Origin: Brachybacterium huguangmaarense
GTDB lineage: Bacteria > Actinomycetota > Actinomycetes > Actinomycetales > Dermabacteraceae
Direction: 5' to 3'
Assembly (NCBI RefSeq): GCF_025725725.1
Contig: NZ_CP107020.1
Span: forward strand, 682,001-746,000
DNA: 64,000 nucleotides
Part shown: positions 1-64,000 of the stretch, piece after piece
How the letters are laid out: every line of letters starts with the position of its first letter
Numbering within the stretch: the first letter of the stretch is position 1
The notes under the pieces: generated by a model
The model's input: only the letters and a program-made list of their open reading frames with translations
The model's database searches: none
What the model was told of the DNA's origin: nothing
Program-made: the position numbers and the translations under genes

Positions 1-1776
1 GTCCGCGGTCTCGCCGAGGCTCTGGTCGTCGCGCACGAAGGACCAGGCCAGGATCGTCACCGGTCCCGTGAGCATGCCCTTGACCGGCTTGTCGGTGAGC
101 GACTGGGCGTAGGCGGCCCAGTCCACGGTGATCGGCGCGGGGCGCGACACGTCGCCGAACAGGATCGAGGGACGCGTGCAGCGCGAGCCGTAGGACTGGA
201 CCCAGCCGTGCGCGGTCGTCGCGAAGCCGTCGAGGTTCTCCGCGAAGTACTGGACCATGTCGTTGCGCTCGGGTTCGCCGTGCACGAGGACGTCGAGGCC
301 CAGCTCCTCCTGCAGCTCGATCACGCGACGGATCTCCGCGCGCATCGCCGCGACGTAGCCGTCGTCGTCGAGACGTCCGGCGGTGTGGTCGGCGCGGGCT
401 CGCCGCACCTCCGCGACCTGCGGGAACGAGCCGATCGTGGTCGTCGGGAGCACGGGCAGGCCCAGGGCCTCCTGCTGCGCGGCCGCCCGGCGGGCGTAGT
501 CGCCGCGCTCGAGATCGGCGGCCGTCAGGGCGGCGGCCCGGTCGCGCACCGCCTGGTCGCGCACGCCCGGGAAGTCGCGGGCGACGGACCGCGGGCCGTC
601 GACGCGGCCCGGCTCGACCTCGCCCGTCGCGAGGTGCACGACCTCGGCGACCTTCTCGTCGGCGAAGGCGAGGGTCGCGACGAGCTCGGCCGGCAGGGCG
701 GACTCGCGCTCGAGGGTGTGCGGGACGTGCTGGAGGGACACCGAGGTCGCGACCACGACGGCCGCGGGGTCGCCGCCGGCCGCCTCGACGCGCTCGCGCA
801 GCGCGGCGAGGCGCGCGGCGGCGGTCGCCTCGTCGGTGCGCCACACGGAGCGGCCCTCGACGAGGCCCGCGACGAGCTGCACGTCGCCGATGCCGGCGAG
901 CTGCTCGGACGTGGGCAGGTCGCCGCGGGTCGCGTCGACGTGCACGGCCTCGACGCCGCTCCCGAGCAGCGCCGGCAGCAGGTCGCCGATGCCGCCGTAG
1001 GGCGTGGTCACGAGGATCCGCGGCCGGTCGGTGCGGGCCGCGAGCGCGCCTGCGGTGCGCTCGACGAGGCGGGCGAGCTCGTCGGCGCCGATGCGCTGGT
1101 CGGCGGCGAGCGCGGGCTCGTCGAGCTGCACCCACGGGGCGCCGGCGGCCGCCAGCTCGGACAGCAGCTCGGCGTACACGGCCACGGCGTCGTCGACCCG
1201 GTCCAGGGGGTCGAAGCCCGCGGGGGCGTCGTCGGCGGCCTTGGCGAGCAGGAGCAGGGTGAGGGGGCCCACGATCACGGGCCGGCTCGTCACGCCGTCC
1301 TCGAGGCCCTCCCGGAACAGCTCGGCGAGACGGTGCGAGGCGACGTGGAGGTCGGTGTCGGGGCCGATCTCGGGCACGAGGTAGTGGTAGTTGGTGTCGA
1401 ACCACTTCGTCATCTCGAGCGGCGGCTGCTCGGCGCTGCCACGGGCGAGGGTGAAGTAGCCGTCGGTGCCGATCGTGCCGTCGGCCTCGACCACGGAGGA
1501 GAAGCGGGAGGGCACGGCGCCGATCGACACGGCGGCGTCGAGCACCTGGTCGTAGAGGGAGAAGGTCTCGGGGATCGCGGCCGGCGCGGTCAGGCCGAGC
1601 TCGACGAGGCGCGCACGGGTGGCGCGGCGCAGCTCCCGGGTGCGCCGGGCGAACTCCGCGGCGTCGATGCGGCCGGCCCAGGCTGCCTCCTCGGCCTTCT
1701 TCAGCTCGCGGTCGGGGCCGATGCGCGGGTAGCCGACGATCGTGGCGGCGGGCAGGGCGGCAGAGGTCGCGGTCAT
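1..1776 (-). CDS. metE: Cobalamin-independent methionine synthase MetE (3' end outside window)
   Basis: Transfers a methyl group from 5-methyltetrahydrofolate to homocysteine to give methionine, in the cytoplasm and without B12. The frame is open from an ATG at 1776 to the window edge, giving 592 residues; the family is usually about 750-770, so the C-terminal part is missing. The N-terminus contains the family signature IVGYPRIG followed by RELKKAEEAAW, and near the edge the motif GMLTGPVTILAWSFVRDD is readable. The zinc-ligand His/Cys residues of the family lie further downstream and cannot be checked. The start codon overlaps the metF stop codon (1773-1776), so the two genes are translationally coupled and metF, which makes the methyl donor, is transcribed first. 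Confidence 0.97.
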   Translation of the reverse strand, partial: MTATSAALPAATIVGYPRIGPDRELKKAEEAAWAGRIDAAEFARRTRELRRATRARLVELGLTAPAAIPETFSLYDQVLDAAVSIGAVPSRFSSVVEADGTIGTDGYFTLARGSAEQPPLEMTKWFDTNYHYLVPEIGPDTDLHVASHRLAELFREGLEDGVTSRPVIVGPLTLLLLAKAADDAPAGFDPLDRVDDAVAVYAELLSELAAAGAPWVQLDEPALAADQRIGADELARLVERTAGALAARTDRPRILVTTPYGGIGDLLPALLGSGVEAVHVDATRGDLPTSEQLAGIGDVQLVAGLVEGRSVWRTDEATAAARLAALRERVEAAGGDPAAVVVATSVSLQHVPHTLERESALPAELVATLAFADEKVAEVVHLATGEVEPGRVDGPRSVARDFPGVRDQAVRDRAAALTAADLERGDYARRAAAQQEALGLPVLPTTTIGSFPQVAEVRRARADHTAGRLDDDGYVAAMRAEIRRVIELQEELGLDVLVHGEPERNDMVQYFAENLDGFATTAHGWVQSYGSRCTRPSILFGDVSRPAPITVDWAAYAQSLTDKPVKGMLTGPVTILAWSFVRDDQSLGETAD

Positions 1777-2726
1777 GAGGGATCTCCTGTGGTGGGGGTG
1801 TGCGGCGCGGGTGCGGACCAGCGGTCCAGGTCGAGGGTCTCGAGCACGTCGAGGGCCTCGGCGTGACGGTTGAAGGTGAACAGGTGCAGGCCGGGGGCGC
1901 CGTCGTCGAGGACGCGGCGGATGAGGTCGACGGTGAAGGCGACGCCGATACGTCGCCGCGCGGCGTCGTCCCGCGCGGTCTCGAGGGCGTGCAGCAGCGA
2001 GCGCGGCGCCTCGACGCCCGAGAGCTCGGCCAGGCGGTGCAGGCGGCGAGGGTCGGTCGCGGGCACGAAGCCGGGCACGATGGGCAGCTGCACACCGACC
2101 TCGCGCGAGCGCGTGACGAGGTCGGTGTAGTCGGCGGGGTCGAAGAACACCTGGGTGATCGCGAAGTCCGCGCCCGAGCGCTCCTTGGAGACGAGCACCT
2201 CGATGTCATGGCGCCGCGTGGGCGACTCCGGATGGCGCCGCGGGTAGGCGGCCACCCCGATCGAGACGCGGCCCGCGCCGAGCGTCGCGGTGCGCTCGCG
2301 CTCGACGGCACGGATCAGCTCGACGAGGTAGCGCGCGAAGGGCACCTCGTCGTCGTCGGCCTGGTGGGCGTCCTCGACGTCGCCGCGCAGCGCGAGGAGC
2401 CCGCGCACCCCCCGGTCCAGCAGGGCGCGGACGACGAGCTCGAGCTCTCCGCGCGTCGATCCCGTGGACGTCAGGTGCACGAGCGGGCGCAGATCCGTGC
2501 AGGCGAGCACGTACTCGGTCAGCTCGAGGACCCGGTCGAGGTTGGCCTGGCCGGTGCGGCTGGTCACCGAGACGTAGTCCGGCGCGGTGGCCTCGAGCTG
2601 CGACACCGTCTCCCGGAGCCGGTCGAAGGAGGCCTCGGAGCGGGCCGGGAACAGCTCGTAGGACAGCGCTAGACGCCGACGCGGCGGGGCGCTGCGGGCG
2701 AGCTCCGGGAGCGTGGACGCAGACAT
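1773..2726 (-). CDS. metF: Methylenetetrahydrofolate reductase MetF
   Basis: Reduces 5,10-methylenetetrahydrofolate to 5-methyltetrahydrofolate with FAD, supplying the methyl donor for MetE encoded immediately downstream. The 317-residue protein has the N-terminal motif SYELFPARSE, a VTSRTG strand, the HLTSTGSTRGEL helix region, LALRGD, and a C-terminal region with DFAITQVFFD and GLHLFTFNR, all typical of the MTHFR fold. Length is close to the usual 290-310. The start at 2726 has no Shine-Dalgarno sequence but sits 7 nt downstream of a -10-like box, which suggests leaderless translation. The stop overlaps the metE start as ATGA. Family assignment is secure. Confidence 0.96.
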   Translation of the reverse strand: MSASTLPELARSAPPRRRLALSYELFPARSEASFDRLRETVSQLEATAPDYVSVTSRTGQANLDRVLELTEYVLACTDLRPLVHLTSTGSTRGELELVVRALLDRGVRGLLALRGDVEDAHQADDDEVPFARYLVELIRAVERERTATLGAGRVSIGVAAYPRRHPESPTRRHDIEVLVSKERSGADFAITQVFFDPADYTDLVTRSREVGVQLPIVPGFVPATDPRRLHRLAELSGVEAPRSLLHALETARDDAARRRIGVAFTVDLIRRVLDDGAPGLHLFTFNRHAEALDVLETLDLDRWSAPAPHTPTTGDPS

Positions 2727-2733
2727 GTCGGGG

Positions 2734-2762
2734 ACGCTACGCGAGCGGGCGGAGGCGTCCGA
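2734..2762 (-). promoter_or_regulatory. Probable leaderless metF promoter
   Basis: On the minus strand, TTCGGA (2762-2757) is separated by 17 bases from TAGCGT (2739-2734). The metF ATG begins 7 bases beyond the -10 box, where a transcript would normally start, and no ribosome-binding site precedes it. Leaderless genes are common in actinobacteria. The -35 match is weak. Confidence 0.45.
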
Positions 2763-2801
2763 AGGACGGTGACGGCGTGTGAACGTGGAGGGCTGGGACC
2801 C

Positions 2802-5480
2802 TCAGCCGCGCTCGCCGGACATGGCCCGTATGAGCTCGGCGCGCGAGCTGACCCCGACCTTCCGATAGATGCGGGTCAGGCTCATCTCGACGGTGCGCAC
2901 GGACACGTACAGGTCCTGGGCGATCGAGCGGTTGCGGTAGCCCTGCTGGACGAGGCGGGCGACGTGCGCCTCGCGCTCGTTGAGGGTGGAGAGGATCTCC
3001 GGGACGGGTTCGGCCGTGCGCGCGTCGTGCGTCGTGCACAGCTCGCTGGGCATGGCCACGCCGATGTCAGCGAGCACTCGTTCGGCGGCACGCCGGTGGC
3101 CGAGCGCCTCCTTGCCGTGGCCGGCCTGCTCGAGACGCTCGGACGAGCACAGCAGGGTGCGCGCGTGCTCGTACTCGAGCTCGCACGCCGGCCAGGCGCC
3201 GAGCAGCTCGTCGAACAGCTCGAGGGAGCGTGCTCCCTCGGCGACCAGGGCCTCGCAGCGGGCGAGCGTGAAGGTGGCCCACCGGGAGGGCGCCGCGGCC
3301 GCGCGGGCGCGGAACTCCGCGAGCACCTCGCGCGCCTCGGCGCGCCGGCCCATCCGGACCAGGAACTCGACATGGTCGGCGTGCGCCCGCACGAGCTGCG
3401 GGTTGCCGACGCCCGTGGCGACGCGGCGGGCCATGGCCATGCGGTCGAGGGCCTCCGCGCCCTCGCCCTGCATCCAGGCCAGCCGGCCGCGCAGGGCGTG
3501 CACGCGCGCGCCGAACACGGCGGGGAGCGCGTTGAGGGGCACGAGGGAGAGCACCTGCTCGAGGCGCTCGTGGGCGAGTTCGGCGCGGCCCTCGACGGCG
3601 AGCAGCTCCGCCTCGGCGACGTCGAGCTCGACGGGGAGGACCTGGAGGGCGCGGGCGCTCGACCGGGCCCGGTCGACGCCTGCCCGCGCCTGGCGGAAGG
3701 CGTCGGACCGCAGGTCGAGCATGAGCGCGGCCCGGTTGACGACGACACCCCACAGCGGGGGCGCCCCCGCTGTGCTCTCGCGCAGCCCGGCCAGGATCTC
3801 GCGTGCCGCGCCGAAGCGCTCGGCGTAGATGAGCACGTGCAGCAGCACGGCGCGCGCGGCGAGCTCGCGCGGCACCGGCAGCGGGTTCAGGTGCCGGCGG
3901 ATCTCGTCGTAGCTCGGCACCTCTCCCCCGTCACGCACGAGGCGGCACAGCCTGGTCAGCGCCTCGATGGCCTCGGCCAGCTCCGGACGGGCAGGGGCGA
4001 GGTCGCGGACGGAGGGCAGCTGCGCCTCCGCCTCGTCGAGCTCCCAGCGCAGCAGTCGCGCCATGACGACGGTCCCGACCATGGCCAGGCAGCCGACCGG
4101 GTCGCTCTGGCCGTAGACGCCGAGCTCGCGGGCCATGCACTCGGTGCCCACCCCGCGCCCCTGGAACAGGTCGAGCAGGGTGCCCAGGACGACGAGGCGC
4201 GGCGGATGGGAGATGCCCTGGTACATGCGGTGCAGGGTGTCCTCGTAGCGGCGCGCGAGGTCGAGCTCCGCGTGCTGCACGAGGGTCATCGCGAACTCGG
4301 TGAGCGCCGGCCCGACGTCGGCGCCCCTGGCGTCGACGAGGGCGCGCTCGGCGAACTCGAGCGCGGCGTCGAGCATGTCGTCCACGACGAGGGACGAGGC
4401 CGCGCCGAGCAGCTCGACGGGGCAGCCGTCGTCGGGCGGGGCGAAGCACCGGTGCCATGCGGCGATCCTGTCGTCGCGCCCCTCGGCGGTCCCGGCGAGC
4501 TCGGTGTGCAGGGCGAGGCGCCGCACGGCGGGCATGCCGCCGTACGCGGTCGCGCGCACGCGTGTGCTCGCGATGTGGAGGGTCGTGGCGGTGCGCTGCA
4601 CCCAGCCGCCGGCGACGAGCTCGTCGAGCCCCGCCGACTCCACGCTTCGCGCACGCGAGGCGACCGAGGTCGGCAGGTAGGGCGCGCAGGACAGGGCCTC
4701 GAGGGTGCGGCGGGCCGGGTCGCCCAGGCCGACCAGATCCGCCCGGGTCGCCTCCATCGCCGCGTCGCTCAGGCCCAGCGGCGCGGGCATGGGCTCCTCC
4801 CCCCGCAGGGCGCGGTCGGAGAGCCGGTCGAGGATGTCGGTGAGCAGGCCCGGGTTGCCGTCGGCGATCCGGACGAGCAGCTGCACGGTGCCCGGCGGCG
4901 TGTCGGAGGGCGCGAGCGAGCGGGCGAGCTCGAGCATCCGGGCCCGGTCGACGGGGCCCAGGCGATGGGCGTCGATGCCGCGGAGCGGACCGGCGTCGAG
5001 GTGGCCGCGGCAGCTGAGGACGATCCGCAGCCCGGTGCCGCGCACGTGTCGCACGAGGTGGCCCAGGACCTGCTGGCTCTCGGGGTCGAGGTCGTCGGCG
5101 TCGTCGATCAGCAGCAGGGTCGGCGGCAGCGGACGCGCCGACAGCCTCGCCACCAGCGCAGGCGCGAGCCGCGAGGGCCCGGTGGCGGCGCTCCCCCCGA
5201 TCGCGAGCCCGTGCAGATCGGTGCCGTGGCGGCCGTCGATCCCGATGAGCGCGCTCGTCAGCCCGGACAGGGACCAGGTGGACTCCCCGGGATCGACGGT
5301 GACCAGCACCGATGTCGCACCGGAGAGACGGGCGGCGCTGCGCAGGAGCGTCGAGCGCCCGGAGCCGGCGGGCCCCACGAGGGCGAGGGCGCCGTCCTCG
5401 GCGCCGTGCGCGAGGTCGACCAGGGCCCGGAGATCCTCCGGACGGCAGGTGAGCGTCGAATCGGGACGACGGATGAGCAT
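2802..5480 (-). CDS. Large ATP-binding LuxR-family regulator (LAL/MalT-like)
   Basis: Predicted transcription activator of about 892 residues. An N-terminal P-loop ATPase carries GPAGSGRST at residues 36-44 and a Walker B stretch LLLIDDADDLD near residues 121-131. A long helical repeat-rich middle follows, and the last ~60 residues form a LuxR-type HTH (LNEREAHVARLVQQGY, then VSVRTVEMSLTRIYRKVG). The Walker A lysine of the family is arginine here. The ATG at 5480 is chosen because GGAG precedes it at a suitable distance; the frame stays open to 5651 but that extension is poor in protein-like sequence. The gene diverges from the EPS locus across a long intergenic region, so control of that locus is a reasonable inference. 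The ligand is unknown. Confidence 0.85.
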   Translation of the reverse strand: MLIRRPDSTLTCRPEDLRALVDLAHGAEDGALALVGPAGSGRSTLLRSAARLSGATSVLVTVDPGESTWSLSGLTSALIGIDGRHGTDLHGLAIGGSAATGPSRLAPALVARLSARPLPPTLLLIDDADDLDPESQQVLGHLVRHVRGTGLRIVLSCRGHLDAGPLRGIDAHRLGPVDRARMLELARSLAPSDTPPGTVQLLVRIADGNPGLLTDILDRLSDRALRGEEPMPAPLGLSDAAMEATRADLVGLGDPARRTLEALSCAPYLPTSVASRARSVESAGLDELVAGGWVQRTATTLHIASTRVRATAYGGMPAVRRLALHTELAGTAEGRDDRIAAWHRCFAPPDDGCPVELLGAASSLVVDDMLDAALEFAERALVDARGADVGPALTEFAMTLVQHAELDLARRYEDTLHRMYQGISHPPRLVVLGTLLDLFQGRGVGTECMARELGVYGQSDPVGCLAMVGTVVMARLLRWELDEAEAQLPSVRDLAPARPELAEAIEALTRLCRLVRDGGEVPSYDEIRRHLNPLPVPRELAARAVLLHVLIYAERFGAAREILAGLRESTAGAPPLWGVVVNRAALMLDLRSDAFRQARAGVDRARSSARALQVLPVELDVAEAELLAVEGRAELAHERLEQVLSLVPLNALPAVFGARVHALRGRLAWMQGEGAEALDRMAMARRVATGVGNPQLVRAHADHVEFLVRMGRRAEAREVLAEFRARAAAAPSRWATFTLARCEALVAEGARSLELFDELLGAWPACELEYEHARTLLCSSERLEQAGHGKEALGHRRAAERVLADIGVAMPSELCTTHDARTAEPVPEILSTLNEREAHVARLVQQGYRNRSIAQDLYVSVRTVEMSLTRIYRKVGVSSRAELIRAMSGERG

Positions 5481-6263
5481 TGAGGCGACTCCGTTCTGCT
5501 CGCGGATCGGCAGTGCGGGAACGGATGTCCGTCGGGGGGCTCTCGCCCCCGCGACCTCGTCTCCGTTCCTCCCCCCTGCACTGCTCCGGACACCCGGATC
5601 GTCCACGCGTCCCGACTGGCGGGCGCTCGTTCCCCCCGGAAGAGCGCCCACCGTCGGGCAGCCACCCCTGACGCAGAATCCATGATGCGCAGGGGGTGGG
5701 CGGGACCCGTGAAGGTGTCCGCAAGAAGTGCGGAAATTGCGGGAGCTAGATCACTATATCCCCCGAAAACACCCCCTATCGGGTGGCGCCGCTCACGCTG
5801 ACCCCCCGAAACAGGAGGGGGTCCAAATACGTGCGTGACGTGCATGAATGCACTTAGTGAGACGCACGCCAGGCATAAGTTCTCCATAGGGTGGCACCCG
5901 TGCGGTGCAGCCACCGCGGCCGCGGCTCTGCTGCACCGCACCTGCCCGCGCAGCGGGTCGAGACCCGCGTGACGAGGGCCGCCGGGACGATGCGAAGCGT
6001 CCATCTGCCGAAACCGGCAGTGGGAGTCGCCGACATGGGTTACGATCACCGAGTCTGCAGTACATCGTGCGTGTAGACGTCGTAGGGGTACGGCGTCCAC
6101 GGGCCCGTGATCGGGGGATCACAGGGGCGCACGGTTTCCCGGGGGGTCGGGAGCGCAGACCTTCGCGAGCACACAGCTCACGGAGGGGGGTTTTCGTTTT
6201 TTTTGGGGGAACAGTGAAGTACTGGGGGATTTTGTCGTGCGCTCGGGGCCGGGGGGCCTCGTC
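5481..6263. promoter_or_regulatory. Long divergent intergenic/leader region before the EPS locus
   Basis: No convincing gene on either strand; long minus-strand frames crossing it are compositional. It separates the LuxR-type regulator from the first EPS gene. It holds -10-like boxes (TATAGT on the minus strand at 5758-5753; TACGAT on the plus strand at 6041-6046), a nested inverted repeat at 5831-5867, a GTGATC/GATCAC hairpin at 6107-6122, and a T8 run at 6197-6204 between G-rich stretches. The density of inverted repeats suggests regulator binding or a structured leader. Confidence 0.4.
5831..5867. promoter_or_regulatory. Nested inverted repeat, possible operator or RNA hairpin
   Basis: Outer arms GTGCGT (5831-5836) and ACGCAC (5862-5867) enclose inner arms GTGCAT (5840-5845) and ATGCAC (5848-5853). 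It lies between the divergent LuxR-type regulator and the first EPS gene. The arms are exact but short; function is not known. Confidence 0.35.
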
Positions 6264-7805
6264 ATGACCACGTTCGAAGACGCTGTGAGCACGGGTCACA
6301 GCGACACGGTGACCTTGCCGCTGACCGCTCCTCGGGTCCTGACCGAGCCGTGGGCCACGCTCGTCGCGCCCCGGATCACGCCGACGCTCGAGCGCCGGCG
6401 CCTGTGGGAGCGTCGCTACCGGCTCCGCCTGCTCGGCTCGGACGTGCTCGCGATCATCGTCGCGATCGGAGCGACCAGCGCACTCCAGGTCGCTGTCGGC
6501 GCCATGGACGGACCGACCGTGCGCAATGCGGTGGTGCTGGCGGTGTTCTGGATCCTCACGCTGGCGGGGCTGCGTACGCGCGACGCCTCGCTCATCGGCT
6601 CGGGCACCGCCGAGTATCGGGCGGTCGCCAATGCCGGAGGGCTCGCCTTCGCGCTCCTCGCCGTGACCGGCGTTCTCCTGGACTGGCAGGATCTTCGCGC
6701 CGCACTGTTCCTCGCCCTTCCCGTGGGGGTGCTCGGCATGCTCATCGAACGGTGGACCTGGCGGCGCTGGCTGCAGCGCAAGCGGCTCGAGGGCGAGTTC
6801 ACCTCGCGCACGCTGGTCGTGGGCGAGGAGGAGGACGTCGAGTACGTCATCTCCTCGCTGCGCAGCTCCGGCGCGTACGGCTACGACGTGGTCGGCGCGA
6901 CCCTGCTGGACGGCCGGGAGAACGGCTCGGGCCGCTTCATCGTCGGCAACTCCTCCTACCGCGTGCTCGGCACGCCCGACACGGTCGCCTCGGCCGCGTC
7001 CGAGGTGGGGGCCGACACGATCGTCGTCGCGAGCCGCCCGGAGGGCTCGCCCGACTTCGTCAAGCGCCTCGGATGGCAGCTCGAGGGCACGGCCGCCGAG
7101 CTTGTCCTCTCGAGCCGGCTCACCGATGTCGCCGGCCCCCGCATCTCCCTGCGTCAGGTCGAGGGGCTCCCTCTGATCCACGTGAAGATTCCGGCCTACG
7201 AGGGCGGCACGCATCTGCTCAAGCGCGCGCTCGACATCGCGGTCGCGTTGGTCGCGCTCACGCCGATCGCCCTGCTCACGCCACTGATCGCCCTGCTCAT
7301 CAAGATCGACTCGCCCGGGCCGATCTTCTTCCGCCAGACCCGCATCGGGCGCGACGGCACCGAGTTCGGCATGCTCAAGTTCCGCACCATGTGCACCGAC
7401 GCCGAGGAGCGCCTCGCCGAGCTCGCGGCGCAGAACGAGGGCGCCGGCGTGCTGTTCAAGATGCGCGAGGACCCGCGGATCACACGGGTCGGCGCGATCC
7501 TGCGCAAGTACTCGCTCGATGAGCTCCCGCAGTTCTGGAACGTGCTGCGCGGGGAGATGAGCGTCGTCGGGCCGCGGCCCCCGCTCCCCCGCGAGGTGAG
7601 CGAGTACGCGGGGGCGGTGCATCGCCGCATGTACATCAAGCCCGGCATCACCGGCCTGTGGCAGGTGAGCGGCCGCAGCGACCTGTCGTGGGACGAGAGC
7701 GTGCGCCTGGACCTGCGGTACGTCGAGAACTGGTCGGTCATCAACGACCTGCAGATCATGTGGCGCACCGCCAAGGTCATGCTCAAGCCGAGCGGGGCCT
7801 ACTGA
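6264..7805 (+). CDS. Polyprenyl-phosphate sugar-phosphotransferase (EPS priming enzyme)
   Basis: Membrane enzyme that starts polysaccharide synthesis by moving a sugar-1-phosphate from a nucleotide sugar to polyprenyl phosphate. The ~513-residue protein has an N-terminal block of hydrophobic segments, a middle CoA-binding-like nucleotide fold, one more hydrophobic segment, and the C-terminal bacterial sugar-transferase domain with DSPGPIFFRQTRIGRDG, FGMLKFRTM, SLDELPQFWNVLRG, MSVVGPRPPLP and KPGITGLWQVSGRS. This two-part form matches WbaP/WcaJ/CpsE proteins. The ATG at 6264 is preceded by a G-rich stretch; a GTG at 6237, with GGGGG about 8 nt upstream, is an equally possible start. Sugar specificity cannot be read from sequence. 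Confidence 0.92.
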   Translation: MTTFEDAVSTGHSDTVTLPLTAPRVLTEPWATLVAPRITPTLERRRLWERRYRLRLLGSDVLAIIVAIGATSALQVAVGAMDGPTVRNAVVLAVFWILTLAGLRTRDASLIGSGTAEYRAVANAGGLAFALLAVTGVLLDWQDLRAALFLALPVGVLGMLIERWTWRRWLQRKRLEGEFTSRTLVVGEEEDVEYVISSLRSSGAYGYDVVGATLLDGRENGSGRFIVGNSSYRVLGTPDTVASAASEVGADTIVVASRPEGSPDFVKRLGWQLEGTAAELVLSSRLTDVAGPRISLRQVEGLPLIHVKIPAYEGGTHLLKRALDIAVALVALTPIALLTPLIALLIKIDSPGPIFFRQTRIGRDGTEFGMLKFRTMCTDAEERLAELAAQNEGAGVLFKMREDPRITRVGAILRKYSLDELPQFWNVLRGEMSVVGPRPPLPREVSEYAGAVHRRMYIKPGITGLWQVSGRSDLSWDESVRLDLRYVENWSVINDLQIMWRTAKVMLKPSGAY

Positions 7806-7927
7806 CGACCTGGAGCTCCGGCTCGGGCATCGCTCTCACGAGCGTCCGAGCCGGACTCGAACCGGCGGCCGGGGGGCCGCCCGACGGCCGAGAGCCGTCC
7901 TGGGGAGAACACGTGATCGGGGGATCC

Positions 7928-8383
7928 ATGAATCAACGTATCGGCTATGCGGCAGGCGCTTTCGACCTGTTCCATGTGGGCCACCTGAACCTGCTGCGTC
8001 ATGCCAAGCAGCACTGCGACATCCTCATCGCGGGTGTCGTGAGCGACGAGATGCTGCGGGAGGTCAAGGGCATCGAGCCCGTCGTCCCGACGGCGGAGCG
8101 TGCCGAGATCGTCAGGCACATCTCGTTCGTCGACGACGTCTACGTCGAGACCGAGCCGTCGAAGATGGATGCGTGGCGCGACGTGCGCTTCACGCACTTC
8201 TTCAAGGGCGACGACTGGCGCGGCACCGAGAAGGGCCTGCGCCTGGAACGGGAGTTCGCCGAGGTCGGCGTCGAGGTCGTGTACTTCCCGTACACGGCTC
8301 ATACCTCCAGTACCACCCTCCGGCGCGCCCTTGCTGCGCTCAACGCAGGTGTTGCCCCCATCCCTGCGGTCGCCTCCAGCTGA
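7928..8383 (+). CDS. TagD-like glycerol-3-phosphate cytidylyltransferase family protein
   Basis: Nucleotidyltransferase-fold enzyme of 151 residues that probably joins CTP to glycerol-3-phosphate or a similar polyol phosphate. The N-terminus has GAFDLFHVGHLNLL with the HxGH nucleotide-binding motif at residues 16-19, and the C-terminal region has the TSSTTLRR signature. TagD proteins are about 130 residues, so this one is slightly longer at the C-terminus. The ATG at 7928 follows GGGGG; upstream extensions look non-coding. It sits second in the EPS locus, and a CDP-alcohol phosphotransferase lies at 26122-26886, so the two may supply and use a CDP-activated polyol. The exact substrate is uncertain. 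Confidence 0.85.
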   Translation: MNQRIGYAAGAFDLFHVGHLNLLRHAKQHCDILIAGVVSDEMLREVKGIEPVVPTAERAEIVRHISFVDDVYVETEPSKMDAWRDVRFTHFFKGDDWRGTEKGLRLEREFAEVGVEVVYFPYTAHTSSTTLRRALAALNAGVAPIPAVASS

Positions 8384-8420
8384 GGCACAGCGCGCGGACG
8401 AGGCCTGAGGGTCGGCGCCC

Positions 8421-8462
8421 CATCTCTCCGAGCCGAACCCCACATCCCGGCTCGGAGAGATG
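8421..8462 (+). terminator. Perfect 15-bp inverted repeat, probable transcription terminator
   Basis: Arms at 8421-8435 and 8448-8462 are exact reverse complements (CATCTCTCCGAGCCG) around a 12-base loop, 38 bases after the TagD-like stop codon. There is no strong T-run after it, so it may act as an I-type structure or an mRNA-stabilising hairpin. Confidence 0.55.
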
Positions 8463-8877
8463 CGGGTGAGATGTGGGGCACCGCAGCATGAATTTTTCAC
8501 ACACCTGGGGATCGAGCTTCCAGTGACACTTCCGAACGATGTGGAACATGGTCATCCTTCTCCGTCCGGTGCACCGGAACTCCGAGACGGCTTTCCTGAA
8601 ACGACTGTCTCCACGGGCAAAGCCCCAGGTCACAGCATTGCAGTCCCTTCGCGCTCATCGCAGCGTGCCGCGTTCGGCCGGGCAAAGGCGACGGAGTCCC
8701 GAAACACGTTCCCGGGGGCGGCAGAAGGGTCGCCTCCGCACGACAGTCGAATATATAATCCGACCATCCAGATGACCGGGGGGCGTCGTCGACACGGGCG
8801 GGTTTGGCAGAACCGTCGTCCAGGATCTCCTCCACACCTCGGCCGCACGGTCCGGGGGACGCATTCGAGGAGTCACC
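8463..8877 (+). promoter_or_regulatory. Intergenic region before the lipoprotein gene, with TATAAT box
   Basis: About 415 bases with no convincing gene. A perfect TATAAT sits at 8754-8759, but no good -35 element lies 16-18 bases before it. GAGGAG at 8868-8873 is the ribosome-binding site of the lipoprotein gene. The A/T-rich stretch is unusual against the local composition and is the best promoter candidate for the lipoprotein-PKD pair. Confidence 0.4.
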
Positions 8878-9600
8878 GTGAAGCGCTTCTCCGGTCGCAC
8901 GACATCTCAGGTCGGTGCCATCACATCTCTCGCGCTCGTCTGCACGTTCGCGCTGACGAGCTGCTCGACCGAGACCCCGAGCACCCCGCCCACGTCGGGT
9001 GGTTCCTCGTCCTCGTCGACCGCACCCTCGGCATCTCCGTCCTCGTCCTCCTCCGATGCCGGGACCTCTTCCCCCTCGAGCGCTCCGACCACGTCGTCGG
9101 GACCGACCTCGGGGGCCGCGACGCCTTCTGCACCGCCGTCGCCCACCGGCAGCTGGGCCCCCGCGGCCAAGGATGCGCCGATGGGGCCCACCGCAGCGGC
9201 TCCCGTGCCCACCGAGTCCGCGGCCCTCGACAAGCCGGTGACATTCGGCACCGGTGCCACCGTGTCCCTCACCAAGATCGAGACGATCACCGTCGAGGCC
9301 AAGCTGCCGGGCGAGACCGCCGGCCCTGCAGTTCGCGTGACGGTCTCCGTCCAGAACAAGGGCGATGAGTCGCTCGACGTCAATTCCGCCGTCGTCACCC
9401 TGTCCGCCGACGACGGCGGCTATGGCGTGGGCACGACCGCCGGAGATCCGCATGCCCTGCAGGGCAGCGTCGAGCCGGGCTCCACCGCCACGGGGACCTA
9501 CGTCTTCATGCTGGACCCGGCCAAGGACCGCGAGGTCACCATCAGTGTCAATTATGCGGCGGGGGATCCCATCGCGGTCTTCACAGGGAGGACAGCGTGA
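8878..9600 (+). CDS. Secreted lipoprotein with Ser/Thr/Pro linker and DUF4352-like domain
   Basis: The 240-residue product begins with a short basic stretch, a hydrophobic segment and the lipobox LTSC (cleavage before about Cys29), so it should be a lipid-anchored surface protein. A low-complexity Ser/Thr/Pro/Ala linker runs to about residue 90. The last ~120 residues form a beta-rich domain (VRVTVSVQNKGDESLDV, GSTATGTYVFML) resembling DUF4352/telomeric-repeat-like extracellular domains. GTG at 8878 has GAGGAG five bases upstream. The stop overlaps the start of the large PKD protein (GTGA, 9597-9600), so they are probably made together and may act as anchor and partner at the cell surface. 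No enzymatic residues are evident. Confidence 0.75.
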   Translation: MKRFSGRTTSQVGAITSLALVCTFALTSCSTETPSTPPTSGGSSSSSTAPSASPSSSSSDAGTSSPSSAPTTSSGPTSGAATPSAPPSPTGSWAPAAKDAPMGPTAAAPVPTESAALDKPVTFGTGATVSLTKIETITVEAKLPGETAGPAVRVTVSVQNKGDESLDVNSAVVTLSADDGGYGVGTTAGDPHALQGSVEPGSTATGTYVFMLDPAKDREVTISVNYAAGDPIAVFTGRTA

Positions 9601-12600
9601 CCATGCACCCCGCATCTCGCGTCCATCAAGGATTCATCCGTCGTGGTCTCGCGGCACTCACGGCAACCGTGCTCGTGGCCGTCGGTGCTCTCATCACCGT
9701 TCCCGCGGCTCGTGCCGATGACACTCCGACGCCCTCCTCGCCGGCGCCCCTGCTGCAGCGAACCCCTGACCATGTCACCTCCGACGACCTGCCCACCGTG
9801 CAGATCAACGACGGCTATGTGTGGGCCCAGACGACCATCGGCACGACGGTGTACGCGGTCGGCAAGTTCGCCAACGTCCGGCCGGCCGGCGCAGCCGTCA
9901 ACACCAATCTGACGCCGCGCAGCAACGTCCTCGCGTACGACATCACGACCGGAAACCTCATCACCGCCTTCGCGCCCACCGTCAACGGCGTGGTCAAGTC
10001 CGTGACCGCCTCGCCCGATGGCAAGCGGATCTACATCGGGGGCTCGTTCGACACCGTCAACGGCCAGCCCCGCTGGAACTTCGCGGCGCTGGACGCCACG
10101 ACCGGGCAGCTCGTGCCCGGCTTCAACTCGTCCATCGGGGGCACCGGCGTCTACGCGATGACGGCGACGTCCTCGGGCGTCTACGTGGGCGGGCTCTTCA
10201 CCCAGGCCAACGGGACGACACGTCAGAACCTGGCCGCCTTCGACCCGAGCACCGGTGCCCTTCTCGCCTGGGCGCCGATCACGGACCGGCAGGTCGACGC
10301 GATGGTGATGGAGCCGCAGACCGGCAAGGTGGTCATCGGTGGCCGGTTCTACTCCACCAACGGCCAGGTTCAGCGCGGCCTGGCCAACCTCGACCCCGTG
10401 ACGGGTGCGATCAACACCGCATGGCAGGCTCCGAACGTCGTCCAGAACGGCTGGAACACCGGATCGGATGCCGGTTCGGCTGGCATCTTCGGCCTCGCCG
10501 CCGACGCGAGCGGTGTCTACGGCACCGGCTGGGTATATGCGAACGCTGCAGTGGGCAACCTCGAAGGCGTCTTCGCCGCCGACGCGGGAAGTGGAGACAT
10601 CCGATGGATCTCCGACTGCCACGGCGATCACTACGGCGTGTACTCGACCGGGTCGGTCGTGTACGCGACCGATCACACGCACCAGTGCGAGACCGTCAGC
10701 CTCTGGCCAGACTCGAATCCCCGCGCCTATCGCTACGCCGAGTCGTACACGACCTACGCGAACGGCACACTGACACGTTCCTCGAGCGCCGGAAGCACGT
10801 ACAAGGACTGGAGCGGCACCCCCTCGCCGTCGGCATACGACTGGTTCCCCGACTTCACGGTCGGCACGACGTCGGGCCTCGGTCAGGCCGGACTGAGCGT
10901 GACCGGCGCCGCGGGCTACATCTCGATCGGCGGCGAGTTCGGCACGGTGAACAATCTGTCCCAGCAGGGCCTGACACGATTCTCCACCGCTCCTCCGGGA
11001 GGCGCGAAGCAAGGGCCTCGAGTACAGACGTCGAGCTGGACACCGCAGGCGATCTCGGTGACCTCGGGGACGGCGCGCATCAGCATCCCGGCGAACTGGG
11101 ACCGCGACGATCTCAATCTCACCTACACGCTGCGCCGACAGGGCTCATCCACACCGGTCGCGACCCAGACGGTGGCCTCCACCTGGTGGAACCAGCCCAC
11201 CGTCACCCTCAACGACAGCGGCCTCACGCCCGGCTCCAGTCAGACGTACACGGTGACAGCCACCGACGCGGATGGGAACTCCAGAGCCAGCTCGCCTGTC
11301 ACGGTGACGATCGCGAGCAGTTCGACGTCGCCGTACGCGAGCACCGTTCTCCAGGACAACCCGTCCCTGTACTACCGCCTGGGCGGAACCGCCGTCGATT
11401 GGGCGGGGGCCAACAATCCTGTGTACGGCGCCAACGTCACGACGGTGACTCCCGGCGGTATCGCGGATCAGGGCTCGGCGGCATCCCGTTTCGATGGTAC
11501 GAACAAGGGCATCGTGTCCAGTTCGAAGACGGCCTCGACGGCGAGCAGTCTGTCCGAGGAGACGTGGTTCAAGACGACCACCACCGAGGGCGGCATGCTG
11601 ATCGGTTACGGCGATTCGCAGACCGGAAGCTCCAGCAACCACGACCGACACGTCTATATGACGAACGCCGGGAAGATCGTCTTCGGTGTCTATCCGGGTT
11701 CCGCGCAGACCATCACCAGTCCGCAGTCGTACAACGATGGGAACTGGCACCATGTCGTCAGCACCCTCGGCAGTGACGGCATGAAGCTGTACCTGGACGG
11801 CACGCTCGTCGCCTCGAACGCATCCGTCACGACCGCTCAGCCCTTCACCGGCTACTGGCGGATCGCCGGCGACAATGTGGGCGGCTGGCCCAACGCGCCG
11901 ACGTCGAACTATTTCTCCGGGTCGATGAACGATGTGGCGATCTACTCGTCCGCGCTGACTCCCCAGCAGGTCGCGCAGCACTACAGCATCGGCAAGGGGC
12001 TGACTCCGCCGACCGCGGCGTTCACCACGACCTCCGCGGACCTGAAGGCCTCGTTCGACGCCTCGGGCTCGACAGCGATGAACGGCCACTCGATCACCTC
12101 CTACGCATGGAACTTCGGCGACAGCTCCGCGGCGGGCACAGGGAAGACCGCGACGCACACCTACGCCTCGGCCGGCACCTATCCGGTGACCCTCACCGTC
12201 ACCGATGACTCGGGTATGACGAGCAGTGTCACCAACTCCGTCACGGTGCTGGCCCCGAATGATCCGCCCACGGCCTCCTTCACCAGCACGGCGAGCGGGC
12301 TGACGGCGTCCGTCGACGGCACCGCCTCGAGCGACCCGGATGGTTCCCTCGTCGGCTACTCGTGGGATTGGGGCGATGGAACGGCTGCGGGCACCGGCAT
12401 GACCATGGCGCACACCTACAACGAACCGGGGACCTACACCATCACCTTGACGGTGACCGACAACCGGGGAGGGACGGCGACCAAGACCCGCGATGTGACG
12501 GTGACCCATGCGGCTCCGACGGCCTCGTTCACCGCGGTGGCGGATGGCCTCGGGGTGTCCGCCGACGGCAGCGGCTCGACCGCGAGCGACGGAGCGACGC

Positions 12601-14558
12601 TGACCTATGCATGGGACTGGGGCGACGACTCGACCGACGGCTCGGGCAGGACTGCCACCCACACGTACGCCGCAGCCGGCACGTACTCGATCAAGCTCAC
12701 CGTCACCGACAGCATGGGTTCGACCGCGACCAAGACCCAACAGGTCACGGTCACAGCTGTCACCTATGCGGCCTCCGACGACTTCAGCCGAACCGTCCCG
12801 TCAGGATGGGGCGCCGCGGACATCGGCGGCACCTGGTCCGCACTGTACGGTCCCGCCGCGGACGGATCCGTCGACGGTTCCCGAGGAAACATCACCCTGT
12901 CTGGCGGCAAGACACGCAACATGGCACTGGCAGGGCTCTCGGTGCGAGACTCCGAGGCCTCGGTCCAGTTCTCACTGAGCTCTCCGCCATCGCAGGGCAG
13001 CTCATACGTCGGCATCGCCTCACGACAGTCGGCCAGCAGCAACTACACAGCGCGCGTCTGGATGAATGGCGACGGAAGCGTGTGGCTCCTGGCGCAGCAA
13101 TCCGGCACCGATCTCAAGGTGATGAAGATGCCGGGTCTGACCTGGACCAATGGCGAGGTCTTCCATCTGAAGACGAAGGTCTCCGGCACCAGTCCGACCA
13201 CGATCCAGGCCAAGGTCTGGAAGGACGGCTCGCCCGAGCCCACCGATTGGCAGTTGACGACGACGGATTCGACTGCGGCGCTGCAGGCCGCCGGATACAC
13301 CAGTGTCCAGTTCGCTCGGGCGGCATCTGCGACCACGTCCTCAACGGCGTCGTTCGACACGTTCCGCGTGGTCGACCTCTCGCCGCCGCCGGCCGCGACG
13401 GCCCCGACCGCGTCGTTCACCGCACAGACCACCGACCTCAAGACCACCGTCGACGCCTCCGCCTCCACCGCCCAGGACGGAGCCACCATCTCCACCTACA
13501 CCTGGGACTGGGGCGACAACTCCACCGCCGGAACCGGCAAGACCACCAACCACACCTACACCCAAGCCGGCACCTACACCGTCAAACTCACCGTCAAGGA
13601 CAGCAACGGCCTCACCGGCACCACCACCAAGACCATCACCGCCACCGACCCACCGGCCGCGACGGCCCCGACCGCGTCGTTCACCGCACAGACCACCGAC
13701 CTCAAGACCACCGTCGACGCCTCCGCCTCCACCGCCCAGGACGGAGCCACCATCTCCACCTACACCTGGGACTGGGGCGACAACTCCACCGCCGGAACCG
13801 GCAAGACCACCAACCACACCTACACCCAAGCCGGCACCTACACCGTCAAACTCACCGTCAAGGACAGCAACGGCCTCACCGGCACCACCACCAAGACCAT
13901 CACCGCCACCGACGGACCGCCGGATCTGAGCTCCTACCTCGCCGCCGATGGCTTCGGCCGTACGGTGGCGACCGGCTGGGGCGCCTCCGACAAGGGCGGA
14001 GCGTGGAGCACCCTGTACGGCGGTGCCAGCGCCGCGAGCGTGGCCAGCGGGTCCGGCAAGCTCGAGATCCCCACGGGCAAGGTGAGGTTCCAGGCACTCA
14101 ACGGGGTCTCGGTACAGGACGTCCTCCTGGAGGCGAACGTCTCGGCCGCCGACGCACCGGCGACCGGCCAGTCATATGTCGGTTTCTTCGCTCGCCAGAA
14201 CGCGAGCGGCGACAACTACCAGGTGCGTGTGTGGCTGCGGAGCGACGGCTCGGTGTGGCTTGTCACGCAGCACGGCAACGACGTGCTCAACACGTATGCG
14301 GTGCCGGGAGTCACCTGGGCGAGCGGCGACAGCTTCACCGTGAAGGCGCAGGTATCGGGTTCCGGGACCACGACGATCACGGCGAAGCTGTGGAAGGCCG
14401 GCAGCACTGAGCCGAGCGCCTGGCAGATCACGTCGACGGACACCACCGCCGCGCTCCAGACCCCCGGGACGATCGGTGTGTCCGCCAGCCGGTCCTCATC
14501 CGCGACGACAACGGGGACGTACAACTTCAGCCGCTTCCGCGCGACATCACTGGCCTGA
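9597..14558 (+). CDS. Giant secreted beta-propeller / LamG / PKD multidomain protein
   Basis: A 1653-residue exported protein. A signal peptide (basic N-region, hydrophobic core, PAARA) leads into a ~450-residue propeller-like region with repeated IYIGGSF, VYVGGLF and VVIGGRF strands. Then come a fibronectin-III-like stretch (~480-575), a LamG/concanavalin-like domain (~579-798, with DGNWHHVVSTL), three PKD domains (~804-1055, WDWGDG-type motifs), a beta domain beginning DDFSRTVPSGWG, two identical PKD repeats (1265 and 1353) and a second copy of the beta domain. No LPXTG or transmembrane anchor is seen at the C-terminus. GTG at 9597 is coupled to the lipoprotein stop and has AGGGAGG upstream. 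A role in matrix structure or carbohydrate binding is inferred from the domains and EPS context. Confidence 0.85.
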   Translation: MTMHPASRVHQGFIRRGLAALTATVLVAVGALITVPAARADDTPTPSSPAPLLQRTPDHVTSDDLPTVQINDGYVWAQTTIGTTVYAVGKFANVRPAGAAVNTNLTPRSNVLAYDITTGNLITAFAPTVNGVVKSVTASPDGKRIYIGGSFDTVNGQPRWNFAALDATTGQLVPGFNSSIGGTGVYAMTATSSGVYVGGLFTQANGTTRQNLAAFDPSTGALLAWAPITDRQVDAMVMEPQTGKVVIGGRFYSTNGQVQRGLANLDPVTGAINTAWQAPNVVQNGWNTGSDAGSAGIFGLAADASGVYGTGWVYANAAVGNLEGVFAADAGSGDIRWISDCHGDHYGVYSTGSVVYATDHTHQCETVSLWPDSNPRAYRYAESYTTYANGTLTRSSSAGSTYKDWSGTPSPSAYDWFPDFTVGTTSGLGQAGLSVTGAAGYISIGGEFGTVNNLSQQGLTRFSTAPPGGAKQGPRVQTSSWTPQAISVTSGTARISIPANWDRDDLNLTYTLRRQGSSTPVATQTVASTWWNQPTVTLNDSGLTPGSSQTYTVTATDADGNSRASSPVTVTIASSSTSPYASTVLQDNPSLYYRLGGTAVDWAGANNPVYGANVTTVTPGGIADQGSAASRFDGTNKGIVSSSKTASTASSLSEETWFKTTTTEGGMLIGYGDSQTGSSSNHDRHVYMTNAGKIVFGVYPGSAQTITSPQSYNDGNWHHVVSTLGSDGMKLYLDGTLVASNASVTTAQPFTGYWRIAGDNVGGWPNAPTSNYFSGSMNDVAIYSSALTPQQVAQHYSIGKGLTPPTAAFTTTSADLKASFDASGSTAMNGHSITSYAWNFGDSSAAGTGKTATHTYASAGTYPVTLTVTDDSGMTSSVTNSVTVLAPNDPPTASFTSTASGLTASVDGTASSDPDGSLVGYSWDWGDGTAAGTGMTMAHTYNEPGTYTITLTVTDNRGGTATKTRDVTVTHAAPTASFTAVADGLGVSADGSGSTASDGATLTYAWDWGDDSTDGSGRTATHTYAAAGTYSIKLTVTDSMGSTATKTQQVTVTAVTYAASDDFSRTVPSGWGAADIGGTWSALYGPAADGSVDGSRGNITLSGGKTRNMALAGLSVRDSEASVQFSLSSPPSQGSSYVGIASRQSASSNYTARVWMNGDGSVWLLAQQSGTDLKVMKMPGLTWTNGEVFHLKTKVSGTSPTTIQAKVWKDGSPEPTDWQLTTTDSTAALQAAGYTSVQFARAASATTSSTASFDTFRVVDLSPPPAATAPTASFTAQTTDLKTTVDASASTAQDGATISTYTWDWGDNSTAGTGKTTNHTYTQAGTYTVKLTVKDSNGLTGTTTKTITATDPPAATAPTASFTAQTTDLKTTVDASASTAQDGATISTYTWDWGDNSTAGTGKTTNHTYTQAGTYTVKLTVKDSNGLTGTTTKTITATDGPPDLSSYLAADGFGRTVATGWGASDKGGAWSTLYGGASAASVASGSGKLEIPTGKVRFQALNGVSVQDVLLEANVSAADAPATGQSYVGFFARQNASGDNYQVRVWLRSDGSVWLVTQHGNDVLNTYAVPGVTWASGDSFTVKAQVSGSGTTTITAKLWKAGSTEPSAWQITSTDTTAALQTPGTIGVSASRSSSATTTGTYNFSRFRATSLA
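13389..13913 (+). repeat. Two identical 261-nt tandem copies encoding PKD domains
   Basis: Copies 13389-13649 and 13653-13913 are identical by inspection, with a 264-base period (88 residues). Codons are strikingly uniform and C-ending compared with the rest of the gene, where PKD domains differ freely. This points to very recent duplication or ongoing sequence homogenisation. Confidence 0.95.
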
Positions 14559-14920
14559 TCCGCGAGGCCTGCCCCACCGTGCGCTTGGTGGCGCCCTGAA
14601 CACCACGGTGTCCGGACCGCGTCTCCTCGCTCCTGGCGTGGGCCAGACCCACGGCGCGCAGTTCGCCGTGAATTCCATGCTGGGCTGCATGTCCGGGGAA
14701 TGGATGCGGTAGGGGCGAAGCGGTCGAAGGCACCGGCGAATGAACGGCACGGCCTCAGGTTCTTCCCGACCCGACCGAGGAAGCAATCATGTTCGCCGGA
14801 CTCGGAGATCTTCTGGAACAGGTGCACGTCGGTCCTCGCCGCACATCCGTCTCGATCATGATTGACCGCACCCGCCCGAGGCGATAATGTTCAATGGGGC
14901 TGAGGGGAGCCTAAGGGGAT
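14559..14920 (+). promoter_or_regulatory. Intergenic region before the broken acyltransferase, with candidate promoter
   Basis: About 360 bases without a credible gene. Near its end TTGACC (14862-14867) and GATAAT (14883-14888) are separated by 15 bases, a slightly short but otherwise good sigma-70 pair, pointing at the ATG codons at 14921/14924. GAGGGGAG (14902-14909) and AAGGGG (14913-14918) are possible ribosome-binding sites. Confidence 0.45.
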
Positions 14921-14974
14921 ATGATGGGGAACGACAGGGTTTTTTCTGCGGTCTTCGAGCCCCGCCGCAATGGG

Positions 14975-16399
14975 GCTCTTCATGAACGAGGGTGTAGTCG
15001 GTTGAGCGCGTCGGTGGCCGGGTAGGGGTCGAGGTCTCCCGGATGATGGAAGTTCTTCACGCTCGCCATCCCGAAAGACCTCGACGTGCTCCACCCTACT
15101 TTCGCGACCCCTGACCTGACCACGTTCTGCCGCCTCGACGAGCTCGGCCTCGTCGCCGTCGGCCAGCTGATCGAGCCGGATCGGGCCACGATCGAATGCC
15201 GCGTCGTCGAGGACGACCCGTGGTGTCGGAAGTGCGGTGTCGAGGGCGTGCCGCGGGACACGGTCACGCGTCGACTGGCGCACGAGCCGTTCGGGCACCG
15301 GCCGACGACCCTGCTGGTGCGGGTGCGCCGGTACCGGTGCGGACACTGCCGGCGCACGTGGCGGCAGGACATGACGCGGGCAGCGGCGCCGCGTGCGAAG
15401 ATCTCCCGCGGCGGCCTGGAGTGGGCGCTGCGGGGCATCGTCATCGACCACCTCACCGTCACCCGCGTCGCCGCAGGTCTCGGGGTGTCCTGGAGTGCCG
15501 CGAACGCCGCCGTCCTCGCGGAAGGCAAGCGGCGCCTGATCGACGACCCCGCCCGGTTCGACGGGGTCACCACGATCGGTGTCGACGAGCACGTCTGGCG
15601 ACACACGAGGCTGGGCGACAAGTACGTCACCGTGATCATCGACCTCACGCCCGCGAGGAACAAGACCGGGCCGGCGAGGCTGCTGGACATGGTCGAGGGC
15701 CGCTCCAAGGCGGTGTTCAAGCAGTGGCTCGCCGCCCGCCCTGCGGACTGGGCGAAGCGGATCGAGGTGGTCGCGATGGACGGCTTCGCCGGGTTCAAGA
15801 CCGCTGCCGCCGAGGAACTCCCCGACGCCGTCCCCGTCATGGACCCGTTCCACGTGGTCCGCCTCGCCGGCGACGCGCTGGATGTCTGCCGGCGTCGGGT
15901 CCAGCAAGACACCACCGGTCACCGCGGGCTCAAGGGCGAGCCGCTCTACAAAGCCCGCCGCACCCTGCACACCGGGGCGAGCCTGCTCACCGACCGGCAG
16001 CGGGCACGCCTGGACGCAGTGTTCGCGAGCGAGGAGCACGTCGAGGTCGAGGCGACCTGGGGCATCTACCAGCGCATCGTCGCGGCCTACCGGGAGCCCG
16101 ACAAGAAGAAAGCGAAGGCGATGATGCAGGAGGTGATCGCTGCGATCAGCAGCGGCGTTCCCGCGGCGCTCGTCGAGGTCCGCAAGCTCGGCCGGACCAT
16201 GAAGCAGCGGGCGGGCGACATCCTCGCGTTCTTCGACCGCCCCGGCACCAGCAACGGCCCGACCGAGGCCATCAACGGGCGACTCGAACACCTCCGCGGC
16301 TCCGCCCTCGGCTTCCGCAACCTCACCCACTACATCGCTCGGTCGCTGCTCGAAGCCGGAGGGTTCAGACCCGCGCTACACCCTCGTTCGTGAAGAGCC
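14975..16399 (+). mobile_element. ISL3-family insertion sequence, 1425 bp
   Basis: Ends are 24-base terminal inverted repeats (14975-14998 and 16376-16399, beginning GGCTCTTC) that differ at one position. The element is flanked by an 8-base direct repeat CGCAATGG at 14967-14974 and 16400-16407, the target-duplication length typical of ISL3. One intact transposase is present. Intact target repeats and near-identical ends indicate recent insertion. The target is the EPS acyltransferase gene. Confidence 0.95.
15086..16393 (+). CDS. ISL3-family DDE transposase
   Basis: A 435-residue transposase that should cut and rejoin the ends of its element. The N-terminus has a zinc-finger-like pattern (CRVVEDDPWCRKCG, then CGHCRRTW), followed by an HTH-like region (VTRVAAGLGVSWSAANAA). 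The catalytic DDE core shows GVDEHVW, VVAMDGFAGF and GPTEAINGRLEHLRG, as in ISL3 transposases of the IS204/IS1001/IS1096 group. Length is normal for the family and the frame is intact. The stop codon lies inside the right terminal repeat. The ORF faces the same way as the interrupted acyltransferase. Confidence 0.96.
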   Translation: MLHPTFATPDLTTFCRLDELGLVAVGQLIEPDRATIECRVVEDDPWCRKCGVEGVPRDTVTRRLAHEPFGHRPTTLLVRVRRYRCGHCRRTWRQDMTRAAAPRAKISRGGLEWALRGIVIDHLTVTRVAAGLGVSWSAANAAVLAEGKRRLIDDPARFDGVTTIGVDEHVWRHTRLGDKYVTVIIDLTPARNKTGPARLLDMVEGRSKAVFKQWLAARPADWAKRIEVVAMDGFAGFKTAAAEELPDAVPVMDPFHVVRLAGDALDVCRRRVQQDTTGHRGLKGEPLYKARRTLHTGASLLTDRQRARLDAVFASEEHVEVEATWGIYQRIVAAYREPDKKKAKAMMQEVIAAISSGVPAALVEVRKLGRTMKQRAGDILAFFDRPGTSNGPTEAINGRLEHLRGSALGFRNLTHYIARSLLEAGGFRPALHPRS

Positions 16400-17633
16400 C
16401 GCAATGGACTGAACTTCGTCCGGCTCATGTTGGCCGTAGGCGTCATCCTGTTCCATTCGTTTCCGCTGACCGGACGCACGATCTCGTGGCCGCCGCTGCA
16501 CCAGTTCGCGAGCCAGATCCACGTCGATGGCTTCTTCGCCATCAGCGGCTACCTGATCGTCTCGTCCTGGATGAACCATCCTTCGTGGTTCGCGTACCTG
16601 CGGGCGCGCGTGCTGCGCATCTTCCCCGCGTTCTGGGTCTGCCTGATCCTGACGGCTCTGGTGGTCGTGCCGCTGACGACAGGCGTCTTCACGACCGCGA
16701 ACCTGCACTACATCGTCAGCAACGCCGGGCTCCTCATCAACCAGTTCGACATCGCCGGGACGCCCCGGGACGTTCCCTATCCGGAGGCCTGGAACGGGTC
16801 GCTGTGGACGCTGTTCTGGGAGTTCGGATGCTACCTCGCAGTGCTTGTGTTCGGACTCGTCGGACTGTTGAGGCGCCGCCGCACGATCCTCGCGCTGTTC
16901 CTGTTCTCCGTGGTCATCGCCGTGGCGGTGGACCTCCAGCTGGTGCACAACTTCTGGATCAACAACGGGGCACGTTTCGCCCCCATGTTCCTGGCCGGCG
17001 CCGTGATCTGGCGGTACCGCGACCGGCTGCCGGTCGGACGGGTGTGGATCGTCGGAGCCGTGGTGATCGTGCTCGCGAGTCAGTGGCTTCCGGACTACCG
17101 CATCGTCGGTGCGATTCCACTGGCCTACCTGATGCTCACGGCGGGCGCACTGCTGAAGGCGCCCCGCTTCCGCCTGCGCAACGACCTCTCGTACGGCGTC
17201 TACATCTACGCCTTCCTCGTCCAGCAAGTGCTGGCCGTGTGGGGCCTGTACACCCTCAATGTGGTCGTGTTCTTCCTGCTGAGCACGGCATGCACTCTGC
17301 CGCTGGCAGCAGCCTCCTGGTTCGCGATCGAGAAGCCGGCGCTGCGGCTGAAGCACTGGCGGTCGTCGGCGCGATCCGTCGTCGTGACGCCCGCCGCGGC
17401 CGAGCAGGTGTCCCCCTAGTGGGCGGTGCTGGGGAGCGGTTCCACAGGGAGATCCTCACCGATGCGGGCACAGCGGGTGAGATCGACGGGGATCTCAGCG
17501 TCGACTCGACGATCAGACCTGCGCATCGACACGCCACGAGCCACCGACGGCACCCGTGACACGCCTCCTCGGTCGAGTTGTCTGTGAAGTGCGGCTGCAT
17601 TCGGTCGAACGGGGGGCGCGATCCTCGACCGGG

Positions 17634-18632
17634 TCAGCTCTCTCCGAGACCGATGCGAGGAGAAGCAGCGACCCTGAACTCGTCGGGGAGGTGTCCGAAC
17701 CCGATGAACATGACGACCGCCTCGTCATCGCGCAGATCAGGCATCGCCTGACGGAGCAGGCGATCGCGCGACGGCACCTTGGACCAGTTGAGGGCCACGC
17801 TGCCGAGGCCCTGAGCATGGAGCCCCAGCATGAAGTTCATGGCGAAGAGGCCGCCATCGATCCACCCCTGATTGCGTTCGGCTGACCTCCAGTAGCTTCG
17901 CAGGGAGACGGTGACGAGCGCCAGCGCCGGGATGTTCTCGCCGAACCCCCTGGTCCCACCCTGGATCTCGAGAAGACGGTCGATGGTCTCCCGGTCCCGC
18001 CACGTGCGGATCGCGCCGAACTGGCGATTGCAGACCGCCGGAGCGCAACGAGCCGCCAGGACCGCGGTCTCGATCTCCTGGTCCGTCACCGGCTGCGGGT
18101 CGTATATGCGCACAGAATGTCGACTGCTGAAGAACTCGGGAGTCACGCTCGCTGCCGCGGACTCGACCTCCGATCGGGAGACGTCGCGGACACCGGCCAC
18201 GCCGATCGGGTTGCCCGAATAGTTCCTCACCAGATGCTCGATCCGGTCCCCGAAGGGGATGGATCCGACGTCGATGCGCTGTGCATTGAATTCGTGATAG
18301 GCGCTCAGCGCCCCGACGGCAGCGGCCGTGAGCTCGTCTTCCCCGTAGGACTCCAGGTACTGCGTCAGGAGCCTCGTCAGCGGCTCGATGACGCTCGCGC
18401 CGTGGCCCGGCTCCGGGGCTGGTAGCGAGAGACCCTTCTCGACACCGTGATACCTCTCGGTGATCTTGGCGGCGAGATTCCTGCGTGTACGAAAAGGGCC
18501 GAGGCTCGAAGAGAATCTCAGGTAACGATGGCAATCGTAATAGTACGACGCAACCACATGCGAGGACTCTCGCAGCTGGTCCAGCCTTCGCGCCAATTCG
18601 CGCTTGGTGTCGCGCAGCTTGTCCACACGCAT
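17634..18632 (-). CDS. Nitroreductase-like protein of the EPS locus
   Basis: A 332-residue protein. About 130 N-terminal residues (YHGVEKGLSLPAPEPGHG) are specific to polysaccharide-cluster nitroreductases. The C-terminal two-thirds has the FMN-binding nitroreductase pattern: SSRHSVRIYDPQPVTDQEI, ARCAPAVCNRQFGAIRTW, WIDGGLFAMNFMLGLHAQGLGS and FIGFGHLPDEF. It probably catalyses a flavin-dependent redox step, but the substrate is unknown. ATG at 18632 is chosen because AAGGAG precedes it by about five bases; the upstream in-frame stretch looks non-coding. It is the last gene of the minus-strand group with the flippase and pyruvyl transferase, which suggests a role in sugar modification. Confidence 0.75.
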   Translation of the reverse strand: MRVDKLRDTKRELARRLDQLRESSHVVASYYYDCHRYLRFSSSLGPFRTRRNLAAKITERYHGVEKGLSLPAPEPGHGASVIEPLTRLLTQYLESYGEDELTAAAVGALSAYHEFNAQRIDVGSIPFGDRIEHLVRNYSGNPIGVAGVRDVSRSEVESAAASVTPEFFSSRHSVRIYDPQPVTDQEIETAVLAARCAPAVCNRQFGAIRTWRDRETIDRLLEIQGGTRGFGENIPALALVTVSLRSYWRSAERNQGWIDGGLFAMNFMLGLHAQGLGSVALNWSKVPSRDRLLRQAMPDLRDDEAVVMFIGFGHLPDEFRVAASPRIGLGES

Positions 18633-18723
18633 GTCTTCTCCTTCTTGTCGAGGATTGGCCACGGCGACGAACCGATAGCTCATCACGGCCGGGCAGGGGA
18701 ATCTGCCGAGAAGTCTGCGGCGC

Positions 18724-20184
18724 CTACGCCCGCTCGCGCTTGAGCACAAGGCGTGCGAACCCGAGAAGGGCGTGCGCATCGCGTCGGAACACCGGGATGA
18801 CCAGGAACACCGCGGCGGCTGCCAGCCCACAGGCTGTCCCTGCGAGCACCGTGAGCCATGCGTTGGTGTGGACCACCGATGCAGTGGCCCACGAGACTGC
18901 CGCGACGACGCACGTCAGACCCGAGACTCGGAGCCCTCCGCCCCACAGCGCCTTGAACGGGATCGGAGTGACCCGGGAGAGCCAGAACAACGAGAGGGAC
19001 CAGGCCAGCAGAGGCGCCGCGAGAACTCCCGCTGCGACGCCCATCAGGCCGAAGAGAAGGCCGCCCGCGATGATGCAGACGGCACGGATCCCCAGGGAGA
19101 CCATGGAGTATCGGAAGAGCTGGTGGGCCAGCCCTCGGCTCACGTACACCCAGTACCCGACGAAGGCGAGAGAGGAGAGCAGGGAGGCACCTGCGAAGAA
19201 GCGGAGGAACGGCGCCGCCGCACCCCACTGCGGTCCCAGGACGATGTGGACGACGGGATCCGCCAACCCTGCGACCAGGGCGAGGGGGATGCCCAGCCCG
19301 ACACCGAGGGCGAGCTGGCCCGAGATCACGAAGGAGTCGAACCGCTGGGTGTCCTTCTGGATCCGCGACAGGACCGGGATGGCCACGGAGGAGATCGGCG
19401 TGCGGATCTGGTTGAACGACGAGGTGATCAGCTGATAGGCACGGTTGTACAGGCCCAGGGAGGTCGTGCCGAACTGGGCGCCGACCATGATGGTGTCGAC
19501 CTGATTGCCGGCGTAGTTGGCCAGGCTCGAGGCGACCATGTTCCATCCGAACCGGATGAAGGGCACGATCGGATACCTGCGCGAGTACCAGCGTGGGAGC
19601 CAGGGCCCCGCGAGGACTGCGCCCAGCAGGAGAGCGAGGCTGTTGACGAGCTGCTGGAGCACGAGCGCCCAGTATCCCGCGCCGAGCGCGGCTGCGACGA
19701 TCGCCGAGCCGAGTCCGAGCACGGCCGCCGCGATGTCGATCACCGCCAGTGCGCGGAAGCGGAGACCTCTCATCAGCTGGGCGCGGTACTGGGTTGTCAG
19801 CCCGTTCATCAGGAAGATGCAGGACAGCACCCTGATGATGGCGATGAGGTCGTCCTCCCCCATGAACTGGTGCACAGGATTCGCGAGAGCGAACATGAGT
19901 GCCGCCAGCACGACACCGATCGCCGTATTGATCCAGAAGAGGTTGTCCCGCTGGCCGTCCGTCAGCTCCTCCGCCTGGACGGAGGCCGAGGTCAGCCCGA
20001 AGTCACGGAAGATCTCGCCGATCCCGATGATCACCATCACGATGGCCAGCAGACCGTAGTCGTGTGGGCTGAGCAGCCGAGAGAGAGTGACCACTGAGAG
20101 CAGCTGGAGGAACATCTTGACGCCCTGCGCACCGAGGGTGAAGGCCGCCCCGCGCGCAGCTGAACGCCCTAGAGATGGACTCAC
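18724..20184 (-). CDS. Polysaccharide flippase (Wzx/WzxC-like, MOP superfamily)
   Basis: Integral membrane protein of 486 residues with about a dozen or more hydrophobic segments, predicted to move lipid-linked repeat units across the membrane. The N-terminus GAAFTLGAQGVKMFLQLLSV and RLLSPHDYGLLAIV, then FRDFGLTSASVQ, are typical of the WzxC/Polysacc_synt group, as is SSFNQIRTPISSVAIPVLSR. The start is a GTG at 20184 that overlaps the TGA of the pyruvyl-transferase gene (20181-20184), showing tight coupling. It belongs to a Wzy-dependent export route together with the polymerase-like and co-polymerase genes downstream in the locus. Confidence 0.92.
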   Translation of the reverse strand: MSPSLGRSAARGAAFTLGAQGVKMFLQLLSVVTLSRLLSPHDYGLLAIVMVIIGIGEIFRDFGLTSASVQAEELTDGQRDNLFWINTAIGVVLAALMFALANPVHQFMGEDDLIAIIRVLSCIFLMNGLTTQYRAQLMRGLRFRALAVIDIAAAVLGLGSAIVAAALGAGYWALVLQQLVNSLALLLGAVLAGPWLPRWYSRRYPIVPFIRFGWNMVASSLANYAGNQVDTIMVGAQFGTTSLGLYNRAYQLITSSFNQIRTPISSVAIPVLSRIQKDTQRFDSFVISGQLALGVGLGIPLALVAGLADPVVHIVLGPQWGAAAPFLRFFAGASLLSSLAFVGYWVYVSRGLAHQLFRYSMVSLGIRAVCIIAGGLLFGLMGVAAGVLAAPLLAWSLSLFWLSRVTPIPFKALWGGGLRVSGLTCVVAAVSWATASVVHTNAWLTVLAGTACGLAAAAVFLVIPVFRRDAHALLGFARLVLKRERA

Positions 20185-21257
20185 GAGGTGAGCCCTCCGA
20201 GCAGCGGGATGGTCCTGTCCATGAGATCGCGGGCCCGTGCCTGCACCTCGCGCGCGTGCTCCCCCAGCCCTTCGCGCCTGACGGAGGCGAGGACGGCCCG
20301 CGCAGTCTCGTCGCCGTCGGCGATGGGCACCACGTGCTCCCAGCCGAGAGCATTCATCAACGGGGCGAACTTCCTCGAGTAGGCCATCGCCACCGCAGGG
20401 ACACCGGTGGAGAGCGCGTTGAGGCAGGCATGCATGCGCGCACCGATCACCACTTGCGCGGAGGCGATCAGGCCACGCGCATCGTCGAGATCCTGCGGGA
20501 CGACGAGGTCCAGAGCCCCGTCGTAGTGCCCTACCAGGTGCTTCGCCACAGGCACGTCATTGTCGACATTCGGCGAGTCCAGGACATGAGGGAGCAGAGT
20601 TATCGAGCGACCATCCGAGATGAGCTGCTGGATGATCGAGTGCACTCCGTGCCGATAGGCTTCGTGGTCGACATGCGAGTTCTCGTGCCACAGCAGACCG
20701 GACACGTTGAGGACGACATCGTGAGGATCCGACTTCTCCGGCTGCTCGAGCCCGAAGACCATGTCCGTGACGGTCAGCTCGACCGGTCTGCCCAACGCGG
20801 CGGCAGCTCGGGCACTGGCGGCGTCCCGCGCGAAGACCAGGGAGGACCGTGAAAGGTTGCGACGCGCCAGCAGCCGGGCCTCACGCCTGGAGAACGGCCC
20901 GATGGTCTGGGGAGCCATTCCCACCGGAACTTCGGCCTCGTGGACGAACTCATGGATGAGCGACATCGTCCGATGGCGGTCCATCCCATAGATATCGGTG
21001 AAGCTGTCACCCGACCGGGTGTCCCACATCAGGTCGAACTGGGAGAACCAGTCCATCATTCCTCGACGGCCGGTGACTCGTTCCCGGATGAGCCCCTTCG
21101 GAGTCCACGTCACCGCATCCGGTCGCGCCCCATAGTTCATGTATTCGAATTCCGCCCCCGGCCAGACCTGGCTGAGCAGATCCCGCGAGCCCTGCGCGAG
21201 CACTCGCACCCCCAGATTCGCGGCCGTGTTGTTCGCCCACGCGACCAAGATCTTCAC
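20181..21257 (-). CDS. Polysaccharide pyruvyl transferase family protein
   Basis: A 358-residue cytoplasmic enzyme predicted to add pyruvate ketals from phosphoenolpyruvate to a sugar of the repeat unit. Recognised by the N-terminal ANNTAANLGVRVLAQGSRDL, the MAPQTIGPFSRREARLLARR region, FARDAASARAAAALGRPVEL, and the C-terminal VIGARMHACLNALSTGVPAV with the conserved RMHACLNA helix. The GTG at 21257 is preferred because GAGGGGG precedes it; the frame extends to 21317. Pyruvylation would give the polymer negative charge. It is coupled to the flippase gene. Confidence 0.88.
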   Translation of the reverse strand: MKILVAWANNTAANLGVRVLAQGSRDLLSQVWPGAEFEYMNYGARPDAVTWTPKGLIRERVTGRRGMMDWFSQFDLMWDTRSGDSFTDIYGMDRHRTMSLIHEFVHEAEVPVGMAPQTIGPFSRREARLLARRNLSRSSLVFARDAASARAAAALGRPVELTVTDMVFGLEQPEKSDPHDVVLNVSGLLWHENSHVDHEAYRHGVHSIIQQLISDGRSITLLPHVLDSPNVDNDVPVAKHLVGHYDGALDLVVPQDLDDARGLIASAQVVIGARMHACLNALSTGVPAVAMAYSRKFAPLMNALGWEHVVPIADGDETARAVLASVRREGLGEHAREVQARARDLMDRTIPLLGGLTS

Positions 21258-21877
21258 GCAGCGTTCCCCCTCATTCTTCAGCCGACCCGTCTCGCCCTCT
21301 TCTGGCGCGGACGACACTGTAGCTGTGATATCGGCCGGTCCGGAGCGCCCGCCCCACGAGTCGCAAAGCGATGCGAACGGAGTCCAGCGCGGCGGCCGAG
21401 CCGAGAATCCAGCCGCCGGGCGGCTGAGTCAACCGCCCCAGCATAGTCGCGCCATGAAGAGGCCGGGCCCAGGTTCCCACCACGTCGTCCCTGTCCAGGC
21501 CCCTTGCCCGGCGCAGAGCCCGACGACCCAGCGGGCCATTCGAAACGCCTCGAACAGGATTCCGTCCGACTGCCGATCCCCATCGGCTCGGTCGACGGGC
21601 CTCGCCATCACCGATCGAGACCTGTCACGCCGCTCCACAGCGCTTCCACCCGTCGGCGGAGAGCGGACGCGATGGCCACTCACCGGTCGGGCGTGCGCCG
21701 TGGCCCCGTCGTTCTCGACGGCCGACAAGGTGGACCAGGGGCCCGGGCGCAAGGGGTGGCGGCGGCCCCGCGACATCACGCCGGATGGCGAGGCCAGGGC
21801 TTCATGACGAGGTCCCGCCTCCGCGCACGGACATAGAGCCCGACTTCCGGCCGAGCGACCATTCAGGAGCCCACACC
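21258..21877. other. Divergent intergenic region within the EPS locus
   Basis: About 620 bases between the minus-strand pyruvyl-transferase group and the plus-strand glycosyltransferase group. No convincing gene, and open frames in it lack protein-like composition. It must hold promoters for both directions, but no clear -10/-35 pair was found. AGGAG at 21865-21869 serves the gene starting at 21878. Confidence 0.4.
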
Positions 21878-23122
21878 GTGTCCACCATGACCACGACGCG
21901 TCTGGTGGCAGGGAAGGCGTATGAGATCATTCGATCCATGGCGCACGTGGGGGGAAGCGATCCGTTGAAGGTGGCACTGATCGGAACCCGGGGGGTTCCC
22001 GCGAGGTATGGCGGATTCGAAACCGCAGTGGAAGAGATCGGACGGCGTCTGGTGAATCGGGGCCACAGCGTCACCGTCTTCTGCCGCACAGCACAGGATG
22101 AGGCCCCCGAGATTCCGCGCCGCTACCTCGGCATGGACCTGGTGACCTTGCCCGCCATGCGGCGGAAATCACTGGAGACCCTCAGCCACACCACGCTGTC
22201 CGTCCTCCACCCGGCACTGCGCGGCACGGATGCGGCCATCGTCTTCAACGCCGCGAACTCGCCACTTCTGCCGGTTCTGCGCGCGCGTCGGATCCCCACC
22301 GCGACCCACGTCGACGGCATCGAATGGAAGCGCGCCAAGTGGCAGGGGGCAGGCCGCCGGTACTACCGCGCCGCCGAGGCCATGGCCGTCCGCCTGTCCG
22401 ACGCGCTCATCGCCGACGCCCGTGGAATCGCTGAGTACTACACCGACGAGTTCGGTGCCAGCACCCGTGAGATCGCCTACGGCGCTCCGATCATCGAGTC
22501 TCCCAGCTCCTCCCGACTGGCCGAGGTGGGCCTCGGACCTCACGGATACCACTTGGTGGTCGCGCGCTTCGAGCCGGAGAACCACGTGTTGGAGATCGTG
22601 GACGGCTACAGCCGTTCGAACGCCGAACTTCCCCTGGCGGTGGTCGGCTCCGCTCCGTACGCCGCCGAGTACACCCGGCAGATCCATGAGGCCGCCGACG
22701 ATGAGCGGGTCCGATTCCTCGGCGCGCTGTGGGATCAGGAGCTCCTGGACCAGCTCTACGCCAACTGCGCCTCCTATCTCCATGGTCACAGCGTCGGCGG
22801 CACCAACCCCTCTCTGCTGCGCGCGGCCGGTGCCGGGGCCATGGTCATCGCGGACGACGTCGTGTTCAACCGTGAGGTGCTCGGTGACAGCGGCCTGTTC
22901 TTCACCGATGCTGCGGGCGTGACTGCCCGGATCGAGCACGTGGAGGCACATCCGGAGGAATCGCAGGCGTGTGGCGACCGACTGCGCACCGAGATCGCCC
23001 GATACTCGTGGGACACCGTGACCGACGGATATGAAGACCTCCTGCATGACCTCGCCCGCGTCGGCCCCACCCCTCTCCGGTCACACCCCCGTGGACGCCG
23101 AGCGGGAAGCGACGACCGATGA
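21878..23122 (+). CDS. Glycosyltransferase with DUF1972 N-terminal domain
   Basis: A 414-residue GT-B-type glycosyltransferase that adds a sugar to the lipid-linked EPS intermediate, often a rhamnose or related sugar in this family. The N-terminal DUF1972 signature is ALIGTRGVPARYGGFETAVE with HTTLSVLHPALRGTDAAIVF, followed by ATHVDGIEWKRAKW. The C-terminal donor domain has GYHLVVARFEPENHVLEIVD and GHSVGGTNPSLLRAAGAGA. Several starts are possible; the GTG at 21878 is chosen because AGGAG lies eight bases upstream. A TTG at 21964, right before KVALIGTRG, also matches the usual family N-terminus. The stop overlaps the next start (ATGA, 23119-23122). Confidence 0.9.
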   Translation: MSTMTTTRLVAGKAYEIIRSMAHVGGSDPLKVALIGTRGVPARYGGFETAVEEIGRRLVNRGHSVTVFCRTAQDEAPEIPRRYLGMDLVTLPAMRRKSLETLSHTTLSVLHPALRGTDAAIVFNAANSPLLPVLRARRIPTATHVDGIEWKRAKWQGAGRRYYRAAEAMAVRLSDALIADARGIAEYYTDEFGASTREIAYGAPIIESPSSSRLAEVGLGPHGYHLVVARFEPENHVLEIVDGYSRSNAELPLAVVGSAPYAAEYTRQIHEAADDERVRFLGALWDQELLDQLYANCASYLHGHSVGGTNPSLLRAAGAGAMVIADDVVFNREVLGDSGLFFTDAAGVTARIEHVEAHPEESQACGDRLRTEIARYSWDTVTDGYEDLLHDLARVGPTPLRSHPRGRRAGSDDR

Positions 23123-24024
23123 CCGGATCGACCTTCGCCGTCGTCATCGTCAACTACGGCGCTCATGCACTGCTGGCGCGAAACATCCCGCCGGCCTCCG
23201 AGATGGCGGACGCATGCGTCTACGTCGTGGACAATCCGTCGACCCTCGAAGAATGCGCAGCGATCAGAGCGCTGTGCACGGCTCGCGGTTGGACACTCAT
23301 CCCGTCGCCGGCCAACGACGGTTTCGGTGCCGGGGTCAACCGCGGGGTGCAGGCAGCCATCGCCGACGGGATCGGCGTCTTCGTCCTCCTCAATCCGGAC
23401 GCGGCGGCAGACATCCCGGTCTTGTCCGCGCTCGCCCAGGAGGTGCGCTCCGATCCCACTCAGGTCATCTCACCGCAGGTCGTCAACTCGTCCGGGCAGA
23501 CCGAGTTCGCCGGGTCCGTGGTGAGCCTGCGCACGGGCCGGACTCGCAGGGGCTGGATCCCAGACGACGACGACCCCGAATGGGTCAACTGGCTCACCGG
23601 CGCCTGCATGGCGTTCGACCTCGGCGCGTTCGAGGACCTCTCCGGATTCGATCCGAGGTACTTCCTCTACTGGGAGGACGTCGATTTCTCCCGCCGAGCC
23701 GCCGAGAGCGGCCGCCGTCTGGTCGTGCGGAAGGATCTCGAGATCGTCCACGACGAGGGTGGAACGCACAACAAGCAGGGCAGCCGCGCGAAGTCGCACC
23801 TCTACTACTACTGGAACTGCCGCAACCGGCTGCGATTCGGCCGCCGATTCAGCCGCGTCCCCTGGGGAGAATGGCTCAAGGCGACGCCGGAGGAGTCCTG
23901 GCAGATCCTGCTGCGAGGCGGACGACGGCAGATCGTCTCGGACCCCGGCACCCTCGGCGCCACGATCCGCGGCACGGTCGCAGGGGTCGCCGTGGCATCG
24001 CGCATGCCGAGACGGAGCATCTGA
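23119..24024 (+). CDS. Family 2 glycosyltransferase (rhamnosyltransferase-like)
   Basis: A 301-residue GT-A-fold enzyme. The N-terminus has FAVVIVNYGAHALLARNI, then VYVVDNPS, NDGFGAGVNRGVQAA, and FVLLNPDAAADI as the nucleotide/metal-binding segment. WLTGACMAFDLGAFEDLSGF and YFLYWEDVDFSRRAAESG form the acceptor-site region. This pattern matches the WbbL/rhamnosyltransferase branch of GT2. ATG overlaps the previous stop and the stop overlaps the following start (TGATG), so three glycosyl/modification enzymes are translationally coupled. The real sugar donor is not determinable. Confidence 0.9.
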   Translation: MTGSTFAVVIVNYGAHALLARNIPPASEMADACVYVVDNPSTLEECAAIRALCTARGWTLIPSPANDGFGAGVNRGVQAAIADGIGVFVLLNPDAAADIPVLSALAQEVRSDPTQVISPQVVNSSGQTEFAGSVVSLRTGRTRRGWIPDDDDPEWVNWLTGACMAFDLGAFEDLSGFDPRYFLYWEDVDFSRRAAESGRRLVVRKDLEIVHDEGGTHNKQGSRAKSHLYYYWNCRNRLRFGRRFSRVPWGEWLKATPEESWQILLRGGRRQIVSDPGTLGATIRGTVAGVAVASRMPRRSI

Positions 24025-26048
24025 TGTCGCGTCCCCGTGATCTCTCGTCCATGACCGTGCTCGCGGTTCACCCTGGAGCCGAGATGTTCGGTTCGGATCG
24101 GATGTTCCTCGAGTCGGTGAGGGGCCTGCGGGCCTCCGGTGCCCAGGTCGTGGTCGCGCTGCCGATGTCCGGGCCGCTGGCCGACCAGCTCGAACGCGAG
24201 GGAGCCTCGGTTGCCGTGGAGCCGGCTTTCGTCCTGCGCAAGGCTCTGCTCAGGCCCGCCGGTGCTGGTCGTCTCGTGACCGGACTGATTCGCGGGACCG
24301 GATCCGCTCACCGGCTCGTCAGTCGGGTGCGTCCCGACGTCATCTATGTCAGCACGATCATCGAGCCGCTGTGGCCGGTGGTCGGCCGGCTCCGCCGGAT
24401 TCCGGTGGTCAGCCACGTCCATGAGGCCGAGGCGTCCGGCAGCCGACTGGTGAGCGCCGTCCTCTACCTCCCCCACGCGCTGTCGTCACATGTGATCGTC
24501 AACAGTCGTTTCACCAGGGATGCCGTCGGCCGCGTGCTCCCGGCCGTCGCCCGCCGCGCCGAGATCGTCGTGAACGGGGTGGAGAGCCCCCAGCGACCCC
24601 TCGCACCCCGACCGACCATCGAGGGGCCGATACGGGTGACATATGTGGGGCGGCTGTCTCCGCGGAAGGCACCTGACCTCGTGCTGGATGCCGCGAAGAT
24701 CCTCGCCGCCGACGGAGTCCCGATCACCGTCACCCTGGTCGGCGACGTCTTCCCGGGCTACGAGTGGTTCGCCGATGAGCTGCGCGCGAGGGCGGCCGGC
24801 ATGCCCGACGTGCCCGTGGAGTTCGCCGGCTTCCATGCCGACGTGTGGCCGTGGCTCGCCGCCGCCGACGTTCTGATCGTGCCGTCGCGCGAGGACGAGT
24901 CGTTCGGGAACACCGTCGTCGAGGGGATCCTCGCGCTCAGGCCGGTGGTCGTGAGCGATATGAGCGGACTGCGCGAGGCGGGAGAAGGGTACTCGACAGC
25001 TCGACCCGTGCCCGTCGACGACCCGGCTGCGATCGCGACGGCGATCCGGGAGCTGTACGAGAACTGGGCCACGGTCGTCGAAGCGACGTCGGGCAGCCGC
25101 GATGTGGCTCGCCGCCGCCACGACCCGCACGTCTACCGCAGGGAGGTGAGCACGGTCGCCGCGGCAGCAGCAGACGGGACGAAGCGGAGAGGGGCTCACG
25201 GCGCCCTGGACGTGCAGAAGGAGTCGGGAATGGCCGGAACGGGGAGCACGACACCGCGCGTGGGGCTGACGGCGAGTCTCCGCGGCGCAGCGAAGGCCGT
25301 CGTGAGGAGGGCGTCGTCATCCGCCATCCGGGTGCTGGGAACCGACGAGACGTACGCGATCGCGGAACGATCCACGGTGCTCATCTCTCCCCACCCCGAT
25401 GACGAGACCTTCGGGTGCGGAGCGACGATCGCGAGGCTCCGGGCGTCCGGACAGGCGGTGCGGCTGCTCGTGGTCACCGATGGCGCGGACTCCCCGAGGC
25501 CGGAAGGCGTCTCTCGGGACGAGATGATCCTGTTGAGGCAGGAGGAGACCCGGCGCGCCATGGCCGAGCTGGGCGTTGACGGGTCTGCGATCACCTTCTG
25601 GGACTTCCCCGACGGAGGCGCGAGCGAACATCTCCCCGAGCTCGTGGACCGTCTCTCCATCTTCTTGAAGGAGGTGTCGCCCGATCAGGTGCTGGTCACC
25701 TCCGCTGCGGACCGCCACCCCGATCACGCCGCAGTGGGGCTCGCCGCACGGCGAGCCATCGGCCGTCTCGACATCGCGCCGAGACTGCTGGAATACCCGA
25801 TCTGGCAGCGGGTTCCGGCGCTGCTCTTCGTGCGCCGCCGAAGCCCCCGTGCAGGAACCGGTGCGCCAGCCCCAGAGAGCGCGATATCCGGGCAGCCGCG
25901 CCTCAGCCAGAGCGGCGCTTTCCTCACACAGAAGAAAGCGGCCATCGCGGCCTACGCAAGTCAGCTTCCGCACTTTCCGGCAGGGTGGGTGAATGATTTT
26001 CTGCTACCGTTCGAACACTTCGCCGAAATACAGGTCGAAGAGGAGTGA
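24024..26048 (+). CDS. Fusion: family 4 glycosyltransferase plus PIG-L/LmbE deacetylase
   Basis: A single open frame of 674 residues joins two enzymes. Residues ~10-370 are a GT4 glycosyltransferase (HPGAEMFGSDRMFLESVRGL, VTYVGRLSPRKAPDLVLDAA, IVPSREDESFGNTVVEG). Residues ~440-674 are a PIG-L de-N-acetylase with the zinc motif PHPDDETFGCGATI and the second motif HPDHAAVGLAARRA. The natural idea is that the first part adds an N-acetylated sugar and the second removes the acetyl group. No stop separates them. However, AAGGAG (25218-25223) followed six bases later by ATG (25230) sits at the linker, so a free deacetylase may also be made. The start overlaps the preceding stop. Confidence 0.82.
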   Translation: MSRPRDLSSMTVLAVHPGAEMFGSDRMFLESVRGLRASGAQVVVALPMSGPLADQLEREGASVAVEPAFVLRKALLRPAGAGRLVTGLIRGTGSAHRLVSRVRPDVIYVSTIIEPLWPVVGRLRRIPVVSHVHEAEASGSRLVSAVLYLPHALSSHVIVNSRFTRDAVGRVLPAVARRAEIVVNGVESPQRPLAPRPTIEGPIRVTYVGRLSPRKAPDLVLDAAKILAADGVPITVTLVGDVFPGYEWFADELRARAAGMPDVPVEFAGFHADVWPWLAAADVLIVPSREDESFGNTVVEGILALRPVVVSDMSGLREAGEGYSTARPVPVDDPAAIATAIRELYENWATVVEATSGSRDVARRRHDPHVYRREVSTVAAAAADGTKRRGAHGALDVQKESGMAGTGSTTPRVGLTASLRGAAKAVVRRASSSAIRVLGTDETYAIAERSTVLISPHPDDETFGCGATIARLRASGQAVRLLVVTDGADSPRPEGVSRDEMILLRQEETRRAMAELGVDGSAITFWDFPDGGASEHLPELVDRLSIFLKEVSPDQVLVTSAADRHPDHAAVGLAARRAIGRLDIAPRLLEYPIWQRVPALLFVRRRSPRAGTGAPAPESAISGQPRLSQSGAFLTQKKAAIAAYASQLPHFPAGWVNDFLLPFEHFAEIQVEEE

Positions 26049-26121
26049 ACGGGGCGCGAGAACACGGACGTCGCTCACACGCCCCGTGTCGAGACGACAC
26101 AGAAGTCCCGGGGGACGGGCA

Positions 26122-26886
26122 TCAGAGCGTCTTCATCCTGCGGAACCAGATGGGGAGTGCGAGGGCCACATAGAGCACCTCGGCGAGCGTGAGCAACGAG
26201 TAGATGCCGACGAAGACGGCAGGAAATCCCCAGAACACGAACGAGAAGCAGACCACGCCATAGTCAGTAGGCAGCCCCATGAGCGAGCGCCTCATGGATG
26301 AGCCACCTTGCTCGGTCGCCTGCGGAACACCCTGTCGGGCCCGAAGCAGGTCATTGAGGATCATGCCGAAGAACTCCACCGTCGTGGCCACGGCGAGCAG
26401 GAGCGGCACAAGGAGCCAAGCCTCGGAGTTCAGGGGGAAGAACCGATACCAGCCGACGGCGGCGGCCAGCGGCAGGGCCACGGCCTTGAACGCGTCGATC
26501 ACATGGTCCAACCACTCCCCGGCCACTGAGCCTCCGCCACGAAGACGTGCCACCTGGCCGTCGGCGCTGTCGAAGGCGTAGCCCAGGGCGAGCAGGATCC
26601 AGACGACGATGCCGATCCAGACGGACGCCGGCACGGCAGCCAGGAGCACGATGGCGACCACCGTGAACGTGGCACTGATGGCAGACACCTGATTCGGAGT
26701 CAGGCCTCGTGCGTGAGCGGCTGCAGCAAGGACTCGGCCCGCCGGACGGTTGACATACAGCGAGTAGGCGGGCGCACCCCTGCCCCGCCCCTTCTGCGCC
26801 GCCGCAAGCTGCCGATAAGAATCCACGTAGCTCAGCGTGAGCTCCTCCCCCTCAGTGGCCGCTCCGCGGCGAGCAGAGCATATCAT
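26122..26886 (-). CDS. CDP-alcohol phosphotransferase family membrane protein
   Basis: Membrane enzyme of about 254 residues from this start that transfers a substituted phosphate from a CDP-alcohol to an alcohol acceptor. The catalytic signature is clear: DSADGQVARLRGGGSVAGEW followed by LDHVIDAF, fitting D-x2-D-G-x2-A-R-x8-G-x3-D-x3-D. RGLTPNQVSAISATF precedes it and several hydrophobic helices follow. The start is uncertain: ATG at 26886 and GTG at 26934 lack good ribosome sites, GTG at 26826 is rather far from one, while a CTG at 26835 lies six bases after GGAGGAG. It lies alone in orientation between plus-strand EPS genes. The TagD-like protein may supply its CDP-polyol. Confidence 0.85.
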   Translation of the reverse strand: MICSARRGAATEGEELTLSYVDSYRQLAAAQKGRGRGAPAYSLYVNRPAGRVLAAAAHARGLTPNQVSAISATFTVVAIVLLAAVPASVWIGIVVWILLALGYAFDSADGQVARLRGGGSVAGEWLDHVIDAFKAVALPLAAAVGWYRFFPLNSEAWLLVPLLLAVATTVEFFGMILNDLLRARQGVPQATEQGGSSMRRSLMGLPTDYGVVCFSFVFWGFPAVFVGIYSLLTLAEVLYVALALPIWFRRMKTL

Positions 26887-27376
26887 CGCGGCAATCAGAA
26901 CCCCCGCGACCAGTGGAGAAAGCGGTTCACCCACGTCATTCGACTGAAGCGGTCGAGCGGCTCTGTCGCACCATGCGCAAGCATGCGCATCGGACGAGAT
27001 CGGACCCGAAGAATGTGAACGCGCGTCCTCCGGGATGGCCGAAAGCCGCCTGAGGGGACACGGAGGTCGCGCCGCCCCGCCGACCAGCGCGTGACCCCCA
27101 TCTCAGCCTGCACCCCAGGGCCCCGCCCGCCTATCCGGGCCCGGACGGCAGCCGCCGCGCCGCCCGGCGATCGATGGCCCGTCACACTATGAAGAACTCG
27201 TTTCCAGCCCGACCACAGCGACCGACGGACCCGTGACGTCGGTGCCGCTCGTCGTCCGCGGAAGCGCCCTGGGGCATAATTGCCGAGAATTCGGGCGCCC
27301 GCCCTCGATCTCGTCGCCTGCTTCCCGTGCGCCGGCGAGGGGGGGGTAGCCTCACCCGGGGGAAGGAGGGGACAGA
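26887..27376. other. Divergent intergenic region before the polymerase-like gene
   Basis: About 490 bases without a convincing gene. CATAAT at 27275-27280 is a possible -10 box for the plus-strand gene, with no clear -35. A GGAAGGAGG ribosome-binding site stands at 27361-27369. The promoter of the minus-strand CDP-alcohol phosphotransferase must also lie here or within the first codons. Confidence 0.35.
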
Positions 27377-28690
27377 GTGGGGATGATCACAACCATCGCC
27401 ATGGGCGTCGTCGCGCTCAGCGCGCTGCTCGTCGTCGTCTCGTTCATGAGGGCGATGCCGCGGACGACATTCGTCGTGTGGGCCCTGGTGATGTTCTTCG
27501 TCCCGATCTGGATCGGGCTGGCCGCGGGGCCCCTCTTCGTCTCCGTCATCACGATCGTCACCCTGCTCGCAGTGGTCGCTTTCGGAAGAGATCTGCGGTT
27601 CTCCCTCGCGGACGCCCTGATGATCGCGCTCGTGGCTATCGTCGCCCTTCAGTATGTCCTGGGTGTCATCAACCTCAATTACACAGTCGTCACCGTGCTC
27701 GAGTGGGCGCTGCCCTACCTCTGGGGGCGGCTCGTCCTTTCGAGACTGCGCCCCGCGTTCGCCGTCCAATGTCTCGCTGTCTTCGGGATGATTGCTGCAG
27801 CCGTCGCCCTGGTCGAGGTCTTCACCAAGACCAACGTCTTCGTCCTGATGAAGCAGGACGATTCTCTGTATTCGGTCTGGGGCACTCTCCAGATGCGCGG
27901 CGATCACCTCCGGGCGGAAGGCGCCTGGGGGCATTCGATCGCCTTCGGGTCTGCCCTTGCCATGTGCTCGAGCTTCGTCCTCGCCACGCAGTGGAAGCCA
28001 GTCGTCCGCGTTCTCGGCGTCGTCCTGATCTCGGTTGCCTCGGTGTTGACTCTCAGTCGCACCGCGATGTTCGTCCTGATGCTCACCCTCGCACTGTCCG
28101 TGGTGCTGCTTCCTCGCGTCGGCCGACTCACTCGCGGCCTGGTGATAGCGCTGGGCTGCATCGGCGCCATCGTGGCCGGCCCTTTCATCGCCTCGATCTT
28201 CTCGGACCAGGGGCAGGAGGCCGAGGCCAGCGCCGGCTATCGAACCGATCTATTCTCCTTGTTTGCCTACGTCAAGCCTTTCGGCTCAGCCGACAGCTTC
28301 CTGGGGGTGACGAGCGGTGGCCAGTACCTGGGGAATTTCGCGAAGTCGATCGACAACGCTTTTCTTCTCACGGCCCTTCGGCTCGGCTGGTTCGGCTTCG
28401 CAGCGTTCTGTCTGGTGATATTGATCGCGGTCGCCTCACCCCTGCTGAGCCGCCATGTCACCCCCGCGGCGATTGCGGTCGCCGCGCAGATTCCTGGACT
28501 CTTCACGGTCGCCTTGATCACGCAGTTCGGCATGTTCTTCTGGTTCGCCGTGGGCCTGGCCGTCGGCTGGGACAGCCTGCTCAGGCATAGCCGGGAGGAC
28601 GCCGCGTGGCCGGATGAGCGGCGCATGCTGCTCGGCATGGAGGAAGACTACGACCTGATATCGGCCTACGAATTGACGAGGTCGAGATGA
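27377..28690 (+). CDS. O-antigen ligase/Wzy-like polysaccharide polymerase
   Basis: A 437-residue integral membrane protein with about ten to twelve hydrophobic segments, probably the enzyme that joins repeat units at the outer face of the membrane. Overall hydropathy, the long outer loop (about residues 270-320, with YRTDLFSLFAYVKPFGSADS) and the segment VLTLSRTAMFVLML resemble Wzy_C/O-antigen-ligase proteins, which share little sequence. GTG at 27377 is supported by AAGGAGG about eight bases upstream. It lies directly before the Wzz-like chain-length gene, the usual pairing of polymerase and co-polymerase. Family assignment is by topology and context. Confidence 0.7.
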   Translation: MGMITTIAMGVVALSALLVVVSFMRAMPRTTFVVWALVMFFVPIWIGLAAGPLFVSVITIVTLLAVVAFGRDLRFSLADALMIALVAIVALQYVLGVINLNYTVVTVLEWALPYLWGRLVLSRLRPAFAVQCLAVFGMIAAAVALVEVFTKTNVFVLMKQDDSLYSVWGTLQMRGDHLRAEGAWGHSIAFGSALAMCSSFVLATQWKPVVRVLGVVLISVASVLTLSRTAMFVLMLTLALSVVLLPRVGRLTRGLVIALGCIGAIVAGPFIASIFSDQGQEAEASAGYRTDLFSLFAYVKPFGSADSFLGVTSGGQYLGNFAKSIDNAFLLTALRLGWFGFAAFCLVILIAVASPLLSRHVTPAAIAVAAQIPGLFTVALITQFGMFFWFAVGLAVGWDSLLRHSREDAAWPDERRMLLGMEEDYDLISAYELTRSR

Positions 28691-28781
28691 ACATGGCTCC
28701 CCACGAACATATTGCGCGATGGCAGCCTGTTCCCGATCTTTGTTTCCGCGCATCCGCGACCGACAGGAGGATTGGTCTCCC

Positions 28782-30167
28782 ATGACACCCGAGCCCTCGA
28801 GCTGGAGTCTCGCACGCATCTGGCGTGCCCTGAGGCGATATTGGGCGATCATCGCCATCTTCGTCGTCGCAGGGGGCGGCGGCAGCTATGCGATCGGCAT
28901 GATGACGCCGCCGACGTACGAGTCCACCTCGACACTCGCGTTCTCGGTCACCCGCGGGTCGACCGCGGCGGACCTGGCCAACGGCAGCATCTACGCCCAG
29001 GACCAGATGCAGACCTACGCCCAGCTCACGACGTCCTCGGCCGTGCTCCAACCGGTCATCGACGAGCTGAGCCTCGACATGAGCGTGCAGGACCTCGCGG
29101 AGTCGATCGTCGTGACGAACCCGCCGAAGACACTGGTTCTTCAGATCAACGTGTCTGCCTCGTCGGCTGATCGCTCGGCGGACCTGGCCAATGCGGTCGC
29201 ACAGAGCCTGACCGAGGTCGTCGGGAGCACGTCGACGACGCCCACGGAGGGCTCCTCGCCGAGCATCGAAGCATCGCTGGTGGACACGGCTATGCCGCCG
29301 CGGCACCAATCCTCGCCGAACAAGTCGAGGCAGGGGCTTCTCGGCGCCCTCGGCGGTCTTGTCGTGGGCTGCGCCGTGGTCCTCGTGCTGGCGCTTCTCG
29401 ACACGAAGATCCGCGACGGTGAGGACCTGCGGCGGACCGCCAATGTTCCGCTCCTGGGTTCGGTGCCGAAGGTGAAGGACGAGCACGAGCTGAATGTCAC
29501 CGAGCACCCCGGGTCGCTGGCCTCCGAGCAGTTCAGGCGCCTTCGATCGACCGTCAAGCATGTGACAGCGACCCAGTCGACATGCAAGATCTTGGTCACG
29601 TCGCCGACCGGTGGAGACGGCCGGACGACGATCTCAGCAGGGCTGGCCACCACCCTTGCTCGTCTCGGCGACAAGGTGCTCCTCATCGACGCTGATCTGC
29701 ACCGTCCCGGTGTCGCGGCTCTCTTCGGCCTCGACGGCGAGGAGACCCCCGGCCTGTCCGGCGTCCTGACGGGCGGTGTCACCTTCGCGGCCTCGAAGCG
29801 CTATGTCGCTGGAAGCGGACTGGACATCCTGACGTCCGGCCGGACAGGTCAGAACGCGGCCGAGCTGCTCACCTCCGATCGGATGCAGGCGATGCTGGAC
29901 GAGGCCGGAGATTCCTATGACGTCGTCGTCATCGATTCCCCGGCAGCGCTGGACACCGCAGACGTGAGTCTGCTGGCTCCCCAGTCGGACGGCGTCATCG
30001 TCGTCGTGAACGCCGATCGGACGAACCGCTCCGTCCTGCTCAGGACGCTCTCCAGCCTCGAGGCTGCGGGGAGCAACGTCACCGGTGCCGTCCTCAACCG
30101 ATACCGGCGCGGTCGAGCGGCCACCGAGGTCCTGGGGAGGACAGACCTCCCACGCGAAGAGCGATAG
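28782..30167 (+). CDS. Wzz chain-length regulator fused to a degenerate BY-kinase domain
   Basis: A 461-residue polysaccharide co-polymerase. TM1 lies at about residues 20-41 and leads into the Wzz motif TPPTYESTSTL; a coiled outer region follows and TM2 is near 183-203. A cytoplasmic BY-kinase-like domain carries the A' motif KVLLIDADLHRPGV and Walker B VVVIDSPAALDTADVS. The P-loop reads TSPTGGDGRTT: the lysine expected at residue 281 is arginine. The C-terminus ends LPREER without the usual tyrosine cluster. It may therefore regulate assembly without autophosphorylation. ATG at 28782 is preceded by AGGAGG at a long spacing of 11 bases. Confidence 0.85.
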   Translation: MTPEPSSWSLARIWRALRRYWAIIAIFVVAGGGGSYAIGMMTPPTYESTSTLAFSVTRGSTAADLANGSIYAQDQMQTYAQLTTSSAVLQPVIDELSLDMSVQDLAESIVVTNPPKTLVLQINVSASSADRSADLANAVAQSLTEVVGSTSTTPTEGSSPSIEASLVDTAMPPRHQSSPNKSRQGLLGALGGLVVGCAVVLVLALLDTKIRDGEDLRRTANVPLLGSVPKVKDEHELNVTEHPGSLASEQFRRLRSTVKHVTATQSTCKILVTSPTGGDGRTTISAGLATTLARLGDKVLLIDADLHRPGVAALFGLDGEETPGLSGVLTGGVTFAASKRYVAGSGLDILTSGRTGQNAAELLTSDRMQAMLDEAGDSYDVVVIDSPAALDTADVSLLAPQSDGVIVVVNADRTNRSVLLRTLSSLEAAGSNVTGAVLNRYRRGRAATEVLGRTDLPREER

Positions 30168-30267
30168 GAATCCGGCTCGTCAGATGTTCGCGGCAGGCCT
30201 GTCAGAGGCCTGCCGCGAACCCGTGGCGACGGACACGACGAGAGGACGGGCGGCGCGGGTTCCCCTC

Positions 30268-31245
30268 TCAGCCCCCCGGCCGGGAGGGCCGCCCATACTC
30301 GTTCAGGCTTCCGCCACGCGCCCCCCACACCGCGCCGCACACGGAGAGGACCGTGTCGCGGCCGATCCCTGCCAACCGTGGCCGGCGCAGAACGTGGCCG
30401 GCGAGCCATTGGACGGAACCCCACGGCACACGCACGGCCGCCCGCGCCCACATCCTGAGGACGAGCTGTCGACGCCGTACCGGGGGTTCCACCGCCAGGA
30501 CGGCATGGGCCCAGGACGCCCCCGACCGGAAGGCACGCCGCCGCACCCAACGGCCGGAGAGCCTGTCCCGGGCGACCACTTCCCTGACCACCGCCTCATC
30601 GCACCAGAGGATCACTCCCCCGCATGCCACGATCTGCCGGCTCAGGAGAGTGTCCTCCCCGCCTATCAGGCCGAGTTCGTCCGCGAACCCGAGCTGATGC
30701 TGGCGGAGGAAGGACAGGTCGAGGAGCAGGTTGTTGGTGGCGAACCCCTCCCGGCGAGCACCGGTGGGTCTGCGAGCGCGCTCGAACGCCCCCGTTCGGG
30801 CCATCCAGCTCATCGAGTCGGATCCGGTGAAGATCGGCTCGACCGGCCCGGTCACCGCAGCGGGCCGGTGGGCGCGCCAGAATCTCACGAGTTCGGCCAG
30901 CCAACCGGGCTCGGCGGTCTCGTCATCATCCAGGAAGAGCAAGACGTCGAAGTCCGAGGCGGCCCGGAGAGCGGCATTGCGCGCCGCGGAGATGCCCGGG
31001 CGTGGCTCGTGGACGTATCGCACGGCCGACCCGGGAACGGTCTCCTCCGCGACGACGTGCCGCGCACTGCCGGTCGGCTCGTTGTCGACGACCAGGAGGG
31101 TGGCCGGAAGCTGGATCTCCGCCAGCTGGGGCAGAACGGAGCGCATCGCGAGACGCAGCGCCTCCGGTCTGCGGTAGGTCAGTACCGCCACCGCGACATG
31201 CGGCGCCCCTTGACCCTGCCCATGCGATGCCACTCGGTCCCCCAT
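30268..31245 (-). CDS. Family 2 glycosyltransferase
   Basis: A 325-residue GT-A-fold transferase. VAVAVLTYRRPEALRLAMRS opens the domain, LLVVDNEPTGSARHVV and HEPRPGISAARNAALRAA follow, and LLFLDDDETAEPGWLAEL carries the acidic metal-binding motif. FATNNLLLDLSFLR and ELGLIGGEDTLLSRQI belong to the acceptor region. ATG at 31245 lies 15 bases after the stop of the GT4 gene 31260-32522, indicating an operon; an internal GTG at 31233 with GGGGGA upstream is an alternative. It closely parallels the GT2 at 32579-33535 in motif order, so the two may be old duplicates. Sugar specificity is unknown. Confidence 0.88.
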   Translation of the reverse strand: MGDRVASHGQGQGAPHVAVAVLTYRRPEALRLAMRSVLPQLAEIQLPATLLVVDNEPTGSARHVVAEETVPGSAVRYVHEPRPGISAARNAALRAASDFDVLLFLDDDETAEPGWLAELVRFWRAHRPAAVTGPVEPIFTGSDSMSWMARTGAFERARRPTGARREGFATNNLLLDLSFLRQHQLGFADELGLIGGEDTLLSRQIVACGGVILWCDEAVVREVVARDRLSGRWVRRRAFRSGASWAHAVLAVEPPVRRRQLVLRMWARAAVRVPWGSVQWLAGHVLRRPRLAGIGRDTVLSVCGAVWGARGGSLNEYGRPSRPGG

Positions 31246-31259
31246 CAGTCTCGGCGTTC

Positions 31260-32522
31260 TCACCGCGCGGGCTCGCCCGATGCGTCCTGTCCGTCCTGCT
31301 CTTCCGCGTCGTCCGGGGCACGCTTCGCGTGGTGGCGGATCGCATCCCGATACCACCCGTCCACCAGCGCTACGAAGCGCTCCGCGTCCCAGGACGAGAC
31401 GGGCTCGCCGCCGACGGACGCCGCCTCCCTCAACTTGCTGGCCAGGTTCGCGACGACATCGCCCTCCAGCGAGGCGATGTGCGCATTGGGCCCGGCCAGG
31501 ACGGGCGGACCGCCCATGGGCAGGCAGACGACCGGGCACCCCAAGGCGCTGGCCTCTGCAGCGACCCACCCGGCCTGGTCGTGCATCGATGGGAAGAGCA
31601 TCGCGTCCGCGTCGGCCAAGGCGCTCAGGACCTCGTGGCGGGGCCGATGACCGTGGAAGCCGACCCGCGTCTCGATCCCGAGACGACGAGCATACGAGCG
31701 GAGGGCCTTCTCCTCGTAGCCCTCGCCGTAGATGTCGAGGCGCCAGCCGGGAGCTCGGGCGATCGTCGCGAGGGCCAGACGTCCTCCCTTCCACCCGAGG
31801 AGACGCGCCGGGAACACGGCACGTCGATCACCGCGATCATCATCGGTGCGTCGGGCAGCCGGCGGAAGATCCTTCATCGCCGCGTTGGGCTCGACCGCCA
31901 CGTCGGCCGCGTACCGGAATCTCCGTGCCACGTCAGGGTTCTGGGCGACGACGACCCCGGCACGGCGCGCTGCGGCGTCTCCCCAGATCCGTCGCGGGAT
32001 CCCCGTCGTCGCACCTCGCGCCAGCTCGGTGACCGTGCCCCGCAGACCCAGCCATCGGGCCAGCTTGACGATGGGCACTCGAGAAGCGCCCCCGACCGGC
32101 CCCCAGACGAACGCCGGACCATCGATCCGGGCGGCTCCGCAGGGGAGCCAGTCATTGGCCCACGTGACGTGGTGAATGACGTCGAACCCGAATTCCTCCT
32201 GGAGATCGAGACCCTTGTGCGCCATCAGCCGCTGCCAGGCCGCGTAATACCAATAGAGGTCCCATGACCGGCGTTTCATGGCCATTATCCGGGGCGGGAG
32301 GTCGAGGTAGATCACGGTGAGATGGGCAGCGAGCTCGGGATCATCGGACCGCGCCTTCTCCACCAGGCCCCTGAAGCGCTCGCGGGTGATCACCCATACA
32401 TCGTGTGACCGGGCCGCTGCGGTCGCCATCGTCCAGCCGGCCGCAGCTTCGGGCTCTTCGCACGGCGCGCATGCATAGGCGCTGACCAGCACGCGAAGCC
32501 GGGGGCCGCGACCTTGACTCAT
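31260..32522 (-). CDS. Family 4 glycosyltransferase
   Basis: A 420-residue GT-B-fold enzyme. The acceptor half has RVLVSAYACAPCEEPEAAAG, DVIHHVTWANDWLP and FVWGPVGGASRVP. The donor half has AVFPARLLGWKGGRLALATI, LDIYGEGYEEKALRSYA, VGFHGHRPRHEVLSALADAD and FPSMHDQAGWVAAEASALG, whose glutamate contacts the nucleotide sugar in the family. ATG at 32522 lacks a strong ribosome site; the upstream 56-base gap is shared with the divergent GT2 gene. Probably adds one sugar of the EPS repeat unit. Confidence 0.88.
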   Translation of the reverse strand: MSQGRGPRLRVLVSAYACAPCEEPEAAAGWTMATAAARSHDVWVITRERFRGLVEKARSDDPELAAHLTVIYLDLPPRIMAMKRRSWDLYWYYAAWQRLMAHKGLDLQEEFGFDVIHHVTWANDWLPCGAARIDGPAFVWGPVGGASRVPIVKLARWLGLRGTVTELARGATTGIPRRIWGDAAARRAGVVVAQNPDVARRFRYAADVAVEPNAAMKDLPPAARRTDDDRGDRRAVFPARLLGWKGGRLALATIARAPGWRLDIYGEGYEEKALRSYARRLGIETRVGFHGHRPRHEVLSALADADAMLFPSMHDQAGWVAAEASALGCPVVCLPMGGPPVLAGPNAHIASLEGDVVANLASKLREAASVGGEPVSSWDAERFVALVDGWYRDAIRHHAKRAPDDAEEQDGQDASGEPAR

Positions 32523-32537
32523 GGCCGAACCCTATCG

Positions 32538-32549
32538 CTATCCGGATAG
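32538..32549. promoter_or_regulatory. 12-bp perfect palindrome in a divergent promoter
   Basis: CTATCCGGATAG reads the same on both strands and lies in the 56-base gap between divergent glycosyltransferase genes. It also supplies -10-like GATAG sequences in each direction, so it may be an operator or two overlapping promoters. Confidence 0.35.
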
Positions 32550-32578
32550 TCTGGACCCACCGCGTGAGAGGGGAAGCG

Positions 32579-33535
32579 ATGCGCAGCAATGAGCGGTCCG
32601 TGGTGGTCGGTGTGCTCACCTATCGTCGGCTTGAGATGCTCAGCACTCTGCTGAGAATGCTCGAGGAGCAGAGTGAGGCGGTCGACCAGACCATATGGAC
32701 CGTCAGCACCCTTGTCGTCGACAACGACGCCGACGGCAGCGCCCGTGACCTGGTGACGAGCCGCTACCCCTCGGTCCACTATGAGGTCGAGCCCGTGCCC
32801 GGGATTGCGCGTGCACGGAATCGCGCGCTGGACGCGGCAGCGGACCTCGGTGCGCAGGTCCTCGTGTTCATCGACGACGACGAGGAGCCGGAGCCGGGGT
32901 GGCTCACATCGCTGCTCGCCACATACGAGCACTGCGACTGCGCCGCCGTCGTCGGCAGAGTCGTGTCGCGGTTCGAAGGCGCTCCGGATCCTTGGCTGAT
33001 CGAGGGCGGATTCTTCCGGAGGGCCCACCGGCTCGGACTGCGCACCGGAGACACCGTGGCGTCGGCGGCAACGAACAATCTGCTGCTCGATCTCGCGATC
33101 GTCGGCGACCTGGGTCTTCGATTCGAGGAGACGCTCGGTGCGGCGGGCGGCGAGGACACCCGCTTCACGCTCCAGCTCACTGCGGGACACGGCCGGATCG
33201 TGTGGTGTGAGGAGGCGGTCGTCGTCGATGTCGTCACCCCCGAGCGCGCCACGCGAAAGGTGGCGGTCCGCAGGGTGTTCTCGGCCGCCAGCGGTTCGAT
33301 CGCAGCGATCGTCGCGTCCCAGGAGACGCCGAGGGCCCGTGCGAGGTCGATCGCGCGGTTCACCGCGACCGGTCTGGGACGCGTGGGGATCGGGGCCGTG
33401 CAGACGGTCGCGGGAACTGTCGCGCGCCGCCAGCGCTGGCAGGCGCGCGGTGTGGGCAGGATGGCCCGGGGCGCGGGGGCCCTCTTGGGCATCACGGGGA
33501 GGTCCTATGCCGAGTATCGACGTCAGGACGCATGA
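32579..33535 (+). CDS. Family 2 glycosyltransferase
   Basis: A 318-residue GT-A transferase with VVVGVLTYRRLEMLSTLLRM, TLVVDNDADGSARDLV, VPGIARARNRALDAAADL and VLVFIDDDEEPEPGWLTSL, followed by ATNNLLLDLAIVGDLGLRF and LGAAGGEDTRFTLQL. ATG at 32579 is preceded by GAGAGGGG, giving a better start than the GTG at 32564. The motif order matches the GT2 at 30268-31245, suggesting paralogy within the locus. It diverges from the GT4 gene across a palindrome-bearing gap. Predicted to act on the cytoplasmic face; donor unknown. Confidence 0.88.
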   Translation: MRSNERSVVVGVLTYRRLEMLSTLLRMLEEQSEAVDQTIWTVSTLVVDNDADGSARDLVTSRYPSVHYEVEPVPGIARARNRALDAAADLGAQVLVFIDDDEEPEPGWLTSLLATYEHCDCAAVVGRVVSRFEGAPDPWLIEGGFFRRAHRLGLRTGDTVASAATNNLLLDLAIVGDLGLRFEETLGAAGGEDTRFTLQLTAGHGRIVWCEEAVVVDVVTPERATRKVAVRRVFSAASGSIAAIVASQETPRARARSIARFTATGLGRVGIGAVQTVAGTVARRQRWQARGVGRMARGAGALLGITGRSYAEYRRQDA

Positions 33536-33606
33536 GCCTCGTGGCGACAATCGGCCGAAAACTGCCTCGTAGGCGTCGTCCCGCCCGTCGACAATCTCGA
33601 GGACCC

Positions 33607-33627
33607 GGCATCGTGTTACGATGCCGC
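33607..33627 (+). promoter_or_regulatory. 8-bp inverted repeat between two glycosyltransferase genes
   Basis: CGGCATCG (33607-33614) and CGATGCCG (33620-33627) are exact reverse complements around TGTTA. The site overlaps a -10-like TACGAT at 33618-33623, so it could be an operator of the next gene or a weak terminator of the previous one. Confidence 0.3.
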
Positions 33628-33685
33628 AGCAGATCGGTCCATCTCTGATCAGCATTTATTCGCAAGAGTTCTGGGGGGAGCCGCG

Positions 33686-34663
33686 ATGCGAAGCGATTTT
33701 GGCGAGAACAATCCGGGAAACGGCGATGGCGGCCTTCGCGTGGTGATGCCCGTCCACAACGCCGAGAGCTTTCTCGACGAGGCCCTGGAAAGTGTTCTGA
33801 ACGATCTTCCGGCGGGGGGCGAGGTCGTCGTCGTCGACGACGGGTCGTCCGACCGCAGCCCGGAGATTCTGGCACGCTATGCCGACGACCGCCGGGTCGC
33901 GGTCATTCGCAACGACACCGCCACCGGCGTCTCGCGTGCCCTGAACAGGGCGATCACCTACGGCGAGTGCCCGGAGTTCGTGTCCGTGGCGGAGCACGAC
34001 GACGTCGTCCTCCCGGGGCGCTTCGCAGCCCATGTGCGAGCACTGGAGACCGAGCCCCAGCTGGGGGCCGTCTCCGGAGAGGGCCGCTATCTGGGCCCGA
34101 CGGGGCGGGTCGCCGGGAGGGTCGCCGTCGGGCCGAAGAACTCCGATGAGTTCCGCCGGATGAAGGAACAGGGACGCGAGATCCTCATTCCTCATCCCGC
34201 CATCACCTACCGACGCGATGCTGTGGTCGGCGTAGGCCTCTACGATGAGACGTTCGATGCCGCCCAGGACCTGGAGATCGTCAATCGGCTGGTGTACGAG
34301 GGCGGATGGGAGGTACGGCTGCTTGCCGGACCACACGTCCTGTATCGAATTCATGATGAGTCGATGTCTTTCGCCCATATCGCTTCCCAGCGCATGATGA
34401 CCCGCTACATCGTGTACCGGAACAATGCACAGCTGAACGACCTGCCGTACGAGGGATATTCACGATGGTGCGAGCTCAATCAGCCTGATCGCCGCACGAA
34501 GGTCCGTTGGTGGCGCAAGGACACCGGGGCTCTCTGCTACCGGAAGGCGGGTCTCGCGTGGCTCAATCGGCGACCGTTCTCGTTCCTCGGCAACCTCGCG
34601 GAGGCCAGTGTCCTCCACCCGAAGTGGGTGCTGATGAAGATCGGCGTCGCGATGGGGCGATGA
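33686..34663 (+). CDS. Family 2 glycosyltransferase (last gene of the EPS locus)
   Basis: A 325-residue GT-A transferase. RVVMPVHNAESFLDEALESV, VVVVDDGSSDRSPEILARYA, RNDTATGVSRALNRAI and FVSVAEHDDVVLPGRFAAHV form the donor domain, with EHDD replacing the more usual DxD. HPAITYRRDAVVGVGLYDET and AAQDLEIVNRLVYEGG follow. The C-terminal RWWRKDTGALCYRKAGLAW is basic and could associate with the membrane. ATG at 33686 is supported by GGGGGGAG at proper spacing. After it the locus ends and unrelated minus-strand genes begin. Confidence 0.88.
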   Translation: MRSDFGENNPGNGDGGLRVVMPVHNAESFLDEALESVLNDLPAGGEVVVVDDGSSDRSPEILARYADDRRVAVIRNDTATGVSRALNRAITYGECPEFVSVAEHDDVVLPGRFAAHVRALETEPQLGAVSGEGRYLGPTGRVAGRVAVGPKNSDEFRRMKEQGREILIPHPAITYRRDAVVGVGLYDETFDAAQDLEIVNRLVYEGGWEVRLLAGPHVLYRIHDESMSFAHIASQRMMTRYIVYRNNAQLNDLPYEGYSRWCELNQPDRRTKVRWWRKDTGALCYRKAGLAWLNRRPFSFLGNLAEASVLHPKWVLMKIGVAMGR

Positions 34664-34831
34664 CGCCTCGGAGGCTCGGGCTCCAGGAAGGTCTCGGCAA
34701 CCATGCGGCGCATCTGGACCGACACCCTGTGCGGACGGCATCGCCATGGGCCTGCCGCTTCGCTCCCGTGAGCCCGGACGGACCTCTCCAGAAGCGCCCT
34801 GGCACAGGGGTCTGACCGCCCCGGAACGGCC

Positions 34832-36271
34832 TCACTCCCCCGACCCGACTCCCGCCTTCTCGCGCGCGCGGTCGAGCACGCTCACGCCGAGCGCGACCGT
34901 GGCGAGCGCCATGATCACCACGAGGGTGATCACGAACGCCTCGTACCAGGCCATGCCGCCCTCGACGAGCGAGAACAGGATGCCCGGGATGAGGGCGGTG
35001 CCGATCGCGGCGCCGATGCGCTGGCCCAGCGACAGGATGCCGCCGGCGACCCCGCCGAACCGCGGGTCCACGGCACCGAGCGTGAGGGTCTGGTTCGGGG
35101 AGATGGTGAAGCCCTGGCTCGTGCCGATCAGCAGCAGCGGCAGCGCGAGGACCCCGTAGCCCACGGCGCCCGACTCCACGGGCCCGGCCACGAGCGCCAC
35201 GAGCGCGAGGCCCGCGATCGCGATCAGGAACCCCGCGATCACGAGGCGGCGCCCGAGTTTGAGCACGTAGCGGCCGCCGATCTGGGAGGTGATCATCGCG
35301 GCGATCGAGGAAGGGATGCCGATGATCGACGCCTCGAAGGGCGTGTGGTCGAGATGGCGCTGCAGGTAGAGGGGCACCACGATCCAGATGCTGGTCGACC
35401 CCAGGAAGTAGACCGAGACGATGATGATGCCGTTGCGGAACGGGGTGCTGCGGAAGATCGCGGGGTCGACCATGGGCGGCCGTCCGCGCTCCCGGTAGCG
35501 GTTCTCCCAGGCCACCCAGCCGAGCACGAGCAGCAGACCGGCCGGCAGGCACAGCCACACGAGCGCGGAGACCTCGCGCTCGAGGAACGGCAGCATCACG
35601 AGCAGGATCGAGAGGCCCAGGAGGATCGTGCCCACCGGGTCCAGGTCGGGTTTGGCGGCGCCCCGCAGACGCAGCTTGTCGTCGGGGATCCACGCCACGG
35701 CGAGCGCGATCGCGAGGATGCCCAACGGCACGTTCATGAAGAACATCCAGCGCCACCCGGCGTCCTCGCCGAGCAGCTGCATGAGCAGCCCGCCGAGCAC
35801 GGGCCCGACCGCCGTGGCGACCGCGACGGTCGTCCCGAACATCGCGAAGGCCCGTGCCCGGGCCTGACCGCGGAAGGTGGTCTGGATCAGGCCGATCGAC
35901 TGCGGGTTCAGCAGGCCCGAGCCGACGCCCTGGAGGATGCGTGCCACGTTCAGCACGTTCACGTCCCACGCGAGCCCCGCGAGCAGCGACCCGAGGGTGA
36001 ACACGCTGACCCCGGCGATGAGCATGCGCCGCCGTCCGGTCGCGTCGCCCGCGCGTCCCGACGGGACCAGCAGCACTCCGAAGGCGAGGGCGTAGCCCGA
36101 CAGCACCCACTGCAGCCCGGAGGAGTCCGCACCGAGCGAGTCGCCGATCGGGTCGAGCGCCACGTTGATGATCGAGACCGCCACGAGCGCCATGAACAGC
36201 GGCAGGAGCAGGACGAACAGGACCCGGCGAGGATGGGACGGGGACTGCGAGGAGGAGGTCGGAGAGGGCAC
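34832..36271 (-). CDS. MFS multidrug efflux transporter, DHA2 (EmrB/QacA) type
   Basis: A 479-residue membrane protein with about fourteen hydrophobic segments, predicted to expel drugs or other small molecules with proton motive force. MFS motif A is seen as GRAGDATGRRRML, motif C-like sequence as GVGSGLLNPQSIGLIQ and ATAVGPVLGGLLMQL, and INVALDPIGDSLGADSSGLQ matches the first outer loop of the DHA2 group. The start is a GTG at 36271. The M48 protease gene ends nine bases upstream on the same strand, so they are likely cotranscribed. Substrate unknown. Confidence 0.9.
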   Translation of the reverse strand: MPSPTSSSQSPSHPRRVLFVLLLPLFMALVAVSIINVALDPIGDSLGADSSGLQWVLSGYALAFGVLLVPSGRAGDATGRRRMLIAGVSVFTLGSLLAGLAWDVNVLNVARILQGVGSGLLNPQSIGLIQTTFRGQARARAFAMFGTTVAVATAVGPVLGGLLMQLLGEDAGWRWMFFMNVPLGILAIALAVAWIPDDKLRLRGAAKPDLDPVGTILLGLSILLVMLPFLEREVSALVWLCLPAGLLLVLGWVAWENRYRERGRPPMVDPAIFRSTPFRNGIIIVSVYFLGSTSIWIVVPLYLQRHLDHTPFEASIIGIPSSIAAMITSQIGGRYVLKLGRRLVIAGFLIAIAGLALVALVAGPVESGAVGYGVLALPLLLIGTSQGFTISPNQTLTLGAVDPRFGGVAGGILSLGQRIGAAIGTALIPGILFSLVEGGMAWYEAFVITLVVIMALATVALGVSVLDRAREKAGVGSGE

Positions 36272-36280
36272 CTTCGCAGT

Positions 36281-37750
36281 CTAGGGGCGCTGTCCAGGGC
36301 CGTCGCCGGGCGGCATGCCCGGCCCGCCGGGGGCGGCTCCCGGACCGCTCGGCGACGATCCCGGACCACCCGTGTACGGCCCGGACGGGCTGCCCGGATA
36401 CGGACCCGGGCCGCTGCTCGGCGACGGACCGCCGCCCGGGTAGGGGCCCGAGCCGCCTCCGGGGTGCTGCCCGGCACCGCCGCCGGGGCCGGCGGCGGGC
36501 GTCGGCCCGTCGCTGCGCCGCGAGAGCAGGGGCATGGCGGTCTGCACGGCACGGATCGACGGCTCGTCCGAGTAGTCGGCGCCCGGGAAGCGGCCGAACT
36601 GGTTGGTCAGGTTGCGGGGACGCTGGGCATCGGCCGCGTCCAGCATCTCGAGGACCTCGTCCGGCGTGGGGTAGGCGCTCGTGAACACGCTGCCCGAGGG
36701 CAGGGGACCGCGGAACATCGGCGTGCTCGCCACCCCCGGGAACAGCGGCGAGCCGGGACGGAACCAGATCTTGCCGGAGCGCTCGCGATGGCGCAGGGCG
36801 TGCGCGCGCCACGTCGTGATCGGATGGCTCGAGCCCCAGTTGACGATGTGGAGCCACAGGCCCCGTTCCGTCACCGCCCGGTCGGCCAGCTCGTTGACGT
36901 TGACATCGGCGTTGAGGTACTTGCCGGCGCCGAGCACCGCCATCGTCCCGGGCGCCCCCTGCGGGCAGAAGCTGTAGCCGAAGTTGTCGGCCGTGTACTC
37001 CTGGGCGCGGGAGAAGGCCGGGCCGATCAGCGGGACCTGCATCATGAGGGTCGTGAACAGCACGCGCACGTAGGAGACGTGGCCGGCGGCCATGTGCCCC
37101 ACCTCGTGACCGATGATGAAGCGCAGCGCCTCGGGGTCGCGCGCGGCGCCGCCGACCTCGAACAGGTCGGAGTAGACCACGACGAACCGGCGGAACCCAT
37201 GGCCGGAGGCGAAGGCGTTGATGGTGCCGTTGCCGAGCATCACGTAGGCGTCGGGCACGCGCCGCAGGCCGTGGTGGCGCGCCGCCTCGACCACCATCCG
37301 GTAGCCCTCGGGGAACTGGGTGGGGCTCATGCGGACCCCGACCGCCCGCGGCTGGGCGTACTGGATCGCACGGCCGAGCCACAGCATGAGCGCGAGCACG
37401 CCGATGAGCACGTAGAACTGCATGAGCGTGCTGCCGATCCCCGAGTACTCGTCGAGACGGTCGAGCATCGACTGGGCGCCCGTGACGCCAGCGAAGACGA
37501 GATAGACGGTCGCCCACAGCCACAGGGCGAACGCGACGATCGTGATGGCCACGCCGACCCACAGCAGCGGCAGCTCCCAGGGGTGGCGGATCCCCCGCCG
37601 CCCCAGGATCCCCTCGGTCGTGGCGCCGTTGACGAGGTTCGGCGCGTCCGGACGGCGCGGGACCTGCCCGTAGGGGCCGCTCGGCGGAGGGCCCGCGGGG
37701 CCCTGGCCGTGCTGGGGCCCCTGACCGTACGGGGAAGAGGGTGGGGTCAT
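36281..37750 (-). CDS. Membrane-bound M48-family zinc metalloprotease
   Basis: A 489-residue protein with a Pro/Gly/Gln-rich cytoplasmic N-terminus, two hydrophobic segments (LPLLWVGVAITIVAFALWLW; FYVLIGVLALMLWLG), then an M48/HtpX-like catalytic domain with the zinc motif HEVGH at about residues 215-219. The glutamate that completes the zinc site is probably in SRAQEYTADNFGYSF. The C-terminal ~80 residues are Gly/Pro/Ser-rich low complexity. ATG at 37750 is chosen over the long in-frame extension, which looks non-coding. Likely a membrane protein quality-control protease. Confidence 0.88.
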   Translation of the reverse strand: MTPPSSPYGQGPQHGQGPAGPPPSGPYGQVPRRPDAPNLVNGATTEGILGRRGIRHPWELPLLWVGVAITIVAFALWLWATVYLVFAGVTGAQSMLDRLDEYSGIGSTLMQFYVLIGVLALMLWLGRAIQYAQPRAVGVRMSPTQFPEGYRMVVEAARHHGLRRVPDAYVMLGNGTINAFASGHGFRRFVVVYSDLFEVGGAARDPEALRFIIGHEVGHMAAGHVSYVRVLFTTLMMQVPLIGPAFSRAQEYTADNFGYSFCPQGAPGTMAVLGAGKYLNADVNVNELADRAVTERGLWLHIVNWGSSHPITTWRAHALRHRERSGKIWFRPGSPLFPGVASTPMFRGPLPSGSVFTSAYPTPDEVLEMLDAADAQRPRNLTNQFGRFPGADYSDEPSIRAVQTAMPLLSRRSDGPTPAAGPGGGAGQHPGGGSGPYPGGGPSPSSGPGPYPGSPSGPYTGGPGSSPSGPGAAPGGPGMPPGDGPGQRP

Positions 37751-37912
37751 CACGGTGCGCTCGTCTCCTCGGCGACATGCTGGCTGGGACCGATCGGCCC
37801 CGTCGGGATCATCCGCTGCCCGGGACCGTCGCGTCGCCTCCACACAGTACTGGAGCGCAGGGGCTCCCGACCCCCGACGTCCGTCGACCGCGGGACGTCG
37901 TCGGTCGGGCTC

Positions 37913-39328
37913 TCAGCCGCCGAGCAGGCGGCGCACGAGCCGGCGCCGCAGCGCCGAGACGGGCGGATAGACGAGCCGCAGGGTGTCCGGCACGAGCGGC
38001 TTGGAGACGACCGGCTTGGCGTGGGTGAAGGCCTCGAGGCTCGCACGGCCGTGATACGCGCCGTGCCCGGACTCCCCCACCCCGCCGAACGGCATCGAGA
38101 CCGCGCCCACGTGCGCGAGGGTGAGCCCGAGAGCGAGAGAGCCCGACGACGTGCGGGTCGCGAACAGGCGACGGGTCCGCGGGTCGTCGCTGAAGACGTA
38201 CGCGGTCAGGGGCTTGGCCCCGGCCCGGATCCGGTCGACGGCCTCGAGCGGGCCCGAGACCGCGAGCAGCGGGAGGATCGGGCCGAAGATCTCCTCGTCC
38301 ATGACGGGGTCGTCGAACGAGACGTCCACGAGCACGGTGGGCGGGATGTGGCGTGCCGCGCGATCGATCCCGTCGACGCCTCCGATCGCGGCCGTCGCGC
38401 CGTCGAGCAGCCCGGCGAGACGGTCGAGCTGGGCCTCGCCGACGATCCGTCCGTACTCCTCGCACGTGCGCGGATCGGGCCCGTACATCTCCTCGATCGC
38501 GGCGCGCAGGTGCGGGAGCAGGGCCGCGAGCGTGGCGGGCGTGGCCATGAGGTGATCCGGGGCCGTGCACGTCTGGCCCGCGTTGGTGAACTTGCCCCAC
38601 ACGATCCGCCGTGCCGCGCGGGCGAGGTCGACGCCTTCGTCGACGAACACGGGCGACTTCCCGCCGAGCTCGAGGACCGTGGGGGTGAGGTGCTCCGCCG
38701 CGGCGTGCGCGACGAGGCGGCCCACCCGGCCGCCGCCGGTGTAGAAGATGAGATCGAAGCGCTCGGCGAGCAGTGCGGTCTTCTCCTCGACCCCGCCCTC
38801 GACCACACGGATCCACGCGGGGTCGAGGTGGCGCGCGGCGAGCCGTGCGAGCGCGGCCGAGGTCGCAGGAGCGAGCTCGCTGGGCGCCAGGAGCGCCGTG
38901 TTGCCGCCCGCGATAGCCCCCACGAGCGGGGAGAGCGCGAGATTGACCGGGTAGTTCCACGGCGCGATCACGAGCACCGTGCCGAGGGGCTCGCGCAGCA
39001 CGTGCCCGCTCCCGGGGGCGAGGACGGCGCCGAGGCCGAAGCGACCGGGCCGCAGCCAGGAGCGGAGGTGTCGTCGCATGTGGTCGATCTCGGCGAGCAC
39101 CACCCCGATCTCGGTGACCGTCGCCTCCTGGGTGCTCTTGCCGAGGTCCTCGGCCAGGGCGCGCTCGAGGGCGCTGCGCTCGGCGACGATGCCGCGGCGC
39201 AGGGCGGCGAGCGCCTCGAGCCGCCCGTCGATGCCGAGCGTCGTCCCAGCGTCGAAGGACGCGCGCAGGGCCGCGACCGTGCCGGGGATGTCGAGCAGCG
39301 GTCGGGAGGCGGCGGTCATGCTCTCCAT
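37913..39328 (-). CDS. Aldehyde dehydrogenase, class 3-like
   Basis: A ~471-residue NAD(P)-dependent enzyme oxidising aldehydes to acids. PLGTVLVIAPWNYPVNLALS is the ALDH N-terminal signature, ELGGKSPVFVDEGVD contains the general-base glutamate and GQTCTAPDHLMA the catalytic cysteine. EEIFGPILPLLAV and MPFGGVGESGHGAYHGRASL mark the C-terminal domain. The short N-terminus and the C-terminal hydrophobic/basic tail (RLVYPPVSALRRRLVRRLL) resemble class-3 fatty-aldehyde or coniferyl-aldehyde dehydrogenases. Starts at 39328 or 39319 are both possible; the upstream gene's stop at 39349 argues against longer forms. Substrate not determinable. Confidence 0.92.
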   Translation of the reverse strand: MESMTAASRPLLDIPGTVAALRASFDAGTTLGIDGRLEALAALRRGIVAERSALERALAEDLGKSTQEATVTEIGVVLAEIDHMRRHLRSWLRPGRFGLGAVLAPGSGHVLREPLGTVLVIAPWNYPVNLALSPLVGAIAGGNTALLAPSELAPATSAALARLAARHLDPAWIRVVEGGVEEKTALLAERFDLIFYTGGGRVGRLVAHAAAEHLTPTVLELGGKSPVFVDEGVDLARAARRIVWGKFTNAGQTCTAPDHLMATPATLAALLPHLRAAIEEMYGPDPRTCEEYGRIVGEAQLDRLAGLLDGATAAIGGVDGIDRAARHIPPTVLVDVSFDDPVMDEEIFGPILPLLAVSGPLEAVDRIRAGAKPLTAYVFSDDPRTRRLFATRTSSGSLALGLTLAHVGAVSMPFGGVGESGHGAYHGRASLEAFTHAKPVVSKPLVPDTLRLVYPPVSALRRRLVRRLLGG

Positions 39329-39348
39329 GGACCCCACGATAGGTGGAG

Positions 39349-41070
39349 TCACCCGCGCGGAGGAGGAGAGGCCCGTACGTAACGTCGGTGTTTGCTGGTC
39401 GGGGGCGCCGTCGGGCTGATGCGGCCGTCATCGACGAGCCTCTTCAGGAGAGGCCGCAGGGTGCCCACGGAGAGTCCGGTCAGCTCCGCGATCTCCCTGA
39501 TGGAACGCGCATCGGACGGGGACAGGACGTCCAGGACCGTGTCCGGGGAAGGGCGCGCCCTGCGCTTTCCCGCCATGGGCTCGGCGTTCGTTCGTCGCCA
39601 ACCGTCCGGATCCTTCCGCAGCACGCCGTCGTGAGTGAGGTCGGCGAGCACGCTGCGCACGTCATCCGAGTCGAGCTGAAGCATGTCCCGGACGAGCTCG
39701 ACTGTCAGAACCGGGAACTGTCGGGCCATCATGGCGACGATCTGCTCGTGCCGCGTCAGGTCCCGGTGCGCGACCGCGGCCAGCCACGTGCGGTTCTCCG
39801 GGAACTCGGTCGCGTGCCGCCCTAGCGTCAACGTGACCAGGTCGGGGGCCGCCCGGTAATGCGGTTCGGGGAGCGCCTGGGCACTCATCTGGTTCCTCAT
39901 GAACTCGACCCCCGTGCCGTTGCCCTCGACGACGGACCCGGGCTTCCCGCTGAGCGGGAGTTTTCTCAGGATCTGCAGAAGAGTGGCATTGCGGCATCGG
40001 GACTGCCCATTGGCCAAGGTGGCCACCGTCTTCCCACCCCACAGACCACCCGGACTGGCGACCTCGATGCGATCCGGGAAGACGTCGACAGAGATCGGCT
40101 GGCCCTGGAAGGGCGGGCTGTACTCCCGATGCAGCACGGCATTCGCCACGGCTTCGCGCAGCACCTCACGCGGGACCTCGAGCTGGTCCACCCTGCCGGT
40201 CCCCTCCACCGTCGAGTACGTACGCAGATTGCGAGCCACCGTCTCCACGGCCTGGTCGACCATGTCCGCCAGAGGCCCTTCGCACAGCCTGCGGTCCACG
40301 AAGCGCGTGGACGACCGCGCGGTGGCCCGATCCGGATACGGGTGGACTGCCACATCGATGAGCATCTGAGGGAAGTGCTGCTGAGGGTAGCGCCCCATCG
40401 TGAGGAGAGCCGCGAACCGGACGCCTCCTCCCGGGGCGGTGACATTCAGACGGCGCAAGGCAGCCGCCCGGTCACCCTGGTCTATGCCTGCCAGCGCACG
40501 GGAGCCCGCATGAGCCTCGACGTACCGGTCCACCAACGTCTCGTCGAGGTCATCGATCTGCACGTCGTCCACCACCCGGCGATCGGCCTCGCTGATCATC
40601 GTCGCGGTCTGCATCTCGAAGATCTCGGTCATCGAGAGTCGAAGATCCTTGTCCCCGACCCTCTTGTACGAGCCACCGTGGACTGCTCGCCGAGTGATGT
40701 AGCAGGGCTTCAGGCCGACCGCGTTCTCCGCGATGTCCACGGCCAGGATCGGAATGCCGTCGACCACCGCGGTCGTAGGCCGGTACTGGGGCGGATGGGT
40801 GAGTCTGCCCCCGTGCCCGCCCCCGTCTCCCATCCCCTCGACGAACTGGGAGAGGACGCGGTCCAGGTCGAAGCTGGGGCACGGCTCGAACCCCTCGCGC
40901 TCGTCGAGACCCAGCAGCAACGTCCCGCCGTCGGTGTTCGCGAAGGCGCTGACGGTCTCCCAGACATCCGCGCTCAACGTCGTGGCACAGGTCTTGGCCT
41001 CGATCCGCTCGTCGTCTCGTCCGATGGCGCGCAACCGTGCCACCAGGTGCTCGACTCCCTGGTTATCCAT
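39349..41070 (-). CDS. AlbA_2 (Schlafen-like) ATP-binding transcriptional regulator
   Basis: A 573-residue protein of the COG2865 type. The N-terminal AlbA_2 domain has RIEAKTCATTLSADVWETVS and FANTDGGTLLLGLDE. A middle HATPase-like part has EVPREVLREAVANAVLHREY and GNGTGVEFMRNQM. The C-terminus carries winged-helix segments (VRDMLQLDSDDVRSVLADLT; IREIAELTGLSVGTLRPLLK). Such proteins are regulators or stand-alone accessory genes, sometimes linked with defence or mobile DNA, but this one has no clear partner. A cluster of TGATCA-centred repeats lies upstream (41129-41200), consistent with self-regulation. ATG at 41070 is reasonable. Confidence 0.8.
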   Translation of the reverse strand: MDNQGVEHLVARLRAIGRDDERIEAKTCATTLSADVWETVSAFANTDGGTLLLGLDEREGFEPCPSFDLDRVLSQFVEGMGDGGGHGGRLTHPPQYRPTTAVVDGIPILAVDIAENAVGLKPCYITRRAVHGGSYKRVGDKDLRLSMTEIFEMQTATMISEADRRVVDDVQIDDLDETLVDRYVEAHAGSRALAGIDQGDRAAALRRLNVTAPGGGVRFAALLTMGRYPQQHFPQMLIDVAVHPYPDRATARSSTRFVDRRLCEGPLADMVDQAVETVARNLRTYSTVEGTGRVDQLEVPREVLREAVANAVLHREYSPPFQGQPISVDVFPDRIEVASPGGLWGGKTVATLANGQSRCRNATLLQILRKLPLSGKPGSVVEGNGTGVEFMRNQMSAQALPEPHYRAAPDLVTLTLGRHATEFPENRTWLAAVAHRDLTRHEQIVAMMARQFPVLTVELVRDMLQLDSDDVRSVLADLTHDGVLRKDPDGWRRTNAEPMAGKRRARPSPDTVLDVLSPSDARSIREIAELTGLSVGTLRPLLKRLVDDGRISPTAPPTSKHRRYVRASPPPRG

Positions 41071-41128
41071 GTGTCATCTCCGAGCCCTACGACTCACTGT
41101 CGCCGTCACCATTCGCCTCATCAGTCAA

Positions 41129-41200
41129 TGATCACTCACATATCACTCTATATCGAGTCAATCATCAGTGATCAGATGAGATGCCAGTGATCAGACGAGA
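41129..41200. promoter_or_regulatory. Cluster of AGTGATCA repeats upstream of the AlbA_2 regulator
   Basis: Direct copies CAGTGATCAGATGAGA (41166-41181) and CAGTGATCAGACGAGA (41185-41200) differ at one base and are 19 bases apart. A third copy of the core lies inverted at 41129-41136. The stretch is A/T-rich against its surroundings. It looks like an operator array, probably bound by the neighbouring regulator. Confidence 0.5.
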
Positions 41201-41283
41201 GGGAGGGCAAGTGCCTGACGCCGATGCGCCGTCCTGCTGTCGGCCGAGCGCCGCTGCACGCCCCCTCGGTCACCGAACGCCGG

Positions 41284-42489
41284 TCAGGGAACGCTCGCCT
41301 GGACCAGGCGGCCGCTCCCCCCGACCCGCACGACCCCCGCGACGGCGGGCACGAACAGGGCGCGCCCGCGCTCGAGGGAGCGGCGGCCCATCGCCGACTC
41401 GACCGTCAGCTCGCCGTCGAGCGCGAGCAGGATGCGCGGACCGCTGCCAGGGATCGCGTGGTGCGGGGGCGTGCCCCCGGACCCGTCGGCGATCGTCGTC
41501 AGGGACAGCTCGAAGTCGTCGATCGGTGCGTAGTAGGCGACGGTCGCCGGGGTCAGCCGCTCGGCGGCGACGCGGAGCGGCGGGGCGGCGACGACCGAGA
41601 CGCACTGCAGCACCTCGTCGGCGTCGACCCGCTTGGGGGACAGCCCCGCGCGCAGCACGTTGTCGCTCGCGGCCATGATCTCGACCGCGAGGCCCGAGAG
41701 GTAGGCGTGGATCGCGCCGGCGGGCACGAACATCGCCTCGCCCGGATGCAGGGTGACGGGGTTGAGCAGCAGCGCGGCCACGACGCCCGGGTCGCCGGGG
41801 AAGTGCTCGTGCAGGAGCCACACGGTGCGGTCGATGCGGGGGGACGGCGACTGCCCCCGCTCGTAGCGGGACGCGCACGCGGAGGCGACGCGCGCGACCG
41901 TCTCGGGGTCCGGCCGCATCGACGGCGAGACCAGGGTCCGGAAGGCGGCGCGCATGCCGTGCGCATGGGGGTGCTGGACCAGGAGCGCGTAGAGGCGGTC
42001 CGTCAGGTCGGTGCCGAGCCCGGCGAGGATCGCGGCGGCACGCCGCGGCGTGCGGAACCCGCACAGCGCCTCGAAGTGCTCGAGGGCGACGACGAGCTCC
42101 GGCTTGTGGTTGTCGTCGCGGTAGTTGCGCTGCGGCGAGTCGAGGGGGAGGCCGGCCGCGTTCTCGGCCGCGAAGGACTCCGCGGCATGCTCGCGCGAGG
42201 GATGCACCTGCAGGGAGAGCGGACGCTCGGGCGCGATCACCTTGAGCAGATAGGGCAGGTGGCCGTCGAAGGCACGCATGACCTCCTCGCCGAGCAGCCG
42301 CTGCGGCTCGGCCTCGATCGCCCGGTCGAGAGGGGCAGAGGTCTCGCGCAGGGTGGCGGGCGCGAGCGGATGCGCGCCGTACCAGACCTCCGCCCAGGGC
42401 GTCCCGTCGCTCGGTCTCCCGAGGAAGGAGGGCAGGGCGGCGGCGGAGCCCCAGGCGTAGTGCTGGACCGTGCCCTCGAGCTCCCACAT
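41284..42489 (-). CDS. manA: Mannose-6-phosphate isomerase, class I
   Basis: Interconverts mannose-6-phosphate and fructose-6-phosphate, needed for GDP-mannose and mannosylated cell-wall or EPS sugars. The 401-residue cytoplasmic enzyme shows QHYAWGSAAALPSFLG at the N-terminus, PYLLKVIAPERPLSLQVHPS with the zinc-binding QxH, DNHKPELVVALEHFEALCGF, and FVPAGAIHAYLSGLAVEIMA with the second metal-binding region and the SDNVLRAGL motif. Length and motif order are normal for class I. GGAGGGAGA lies just upstream of ATG 42489. Mannose supply for the EPS locus is an inference from proximity. Confidence 0.95.
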   Translation of the reverse strand: MWELEGTVQHYAWGSAAALPSFLGRPSDGTPWAEVWYGAHPLAPATLRETSAPLDRAIEAEPQRLLGEEVMRAFDGHLPYLLKVIAPERPLSLQVHPSREHAAESFAAENAAGLPLDSPQRNYRDDNHKPELVVALEHFEALCGFRTPRRAAAILAGLGTDLTDRLYALLVQHPHAHGMRAAFRTLVSPSMRPDPETVARVASACASRYERGQSPSPRIDRTVWLLHEHFPGDPGVVAALLLNPVTLHPGEAMFVPAGAIHAYLSGLAVEIMAASDNVLRAGLSPKRVDADEVLQCVSVVAAPPLRVAAERLTPATVAYYAPIDDFELSLTTIADGSGGTPPHHAIPGSGPRILLALDGELTVESAMGRRSLERGRALFVPAVAGVVRVGGSGRLVQASVP

Positions 42490-42514
42490 GCCCGATTCTC
42501 CCTCCGTCGACGCG

Positions 42515-42529
42515 CCCTACATCGTAGGG
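42515..42529 (-). promoter_or_regulatory. Inverted repeat overlapping a manA -10 box
   Basis: CCCTAC and GTAGGG are exact inverted arms around three bases. On the minus strand they overlap TACGAT (42526-42521), a good -10 box about 31 bases before the manA start. This arrangement fits an operator; no clear -35 is visible. Confidence 0.35.
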
Positions 42530-42585
42530 GCAGGCGCCACGGGGAGAGCACGCGGGGGGCGACACCCCCGCCCGGACACCCTCGC

Positions 42586-43338
42586 TCAGCGGCGGTTGAG
42601 GTAGTCCTGCAGGACGCGCACGGTGGCGCGGTCGGTGCGGAAGCTCTTGGCGCCGTTGGTCGGGGCGCCGATCGCCTGCTGCAGCTTGCGCGTCGTCTCC
42701 CGCCCGATCACGCCGTCGGGGTTGGCGCCGACCTTGCGCTGCACGGCCTTGATGTCCGCCTTCGAGAGCGAGCCGTCGGCCGACACGCCCGCCCAGCTCT
42801 CGAGCGCACGGGTGGTCTTCGGGCCGAAGCGGCCGTCGACGACGAGCTTGGCGCTCGTGGGCGTGCTCGGGGCGGGGTTGGCCGGGGTCTTCGTGCCGGA
42901 GGAGCCGTAGCCGGGCTGCGCCGAGCGGTCGGCGTCGCCGGTCGTCTTGGTCAGGCCGGCCTTCTTCGAGCAGACGGGCCATGCCCCGGGACCCTGGGAG
43001 GCGAGCACACGGCGCGCCACGGCGATCTGCTGGTCCTTGCTCGCCTTGTCCGCCGTCGAGGCATAGGCCTGGCCGCCGAACTCGTTCCAGGTGGAGCGGC
43101 TGAACTGGAGGCCGCCGTAGTAGCCGTTGCCCGTGTTGACCGACCAGCGCCCGGAGGACTCGCACTGTGCGACCCGGTCCCACGTGGCCTCGTCGGCCTG
43201 CGCCGTCGCGCCCCCGGCGCCGACGATCGCGGTCGCCGCGATCGCGCCGCCCACGACGGCGGCCGCGCGCGGCGCCAGCCGGGAGCCCTTGAGCAGGACG
43301 GGAGCGCCCTCGGCGCGATGGGTGGGGGTGCGGGACAT
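42586..43338 (-). CDS. Resuscitation-promoting-factor-like transglycosylase
   Basis: Secreted cell-wall lytic protein of 250 residues. A signal peptide (hydrophobic [20 protein letters not shown], then TAQADEA) is followed by the Rpf/transglycosylase fold: [39 protein letters not shown] with the catalytic Glu in AQCESSG, and [20 protein letters not shown] Ser/Pro/Thr linker leads to a peptidoglycan-binding-like domain ([37 protein letters not shown]). ATG at 43338 has GGAGG five bases upstream. Rpf proteins cleave peptidoglycan and help dormant actinobacteria resume growth. Confidence 0.92.
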
Positions 43339-43619
43339 GGGGACCTCCGGGGCTCGTGATGGGGGAGGTGCGCCGCGCCCCGCCTGCGAAGGCGTGGGGA
43401 CGGCACGACGCACCGCTAGCGCTCACGGTGCCAGCACTCCACCACCCCCACCAGACGATTTGACCGAGTCTTTACGCGACCTGGACCGTGTCGTGGCGCA
43501 CGGACGCGCCCGTGACCTGGTACCAGGCCGCGGGCGCGTCCACGGAGTCCTTCGGCGGCGCCGGCGGGTGAGCCCCTTCCCCGTCCGCGTGGGGCGTTCC
43601 AGCGGCCCCCGGCGCCGTC

Positions 43620-45362
43620 TCAGCGGGGGATGTTGCGCACGTTCGCGGCGGCCATGTCGACCATCTTGCCGACGCCGCCGCCGAGCACGACCTTGGTGGC
43701 CGAGGTCGCGAAGCCACGGATCTGCTGGGAGGTGATCTTCGGGGGCATCGAGAGGGCGTCAGGGTCGGTCACGACGTCGATCAGCACCGGCCCCTTGCGG
43801 GACAGCGCGTGGCCCAGGTCCTTCTTGAGCCGCTTGGGATCGGTGATCCGCACCGACGGGATGCCCGCGCCCTCGGCGATCGCCGCGAAGTCCACGGAGG
43901 CATGGTCGGTCTCGTAGTCGGGGATGCCCTCGACGAGCATCTCGAGCTTGACCATGCCCAGGCTCGAGTTGTTGAACACGAGGATCTTGGTGTTCAGGTC
44001 GTGCAGGCGCACGGTCAGCAGCTCGCCCATCAGCATGCCCAGGCCGCCGTCGCCGGACATCGAGATCACCTGCCGGCCCGGGAACGCGGCCGAGGCGCCG
44101 ATGGCCTGCGGGAGCGCGTTGGCCATCGTGCCGTGGTGGAAGGACCCGAACACGCGCCGCTTGCCGTTCGGGGTGATGTACCGGGCGCCCCACACGTTGC
44201 ACATGCCCGTGTCGACGGTGAACACCGCGTCGTCGTCGGCCAGCTCGTCGAGCGTGCTCGCGACGAACTCGGGATGGATCGGCTTCATCCGCTCGACGTT
44301 CCTGGTGTACGCCGAGACCACGCCGGTGAGCGCCTTGTGGTGCTTCTTGAGCATGTCGTCGAGGTAGCGGCGGCTCTTCTTCGGGGTGATCTTCTCGAGC
44401 ACGGCCTGGAGCGTGAGGGCCACGTCGCCGTGGACCGCGAGATCGAGGGGCACGCGACGTCCCAGCCGCGAGGCGTCCTCGTCGATCTGGACCACCGCGA
44501 TGCCCTTCTCCGACGGCAGGAACTCGCTGTACGGGAAGTCGGTGCCGAGCAGGATCACGAGGTCCGCCCCGTGCATCGCCTCGTAGCAGGCGCCGTACCC
44601 GAGCAGGCCGCTCATGCCCACGTCGAAGGGGTTGTCGTACTGGATCCACTCCTTGCCGCCGAAGGCGTGGCCGATCGGCGCGTGGACCTGCTCGGCGAGG
44701 CGCAGGGTCTCCTCGCGGGCGCCGCGCACGCCCGCACCGGCGAACAGCATCACGCGGTTCGCGGCGTCGATCATCGAGGCGAGCTCGTCGACGGGCCCGG
44801 CGGCGGGAGCGACCGCGCCGAGGTCGGTCGCGAGATGCTTGGTGAGGGGCCCGGGGACCTCCTGGTCGGCGACGTCGCCGGGCAGCACGAGCACCGAGAC
44901 GCCCTTCTTGGCGATCGCGGTCTGGGCGGCGACGTGCAGGAGCGTCGCGCCGTGCGGGCCGGAGTTGACCATCTCGCAGAACTGCGAGGCCTCCTGGAAC
45001 AGCGCCTCGGGATGGGTCTCCTGGAAGAAGCCGGTGCCGATCTTGTCGCTCGGGATGTGCGACGCGATCGCGAGGACGGGTGCGCCGTCGCGGTTGGCGT
45101 CGTACAGGCCCTGGATCAGGTGGGTGTTGCCGGGGCCGCACGATCCGGCGCACACGGCCAGCCGGCCGGTCAGGCGCGCCTCGGCGCCCGCGGCGAACGC
45201 GGCCGCCTCCTCGTTGCGGACGTGGACCCACTCGATGCCCTTGGTCGTGCGCACGGCGTCGACGACCGGGTTGAGCGAGTCTCCGACGAGGCCGTAGATG
45301 CGCTCGACGCCCATGTCGCGGAGCTGGGTGACGAGGAGCTGGGCAAGGGTGATGCGTGCCAT
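43620..45362 (-). CDS. poxB: Pyruvate oxidase/dehydrogenase (quinone), PoxB-like
   Basis: A 580-residue thiamine-diphosphate flavoenzyme that oxidises pyruvate to acetate and CO2 and feeds electrons to the quinone pool. The N-terminal domain has GVERIYGLVGDSLNPVVDAV and RNEEAAAFAAGAEARLTG, with the TPP-activating glutamate at about residue 51. CAGSCGPGNTHLIQGLYDAN follows. The C-terminal TPP-binding motif runs from SGDGGLGMLMGELL (~435) to FNNSSLGM. Length and order match PoxB. ATG at 45362 has a perfect AGGAGG six bases upstream. Lipid-activated membrane attachment is known for E. coli PoxB and cannot be judged here. Confidence 0.93.
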   Translation of the reverse strand: MARITLAQLLVTQLRDMGVERIYGLVGDSLNPVVDAVRTTKGIEWVHVRNEEAAAFAAGAEARLTGRLAVCAGSCGPGNTHLIQGLYDANRDGAPVLAIASHIPSDKIGTGFFQETHPEALFQEASQFCEMVNSGPHGATLLHVAAQTAIAKKGVSVLVLPGDVADQEVPGPLTKHLATDLGAVAPAAGPVDELASMIDAANRVMLFAGAGVRGAREETLRLAEQVHAPIGHAFGGKEWIQYDNPFDVGMSGLLGYGACYEAMHGADLVILLGTDFPYSEFLPSEKGIAVVQIDEDASRLGRRVPLDLAVHGDVALTLQAVLEKITPKKSRRYLDDMLKKHHKALTGVVSAYTRNVERMKPIHPEFVASTLDELADDDAVFTVDTGMCNVWGARYITPNGKRRVFGSFHHGTMANALPQAIGASAAFPGRQVISMSGDGGLGMLMGELLTVRLHDLNTKILVFNNSSLGMVKLEMLVEGIPDYETDHASVDFAAIAEGAGIPSVRITDPKRLKKDLGHALSRKGPVLIDVVTDPDALSMPPKITSQQIRGFATSATKVVLGGGVGKMVDMAAANVRNIPR

Positions 45363-45655
45363 GGATGCCTCCTGGAGCAGGTTCGAGGACGGCGCCCGCC
45401 AGGCGGGGCGCCCGATGGATCCACCCTAACGAGGCCCCTGGCGAGGGTGAAGGCGCCCGAGAGCGAGCAGACATCGCCCCCGGTGTCCAGTCTTGCACGG
45501 GCCGCGCGCGCATCGTTGGATGCATGCCGCGTCGTCGGTCTCCGGGACGAATCCGGGGCCCGACGGCGCCGTCCGTCGGGCGGACTCCGTAGGCTTCGAG
45601 TCCTCACGGGCGGCGCAGGGTCGCGCTGCCCGGCTCACACGATGAGGGGAAGACG

Positions 45656-46711
45656 ATGGAAGCGGTGCGCCGGTATGTGTTCCCTCTGATCTGGATGGTG
45701 ATCCTGGCGGTCATCGCCGCAGCCCTCGCGAAGATGGCGTTCTTCTCGTCGTCCTCGGCCGACGACGGGCCCGGCGCCTCGCCCGCCGCCGAGGTCGACC
45801 AGTACGCCACCGTCGCCGTCGCCCGGGGCGACATCTCCTCCTCGATCGATCTGAGCGCGACGGTCACGCCCGACGACGGCACGCCGCTCAAGGCGAGCGA
45901 CGCCGGGGAGATCTCGACGCTCTGGGTCCGCAACGGCGACCACGTGGTCGAGGGCGACAAGATCCTGCAGGTCCGGGTGCCCCGTGAGGAGGACCCTGTG
46001 CCTGCGGCGGCCGCCGATCCGGCGGGAGCGGACGCTGCGGCGGCCACGTCGACCGCCCCCGCCGAGGTCCGGTACCGGTACCTGACCCTCAAGGCCGGCA
46101 GCGACGGCACCATCCGCGACCTCGCGGTGCTCAAGGGGCAGACCCTCGCGATCGGCGACCCGGTCGCGACCATCTCGCCCGGCACCTACGCGATCGTCGC
46201 GGACCTGACCCCCGAGCAGCAGCTGCGGCTGCTCGACCAGCAGATCACCGCGACGGCCGCGCTGCCCGACGCCGCCGATCCGGTGCCGTGCCAGGCCCCG
46301 GCGATCGAGGAGGACGACCCCTCCCAGGACGACGCGAGCACGGCCTCCCAGCCCGTCATGGACCCCTACACGGGCGAGGTCTCGACGCCCCAGGAGTCCC
46401 AGGCGGCGTTGCGCTGCCCGGTGCCGGACGGGACCAAGATCGTGCCCGGGCTGTCGGTGACCGTCACGGTCGATCTCGGCACCGCCTCCGGCGTGCTGAC
46501 GGTCCCGATCACGGCCGTCGAGGGCGACGGCACGGCCGGCACGGTGTACGTCCTGGACGAGGAGACGGGCGAGCCGACGGCGCAGAAGGTGACCCTGGGC
46601 AAGCGAAGCGAGGATACCGTCGAGGTCACCGAGGGCGTCGAGGAGGGCACGCAGGTGCTGCAGTACGTGCCCGGCGTCGACTCCGACGATCCCAACATGG
46701 GGGTCTGGTGA
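45656..46711 (+). CDS. Membrane-fusion/adaptor protein of a MacB-type ABC exporter
   Basis: A 351-residue protein with an N-terminal membrane anchor (VFPLIWMVILAVIAAALAKM) and an extracytoplasmic portion. Two lipoyl-like half-motifs are readable (TPLKASDAGEISTLWVRNGD; LKAGSDGTIRDLAVLKGQTL), with a beta-barrel region (KIVPGLSVTVTVDLGT, VLTVPITAVEGDG) as in HlyD/MacA-like adaptors. Acidic insertions around residues 215-245 are unusual and contain two cysteines. GAGGGGA precedes ATG 45656. Its stop overlaps the ATPase start (GTGA), so adaptor, ATPase and permease form one operon. Confidence 0.85.
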   Translation: MEAVRRYVFPLIWMVILAVIAAALAKMAFFSSSSADDGPGASPAAEVDQYATVAVARGDISSSIDLSATVTPDDGTPLKASDAGEISTLWVRNGDHVVEGDKILQVRVPREEDPVPAAAADPAGADAAAATSTAPAEVRYRYLTLKAGSDGTIRDLAVLKGQTLAIGDPVATISPGTYAIVADLTPEQQLRLLDQQITATAALPDAADPVPCQAPAIEEDDPSQDDASTASQPVMDPYTGEVSTPQESQAALRCPVPDGTKIVPGLSVTVTVDLGTASGVLTVPITAVEGDGTAGTVYVLDEETGEPTAQKVTLGKRSEDTVEVTEGVEEGTQVLQYVPGVDSDDPNMGVW

Positions 46712-47589
46712 GCACCGCGGCCCCGCCGGGCGCGGAGCCGCCCACCGTGACGCTCGAGCCGACGCCCGCCGAGGGCCGGTCCGACGTGCCGCCGCTGCTC
46801 GAGCTGCGGGGCCTGACCCGGTCGGTGCGCCTGCCCGACCGGCGCAGCCTCGACATCCTGCGCGGCATCGACCTCGTCGTGCGCTCCGGCGAGCACGTGT
46901 CCGTCGTCGGCCGCTCGGGCTCGGGCAAGACCACGCTGCTGAACCTGCTGGGCCTCATCGACCGCCCGACGTCGGGATCCCTCCTGTTCGACGGGCTCGA
47001 CGTGACACGGCTGTCCGACCGGCGCCGGGCGCACCTGCGGGGCGCCTCCGTGGGCTTCGTGTTCCAGCAGTTCAACCTGCTCGACGGACGCACCGCCCTC
47101 GAGAACGTCATGATGCCGATGCTGTACGGCACGGCCCGGCAGTTCTGGCGGCGTGAGCGCACCGCACGCGAGATGCTCGACCGGGTGGGCCTGGCCGACC
47201 GCGCCCGCTCGACCCCCAACCGCCTCTCCGGCGGCGAGCAGCAGCGCGTGGCCGTGGCCCGCGCGCTCGTGCGCCGACCTCGACTGATCCTCGCCGACGA
47301 GCCGACGGGGGCTCTCGACGTCACGACCGGGGAGGCCGTCATGGCGCTGCTCGACCAGATCGCGCGCGACTCGGGCGCCGCCCTCGTGACCATCACGCAC
47401 GACCTGCAGGTCGCCGCCCTCTCGGACCGCTCCTACCTGCTGGACGAGGGCACCCTGCACGCCGTCGACACCGACTCCGCGCGGTCGGCGCTCGCCGGCA
47501 CGGGCGGCATCCGCACCGGACGCGAGGCCGTGCGAACCGCCTCCCCGAGCACGGGCTCGCCCGCGAGCGCGCCGGGAGGTGGCGCATGA
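46708..47589 (+). CDS. ABC transporter ATP-binding protein (MacB/LolD-type)
   Basis: A 293-residue ATPase that powers the neighbouring permease. Walker A is GRSGSGKTTLLNLLG, the Q-loop is in VGFVFQQFNLLDGRTALENV, the signature LSGGEQQRVAVARAL, Walker B LILADEPTGALD and the switch histidine in VTITHD. The QQFNLL and LENV features and order match the MacB/LolD family. GTG at 46708 overlaps the adaptor stop; the stop overlaps the permease start (ATGA, 47586-47589). An Ala/Pro-rich extension of ~30 residues precedes the ATPase fold and another follows it. Confidence 0.95.
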   Translation: MSTAAPPGAEPPTVTLEPTPAEGRSDVPPLLELRGLTRSVRLPDRRSLDILRGIDLVVRSGEHVSVVGRSGSGKTTLLNLLGLIDRPTSGSLLFDGLDVTRLSDRRRAHLRGASVGFVFQQFNLLDGRTALENVMMPMLYGTARQFWRRERTAREMLDRVGLADRARSTPNRLSGGEQQRVAVARALVRRPRLILADEPTGALDVTTGEAVMALLDQIARDSGAALVTITHDLQVAALSDRSYLLDEGTLHAVDTDSARSALAGTGGIRTGREAVRTASPSTGSPASAPGGGA

Positions 47590-48788
47590 CCGGCCTGATC
47601 GCCTCGATCGTCGAGGCCTACGGCGAGCTGCGCGTCAACAAGGGGCGCATCCTGCTGTCCCTCATCGGCGTCGCGTTCTCCGTCTTCGCGCTCACCGCCG
47701 TCCTGAGCGGAGGCGGCATGCTGCAGCAGGCCATCCAGCAGTCGACGGAGCGGTTCAACGGACGATCCGCGACGATCGAGGTCGACGCCTCCGCCGCGTC
47801 ACCGGACACCGACCAGGCGACGCTCGACCGCACCGTGCTCGAGCAGTTCGACCAGCTCGGCATCACCGAGCGCACCCGTGAGCTGAGCGGCCAGCTGCGC
47901 CTGCAGACCGGGTCCGGGGTCGTGTTCGCGGGATGGCGCGGCGTGGACCCCGCCTGGGGCGAGATGCACCGCACCGACGTGGTCGCCGGACGCTGGTTCG
48001 CCGACTCCGACCAGGCACGGCTGGCTCCCGCCCTCGTGGTCGACCAGACGATGTACGACATGCTCGGGCGTCCCGCCCTCGGCTCCGAGACCGTCGACGT
48101 CGTCGGGGAGGGCGGCGTGACGCTGCCCTCCGTCGTCATCGGCGTGGTGCCCGCCCAGGACTCCTCGGGCATGTACCCCGCGCTCTTCTCGACCGCCGAG
48201 GCCGCCACGGCCTTCCCGGCCGGGAGCGGGGCGGACGGCACCATGACCACCTACTTCGCGTGGGTGCCCCCGGAGCAGGCGGACGCGGTCGTCTCCGAGC
48301 TCAACAGCCGGCTGGCGAACACCCCCGCCGGCGCCTTCAGCTCCTATCGGTCGGACTACAACGACGAGCTCAAGGTCTTCTCCTACATCCGCTGGGCGAT
48401 CATCGGCGTGGCCCTCGTGATCCTGGTGCTCGGCGCGATGGGCCTGGTCAACATCGCCCTCGTGACCATCCGCTACCGGGTCCGGGAGATCGGGATCCGC
48501 CGCTCCTACGGGGCGACCGGGATGCGCGTGTTCGTCGGCGTGCTCATGGAGTCGGTGGTCGCGACCGTGATCGCCGGCGTCGTGGGCGTGACCGCGGCGG
48601 TCGCGCTCGTCAAGGCGCCCTTCGTGACCGACTTCTTCCACGCCGCCGGGCTCGTGGACATCCCGCCGTTCCCCACCACCGCGGTCCTGATCGGCCTGCT
48701 CGCCGCCACGATCGTGGGCGTCCTCGCGGGGGCCCTGCCCGCCCTCATCGCGACCCGCATCAAGGTGATCGACGCGATCCGCAGCTGA
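47586..48788 (+). CDS. ABC transporter permease, MacB/FtsX-type
   Basis: A 400-residue membrane protein with one N-terminal helix (GRILLSLIGVAFSVFALTAV), a large extracytoplasmic MacB-like domain (~residues 40-260), and three C-terminal helices. RYRVREIGIRRSYGATGMRV is the conserved cytoplasmic loop of the FtsX permease domain, contacting the ATPase, and ALIATRIKVIDAIRS is the typical end. Coupled to the ATPase by ATGA. In this family mechanical force drives export of peptides, lipids or antibiotics from the outer face. The cargo here is unknown. Confidence 0.92.
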   Translation: MTGLIASIVEAYGELRVNKGRILLSLIGVAFSVFALTAVLSGGGMLQQAIQQSTERFNGRSATIEVDASAASPDTDQATLDRTVLEQFDQLGITERTRELSGQLRLQTGSGVVFAGWRGVDPAWGEMHRTDVVAGRWFADSDQARLAPALVVDQTMYDMLGRPALGSETVDVVGEGGVTLPSVVIGVVPAQDSSGMYPALFSTAEAATAFPAGSGADGTMTTYFAWVPPEQADAVVSELNSRLANTPAGAFSSYRSDYNDELKVFSYIRWAIIGVALVILVLGAMGLVNIALVTIRYRVREIGIRRSYGATGMRVFVGVLMESVVATVIAGVVGVTAAVALVKAPFVTDFFHAAGLVDIPPFPTTAVLIGLLAATIVGVLAGALPALIATRIKVIDAIRS

Positions 48789-48952
48789 TCCGCAGCCGAT
48801 CCGCGGACCGCATGGTCGGCCCCTGGCCGCAGGCGCCCCACCGGGAGTAGGGTGCCTGCCGCACGTGACCCAGCGCACAGGCCGACCACGCCGCCCCTCC
48901 TCCTCCACGGCGCGCGCCGACCGATGGCACCCCGCATCGGACAGGAGACCCC

Positions 48953-50425
48953 ATGAGCAGCGCGTGGGCGAGTAGGACCATGAGCACCAAGGCGGTGCGC
49001 AGCCTGATCCCGGCTCGCATGGACCGGCTCCCCTGGGCCCGGTTCCACACCATGGTGATCGTCGGCCTCGGGGCTGCCTGGATCCTCGACGGGCTCGAGG
49101 CCCAGATCGTCGCCGCCAACGGCTTCGCCCAGGACCTCGACATGACGACGCCGGAGATCACGGCGTCGGCCACCGTCTATCTCGTGGGGCAGGTCCTCGG
49201 CGCGCTCGTCTTCGGGCGCCTCACCGACCGCATCGGCCGCAAGAAGCTGTTCGCGGTCACCCTCATCGTGTACCTGGTCGGGTCGGGGCTGGCCGGGGCG
49301 TCGTTCTCGATGTGGTTCTTCTACGCGTGCCGCTTCATCGCGGGCGCCGGCATCGGCGGCGAGTACAGCGCGATCAACTCCGCGATCGACGAGCTCATCC
49401 CCGCCAAGTACCGCGGGCGGGTGGACCTCGCCGTCAACGGCACCTACTGGGGCGGCGTCATGCTCGGCGCGATCGCGACGATCTTCCTGCTCGACGGCTC
49501 GCTCGTCGACGAGCACTGGGGCTGGCGCATCGGCTTCTTCATCGGCCCCGTCCTCGGCATCGCCCTGATCCTGCTGCGCGAGCACATCCCGGAGTCCCCG
49601 CGCTGGATGCTCACGCACGGCCACGGCGACCAGGCCGAGGAGATCATCGCGGGCATCGAGGACGACGTGCGCTCGACGGGCCACGAGCTCGCCGAGGTCG
49701 ACGACGCGCGCGCCATCACCGTCAAGCCCGAGGAGAAGCTGCCGTTCTCGAAGGTCGCGCACGTCTTCTTCCGCGTCTACCCCACGCGCACGATCCTGGG
49801 CGTCACGCTCATGGTCACCCAGTCGTTCCTGTTCAACGCCATCTTCTTCACGTACGAGATCGTGCTGGGCCAGTTCTACGACGTCCCCAAGGCCTCCGTC
49901 GGGATGTACATGATCCCGTTCGCGGCGGGCAACCTGCTGGGGCCCCTGCTGCTGGGCCACTTCTTCGACACGATCGGGCGTCGCAAGATGATCTTCGCGA
50001 CCTACTCGATCGCCGCGGTCGTGCTGACCGTCTCGGCGTTCCTGTTCCAGGCCGACGTGCTCACCGCGACGACGCACACCATCTTCTGGTGCGTCGCGTT
50101 CTTCTTCGCGAGCGCGGGCGCCTCCTCGGCCTACCTGACCGTCTCGGAGATCTTCCCGCTCGAGGTGCGCGGGCAGGCGATCAGCTACTTCTTCTCGATC
50201 GCCCAGATCTCCGGCGCGATCGCGCCGCTCATCTACGGCCTGCTGATCGGCGACGCGTCCTCGCGCACCCCGCTCATGTGGGGCTACCTCGGCGGCAGCG
50301 TGATCATGCTGGCGGGCGGCATCGTCGCCCTCGTACTCGGCGTCAACGCCGAGGGCAAGGGCCTCGAGGACGTCGCCGACCCGCTGTCCAAGCAGAACGC
50401 CGAGGAGGAGGGGGCGGTCGCATGA
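48953..50425 (+). CDS. MFS transporter, sugar-porter-like
   Basis: A 490-residue transporter with twelve predicted hydrophobic segments. Motif A is LVFGRLTDRIGRKKLF, the fourth segment region has FIAGAGIGGEYSAINSAIDE, PESPRWMLTHGHGDQAEE is the sugar-porter loop signature, and the second-half motif is HFFDTIGRRKMIFATYS. These match the MHS/sugar-porter branch, suggesting uptake of sugars or organic acids. ATG at 48953 has AGGAG five bases upstream. The stop overlaps the start of the universal stress protein (ATGA). Confidence 0.9.
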   Translation: MSSAWASRTMSTKAVRSLIPARMDRLPWARFHTMVIVGLGAAWILDGLEAQIVAANGFAQDLDMTTPEITASATVYLVGQVLGALVFGRLTDRIGRKKLFAVTLIVYLVGSGLAGASFSMWFFYACRFIAGAGIGGEYSAINSAIDELIPAKYRGRVDLAVNGTYWGGVMLGAIATIFLLDGSLVDEHWGWRIGFFIGPVLGIALILLREHIPESPRWMLTHGHGDQAEEIIAGIEDDVRSTGHELAEVDDARAITVKPEEKLPFSKVAHVFFRVYPTRTILGVTLMVTQSFLFNAIFFTYEIVLGQFYDVPKASVGMYMIPFAAGNLLGPLLLGHFFDTIGRRKMIFATYSIAAVVLTVSAFLFQADVLTATTHTIFWCVAFFFASAGASSAYLTVSEIFPLEVRGQAISYFFSIAQISGAIAPLIYGLLIGDASSRTPLMWGYLGGSVIMLAGGIVALVLGVNAEGKGLEDVADPLSKQNAEEEGAVA

Positions 50426-51000
50426 ACGACGACGCGACAGGACGCGACGCATCGGAGGGGCCGATGCACGGGGAGCGCGGGGTGGCGGGCGCCGGCGTGC
50501 CCACGACGACGGGACGCCCCCATGGTTTCGTCGTCGTGGGCGTGAGCGGCAGCTCGGGCTCCCCGGTCGCGCTGCGATGGGCGCTCGACGCCGCCCGCCT
50601 GCGCGGCCTGCGCCTGGTGGCGGTGCGCGCCTACAAGGTGCCCTCCACCGCGGCGGGCTCCGTGCGCCCCACGCCGTCCCGCGTCGCGGACGCCCCGGCG
50701 GTCCTGGAGGGCGCGGCGCGCGACGAGCTCGAGGCGCACGTCCGCTCGGCCCTCGGCGCCGACGCGACGGAGGTCGAGCTGCGGGCGGTACGCGGCGGAC
50801 GGCGCCGCGTGCTGCTCGCCGCGAGCGCGGGAGCCGCGATGCTCGTGGTCGACGCGCCCCGGGCGCGGGAGCTGTCGGGCGATCCGGCCTTCGCGCGGAG
50901 CCTGATCTACCGAGCGCCGTGCCCCGTCGTCGTCATGCCGCCGCACGTGGCGAGGACCGACCCTGCCGCCTGGGTCGAGGGGGCGCGCACGGCGAGGTAG
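50422..51000 (+). CDS. Universal stress protein (UspA-fold)
   Basis: A 192-residue cytoplasmic protein. After a ~35-residue variable N-terminus the UspA fold begins with FVVVGVSGSSGSPVALRWAL, continues with ARLRGLRLVAVRAYKVPS and ends with SLIYRAPCPVVVMPPH. The ATP-binding G-2x-G-9x-G(S/T) loop is not clearly present near the end (AARELSGDP-like region), so nucleotide binding is doubtful. It is translationally coupled to the MFS transporter, suggesting that it modulates or responds to that transporter. Confidence 0.82.
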   Translation: MNDDATGRDASEGPMHGERGVAGAGVPTTTGRPHGFVVVGVSGSSGSPVALRWALDAARLRGLRLVAVRAYKVPSTAAGSVRPTPSRVADAPAVLEGAARDELEAHVRSALGADATEVELRAVRGGRRRVLLAASAGAAMLVVDAPRARELSGDPAFARSLIYRAPCPVVVMPPHVARTDPAAWVEGARTAR

Positions 51001-51013
51001 GCCGGGCGGCGCG

Positions 51014-51967
51014 TCAGACGCGCGCGAGGCGCGGCGCGGGGGCGTCGGCCGGGCGGGTCACGGCCTGTGTCGAGCCCGTGCGCTCGCGGTGGTCGGTGAG
51101 GGTGCCGAGCACGAGGGCGGTCGCGACGATCGCGATCACGGTGACCGGGCCCTGCGGGGCCACCGGGCCGCCGAAGAGCGCGGCGAGAGAGGTCATGCCG
51201 ACCACGGCGAGGTGCAGCAGGATCGGCAGCTCCATCCCCCCTGTCTTCCACGCCACGTACCCGCACGCCAGGCCGAGCACGGCCGCGCCGAGGAGCGCCT
51301 GGGCGGAGTAGCCGCGCCCGATCAGGGCGAAGGGCACGGGGATCACGATCGCCCACGCCGGATGGCGCAGCCAGGTGCCGACGGCCTGCTGGCCGAGCCC
51401 GCGGAAGGCGACCTCCTCCCCCGCCGCCTGCAGCGGGGCGAGCACGACGAGCAGCACGATCACGGCGACGATGCGACCGGCGGAGAGGCCGGGGGCGAGG
51501 TGCGCGTCGCCGAGCATCAGCGGCAGGGCCGCGACGAGCGCGAAGACGAGCAGGACGATCGACGCGGTGCCGCGCAACAGGGACCAGCGGAAGCGTCCGG
51601 CCACCGACCACAGCAGGTCGAGCGGGCGCCAGCCGCCCAGCCGCACGCCCACGAGGGCGGAGGGCAGGGCGATCGCCGCGAAGCCGCACTGGAGGAACAC
51701 GTCGAGCGGGCTCGTCGGATCGCCGAGGAGTCGTCCGATGGAGAGGTCCGCCCCGGCCAGACCGAGGACGACGACCGTGCCCACGAGCAGCAGCGACGCG
51801 AAGATCGTGTAGGCGACGAGGGCGACCGCGACGGCGAGCAGGGGGCGCCACCAGCGGGACCACTCGGGGCGGAGCGTGGCGAGGCGATGGTAGGCGGTGC
51901 CGTGGGTCGGCGCCTCGCCTGCACCGGCGTCGGGACGGAGGGGTTCGGGGTGCCGGGGTGCGCTCAT
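51014..51967 (-). CDS. CPBP-family intramembrane protease homologue
   Basis: A 317-residue membrane protein with about eight hydrophobic segments. The CPBP (CAAX protease and bacteriocin-processing) motif 1 is AGEEVAFRGLGQQAVG with the EExxxR triad near residues 184-190, motif 2 is ...FALIGRGYSAQALLGA-like, and motif 3 is LPILLHLAVVG. The second histidine-containing motif (usually FxxxH) is not obvious, so catalytic activity is uncertain. Many actinobacterial members are of unknown function. It faces the universal-stress gene tail to tail. Confidence 0.8.
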   Translation of the reverse strand: MSAPRHPEPLRPDAGAGEAPTHGTAYHRLATLRPEWSRWWRPLLAVAVALVAYTIFASLLLVGTVVVLGLAGADLSIGRLLGDPTSPLDVFLQCGFAAIALPSALVGVRLGGWRPLDLLWSVAGRFRWSLLRGTASIVLLVFALVAALPLMLGDAHLAPGLSAGRIVAVIVLLVVLAPLQAAGEEVAFRGLGQQAVGTWLRHPAWAIVIPVPFALIGRGYSAQALLGAAVLGLACGYVAWKTGGMELPILLHLAVVGMTSLAALFGGPVAPQGPVTVIAIVATALVLGTLTDHRERTGSTQAVTRPADAPAPRLARV

Positions 51968-52001
51968 GACGCGGTCAGTCTAGTGGCGCGGCGGGAGCGG
52001 A

Positions 52002-53006
52002 TCAGGCGGCCTCGCGCTCGCTGGCGCCCTGCAGCGCGGTGCGGCGCTCGGCGCGTTCCTTCGCCGCGGCGTCATGGGCCTGGGAGGCCGCGGCCGAGAG
52101 CCCCAGGTCCTCGATCCGCAGCGGGTGGGCGAGCTCTCCGAAGGGCGCCTCGGAGGTGAGATGACCGTCGGGGTCGACGTGCACGAGCTCGCCGGGGTCG
52201 AGGAGGCGCCAGCCCTCGTCGTCGTCCATCGGCTCGCTCGCGATGACCACGGAGTGCACGTCGCGCAGGTCGTCGGAGTGCGCCCGCATGGTCTCGGACT
52301 CCTGCTCGAGCGCCGCGTCCGCCCCCTGGCCGGCGTCGCGGTCGAGCACCCACAGCTCGTTGGTCGCGGGAAGACGCACGGCATAGAGATGATGGTCGCG
52401 GGCGACGAGCAGGTTCACCGAGTACACGGGCACATGGCGGGCGATCCAGCCGAGCGCGGCGACCAGGCCGTCGTGCAGGGCGCGGTCCCGGGCCTCGGCC
52501 TCGGCGTCGTGCTCGCCGGGACCGGCCGGCTCGTGGGCCACGCGCCGCAGTCCCCGAGCGGTCTCGCGCTGGGCGACCTCGCCGGCGATGAGAGCGGCCA
52601 TCCACTCGCTGTCGGTCGAACCCTGGACGAGGTGACCCGCGCCGAGGGACCGCACCCGCTCCCGCAGCTCGTCCGTCACCTGCAGCACCCCGTTGTGGGC
52701 CGTGATGATGCCGTCCATGAGGAACGGGTGGGTGTTCTCGCGCTCGGAGCCGGTGCCGCTGGACAGGCGGATGTGGGCGATCATCGTGCGGGCCGTGAGC
52801 GACGTCGCGGCGCGCTCGAACCGGTCCGACGAGTACGCGGCGACCGGGCGCTTGGCGACCGTGGCCGCGCCTTCCTCGTCGATCCATCCGATCCCGGTCC
52901 CGTCGGCGTTGTAGCGGGACTGATCCCGCAGGCTGTGCGGCGCATCGAGCAGCCAGAAGCGTGCGGTGACGGGCGAGTCGGCGGAGAGGGCGAAGAGGCG
53001 GCACAT
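52002..53006 (-). CDS. Class II glutamine amidotransferase
   Basis: A 334-residue Ntn-fold enzyme beginning MCRLFALSA, in which Cys2 becomes the nucleophile after methionine removal. Further class II motifs are QSRYNADGTGIGWIDEEG, MIAHIRLSSGTGSERENTHP, HNGVLQVTDELRERV and STDSEWMAALIAG. This matches the YafJ/EgtC-like subgroup that acts without a large synthetase domain. ATG at 53006 is fixed by the Cys2 rule. TACGGT (53022-53017, minus strand) stands ten bases before the ATG, with no ribosome site, so the transcript may be nearly leaderless. The substrate is unknown. Confidence 0.9.
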   Translation of the reverse strand: MCRLFALSADSPVTARFWLLDAPHSLRDQSRYNADGTGIGWIDEEGAATVAKRPVAAYSSDRFERAATSLTARTMIAHIRLSSGTGSERENTHPFLMDGIITAHNGVLQVTDELRERVRSLGAGHLVQGSTDSEWMAALIAGEVAQRETARGLRRVAHEPAGPGEHDAEAEARDRALHDGLVAALGWIARHVPVYSVNLLVARDHHLYAVRLPATNELWVLDRDAGQGADAALEQESETMRAHSDDLRDVHSVVIASEPMDDDEGWRLLDPGELVHVDPDGHLTSEAPFGELAHPLRIEDLGLSAAASQAHDAAAKERAERRTALQGASEREAA

Positions 53007-53111
53007 GACGGAGGCCACCGTACTCCCCCGTCGTCTCACATGCTATGAGCGCGGTCTCACCACGTGGGCGGGTGGGGAGGGCATGGGCCAGAGCCCATGC
53101 GGCCTCGGCCT

Positions 53112-53195
53112 CATCGACAGGCACGTTCCTGTCGCGTGCGCTCTCCCTACCGACGGGAACGTGGCGCTCGAGCACGCATGGCGACGGATTCGTGC
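53112..53195 (+). repeat. Structured 84-nt repeat, unit 1
   Basis: Begins CATCGACAGGCACGTTC and, 45 bases later, has GAACGTGGCGCTCGA, then CGACGGATTCGTGC. The first two segments are imperfect inverted repeats of each other, so a hairpin can form. It aligns without gaps to unit 2 (56 of 84 positions by eye) and unit 3 (46 of 84). Confidence 0.6.
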
Positions 53196-53233
53196 GCGTC
53201 GCGTGCACACAGGGCGCAGCCGCCGGCGGGTGG

Positions 53234-53317
53234 CATCGACACGCGCGTTCGCGTCGCTCTCAGAGGCCATACCACCGAGAACGTGCACGTCGATCTCTGC
53301 TTCCGACGGGTTCGTGC
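53234..53317 (+). repeat. Structured 84-nt repeat, unit 2
   Basis: Begins CATCGACACGCGCGTTC, with GAACGTGCACGTCGAT at 53279 and CCGACGGGTTCGTGC at the end. Same internal spacings as unit 1, from which it is displaced by exactly 122 bases; 52 of 84 positions match unit 3. Confidence 0.6.
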
Positions 53318-53637
53318 ATCTGGATCAGCCCCTCGCCCCGACGCGGCGACGGGAACCTCGCGCGAGCAGCCGCGTGCCCTGCCTCGGGAGTTCCGGGCAG
53401 GCCCTGCCGCACGGGCCCTTCGACGGCGCGTTCAGGCATGTCTCTCGCACATGCTCGACGGCACCGGCGCGAACGTCCCTCTCGGGCAGGGGGCTCTGCC
53501 GCCCTCGGCACGCGACGAGGCGCGCTCGGCCGCAGACTTTCCCGGCGCGAGTTGTGGAGGAGTCGCCGATGACGGCGTTGACCTGCGGATTGTGGAGCGC
53601 GCATCGTCGACGGACCGCGCCCTGCCACTCTCATCCC

Positions 53638-54570
53638 ATGACGCGTCCCGCCGCCGAGCTGCCGCCTCCCCTCCGGGCGGGCGCCTTCAGTGCCCAGGAG
53701 CTCCGACGACATGGCGTGTCCGTCGAGCGCGCTCGACGCCGGGACATCCGTCGTCTGGGACGCGGCATCTACGTGCATGCCGCCGCGACACCCACCGAGG
53801 AGGACGTCATCGCGGCGTACTGTCGGGCGGACTCGCATGCCGCCGCCTGTGGGTTCTCGGCTGCTCGGCTATGGAGGCTCCCCCTGCCAGCCCCCTTCGA
53901 CACGTGGGTTCCGGGGCAGCGGGTCGAGATGGCGGGCTCCTCGCATCGGCGGACGACGGAGTCCGTGTCCTGGAGGCACCTCGAGCTGTCGAAGGCGGAC
54001 CTGGTCACCGGCGTACGCCTCCGCGCCACGTCACCGGCTCGGACCCTGCTGGACATCGCTCCCCTGCTCGCGCACGACGATCTGGTCGCGGTCGGCGACG
54101 CGCTCGTCCGCTCCCCGCGCCTCGCCTTCGAGGGCCGGAGCGAGCCGTGGGCCACGATCCCCTCCCTGACCGAGGCGGCCGCCTCGTTCCGCGGACGCGG
54201 CGCGAGGGCTGTGCGGGAGGCGCTCGCCGACGTGCGGATGAGTGCGGACTTCCGCCCCGAGACGTTCCTGCGGCTCGCGAGCGTGCGCGCGGGGCTTCCC
54301 GAGCCGCTCGCGAACGCCGAGATCCGGGTCGACGGGATCTCGCTGGGCACGCCCGATCTGCAGTGGCCCGAGCTCCACGTGTGCGGTGAGCACGAGGGCC
54401 CCCGGCATCGCACCCCGGAGCAGCAGGAGCGCGACATCCGTCGGGCAGAGCTGCGTCGACGCCACGGCTGGGTCGAGGTCCTGACGACGGCCGTCGACCT
54501 CCGCGACGGGTGCACGCGCGCGGTGCGCCGCTACCGCGAGGAGCTGGTGCGACGGGGGTGGGAGCCGTGA
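53638..54570 (+). CDS. AbiEi-antitoxin/DUF559-like protein
   Basis: A 310-residue protein. The N-terminus has a winged-helix-like pattern with FSAQELRRHGVSVERARRRD and IRRLGRGIYVHA, as in AbiEi-type antitoxin domains. The C-terminal ~90 residues (EIRVDGISLGTPDLQWPELH, HEGPRHRTPEQQERDIRRAE, HGWVEVLTT) resemble the DUF559/Vsr-like endonuclease fold, with PDLxWPE and the following E/H region in the positions of catalytic acids. Actinobacteria often carry many such orphan genes. No AbiEii toxin is adjacent. It is flanked by three copies of an 84-nt repeat, which suggests mobility or target recognition. ATG 53638 lacks a clear ribosome-binding site. Confidence 0.7.
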   Translation: MTRPAAELPPPLRAGAFSAQELRRHGVSVERARRRDIRRLGRGIYVHAAATPTEEDVIAAYCRADSHAAACGFSAARLWRLPLPAPFDTWVPGQRVEMAGSSHRRTTESVSWRHLELSKADLVTGVRLRATSPARTLLDIAPLLAHDDLVAVGDALVRSPRLAFEGRSEPWATIPSLTEAAASFRGRGARAVREALADVRMSADFRPETFLRLASVRAGLPEPLANAEIRVDGISLGTPDLQWPELHVCGEHEGPRHRTPEQQERDIRRAELRRRHGWVEVLTTAVDLRDGCTRAVRRYREELVRRGWEP

Positions 54571-54607
54571 GCCGCGCAGGGACGGGACGCCCCACCTCGG
54601 TCGTGGG

Positions 54608-54768
54608 CCGACAGGCGGAGAGCAGGCGGGGGGAGAGAGAGAACAGGCGCCAGGGGGGAGCAGGCGGCGGGGAGGAGAGCAGCCGACAGGGGGAAGCAGG
54701 CGCCGACCCCTATCGGGGGAGTCCATCGCCCTCTCTCTCTTCTCTCTCCCCCCGGGGGGGGCGAGCTG
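54608..54768. repeat. Low-complexity purine-rich/pyrimidine-rich inverted region
   Basis: Imperfect GGGGAGCAGGCG-type purine repeats occupy the first part and a CT run the second. GGGGGGAGAGAGAGAA (54628-54643) can pair with TTCTCTCTCCCCCC (54740-54753) over at least 12 bases. Such mirror-like tracts can form hairpins or triplex structures. Confidence 0.5.
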
Positions 54769-54781
54769 GCTGTGGACGTCG

Positions 54782-54865
54782 CATCGAGGATCACGATTCT
54801 GTCGGTATCTGCAGCCACAACGCCCGAAATGTGCACCTCGATTCACGGTTTCGACGACAACGTGC
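54782..54865 (+). repeat. Structured 84-nt repeat, unit 3
   Basis: Begins CATCGAGGATCACGATTCTG; after the same 45-base offset as units 1 and 2 comes AAATGTGCACCTCGATTC, then TTTCGACGACAACGTGC. It lies about 210 bases beyond the stop of the AbiEi/DUF559-like gene, so units bracket that gene. Confidence 0.6.
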
Positions 54866-54897
54866 CACTCGCCCCCCCGCCGCGTACTCGGGCGGGA

Positions 54898-55046
54898 CGC
54901 GCTGAGCTCTTGTCGGCGTCCTCGCCCTCGTGATCAGCGCAGGGCCGCGGAGCGGATCGGCCCGGGCGGATCGCGCTCAGCTCTTGTCGGCGTCCTCGCC
55001 CTCGTGATCAGCGCAGGGCCGCGGAGCGGATCGGCCCGGGCGGATC
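54898..55046 (+). repeat. 74-bp tandem direct repeat, two copies
   Basis: Copies start at 54898 and 54972 and match over 75 bases with a single difference (54904 G, 54978 C). They lie immediately upstream of the TVP38-like gene and may duplicate promoter or operator sequence. Near identity implies recent duplication. Confidence 0.92.
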
Positions 55047-55059
55047 ATGCGGTCCGGGG

Positions 55060-55069
55060 GACAATTGTC
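55060..55069. promoter_or_regulatory. 10-bp palindrome just before the TVP38-like start
   Basis: GACAATTGTC is self-complementary and ends three bases before the ATG at 55073, in A/T-rich contrast to its surroundings. It could be an operator acting at the start of transcription or translation. Confidence 0.3.
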
Positions 55070-55072
55070 GCG

Positions 55073-56302
55073 ATGAACCACACCGACCGGCCCGATCCCG
55101 CCGCCTCCGCGGGCCCCGTCCCCGCGGACCGGAACCTCCCCGACGCCTCCTCCCCTGCGCCGTCCGCCTCGTCGAACGCCCCCTCGTCGAGCGCGACGAT
55201 CTCGACGTCGCCCACCCCGTCAGGCGCCACGGACGCCACGATCTCGATGTCGCCCACCCCGTCAGATGCCACGGACGCCACGATCTCGGCGTCGCCCACC
55301 CCGTCAGACGCCACGGACGCCACGATCTCGACGCCGTCCGCCACGGACACCACGGTCTCGACGCCTTCGCGCACCTCGGGCGCCTCCTCCGCTCCCGACC
55401 TCCACCCGGCCCCCGCGCGTCACTCCGCCGCCTCAGGCAACCACGACGACGCGCTCACCCTCGACGCGCCGCTGAACCCCGACGTGCCCGTCGATCCCGA
55501 CGCCCGCCCGTCGACCGGCACGCCCTTCGACGACGGGGCCGACGAGGACGACGCGACCGACGAGGCCACGCCGCCTCGACGCGCCGGCGTCCCGTGGGGC
55601 TCGATCCTGCGCAACGCCTCGCTCGTGCTCGTCGTGCTCGGGATGCTCTGGCTCGCGCTCAACGTGCGCCTGCCGGACCTCTCGACCCTCGACGAGCGGA
55701 TCGAGGGCTATGGCTGGGCGGGTGTCTTCGTGTTCATCGCGCTCTATGCGGTCGTCGCCCTGACCCCGATCCCCATCACGATCATGGCGGTCGCGGGCGG
55801 CATGGCCTTCGGGGTGCTCCTGGGCACGCCGCTGTCGCTGATCGGCGTGACGCTCGGCAGCTGGGGCGCCTACGGGGCGGCCCGCGGGCTGGGTCAGAAG
55901 ACGGTCCTCAAGATGCTCGGCGGCCACGCCCACGTGGTCGAGTCCCAGCTGGTCGGAGGCGGTTTCTACGCCGTCTGCACGCTCCGCCTCGCCCCGGGCA
56001 TCCCCTACTGGCCCGTCAACTACGGGGCGGGCGCGTTCGGCGTGCCGCACCGGGACTTCCTCGCCGCGACGATCCTCGCCTCGGCGCCCGGCCAGCTCTC
56101 GCTCGTCGCGATCGGGGCGTTCATCGCGGATCCGGGGTGGATCAACGGCTCGGTCGTCGTGATCTCGTGGATCGTCGTGCTCGTGCTGTCGGTGCTCGCC
56201 TTCCGGCGCTGGCGTCGCGACACCCGCTCCGCGGCCCCGGACGCCGGCGCGGCGACGCCCCGTCGCCGCGGTCTCAGGCGCTCCGTCTCGAAGACTGGAT
56301 GA
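55073..56302 (+). CDS. TVP38/TMEM64-family (VTT domain) membrane protein
   Basis: A 409-residue protein. The first ~175 residues are a disordered, Ser/Thr/Pro/Asp-rich stretch that includes three 14-residue repeats (TISTSPTPSGATDA-like, from residue 42). The C-terminal part is a VTT/SNARE-associated domain: hydrophobic helices, FIALYAVVALTPIPITIMAV, GGMAFGVLLGTPLSLIG, GSWGAYGAARGLG and TLRLAPGIPYWPVNYGAGAF. Such proteins belong to the DedA/TMEM41 superfamily linked with lipid scrambling. ATG at 55073 is chosen; an upstream GTG at 55004 lies inside the tandem DNA repeat. The 3' end overlaps the convergent VOC gene by 29 bases. Confidence 0.85.
   Translation: MNHTDRPDPAASAGPVPADRNLPDASSPAPSASSNAPSSSATISTSPTPSGATDATISMSPTPSDATDATISASPTPSDATDATISTPSATDTTVSTPSRTSGASSAPDLHPAPARHSAASGNHDDALTLDAPLNPDVPVDPDARPSTGTPFDDGADEDDATDEATPPRRAGVPWGSILRNASLVLVVLGMLWLALNVRLPDLSTLDERIEGYGWAGVFVFIALYAVVALTPIPITIMAVAGGMAFGVLLGTPLSLIGVTLGSWGAYGAARGLGQKTVLKMLGGHAHVVESQLVGGGFYAVCTLRLAPGIPYWPVNYGAGAFGVPHRDFLAATILASAPGQLSLVAIGAFIADPGWINGSVVVISWIVVLVLSVLAFRRWRRDTRSAAPDAGAATPRRRGLRRSVSKTG
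55196..55345 (+). repeat. 42-bp in-frame tandem repeats in the TVP38-like gene
   Basis: Units begin at 55196, 55238 and 55280, with a partial fourth at 55322; each starts ACGATCTCG and has a 42-base period encoding 14 residues. They are nearly identical and lie in the disordered N-terminal part, so copy number may vary between strains. Confidence 0.85.
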
Positions 56303-57092
56303 CCTGGAACGAGGCCCCCTCCGGGTCGGCGACCGTGGCGAGGTAGCCGAAGGGGCTGTCCTGGGGCCCGTCGAGCACACGACCGCCGAGCTCGACGACG
56401 CGGGCGACCGTCGCGTCGGTGTCCTCGACCTCGAGGTACAGGCGCCAGAAGCCCGGGGCGCCGGCCGGCAGGAACGCGGAGGCGTCGCACAGCCCCGCCG
56501 TGGCCGCCTGGCCCTCCCCGTTCGTGGCGTACCAGAACCCGCTCCCGGACGACCCGCGCATGACCGCGATCTGCCAGCCCAGGGCGTCGCGGTAGAACTG
56601 CTCGGCCACGAGCGCGTCCCCGCTCATGCACTCGAACCAGACGGGCGCCCCCGCGCCGCCGGCCGTGTCGAAGCCGGCGAAGGGGGCGGCCTGCCAGATC
56701 CCGAACGGCGTGCCCACCGCGTCGGCCACGAAGGCCATGCGGCCGACGTCCGGCACGTCGACGGGACCGAAGACGAGGCTCCCGCCGGCGTCGGCGATCG
56801 CGGCGGAGGTGCGCTCGACGTCGTCCGTCGCGAGGTAGACGGTCCAGGCCGACGGCGCCTCGTCCGCGGGCAGCGGCGTGCCGTCGGCGTCCATGGCGAG
56901 CATGAGGCCGGCCACCGGACGTCCGTCGACGGAGGCCCGCTGATAGTGGTGGGTCTCCGGCCCCGCGTCCTCGAAGGTCCAGCCGAACAGATCGCCGTAG
57001 AACGACTGGGCGCTCTCGAGGTCGTGGCAGCTGAGATCCATCCAGGTGGGTGCGCCGAGAGGGCGCGGGGCGATCGTGTCGGTGTGGTTCAT
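56274..57092 (-). CDS. VOC-family protein with two glyoxalase-like domains
   Basis: A 272-residue cytoplasmic protein made of two glyoxalase/bleomycin-resistance folds. The first opens with PTWMDLSCHDLESAQSFYGD and LFGWTFEDAGPETHHY; the second with PVWFECMSGDALVAEQFYRD and ALGWQIAVMRG, ending with PFGYLATVADPEGASFQVIQ. The PEGASFQ ending contains the usual terminal metal-ligand glutamate position, but the full set of ligands is unclear. Substrate unknown. ATG at 57092 has AGGAG six bases upstream. A C12 homopolymer lies in the untranslated region, 59 bases before the start codon. Confidence 0.85.
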   Translation of the reverse strand: MNHTDTIAPRPLGAPTWMDLSCHDLESAQSFYGDLFGWTFEDAGPETHHYQRASVDGRPVAGLMLAMDADGTPLPADEAPSAWTVYLATDDVERTSAAIADAGGSLVFGPVDVPDVGRMAFVADAVGTPFGIWQAAPFAGFDTAGGAGAPVWFECMSGDALVAEQFYRDALGWQIAVMRGSSGSGFWYATNGEGQAATAGLCDASAFLPAGAPGFWRLYLEVEDTDATVARVVELGGRVLDGPQDSPFGYLATVADPEGASFQVIQSSRRSA

Positions 57093-57150
57093 GGCGACTC
57101 CTGTGGTCGGGTCGGTGCCCCGTGGCTCCCCTCTTCGCGGCACGGCCGCG

Positions 57151-57162
57151 CCCCCCCCCCCC
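57151..57162. repeat. C12/G12 homopolymer upstream of the VOC gene
   Basis: Twelve consecutive C on the plus strand (G on the coding strand of the VOC gene). Tracts this long slip during replication and can alter promoter spacing; they are also error-prone in assemblies. Confidence 0.9.
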
Positions 57163-57235
57163 GGGAGCGACGGGCGGATGGGGACAGCGTAGGGACTGCG
57201 GGATCGCTCGCCCAGGGAGGTCCGCCGATCGGGGC

Positions 57236-58402
57236 TCAGGGGCGGCGGAAGACGAGGACCTTCTGCACGACGAAGCTGAGCGAGAACAGCAGCAGGTCGG
57301 CGGCGATCTTGGCGGGCACGGCCGCGAGGCCGAGCGCCATCAGGGCGTCCACGAGCAGGATGCCGCCGCCGAGCACCGCGCCCGCGAGCAGCGCGTAACG
57401 CAGGGCTGCCCGTCCCAGAGGCGCGGCCAGGCCGCCCCGGAAGACGACCCAGCGGTTCATCGAGAAGTTCCCCGCCGAGCTCACGAGGCGCGCGATCGCG
57501 AGGGCGGGCGCGACGGGCAGGCCGATCGCGGTCAGCATCCAGAAGATCCCGGTGTCGACCGTGAAGGCCGCGAGCGAGGACGCGGCGAAGGCGAGCACGG
57601 GGCCGAGCACCCGCAGCGAGTCCCGGACGGGCCGGAAGTGGCTCGAGGCGTTGTCGTCCTCGTAGACCGTGCTGATCGGGACCTGATGCAGCCCGATGCC
57701 GTCGCGCGCCGCGCGCACGAGCATCGTGTACTCGTACTCGTAGCGATCGCCGGGCAGGGTCCGCGCCCACGTCAGGTGCCGCGCCGGGATGCCCCGCAGC
57801 CCTGTCTGGGTGTCGCCGAGGGAGACGCCCGCCGCGGCACGGAAGGCGAGCGAGCTGAGGGCGTTGCCGAAGCGGCTGCGCAGGGGCACCTCGCCGTCGA
57901 AGGCGCGCACGCCGAGCACGATCGGGGCGCGGTCCGCGGAGCCGCTGCGGCCGAGCTCCTCGCGGAGGCGCCGGATGTCGACGAGGGTGTGCTGGCCGTC
58001 GGCGTCGGCCGTGACGACGTCCGACCCGGGGAAGCAGCGCTGGGCCGCGGCGAACGCCTCGCGCAGGGCCGTGCCCTTGCCGCGGTTGTGAGCACAGCGC
58101 AGCACGCGGGCGCCCGCGAGCTCGCAGCGGTCGAAGACGACGTCGAAGCGCGGGCCCGAGCCGTCGTCGACCACGATCACGTCGATGCCCTCGGCGGCGA
58201 GGTCTCCCACGAGCCTCACCAGCTCGGGGCCGGGCTCGAGCGCGGGGATCGCGACCACGGCGCCGGGGCCGCGAGGGGCGGTCCCGTCGCTCGTCGGGGC
58301 GGGGGCCAGGACGGCGCGAGGGCTGTCGGCCTGCGTGAGCGGCGGGGTCAGCGGCCTCGCACGGCCGGGCAGGGGTGCCGGAGCTGCGGTCATCGCGCTC
58401 AC
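57236..58402 (-). CDS. GT2 glycosyltransferase fused to a GtrA-like membrane domain
   Basis: A 388-residue protein. Residues ~45-245 form a GT-A glycosyltransferase of the dolichyl-phosphate-sugar synthase type (VVAIPALEPGPELVRLVGDL, DVIVVDDGSG, VVTADADGQHTLVDIRRLRE with the DAD metal motif, TQTGLRGIP). Residues ~270-388 form a GtrA-like four-helix domain (VDTGIFWMLTAIGLPV, SSAGNFSMNRWVVFRGG, LSFVVQKVLVFRR). The fusion is expected to make and/or flip polyprenyl-linked sugars for wall or EPS glycosylation. A GTG start at 58402 overlaps the stop of the phosphodiester glycosidase gene. Confidence 0.88.
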   Translation of the reverse strand: MSAMTAAPAPLPGRARPLTPPLTQADSPRAVLAPAPTSDGTAPRGPGAVVAIPALEPGPELVRLVGDLAAEGIDVIVVDDGSGPRFDVVFDRCELAGARVLRCAHNRGKGTALREAFAAAQRCFPGSDVVTADADGQHTLVDIRRLREELGRSGSADRAPIVLGVRAFDGEVPLRSRFGNALSSLAFRAAAGVSLGDTQTGLRGIPARHLTWARTLPGDRYEYEYTMLVRAARDGIGLHQVPISTVYEDDNASSHFRPVRDSLRVLGPVLAFAASSLAAFTVDTGIFWMLTAIGLPVAPALAIARLVSSAGNFSMNRWVVFRGGLAAPLGRAALRYALLAGAVLGGGILLVDALMALGLAAVPAKIAADLLLFSLSFVVQKVLVFRRP

Positions 58403-59391
58403 CCGGCCACGTACAGGATGTCGGAGGTGCCGCGCTCGCCGCCGTTCGAGGGCTGGTTGACGATGTCGCCGTCGAAGATCATGACCGAGGAGCCGCCGCC
58501 GTCGAGGTTGTAGCCGCCCGTGCAGCCCAGGGAGAGCAGGATCTGGCCGAGCTCGGGGAGCGTGGCCCCGGCCGAGTAACCCTCCGACCGGCCGTCGACC
58601 ACGAGGAACACGAGGTGGTTGTCGTCGATCACGCCCACCGCGGTGCGGGGCTGCTTGCCCTGGATGGAGTGGTTGCCGATGTTGGTGTCGATCTCGACGT
58701 CCTCGACCCCGTCGGGCACCGCGCCGTCCACGAGCACCGCCGGCCCGAAGCTGAGGGTGTTCCAGACCCCCGCGGCGAGGAGCGTGTCCGCGTCGGTCGT
58801 CGTCTCGTCGTAGATCCTGATCGAGCCGTCGCGGTAGAACGCCATCCCGGTGCGCGCCGGCTCGTCCCGGTAGGAGACCCCGTTGCGGATCTCGATGCCG
58901 GTGTCGCGGAAGCCGTAGTAGTCGCCGTTGATGGCGAGCACCGCATCGTGCGCGGCCGCCATCGCCGACGGCTTCTCGATGATCGACTGGCCGAACTCGT
59001 CGTTCGCGAAGGCGGAGCGGATCACGGTCGCGTCGGTGACCTGGATGTCGGCCGCGTACCAGGCCAGGGCCTCGGAGCCCGAGCCGGTCGCGGTCGAGGT
59101 GAGCGTGATCGTGGTGGTCGAGGACGTGTACCCGGTGGCCGAGTAGGCGCCGTCGGTCGAGCTGACCGTGCTGACGCCGGCGGCGGTCTCGGCGACGCCC
59201 ACGTCCGCGACCTCGACCTTGTCGCGCACGTACCGGTCGTACGCCCAGGCGCCGGTGCCGCCGGTCGCGGCGAGGAGCCCGACGCCGCCGCCGAGCAGGA
59301 CCCGGCGGGTCACACGGCGGGATCGGGGGCGTGGGCCCTTGCCGTCGGTCGGCGGTGGGGCGATGTCGGTGTCGGGGTGCTCGTTGTGCAT
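58399..59391 (-). CDS. Tat-exported phosphodiester glycosidase-like protein (NAGPA family)
   Basis: A 330-residue exported protein. The N-terminus has an RRVTRRVLLGGGVGLLAATG twin-arginine-type signal, after a basic stretch. The mature part contains the NAGPA domain: AAAHDAVLAINGDYYGFRDT, YNLDGGGSSVMIFDGDIVNQ and TSDILYVAG. Family members cleave or bind GlcNAc-1-phosphodiester linkages, and several act on exopolysaccharides or phosphorylated wall polymers. It is coupled to the GT2-GtrA gene by GTGA, so both probably act on the same surface glycan. Confidence 0.85.
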   Translation of the reverse strand: MHNEHPDTDIAPPPTDGKGPRPRSRRVTRRVLLGGGVGLLAATGGTGAWAYDRYVRDKVEVADVGVAETAAGVSTVSSTDGAYSATGYTSSTTTITLTSTATGSGSEALAWYAADIQVTDATVIRSAFANDEFGQSIIEKPSAMAAAHDAVLAINGDYYGFRDTGIEIRNGVSYRDEPARTGMAFYRDGSIRIYDETTTDADTLLAAGVWNTLSFGPAVLVDGAVPDGVEDVEIDTNIGNHSIQGKQPRTAVGVIDDNHLVFLVVDGRSEGYSAGATLPELGQILLSLGCTGGYNLDGGGSSVMIFDGDIVNQPSNGGERGTSDILYVAG

Positions 59392-59464
59392 GGCACGAGG
59401 CTCGGGCCCGTACTTGTGCGGGGCACCCCGGTGGGGCTGTGCAGGTGCTGTGCGGCGGGCCGCG

Positions 59465-59692
59465 TCAGCGCCGGGGCGCTCCCCCGCGTCCGAACGCCTT
59501 GGGGCCGAACATCGAGAGCATGACCACGAGGTCCACGACGGCGACGCCGACCAGGATCCACCGCACCGGGGGCTGAAGCAGGAACAGCCCCATCGCAGCG
59601 ATCAGGATCGCCGCGATCACGGCGGCCACCACGACCAGCTGCGCGGCGCGCTGCTCGGGCGGGCGGGGTGCGGGCGGCGGGGAGAGCGTCAT
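59465..59692 (-). CDS. Small two-helix membrane protein of unknown function
   Basis: A 75-residue product with a Pro-rich start, hydrophobic segments VVVAAVIAAILIAAMGLFLL and WILVGVAVVDLVVMLSMF, and a basic tail. Gene-like composition and membrane topology support it being real; no family was recognised. Orientation matches the phosphodiester glycosidase upstream gene group. Confidence 0.5.
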   Translation of the reverse strand: MTLSPPPAPRPPEQRAAQLVVVAAVIAAILIAAMGLFLLQPPVRWILVGVAVVDLVVMLSMFGPKAFGRGGAPRR

Positions 59693-59777
59693 GCGGCCAC
59701 CCTAGTCAGCGCCTGCGCGAGGCGGGCCGGCAGGGCAGCCCGCGCCCTGCCGGCTCTCCGCCGCGCGCCGGGCCCCG

Positions 59778-61223
59778 TCACCGGGCGCACGGGGCGGCCT
59801 CGAGCCGGGCGAGCACCTCGTCGAGGTCCTCGCGCGAGCGGTGCACGCCGTCGCGCACCACCCCGGCGATGCCGTGCAGGGCCCGATGGTCGGCCACGGG
59901 GTTCTCCTCGAGGAGCACGAGGTCGGCCTCGAAGCCGAGCTCGACCCGGCCCGCGACGTCCTGGCGCCCGAAGAAGCGTGCCGCGTCGAGCGTGGCCATC
60001 TGCAGGATCCGCAGCGGGGAGACCCCGGAGCCGGCGAGCAGGTCGAACTCGTCGTGGATCGCGAGGCCCGGGATCACCCAGCCGGCCCCGTCGGCGTCGG
60101 TGCCCACCAGCATCGGCACCCCCGCCTCCGCGAACACGCGGGTGAGGCGGCGCTTGGCCTCCCAGTCCTCCGCGAGCGCGTCCTGGGTGGCGCCGGGCAG
60201 CTCGGCGAGGGTCGCCGAGGCGTCCTTCCAGGCCGCGAGCTCCTCAGGGTGGACGTACTTCGCGCGCGGATCGTCCAGATGGACGGGCTGGTCGCCGAAG
60301 TTCTGGGTGTGCAGACGGATGAGGGTCGGGCAGTTCCAGGTCTCGTGCTCGACGAACAGCGCCGCGAGCTCCTGGGCCTTGCGCTCGTCGTAGGTGCGGC
60401 CGGCCAGCTCGTACGCCGCCGCGACCTGCGCGCTCGTGCTCTTGGACGGGTTGACGACCATCTTCAGCAGGGACTTCTCGAAGGCCTTGGACAGGAACCG
60501 AAGCGGCGGCAGCGGGGGCAGCGACCGGCTCATGGCCCGCACCTGCTCCTCGCGCCGCGAGCTCGCCGCCACGAGCGCCGTGCGCGGCCCCAGATGCTCG
60601 ATGCAGCGCAGCCCCTCGCGGGCCGCCTCCCGGGGGTCGAGATCCTCCGGCAGATGGCCCGCCATCGGGATCCCGGCCTCGTTCGCCGCGCGGAGGGCGG
60701 CCATGAACGTGCGGGCGGAGGTGAAGGCGGCCTTGATGAAATCGGCGCCGTGCTCGGCCTCGTGCCGCACCGTGCGGGCCGCTGCGCTCGCGGTGCCGGC
60801 GTTCAAGGGGGTGAGCAGCTCCCCCGGGAGGGCCAGCAGGCGGGGCGCGCCCGGAGGCTCGCGCAGGGTGCCGGCCGCACGGCGCTCGAGGAGCTCGTCG
60901 CTCCCGGACATCTGGCGGTAGCCCGCGACGCCCGCGGCGAGCATGAGGGCGTAGGCGCCGTCGACCTCGTCGGGGTGGTTGAGCGGATGGGCGTGGGCGT
61001 CGACGAAGGCGGGGATCACGCAGCGCCCCGCGGCGTCGACCACCGCGACGTCCGGGCCGTGGCCCTCGGGCGCATGGGCGGAGATCGACGCGATCGTGCC
61101 CCCGTCCAGACGGATGTCCTGGTGAGGGGTGCTCGTCCCCCTCTCCACGTCGATCACGGTGACGTCGGCGAGGACCGTCGGTCCCTCTCGGGCGGGTGTC
61201 GTGACAGAGGCGGAATCAGGCAT
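59778..61223 (-). CDS. Amidohydrolase-superfamily protein
   Basis: A 481-residue metal-dependent hydrolase. The N-terminal barrel has VIPAFVDAHAHPLNHPDEVD with the HxH pair, IPMAGHLPEDLDPREAAREG and CIEHLGPRTALVAAS provide further histidines, and GVPMLVGTDADGAGWVIPGL carries the catalytic aspartate. The C-terminus returns to the composite-domain pattern VELGFEADLVLLEENPVADH. This resembles imidazolonepropionase-like or prolidase-like members of the family; the substrate is unknown. ATG 61223 lies six bases after TAGCCT (61235-61230, minus strand), with no ribosome site, suggesting leaderless translation. It diverges from crtB. Confidence 0.88.
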   Translation of the reverse strand: MPDSASVTTPAREGPTVLADVTVIDVERGTSTPHQDIRLDGGTIASISAHAPEGHGPDVAVVDAAGRCVIPAFVDAHAHPLNHPDEVDGAYALMLAAGVAGYRQMSGSDELLERRAAGTLREPPGAPRLLALPGELLTPLNAGTASAAARTVRHEAEHGADFIKAAFTSARTFMAALRAANEAGIPMAGHLPEDLDPREAAREGLRCIEHLGPRTALVAASSRREEQVRAMSRSLPPLPPLRFLSKAFEKSLLKMVVNPSKSTSAQVAAAYELAGRTYDERKAQELAALFVEHETWNCPTLIRLHTQNFGDQPVHLDDPRAKYVHPEELAAWKDASATLAELPGATQDALAEDWEAKRRLTRVFAEAGVPMLVGTDADGAGWVIPGLAIHDEFDLLAGSGVSPLRILQMATLDAARFFGRQDVAGRVELGFEADLVLLEENPVADHRALHGIAGVVRDGVHRSREDLDEVLARLEAAPCAR

Positions 61224-61332
61224 ATGGGCAGGCTACGTGAGGAATCTCGCCCGTGGTCGACAATCGGCGCCGACCCTCGACCGGCCGGTCGGAGGCCGCC
61301 GTCCGGGCAGGGCGCCGTGGTGTACTGGCCGG

Positions 61333-62310
61333 ATGGAGCCACGACGCCGCGTCGGCCTACGCCGACCCGCGAGGACCGCGCTGGACGACTACGACCGGGC
61401 TGCCGAGGCCGCCGCGGCGACCGTGATCGCCCGGTACTCGACCTCCTTCGGCCTCGCGACCCGGCTGCTGCACGGCGTGGTCCGTCGACGCACCCGGTCC
61501 GTGTACGCCCTCGTGCGGGTGGCCGACGAGATCGTCGACGGCGCCGCCGCCGGTGCCGGGCTCGGCCCGGACGTGATCGCGCAGCGCCTCGACGACTACG
61601 AGCGCGAGACGGAGACGGCGCTCGCCACCGGCTTCAGCACCGATCTCGTGGTCCACGCCTTCGCGACCGCGGCCCGCGCGACGGGCATCGGCACCGACCT
61701 CACCCGGCCCTTCTTCGCCGCGATGCGCGCCGACCTCGCGATCTCCGCGCACACCGAGGACACCTTCGAGCGCTACGTCTACGGCTCCGCGGAGGTGGTC
61801 GGGCTGATGTGCCTGCGGGTCTTCATGACGGATGCGGCGGAGACACCGGTCGAGCCGCCGCCGCACCTCGTGACCGGCGCCCGGCGGCTCGGGGCCGCCT
61901 TCCAGAAGGTCAACTTCCTGCGGGATCTCGCGGCCGACGTCGGCGAGCGCGGCCGCGCCTACTTCCCCGGCGTCGACCCCGTGCAGCTGGACGACGCCGA
62001 CCGCGACCGGCTGCTCGCGGACATCGACGCCGATCTCGCGGCGGCCCGCGCGGTGATCGACGAGCTGCCGGGCTCGAGCCGCCTCGCCGTGCTCTCGGCC
62101 CACGACCTGTTCGCCGAGCTCTCCCGGTGCCTGGCCCGCGTCCCCGCGAGCACGCTGCTGACGACGCGGGTTCGCGTGCCCGATGCTCGCAAGGCGCTCG
62201 TCGTGGCCCGCGCGGCCGCCGTCGAGCGGCGCGGCCGCGGAGCCCGGCCGCGGACCGGGGACGAGGCTCGTCGTGCGTCGGGCTCCGGCGGCGCGGGGAC
62301 CGGGCCGTGA
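61333..62310 (+). CDS. crtB: Phytoene synthase CrtB
   Basis: Condenses two geranylgeranyl diphosphate molecules to phytoene, the first carotenoid step. The 325-residue protein contains STSFGLATRLLHGVVRRRTR, the first Asp-rich motif DEIVD at residues 65-69, the YVYGSAEVVGLMCLRVF helix and the second motif FLRDLAADVGERGRAYFP (D198, D202). A squalene synthase function is less likely given the neighbour crtI. ATG at 61333 has little ribosome-binding signal. The stop overlaps the crtI start (GTGA). Confidence 0.94.
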   Translation: MEPRRRVGLRRPARTALDDYDRAAEAAAATVIARYSTSFGLATRLLHGVVRRRTRSVYALVRVADEIVDGAAAGAGLGPDVIAQRLDDYERETETALATGFSTDLVVHAFATAARATGIGTDLTRPFFAAMRADLAISAHTEDTFERYVYGSAEVVGLMCLRVFMTDAAETPVEPPPHLVTGARRLGAAFQKVNFLRDLAADVGERGRAYFPGVDPVQLDDADRDRLLADIDADLAAARAVIDELPGSSRLAVLSAHDLFAELSRCLARVPASTLLTTRVRVPDARKALVVARAAAVERRGRGARPRTGDEARRASGSGGAGTGP

Positions 62311-63911
62311 GCCGGGTCGTCGTGATCGGCGGCGGTGTCGCGGGGCTCGCGACCGCCGCGCTCCTGGCCCGCGACCGCCACACCGTGACGCTCGTCGAGC
62401 GCCGCGACGTGCTCGGCGGGCGGGCCGGCACGTGGGAGCGCGACGGCTTCACCTTCGACACGGGGCCGTCGTGGTACCTCATGCCCGAGTGCTTCGAGCA
62501 CTTCTTCGGCCTGCTCGGCACCCGGGTCGAGGACCACCTGGACCTCGTCGACCTCGACCCGGCCTACCGCGTGTTCGGAGAGGCGTACGAGACGCCGCTC
62601 GACGTGGTGTCGGGGCGGGACCGGGTCCGGGCGCTGTTCGAGAGCGTCGAGCCGGGCGCAGGAGAGGCCATCGGCCGGTATCTCGACTCGGCGCGCGAGG
62701 CCTACGAGCTGGCCGTCGGCTCGTTCCTCTACACGACCTTCTCGCGCGTCCCGGCGCGCACCCTCGCGCACGTGCTCCCCCGCGCGGCCACCCTGAGCCG
62801 CCTGCTGCTGGAGTCGCTGCACGCGCGCGCCGCCCGCACCGTCGCCGACACCCGGCTGCGGCAGATCCTCGGCTACCCCGCCGTCTTCCTCGCGGCGACA
62901 CCGCGGACCACGCCGAGCCTGTATCACCTCATGAGCGCGATGGACCTCGAGGACGGCGTGCGCTACCCGCTCGGCGGGTTCACGCGGCTCGTGCAGGCGC
63001 TCGAGCGTCTCGCGCGCGAGGCCGGCGTCGAGATCCGCACCGGGGACGAGGTCACCGCGATCCGCACCGCGCGGCGACCGGGCCGCCGCGCCCTCGCCAC
63101 GGGCGTCACGCTGCGCACGGGGGAGGACGGCGGACGGCTCGAGCAGCTCGACGCGGAGGTGGTCGTGTCCACCGCGGACCTCCACCACACCGAGACCGCC
63201 CTGCTGCCCGCCGAGCTGCGCACCTACCCCGCTGCGACCTGGCGCCGCCGCACCTCCGGGCCGGGGGCGGTGCTCGCCCTGCTGGGCGTCGAGGGGCGTC
63301 TGCCCGAGCTGACCCACCACAACCTGTTCTTCACCGAGGACTGGGACGCGAACTTCGCCCAGGTGTTCGCCGAGCGCCCGACGGTGCCCGATCCCGCGAG
63401 CCTCTATGTGTGCAAGCCCTCGGCGACGGATCCGTCGATCGCACCGTCGGGCACCGAGAACCTGTTCGTCCTGATCCCCGTCTCCCCTGACGCCGAGGAC
63501 GGCGAGAGCATCGGACGCGGAGGCGTCGACAGGCACGGCGAGGCGCGCGTCGAGGCCGCCGCCGATGCCGCGATCGCCCAGATCGCCGGCTGGGCGGGCA
63601 TCCCCGACCTCGCCGAGCGGGTGCGCGTGCGCCGCACCATCGGCCCGGGCGACTTCGCCGCGGACTTCCACTCGTGGCGGGGCAACGCCCTGGGGCCCGG
63701 GCACACGCTGCGCCAGTCGGCCTTCCTGCGCGGCTCGAACGCGAGCCGTAAGGTCGCCGGGCTGCTCTATGCCGGAGCGACCACCGTGCCCGGTGTCGGG
63801 CTGCCGATGTGCCTGATCAGCGCGGAGAACGTGCTCAAGCGGATGCGCGGGGACACGAGCGACGGGCCCCTGCCCGAGGACGCCCTGGGGACGAGTCGCC
63901 CGATCAGATGA
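62307..63911 (+). CDS. crtI: Phytoene desaturase CrtI
   Basis: A 534-residue FAD enzyme that dehydrogenates phytoene to lycopene or a related polyene. The dinucleotide-binding motif VVVIGGGVAGLATAALLARD opens the protein, followed by LVERRDVLGGRAGTWERDGF and FDTGPSWYLMPECFEHFF. The C-terminus has NLFVLIPVSPDAEDGES and GLLYAGATTVPGVGLPMCLI, the carotenoid desaturase ending. GTG at 62307 overlaps the crtB stop, so the two are made together. Later carotenoid genes, if present, lie beyond the window. Confidence 0.95.
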   Translation: MSRVVVIGGGVAGLATAALLARDRHTVTLVERRDVLGGRAGTWERDGFTFDTGPSWYLMPECFEHFFGLLGTRVEDHLDLVDLDPAYRVFGEAYETPLDVVSGRDRVRALFESVEPGAGEAIGRYLDSAREAYELAVGSFLYTTFSRVPARTLAHVLPRAATLSRLLLESLHARAARTVADTRLRQILGYPAVFLAATPRTTPSLYHLMSAMDLEDGVRYPLGGFTRLVQALERLAREAGVEIRTGDEVTAIRTARRPGRRALATGVTLRTGEDGGRLEQLDAEVVVSTADLHHTETALLPAELRTYPAATWRRRTSGPGAVLALLGVEGRLPELTHHNLFFTEDWDANFAQVFAERPTVPDPASLYVCKPSATDPSIAPSGTENLFVLIPVSPDAEDGESIGRGGVDRHGEARVEAAADAAIAQIAGWAGIPDLAERVRVRRTIGPGDFAADFHSWRGNALGPGHTLRQSAFLRGSNASRKVAGLLYAGATTVPGVGLPMCLISAENVLKRMRGDTSDGPLPEDALGTSRPIR

Positions 63912-64000
63912 ACGAGGTGGCAGACCCGACCGATCGGTCCCGCAGTGCCGACGGACGACACCCTGCCTCTAGCGTGGCTGGCACATCGACCCGATGCGCC

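Follow-up and report, generated by a model that had tools for sequence, protein, structure and literature searches.

Repeat units in the window

Three similar DNA segments lie around a gene for an AbiEi/DUF559-like protein in the window, which is the whole 64-kb stretch of Brachybacterium huguangmaarense DNA that was analysed. The question raised by this locus is what these repeats are, and whether they belong to the gene that they surround. A sequence-only reading had described them as three 84-nucleotide units with gapless similarity, and these units were found at 53112-53195 (U1), 53234-53317 (U2) and 54782-54865 (U3). The ungapped identity over 84 bases was 56/84 for U1-U2, 52/84 for U2-U3 and 46/84 for U1-U3. 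The two top plus-strand matches of each unit in the window were the other two units, which agrees with the proposed similarity far over the background; but the best plus-strand non-members scored 43, 45 and 40 (window mean 22-24, standard deviation 4.3-4.5), so the U1-U3 score is barely above the top of the background.

The units exist, but 84 bases is not their true length. Each is a composite of an inverted 21-mer, a direct 21-mer 37 bp further on, and a second direct 21-mer 31 bp beyond that. The 21-bp motif is CGACNNNAACGTGCNNNTCGA (motif 1), for which the window contains eight sites with at most two mismatches, seven of them inside U1-U3; at three mismatches, 10 of 31 sites fall in the units. 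In U1, the inverted unit (53114-53134, minus strand, no mismatch) is the left arm of a hairpin doublet and the first direct unit (53151-53171, plus strand, one mismatch) is the right arm, followed by the second direct unit (53182-53202, plus strand, three mismatches, a TTCGTGC variant). U2 comprises an inverted unit (53236-53256, minus strand, one mismatch) and two direct units (53273-53293 and 53304-53324, plus strand, two and three mismatches). U3, the downstream bracket, has the same order, with an inverted unit (54784-54804, minus strand, two mismatches) and two direct units (54821-54841 and 54852-54872, plus strand, two mismatches and one mismatch). A possible additional degenerate unit is located at 53465-53485 (plus strand, three mismatches), which might be a chance match. 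The imperfect hairpin proposed for the units is well supported in U1 (DNA fold z of -3.2 for 53110-53173) and weak in U2 (z -0.8) and U3 (z -1.2), each taken alone. The Rfam search of the window gave no match at the gathering score, and the tRNA scan of the window revealed none. A small-RNA family, also suggested beforehand, is not required to account for the units.

The gene and its protein family

The AbiEi/DUF559-like gene that had been read between the units is real (53638-54570, plus strand), and its product has 310 amino acids. PADLOC AbiEi models match residues 15-140 (best E 3.8e-7). No Pfam match was found for the protein at E 0.01, the best being AbiEi_3_N (E 0.076), and the PDB sequences were matched at E 0.11 or worse only. 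In an alignment of 38 sequences including the window protein, 13 match MTES_1575, 10 match DUF559 and 24 match the PADLOC AbiEi model PDLC02249; the residues E208, D240, H257, Q262, D266 and R269 are invariant. The PADLOC match, this alignment and the Pfam matches of the relatives point to an AbiEi-type winged helix followed by a putative DUF559/MTES_1575-like (Vsr-like) nuclease, and the gene is the likely cognate of the units. Three frames neighbouring the gene matched GATase_4, CAAX protease and VTT in Pfam.

Homologues were found in 126 of 149 sampled Micrococcales genomes, each of which has between one and nine. In a phylum sample they occurred in 90 of 296 genomes, eight of those 90 being from Micrococcales. 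Where the source gives a name, they are mostly called hypothetical or DUF559 proteins. Within 38 genomes of the same genus (own included), the full-length matches listed for the window protein reach at most 52% identity, and partial matches up to 59%; the 52% full-length match is a paralogue within the same genome. Matches on mobile elements are rare (5 of 72,556 plasmid records and 1 of 50,697 phage records).

Bracketing of the family genes

In Micrococcales, most members of the family have a near-identical, gene-specific repeat on either side, and these repeats are often hairpins. The locus set comprised 94 loci, including 29 from the homologue survey, 60 chosen before their flanks were seen, the window, L036, L037, L038 and L093. 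The main test was performed on 92 of them, leaving out L093, which had been brought in by a repeat search, and one truncated locus. The bracket score was the best 22-mer common to the 450 bp upstream and the 450 bp downstream of the gene, and at least 19/22 was taken as bracketed. Of the 92 family loci, 64 reached this score. Among the controls it was reached by 8 of 368 permuted upstream/downstream pairs, by 7 of 92 far flanks (450-900 bp) and, for other genes drawn from random stretches of the genomes concerned, by 5 of 104. At 20/22 or better, the counts were 52 of 92 for the family and 0 of 104 for the other genes; a perfect 22/22 bracket was found in 13 of the 92 loci. The other 28 loci scored below 19/22. 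With a best upstream/downstream 22-mer of 17/22 within 450 bp, a background value, the window locus falls outside the 64.

Flanks of some of the 29 survey loci had been read before the test was designed, and the result can be divided accordingly: 39 of 59 loci unseen before the test were bracketed, and 25 of the remaining 33. The 92 loci are not all independent because some are close relatives, such as L166 and L167 (97% protein identity). In an earlier statistic based on 16-mers (13/16 identity), the bias of GC-rich coding DNA drowned the signal, and family loci could not be told from controls; exact 10-mers, cross-flank 22-mers and hairpin arms were used in its place. The flank repeat is about 20 bp long and locus-specific, differing between genes save close relatives. 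The two copies may point the same way or opposite ways, and often each is a whole hairpin. Further loci of the same genus were bracketed in 13 of 22 cases (permuted 13 of 462), after five duplicates had been dropped; at least L335 and L336 in this set carry repeat families of the first set. Outside the order the signal was weaker (9 of 22 loci, permuted 8 of 462). The check suggested beforehand, a search for repeats beside homologous genes, thus turned out positive in all three sets, with a repeat sequence that differs per gene.

Hairpin structure and compensatory changes

An inverted pair is present on both sides of the gene in 37 of the 64 bracketed loci, upstream alone in 12, downstream alone in 3 and on neither side in the remaining 12. 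Of the 94 loci, 38 have hairpin arms matching at 15/16 or better upstream of the gene, 37 have them downstream, and 22 have them on both sides. The corresponding numbers for 200 pseudo-genes were 2, 1 and 0, and the far flanks gave 0 of 94 on either side. A clean bracketed example is L038 of Microbacterium hydrocarbonoxydans C1-2 (NZ_JAAKXW010000002.1). Upstream it has a hairpin with the arms CTCCCGTATGAGTTC and GAAACTCATACGGGAG, followed by TGTGGATAAC and then the gene; downstream of the gene is a hairpin with the arms CTCCCGTATGAGTTCCTGCG and CGCAGGAACTCATACGGGAG.

In 33 loci the upstream and downstream hairpins could be superposed, giving 735 stem positions. Both sides of the stem had changed at 45 positions, against 14 expected if the sides were independent. 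Of these double changes, 30 keep a Watson-Crick pair, that is, they go from one Watson-Crick pair to another, as the proposed check for compensatory base changes had anticipated; 85 single changes break a pair. Covariation inside the hairpin family of the genome G139 was modest (13 of 494 cells), as the sequence of that family varies little. The earlier suggestion of a conserved structure or protein target tied to the AbiEi/DUF559-like gene is supported by the matched brackets together with these compensatory changes.

Promoter motif of the family genes

The motif TTATCCACA was found 39 times at no more than one mismatch in the 100 bp upstream over the 94 loci, where 0.16 were expected. Its core TGTGGA/TCCACA, which equals the DnaA box, occurs within 150 bp upstream in 80 of the 94 loci; control pieces have it in 64 of 1580 cases, and control genes in 7 of 104. 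The core is also found upstream in 20 of the 22 further loci of the same genus and in 5 of the 22 loci outside the order. Of the 51 loci with a plus-strand core, 36 have it 40-49 bp ahead of the point where the protein match begins. The window gene has TGTGGA at 53591-53596 (plus strand), 47 bp before the ATG, which is the usual spacing of the family; a second TGTGGA core was read from the sequence at 53553-53558 (plus strand). The element TGTGGATAA in the family promoters is DnaA-box-like and might be a DnaA site.

Motif arrays in the genome and in relatives

The genome that contains the window (G000) has a length of 3.26 Mb. A whole-genome search for motif 1 with at most two mismatches gave 142 + 138 sites, compared with 8 + 11 for the reversed pattern, although many of the sites at this threshold are coding background. 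Beyond the window, at least nine further arrays of motif 1 were found, apparently intergenic. The ten arrays, window included, contain 106 units (at most three mismatches), with 45 same-orientation neighbours at 31 bp and 7 at 30 bp. Inverted-direct pairs are spaced by 37 bp in 22 cases and by 38 bp in 2, making 24 doublets. A related variant, CGACCGAAACGCAGANNTCGA, has its own array at L042 and is mixed into the array at L041. No relative of the window gene was found in the stretches (5.5-7 kb) around nine motif-1 arrays and the L042 array, and the idea that every array of this genome adjoins an AbiEi/DUF559-type gene was rejected.

With at most one mismatch, motif 1 has 89 sites in G000 (51 + 38), against 0 to 10 in each of 37 other genomes of the genus, where it is not expanded. 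Another 80 genomes of the family or order contain 0 to 29 sites; the highest counts outside the genus (29 in G097, 21 in G107 and 20 in G105) are possibly coding background. A single repeat sequence common to all relatives was rejected on these counts, which leads to the locus-specific view of the repeats. The type-2 motif CGANNGAAACGCAGANNTCGA was found with at most one mismatch in 9 of 297 genomes of the order (own included), where several matches are coding by eye. This search led to a locus in G063, in which an array lies beside a DUF559 gene. A search for related loci returned two only.

Dispersed hairpins and co-divergence with the protein

The hairpin that brackets the gene also occurs away from it, as dispersed and mostly intergenic orphans, in several of the genomes examined. 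A set of 21 upstream hairpins was searched in their 20 home genomes, with 21 candidates scored per genome; among the matches listed, every one was the genome's own hairpin. Beyond the two copies at the gene, at least 19 orphan places were found in G139, at least 16 in G134, at least 12 in G051 and at least 7 in G173. The orphans of G134 form two hairpin families, which correspond to two different genes. Some other genomes show few orphans or none among the matches listed; for G097 and G115, for example, these matches comprise no more than the copy or copies at the gene. The 39 orphans that were read are hairpins with unrelated flanks by eye, and around the aligned orphans no target-site duplication was seen by eye. 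According to a crude gene caller, 17 of them lie between convergent genes, 14 between co-directional genes and none between divergent genes; 7 are possibly inside a frame, and 1 could not be assigned.

The hairpin and the protein diverge together. Over pairs of the 94 loci, a flank repeat in common (at least 18/20) was found in 4 of 4 pairs with at least 70% protein identity and in 6 of 11 pairs at 60-70%. The proportion was about 9% of 34 pairs at 50-60% and 1-2% below that, with about 1% under 40%. The Y1_Tnp domain (PF01797) was found in 0 of the 20 home genomes, compared with 5 of 14 control genomes, and a RAYT/IS200 enzyme as the mobiliser was rejected for these 20 genomes.

Proposed origin of the repeats

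The repeats of the window are probably local members of a genome-private hairpin family, whose partner is the bracketed gene for an AbiEi-type winged helix and a DUF559/Vsr-like nuclease. The best reading of the family as a whole is a REPIN-RAYT-like system built on a Vsr/DUF559-type nuclease, in which the protein would bind the hairpin and the hairpin would be mobile. For a type IV system, EMSA showed that AbiEi binds palindromes in promoters (PMC11062541), and DUF559 proteins are grouped with Vsr-like PD-(D/E)XK nucleases (PMC12907096); hence recognition and cutting of the hairpin would be a natural expectation. The winged helix would recognise the palindrome, and the nuclease would nick or cut there, perhaps when the palindrome is single-stranded or extruded during replication, to which DnaA might couple it. 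Repair or replication would then copy the hairpin into new intergenic sites, as is thought for RAYT transposases with REPINs. The G000 family has probably also expanded by tandem addition of 31-bp units behind the hairpin doublet.

As an example of bracketing, the window locus is degenerate. Its brackets lie about 320 bp upstream and 212 bp downstream of the gene and are divergent, so the gene was assigned to motif 1 by position and elimination. Compared with typical brackets, U1, U2 and U3 lie farther from the gene and have diverged more, as if they were an old bracket lengthened in tandem. G000 contains four further MTES_1575-like stretches. One of these genes, the divergent L052, has a bracket of its own that differs from motif 1, and so does the paralogue L036; for L050 and L051, also MTES_1575-like, no bracket was found, and either may be the partner of motif 1 instead of the window gene. 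Position and elimination, together with the fact that motif and gene are both private to this genome within the genus, make it likely that motif 1 belongs to the window gene.

Several other explanations might account for the pattern. The protein might be an AbiEi-like regulator controlling itself and remote genes, with the upstream palindrome as operator, the downstream copy for looping or insulation, and the orphans as sites of a regulon. The palindromes do adjoin the conserved promoter motif, and AbiEi was described to bind palindromes in its own promoter and a similar site at oriT (PMC11062541). However, a near-identical copy follows the stop codon as well, and inverted pairs flank the gene on both sides in 37 of the 64 bracketed loci. 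Operators are also unlikely between convergent genes, where the crude gene caller placed 17 of the 39 orphans (divergent, 0 of 39). Moreover, the nuclease-type domain is kept with its invariant acidic, His and Gln residues, and the repeat sets are genome-private among the matches listed; regulation of this kind is thus considered unlikely.

The palindromes might also be independent dispersed elements (REP-like, terminator-like, or moved by another enzyme) that merely serve as insertion targets for the nuclease gene. Orphans are indeed common between convergent genes, and REP-like CGTC families with no known dedicated transposase have been described (PMC3733652). Against this, the hairpin sequence tracks the protein sequence, and each of the two hairpin families in G134 is that of a different gene. 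If the gene had inserted into palindromes that were already there, many orphan families lacking a gene would be expected. Y1_Tnp is absent from the 20 genomes, and this explanation appears quite improbable. The pattern might also arise from base composition or from chance resemblance among GC-rich intergenic sequences, as hinted at by the failure of the 16-mer statistic; but the signal was not reproduced by permuted flanks, far flanks, pseudo-genes or other genes of the same genomes, and the 22/22 matches in 13 of 92 loci make chance a negligible explanation.

A broader proposal, for which the chances seem about even, is that this is a second, independently evolved selfish system of the REPIN type. 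Each AbiEi/DUF559 nuclease of Actinomycetota would recognise, cut and multiply a hairpin of its own. Expression would be linked to DnaA, which would set the copying at replication. Gene-hairpin pairs would co-diverge, and much of the unexplained intergenic palindromic DNA would be the product. A common class of uncharacterised nuclease-like genes may thus drive selfish DNA repeats. If the family genes drive hairpin populations, proteins now largely called hypothetical or DUF559 acquire a function, and Actinomycetota acquire a REP-like system with a non-HUH enzyme. The spread of REP-like palindromes, an old question, would become testable on dozens of protein-hairpin pairs, each of which is a natural specificity experiment. 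The recognition hairpin would be readable from the gene's own flanks, which might be of interest to those seeking structure-specific nucleases.

Comparison with known systems

The closest layout is that of the REP/REPIN-RAYT systems of Pseudomonas and others. These likewise have a single-copy, distinctive nuclease gene with flanking palindromic repeats, repeat doublets that form hairpins with compensatory changes, extragenic dispersal, and a link between given genes and given repeat flavours (PMC3116915). The RAYT enzyme is a tyrosine nuclease of the IS200-like (Y1/HUH) type; whereas the present family has an AbiEi winged helix and probably a DUF559/Vsr-like nuclease. Since the enzyme is not of the Y1/HUH type and Y1_Tnp was absent from the 20 genomes, membership in REP-RAYT fails on the defining enzyme, while the layout is alike. 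The locus-specific whole hairpins, the DnaA-box-like promoter motif and the occurrence in Actinomycetota are further differences. The AbiE type IV toxin-antitoxin has a similar N-terminal winged helix, as judged by the PADLOC AbiEi models; but in the present family this domain is fused to a nuclease-type C-terminus, and bracketing hairpins with dispersed copies are found. The Vsr-like DUF559 endonucleases, such as VsrA of Caulobacter, probably share the DUF559/PD-(D/E)XK-type nuclease domain; however, VsrA has a connection with cytosine methylation and mismatch repair, and the consulted part of that report describes no hairpin brackets for it (PMC12907096). The GTAG- and CGTC-tagged REP families are also short palindromes dispersed in intergenic DNA. 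Unlike the present hairpins, they have fixed tetranucleotide tags, and the consulted part of the study, whose main text does not mention Actinobacteria, describes no link to a DUF559 gene (PMC3733652).

IS and MITE elements have inverted terminal repeats and a target-site duplication; here the brackets are direct or inverted, and no duplication was seen by eye. The EDxHD homing endonucleases of the I-Bth0305I type, which presumably have the Vsr fold, are alike in that a Vsr-related nuclease acts as a selfish gene. Vsr-fold homing endonucleases sit in phage genes or introns, and bracketing hairpins or dispersed copies are not known for them. EDxHD is named as a homing endonuclease family in one abstract (PMC6083498). 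Among the matches listed in a search of titles and abstract openings of open-licence PMC papers, no link of DUF559/AbiEi genes to dispersed repeats was found, and no description of the system was found there.

Presence and absence in the sister genome

Eleven loci of G000 were compared with the sister genome G013. Flanks on both sides with less DNA between them were found in G013 at L048 and L046 only. The pyrophosphatase locus has 93 bp in G013, against about 1.7 kb with the second bracketed gene in G000. An orphan-array site has 218 bp in G013 and 886 bp in G000. At L045, about 1.1 kb of other sequence lies between the flanks in G013. The alignment with G013 covers one side only at L043, L044, L047 and the window; the G013 pieces of L039 are on separate contigs, and L040, L042 and L004 had no match in G013. 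At a locus where an array lies between MocR and glutaminase genes, the G013 array is shorter and near-identical by eye to that of G000, which suggests a recent transfer.

Evolution and gene context of the repeat arrays

The MocR-array-glutaminase locus of B. huguangmaarense (L041; G000 C1:600.3-601.2k) was almost identical, by eye, to its counterpart L088 in the related genome G013; whereas the other loci compared between the two genomes shared about 79-90% identity. Moreover, the array at this locus contains fewer units in G013 than in G000. These indicate that the locus has likely undergone a recent transfer, together with growth of the array.

Genes or reading frames adjoin some of the arrays. 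Frames of 334 codons lie beside the arrays of two G000 stretches, L039 (1190-2191) and L043 (3505-4506); one of the two presumably encodes an IS3-type transposase, and the arrays may be targets of insertion sequences. The array of the window adjoins a class II glutamine amidotransferase gene (52002-53039; GATase_4 by Pfam), and the L041 array adjoins a differing gene (3922-4920) that we take to belong to the same class. This shared neighborhood is probably a coincidence.

Related repeats, brackets and promoter motifs

A related second repeat type, CGACCGAAACGCAGANNTCGA, is present in the G000 stretches L039, L041 and L042. A similar repeat in G063 (L093), another genome of the order, forms a tandem array directly 3' of a DUF559-type gene. 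A more divergent gene of the MTES_1575 type in G000 (L052; C1:67946-68200) also lies between two copies of an inverted repeat, GCTGGTGATGTGCACTGGCGAT, that match at 22/22 positions, and therefore the bracketing rule may extend past the AbiEi/DUF559 family aligned here. The DnaA-box-like promoter motif is frequently an inverted pair (TGTGGAT...ATCCACA) in the genus g12 (L176-L180, L182 and L183).

Reading of the window sequence also revealed two tandem copies (about 54897-55046) of a roughly 74-bp segment, GCTCTTGTCGGCGTCCTCGCCCTCGTGATCAGC..., directly before the VTT-domain gene. The N-terminal coding part of this gene contains internal tandem repeats of its own, which are TISTSPTPSGATDA-like (55180-55340).
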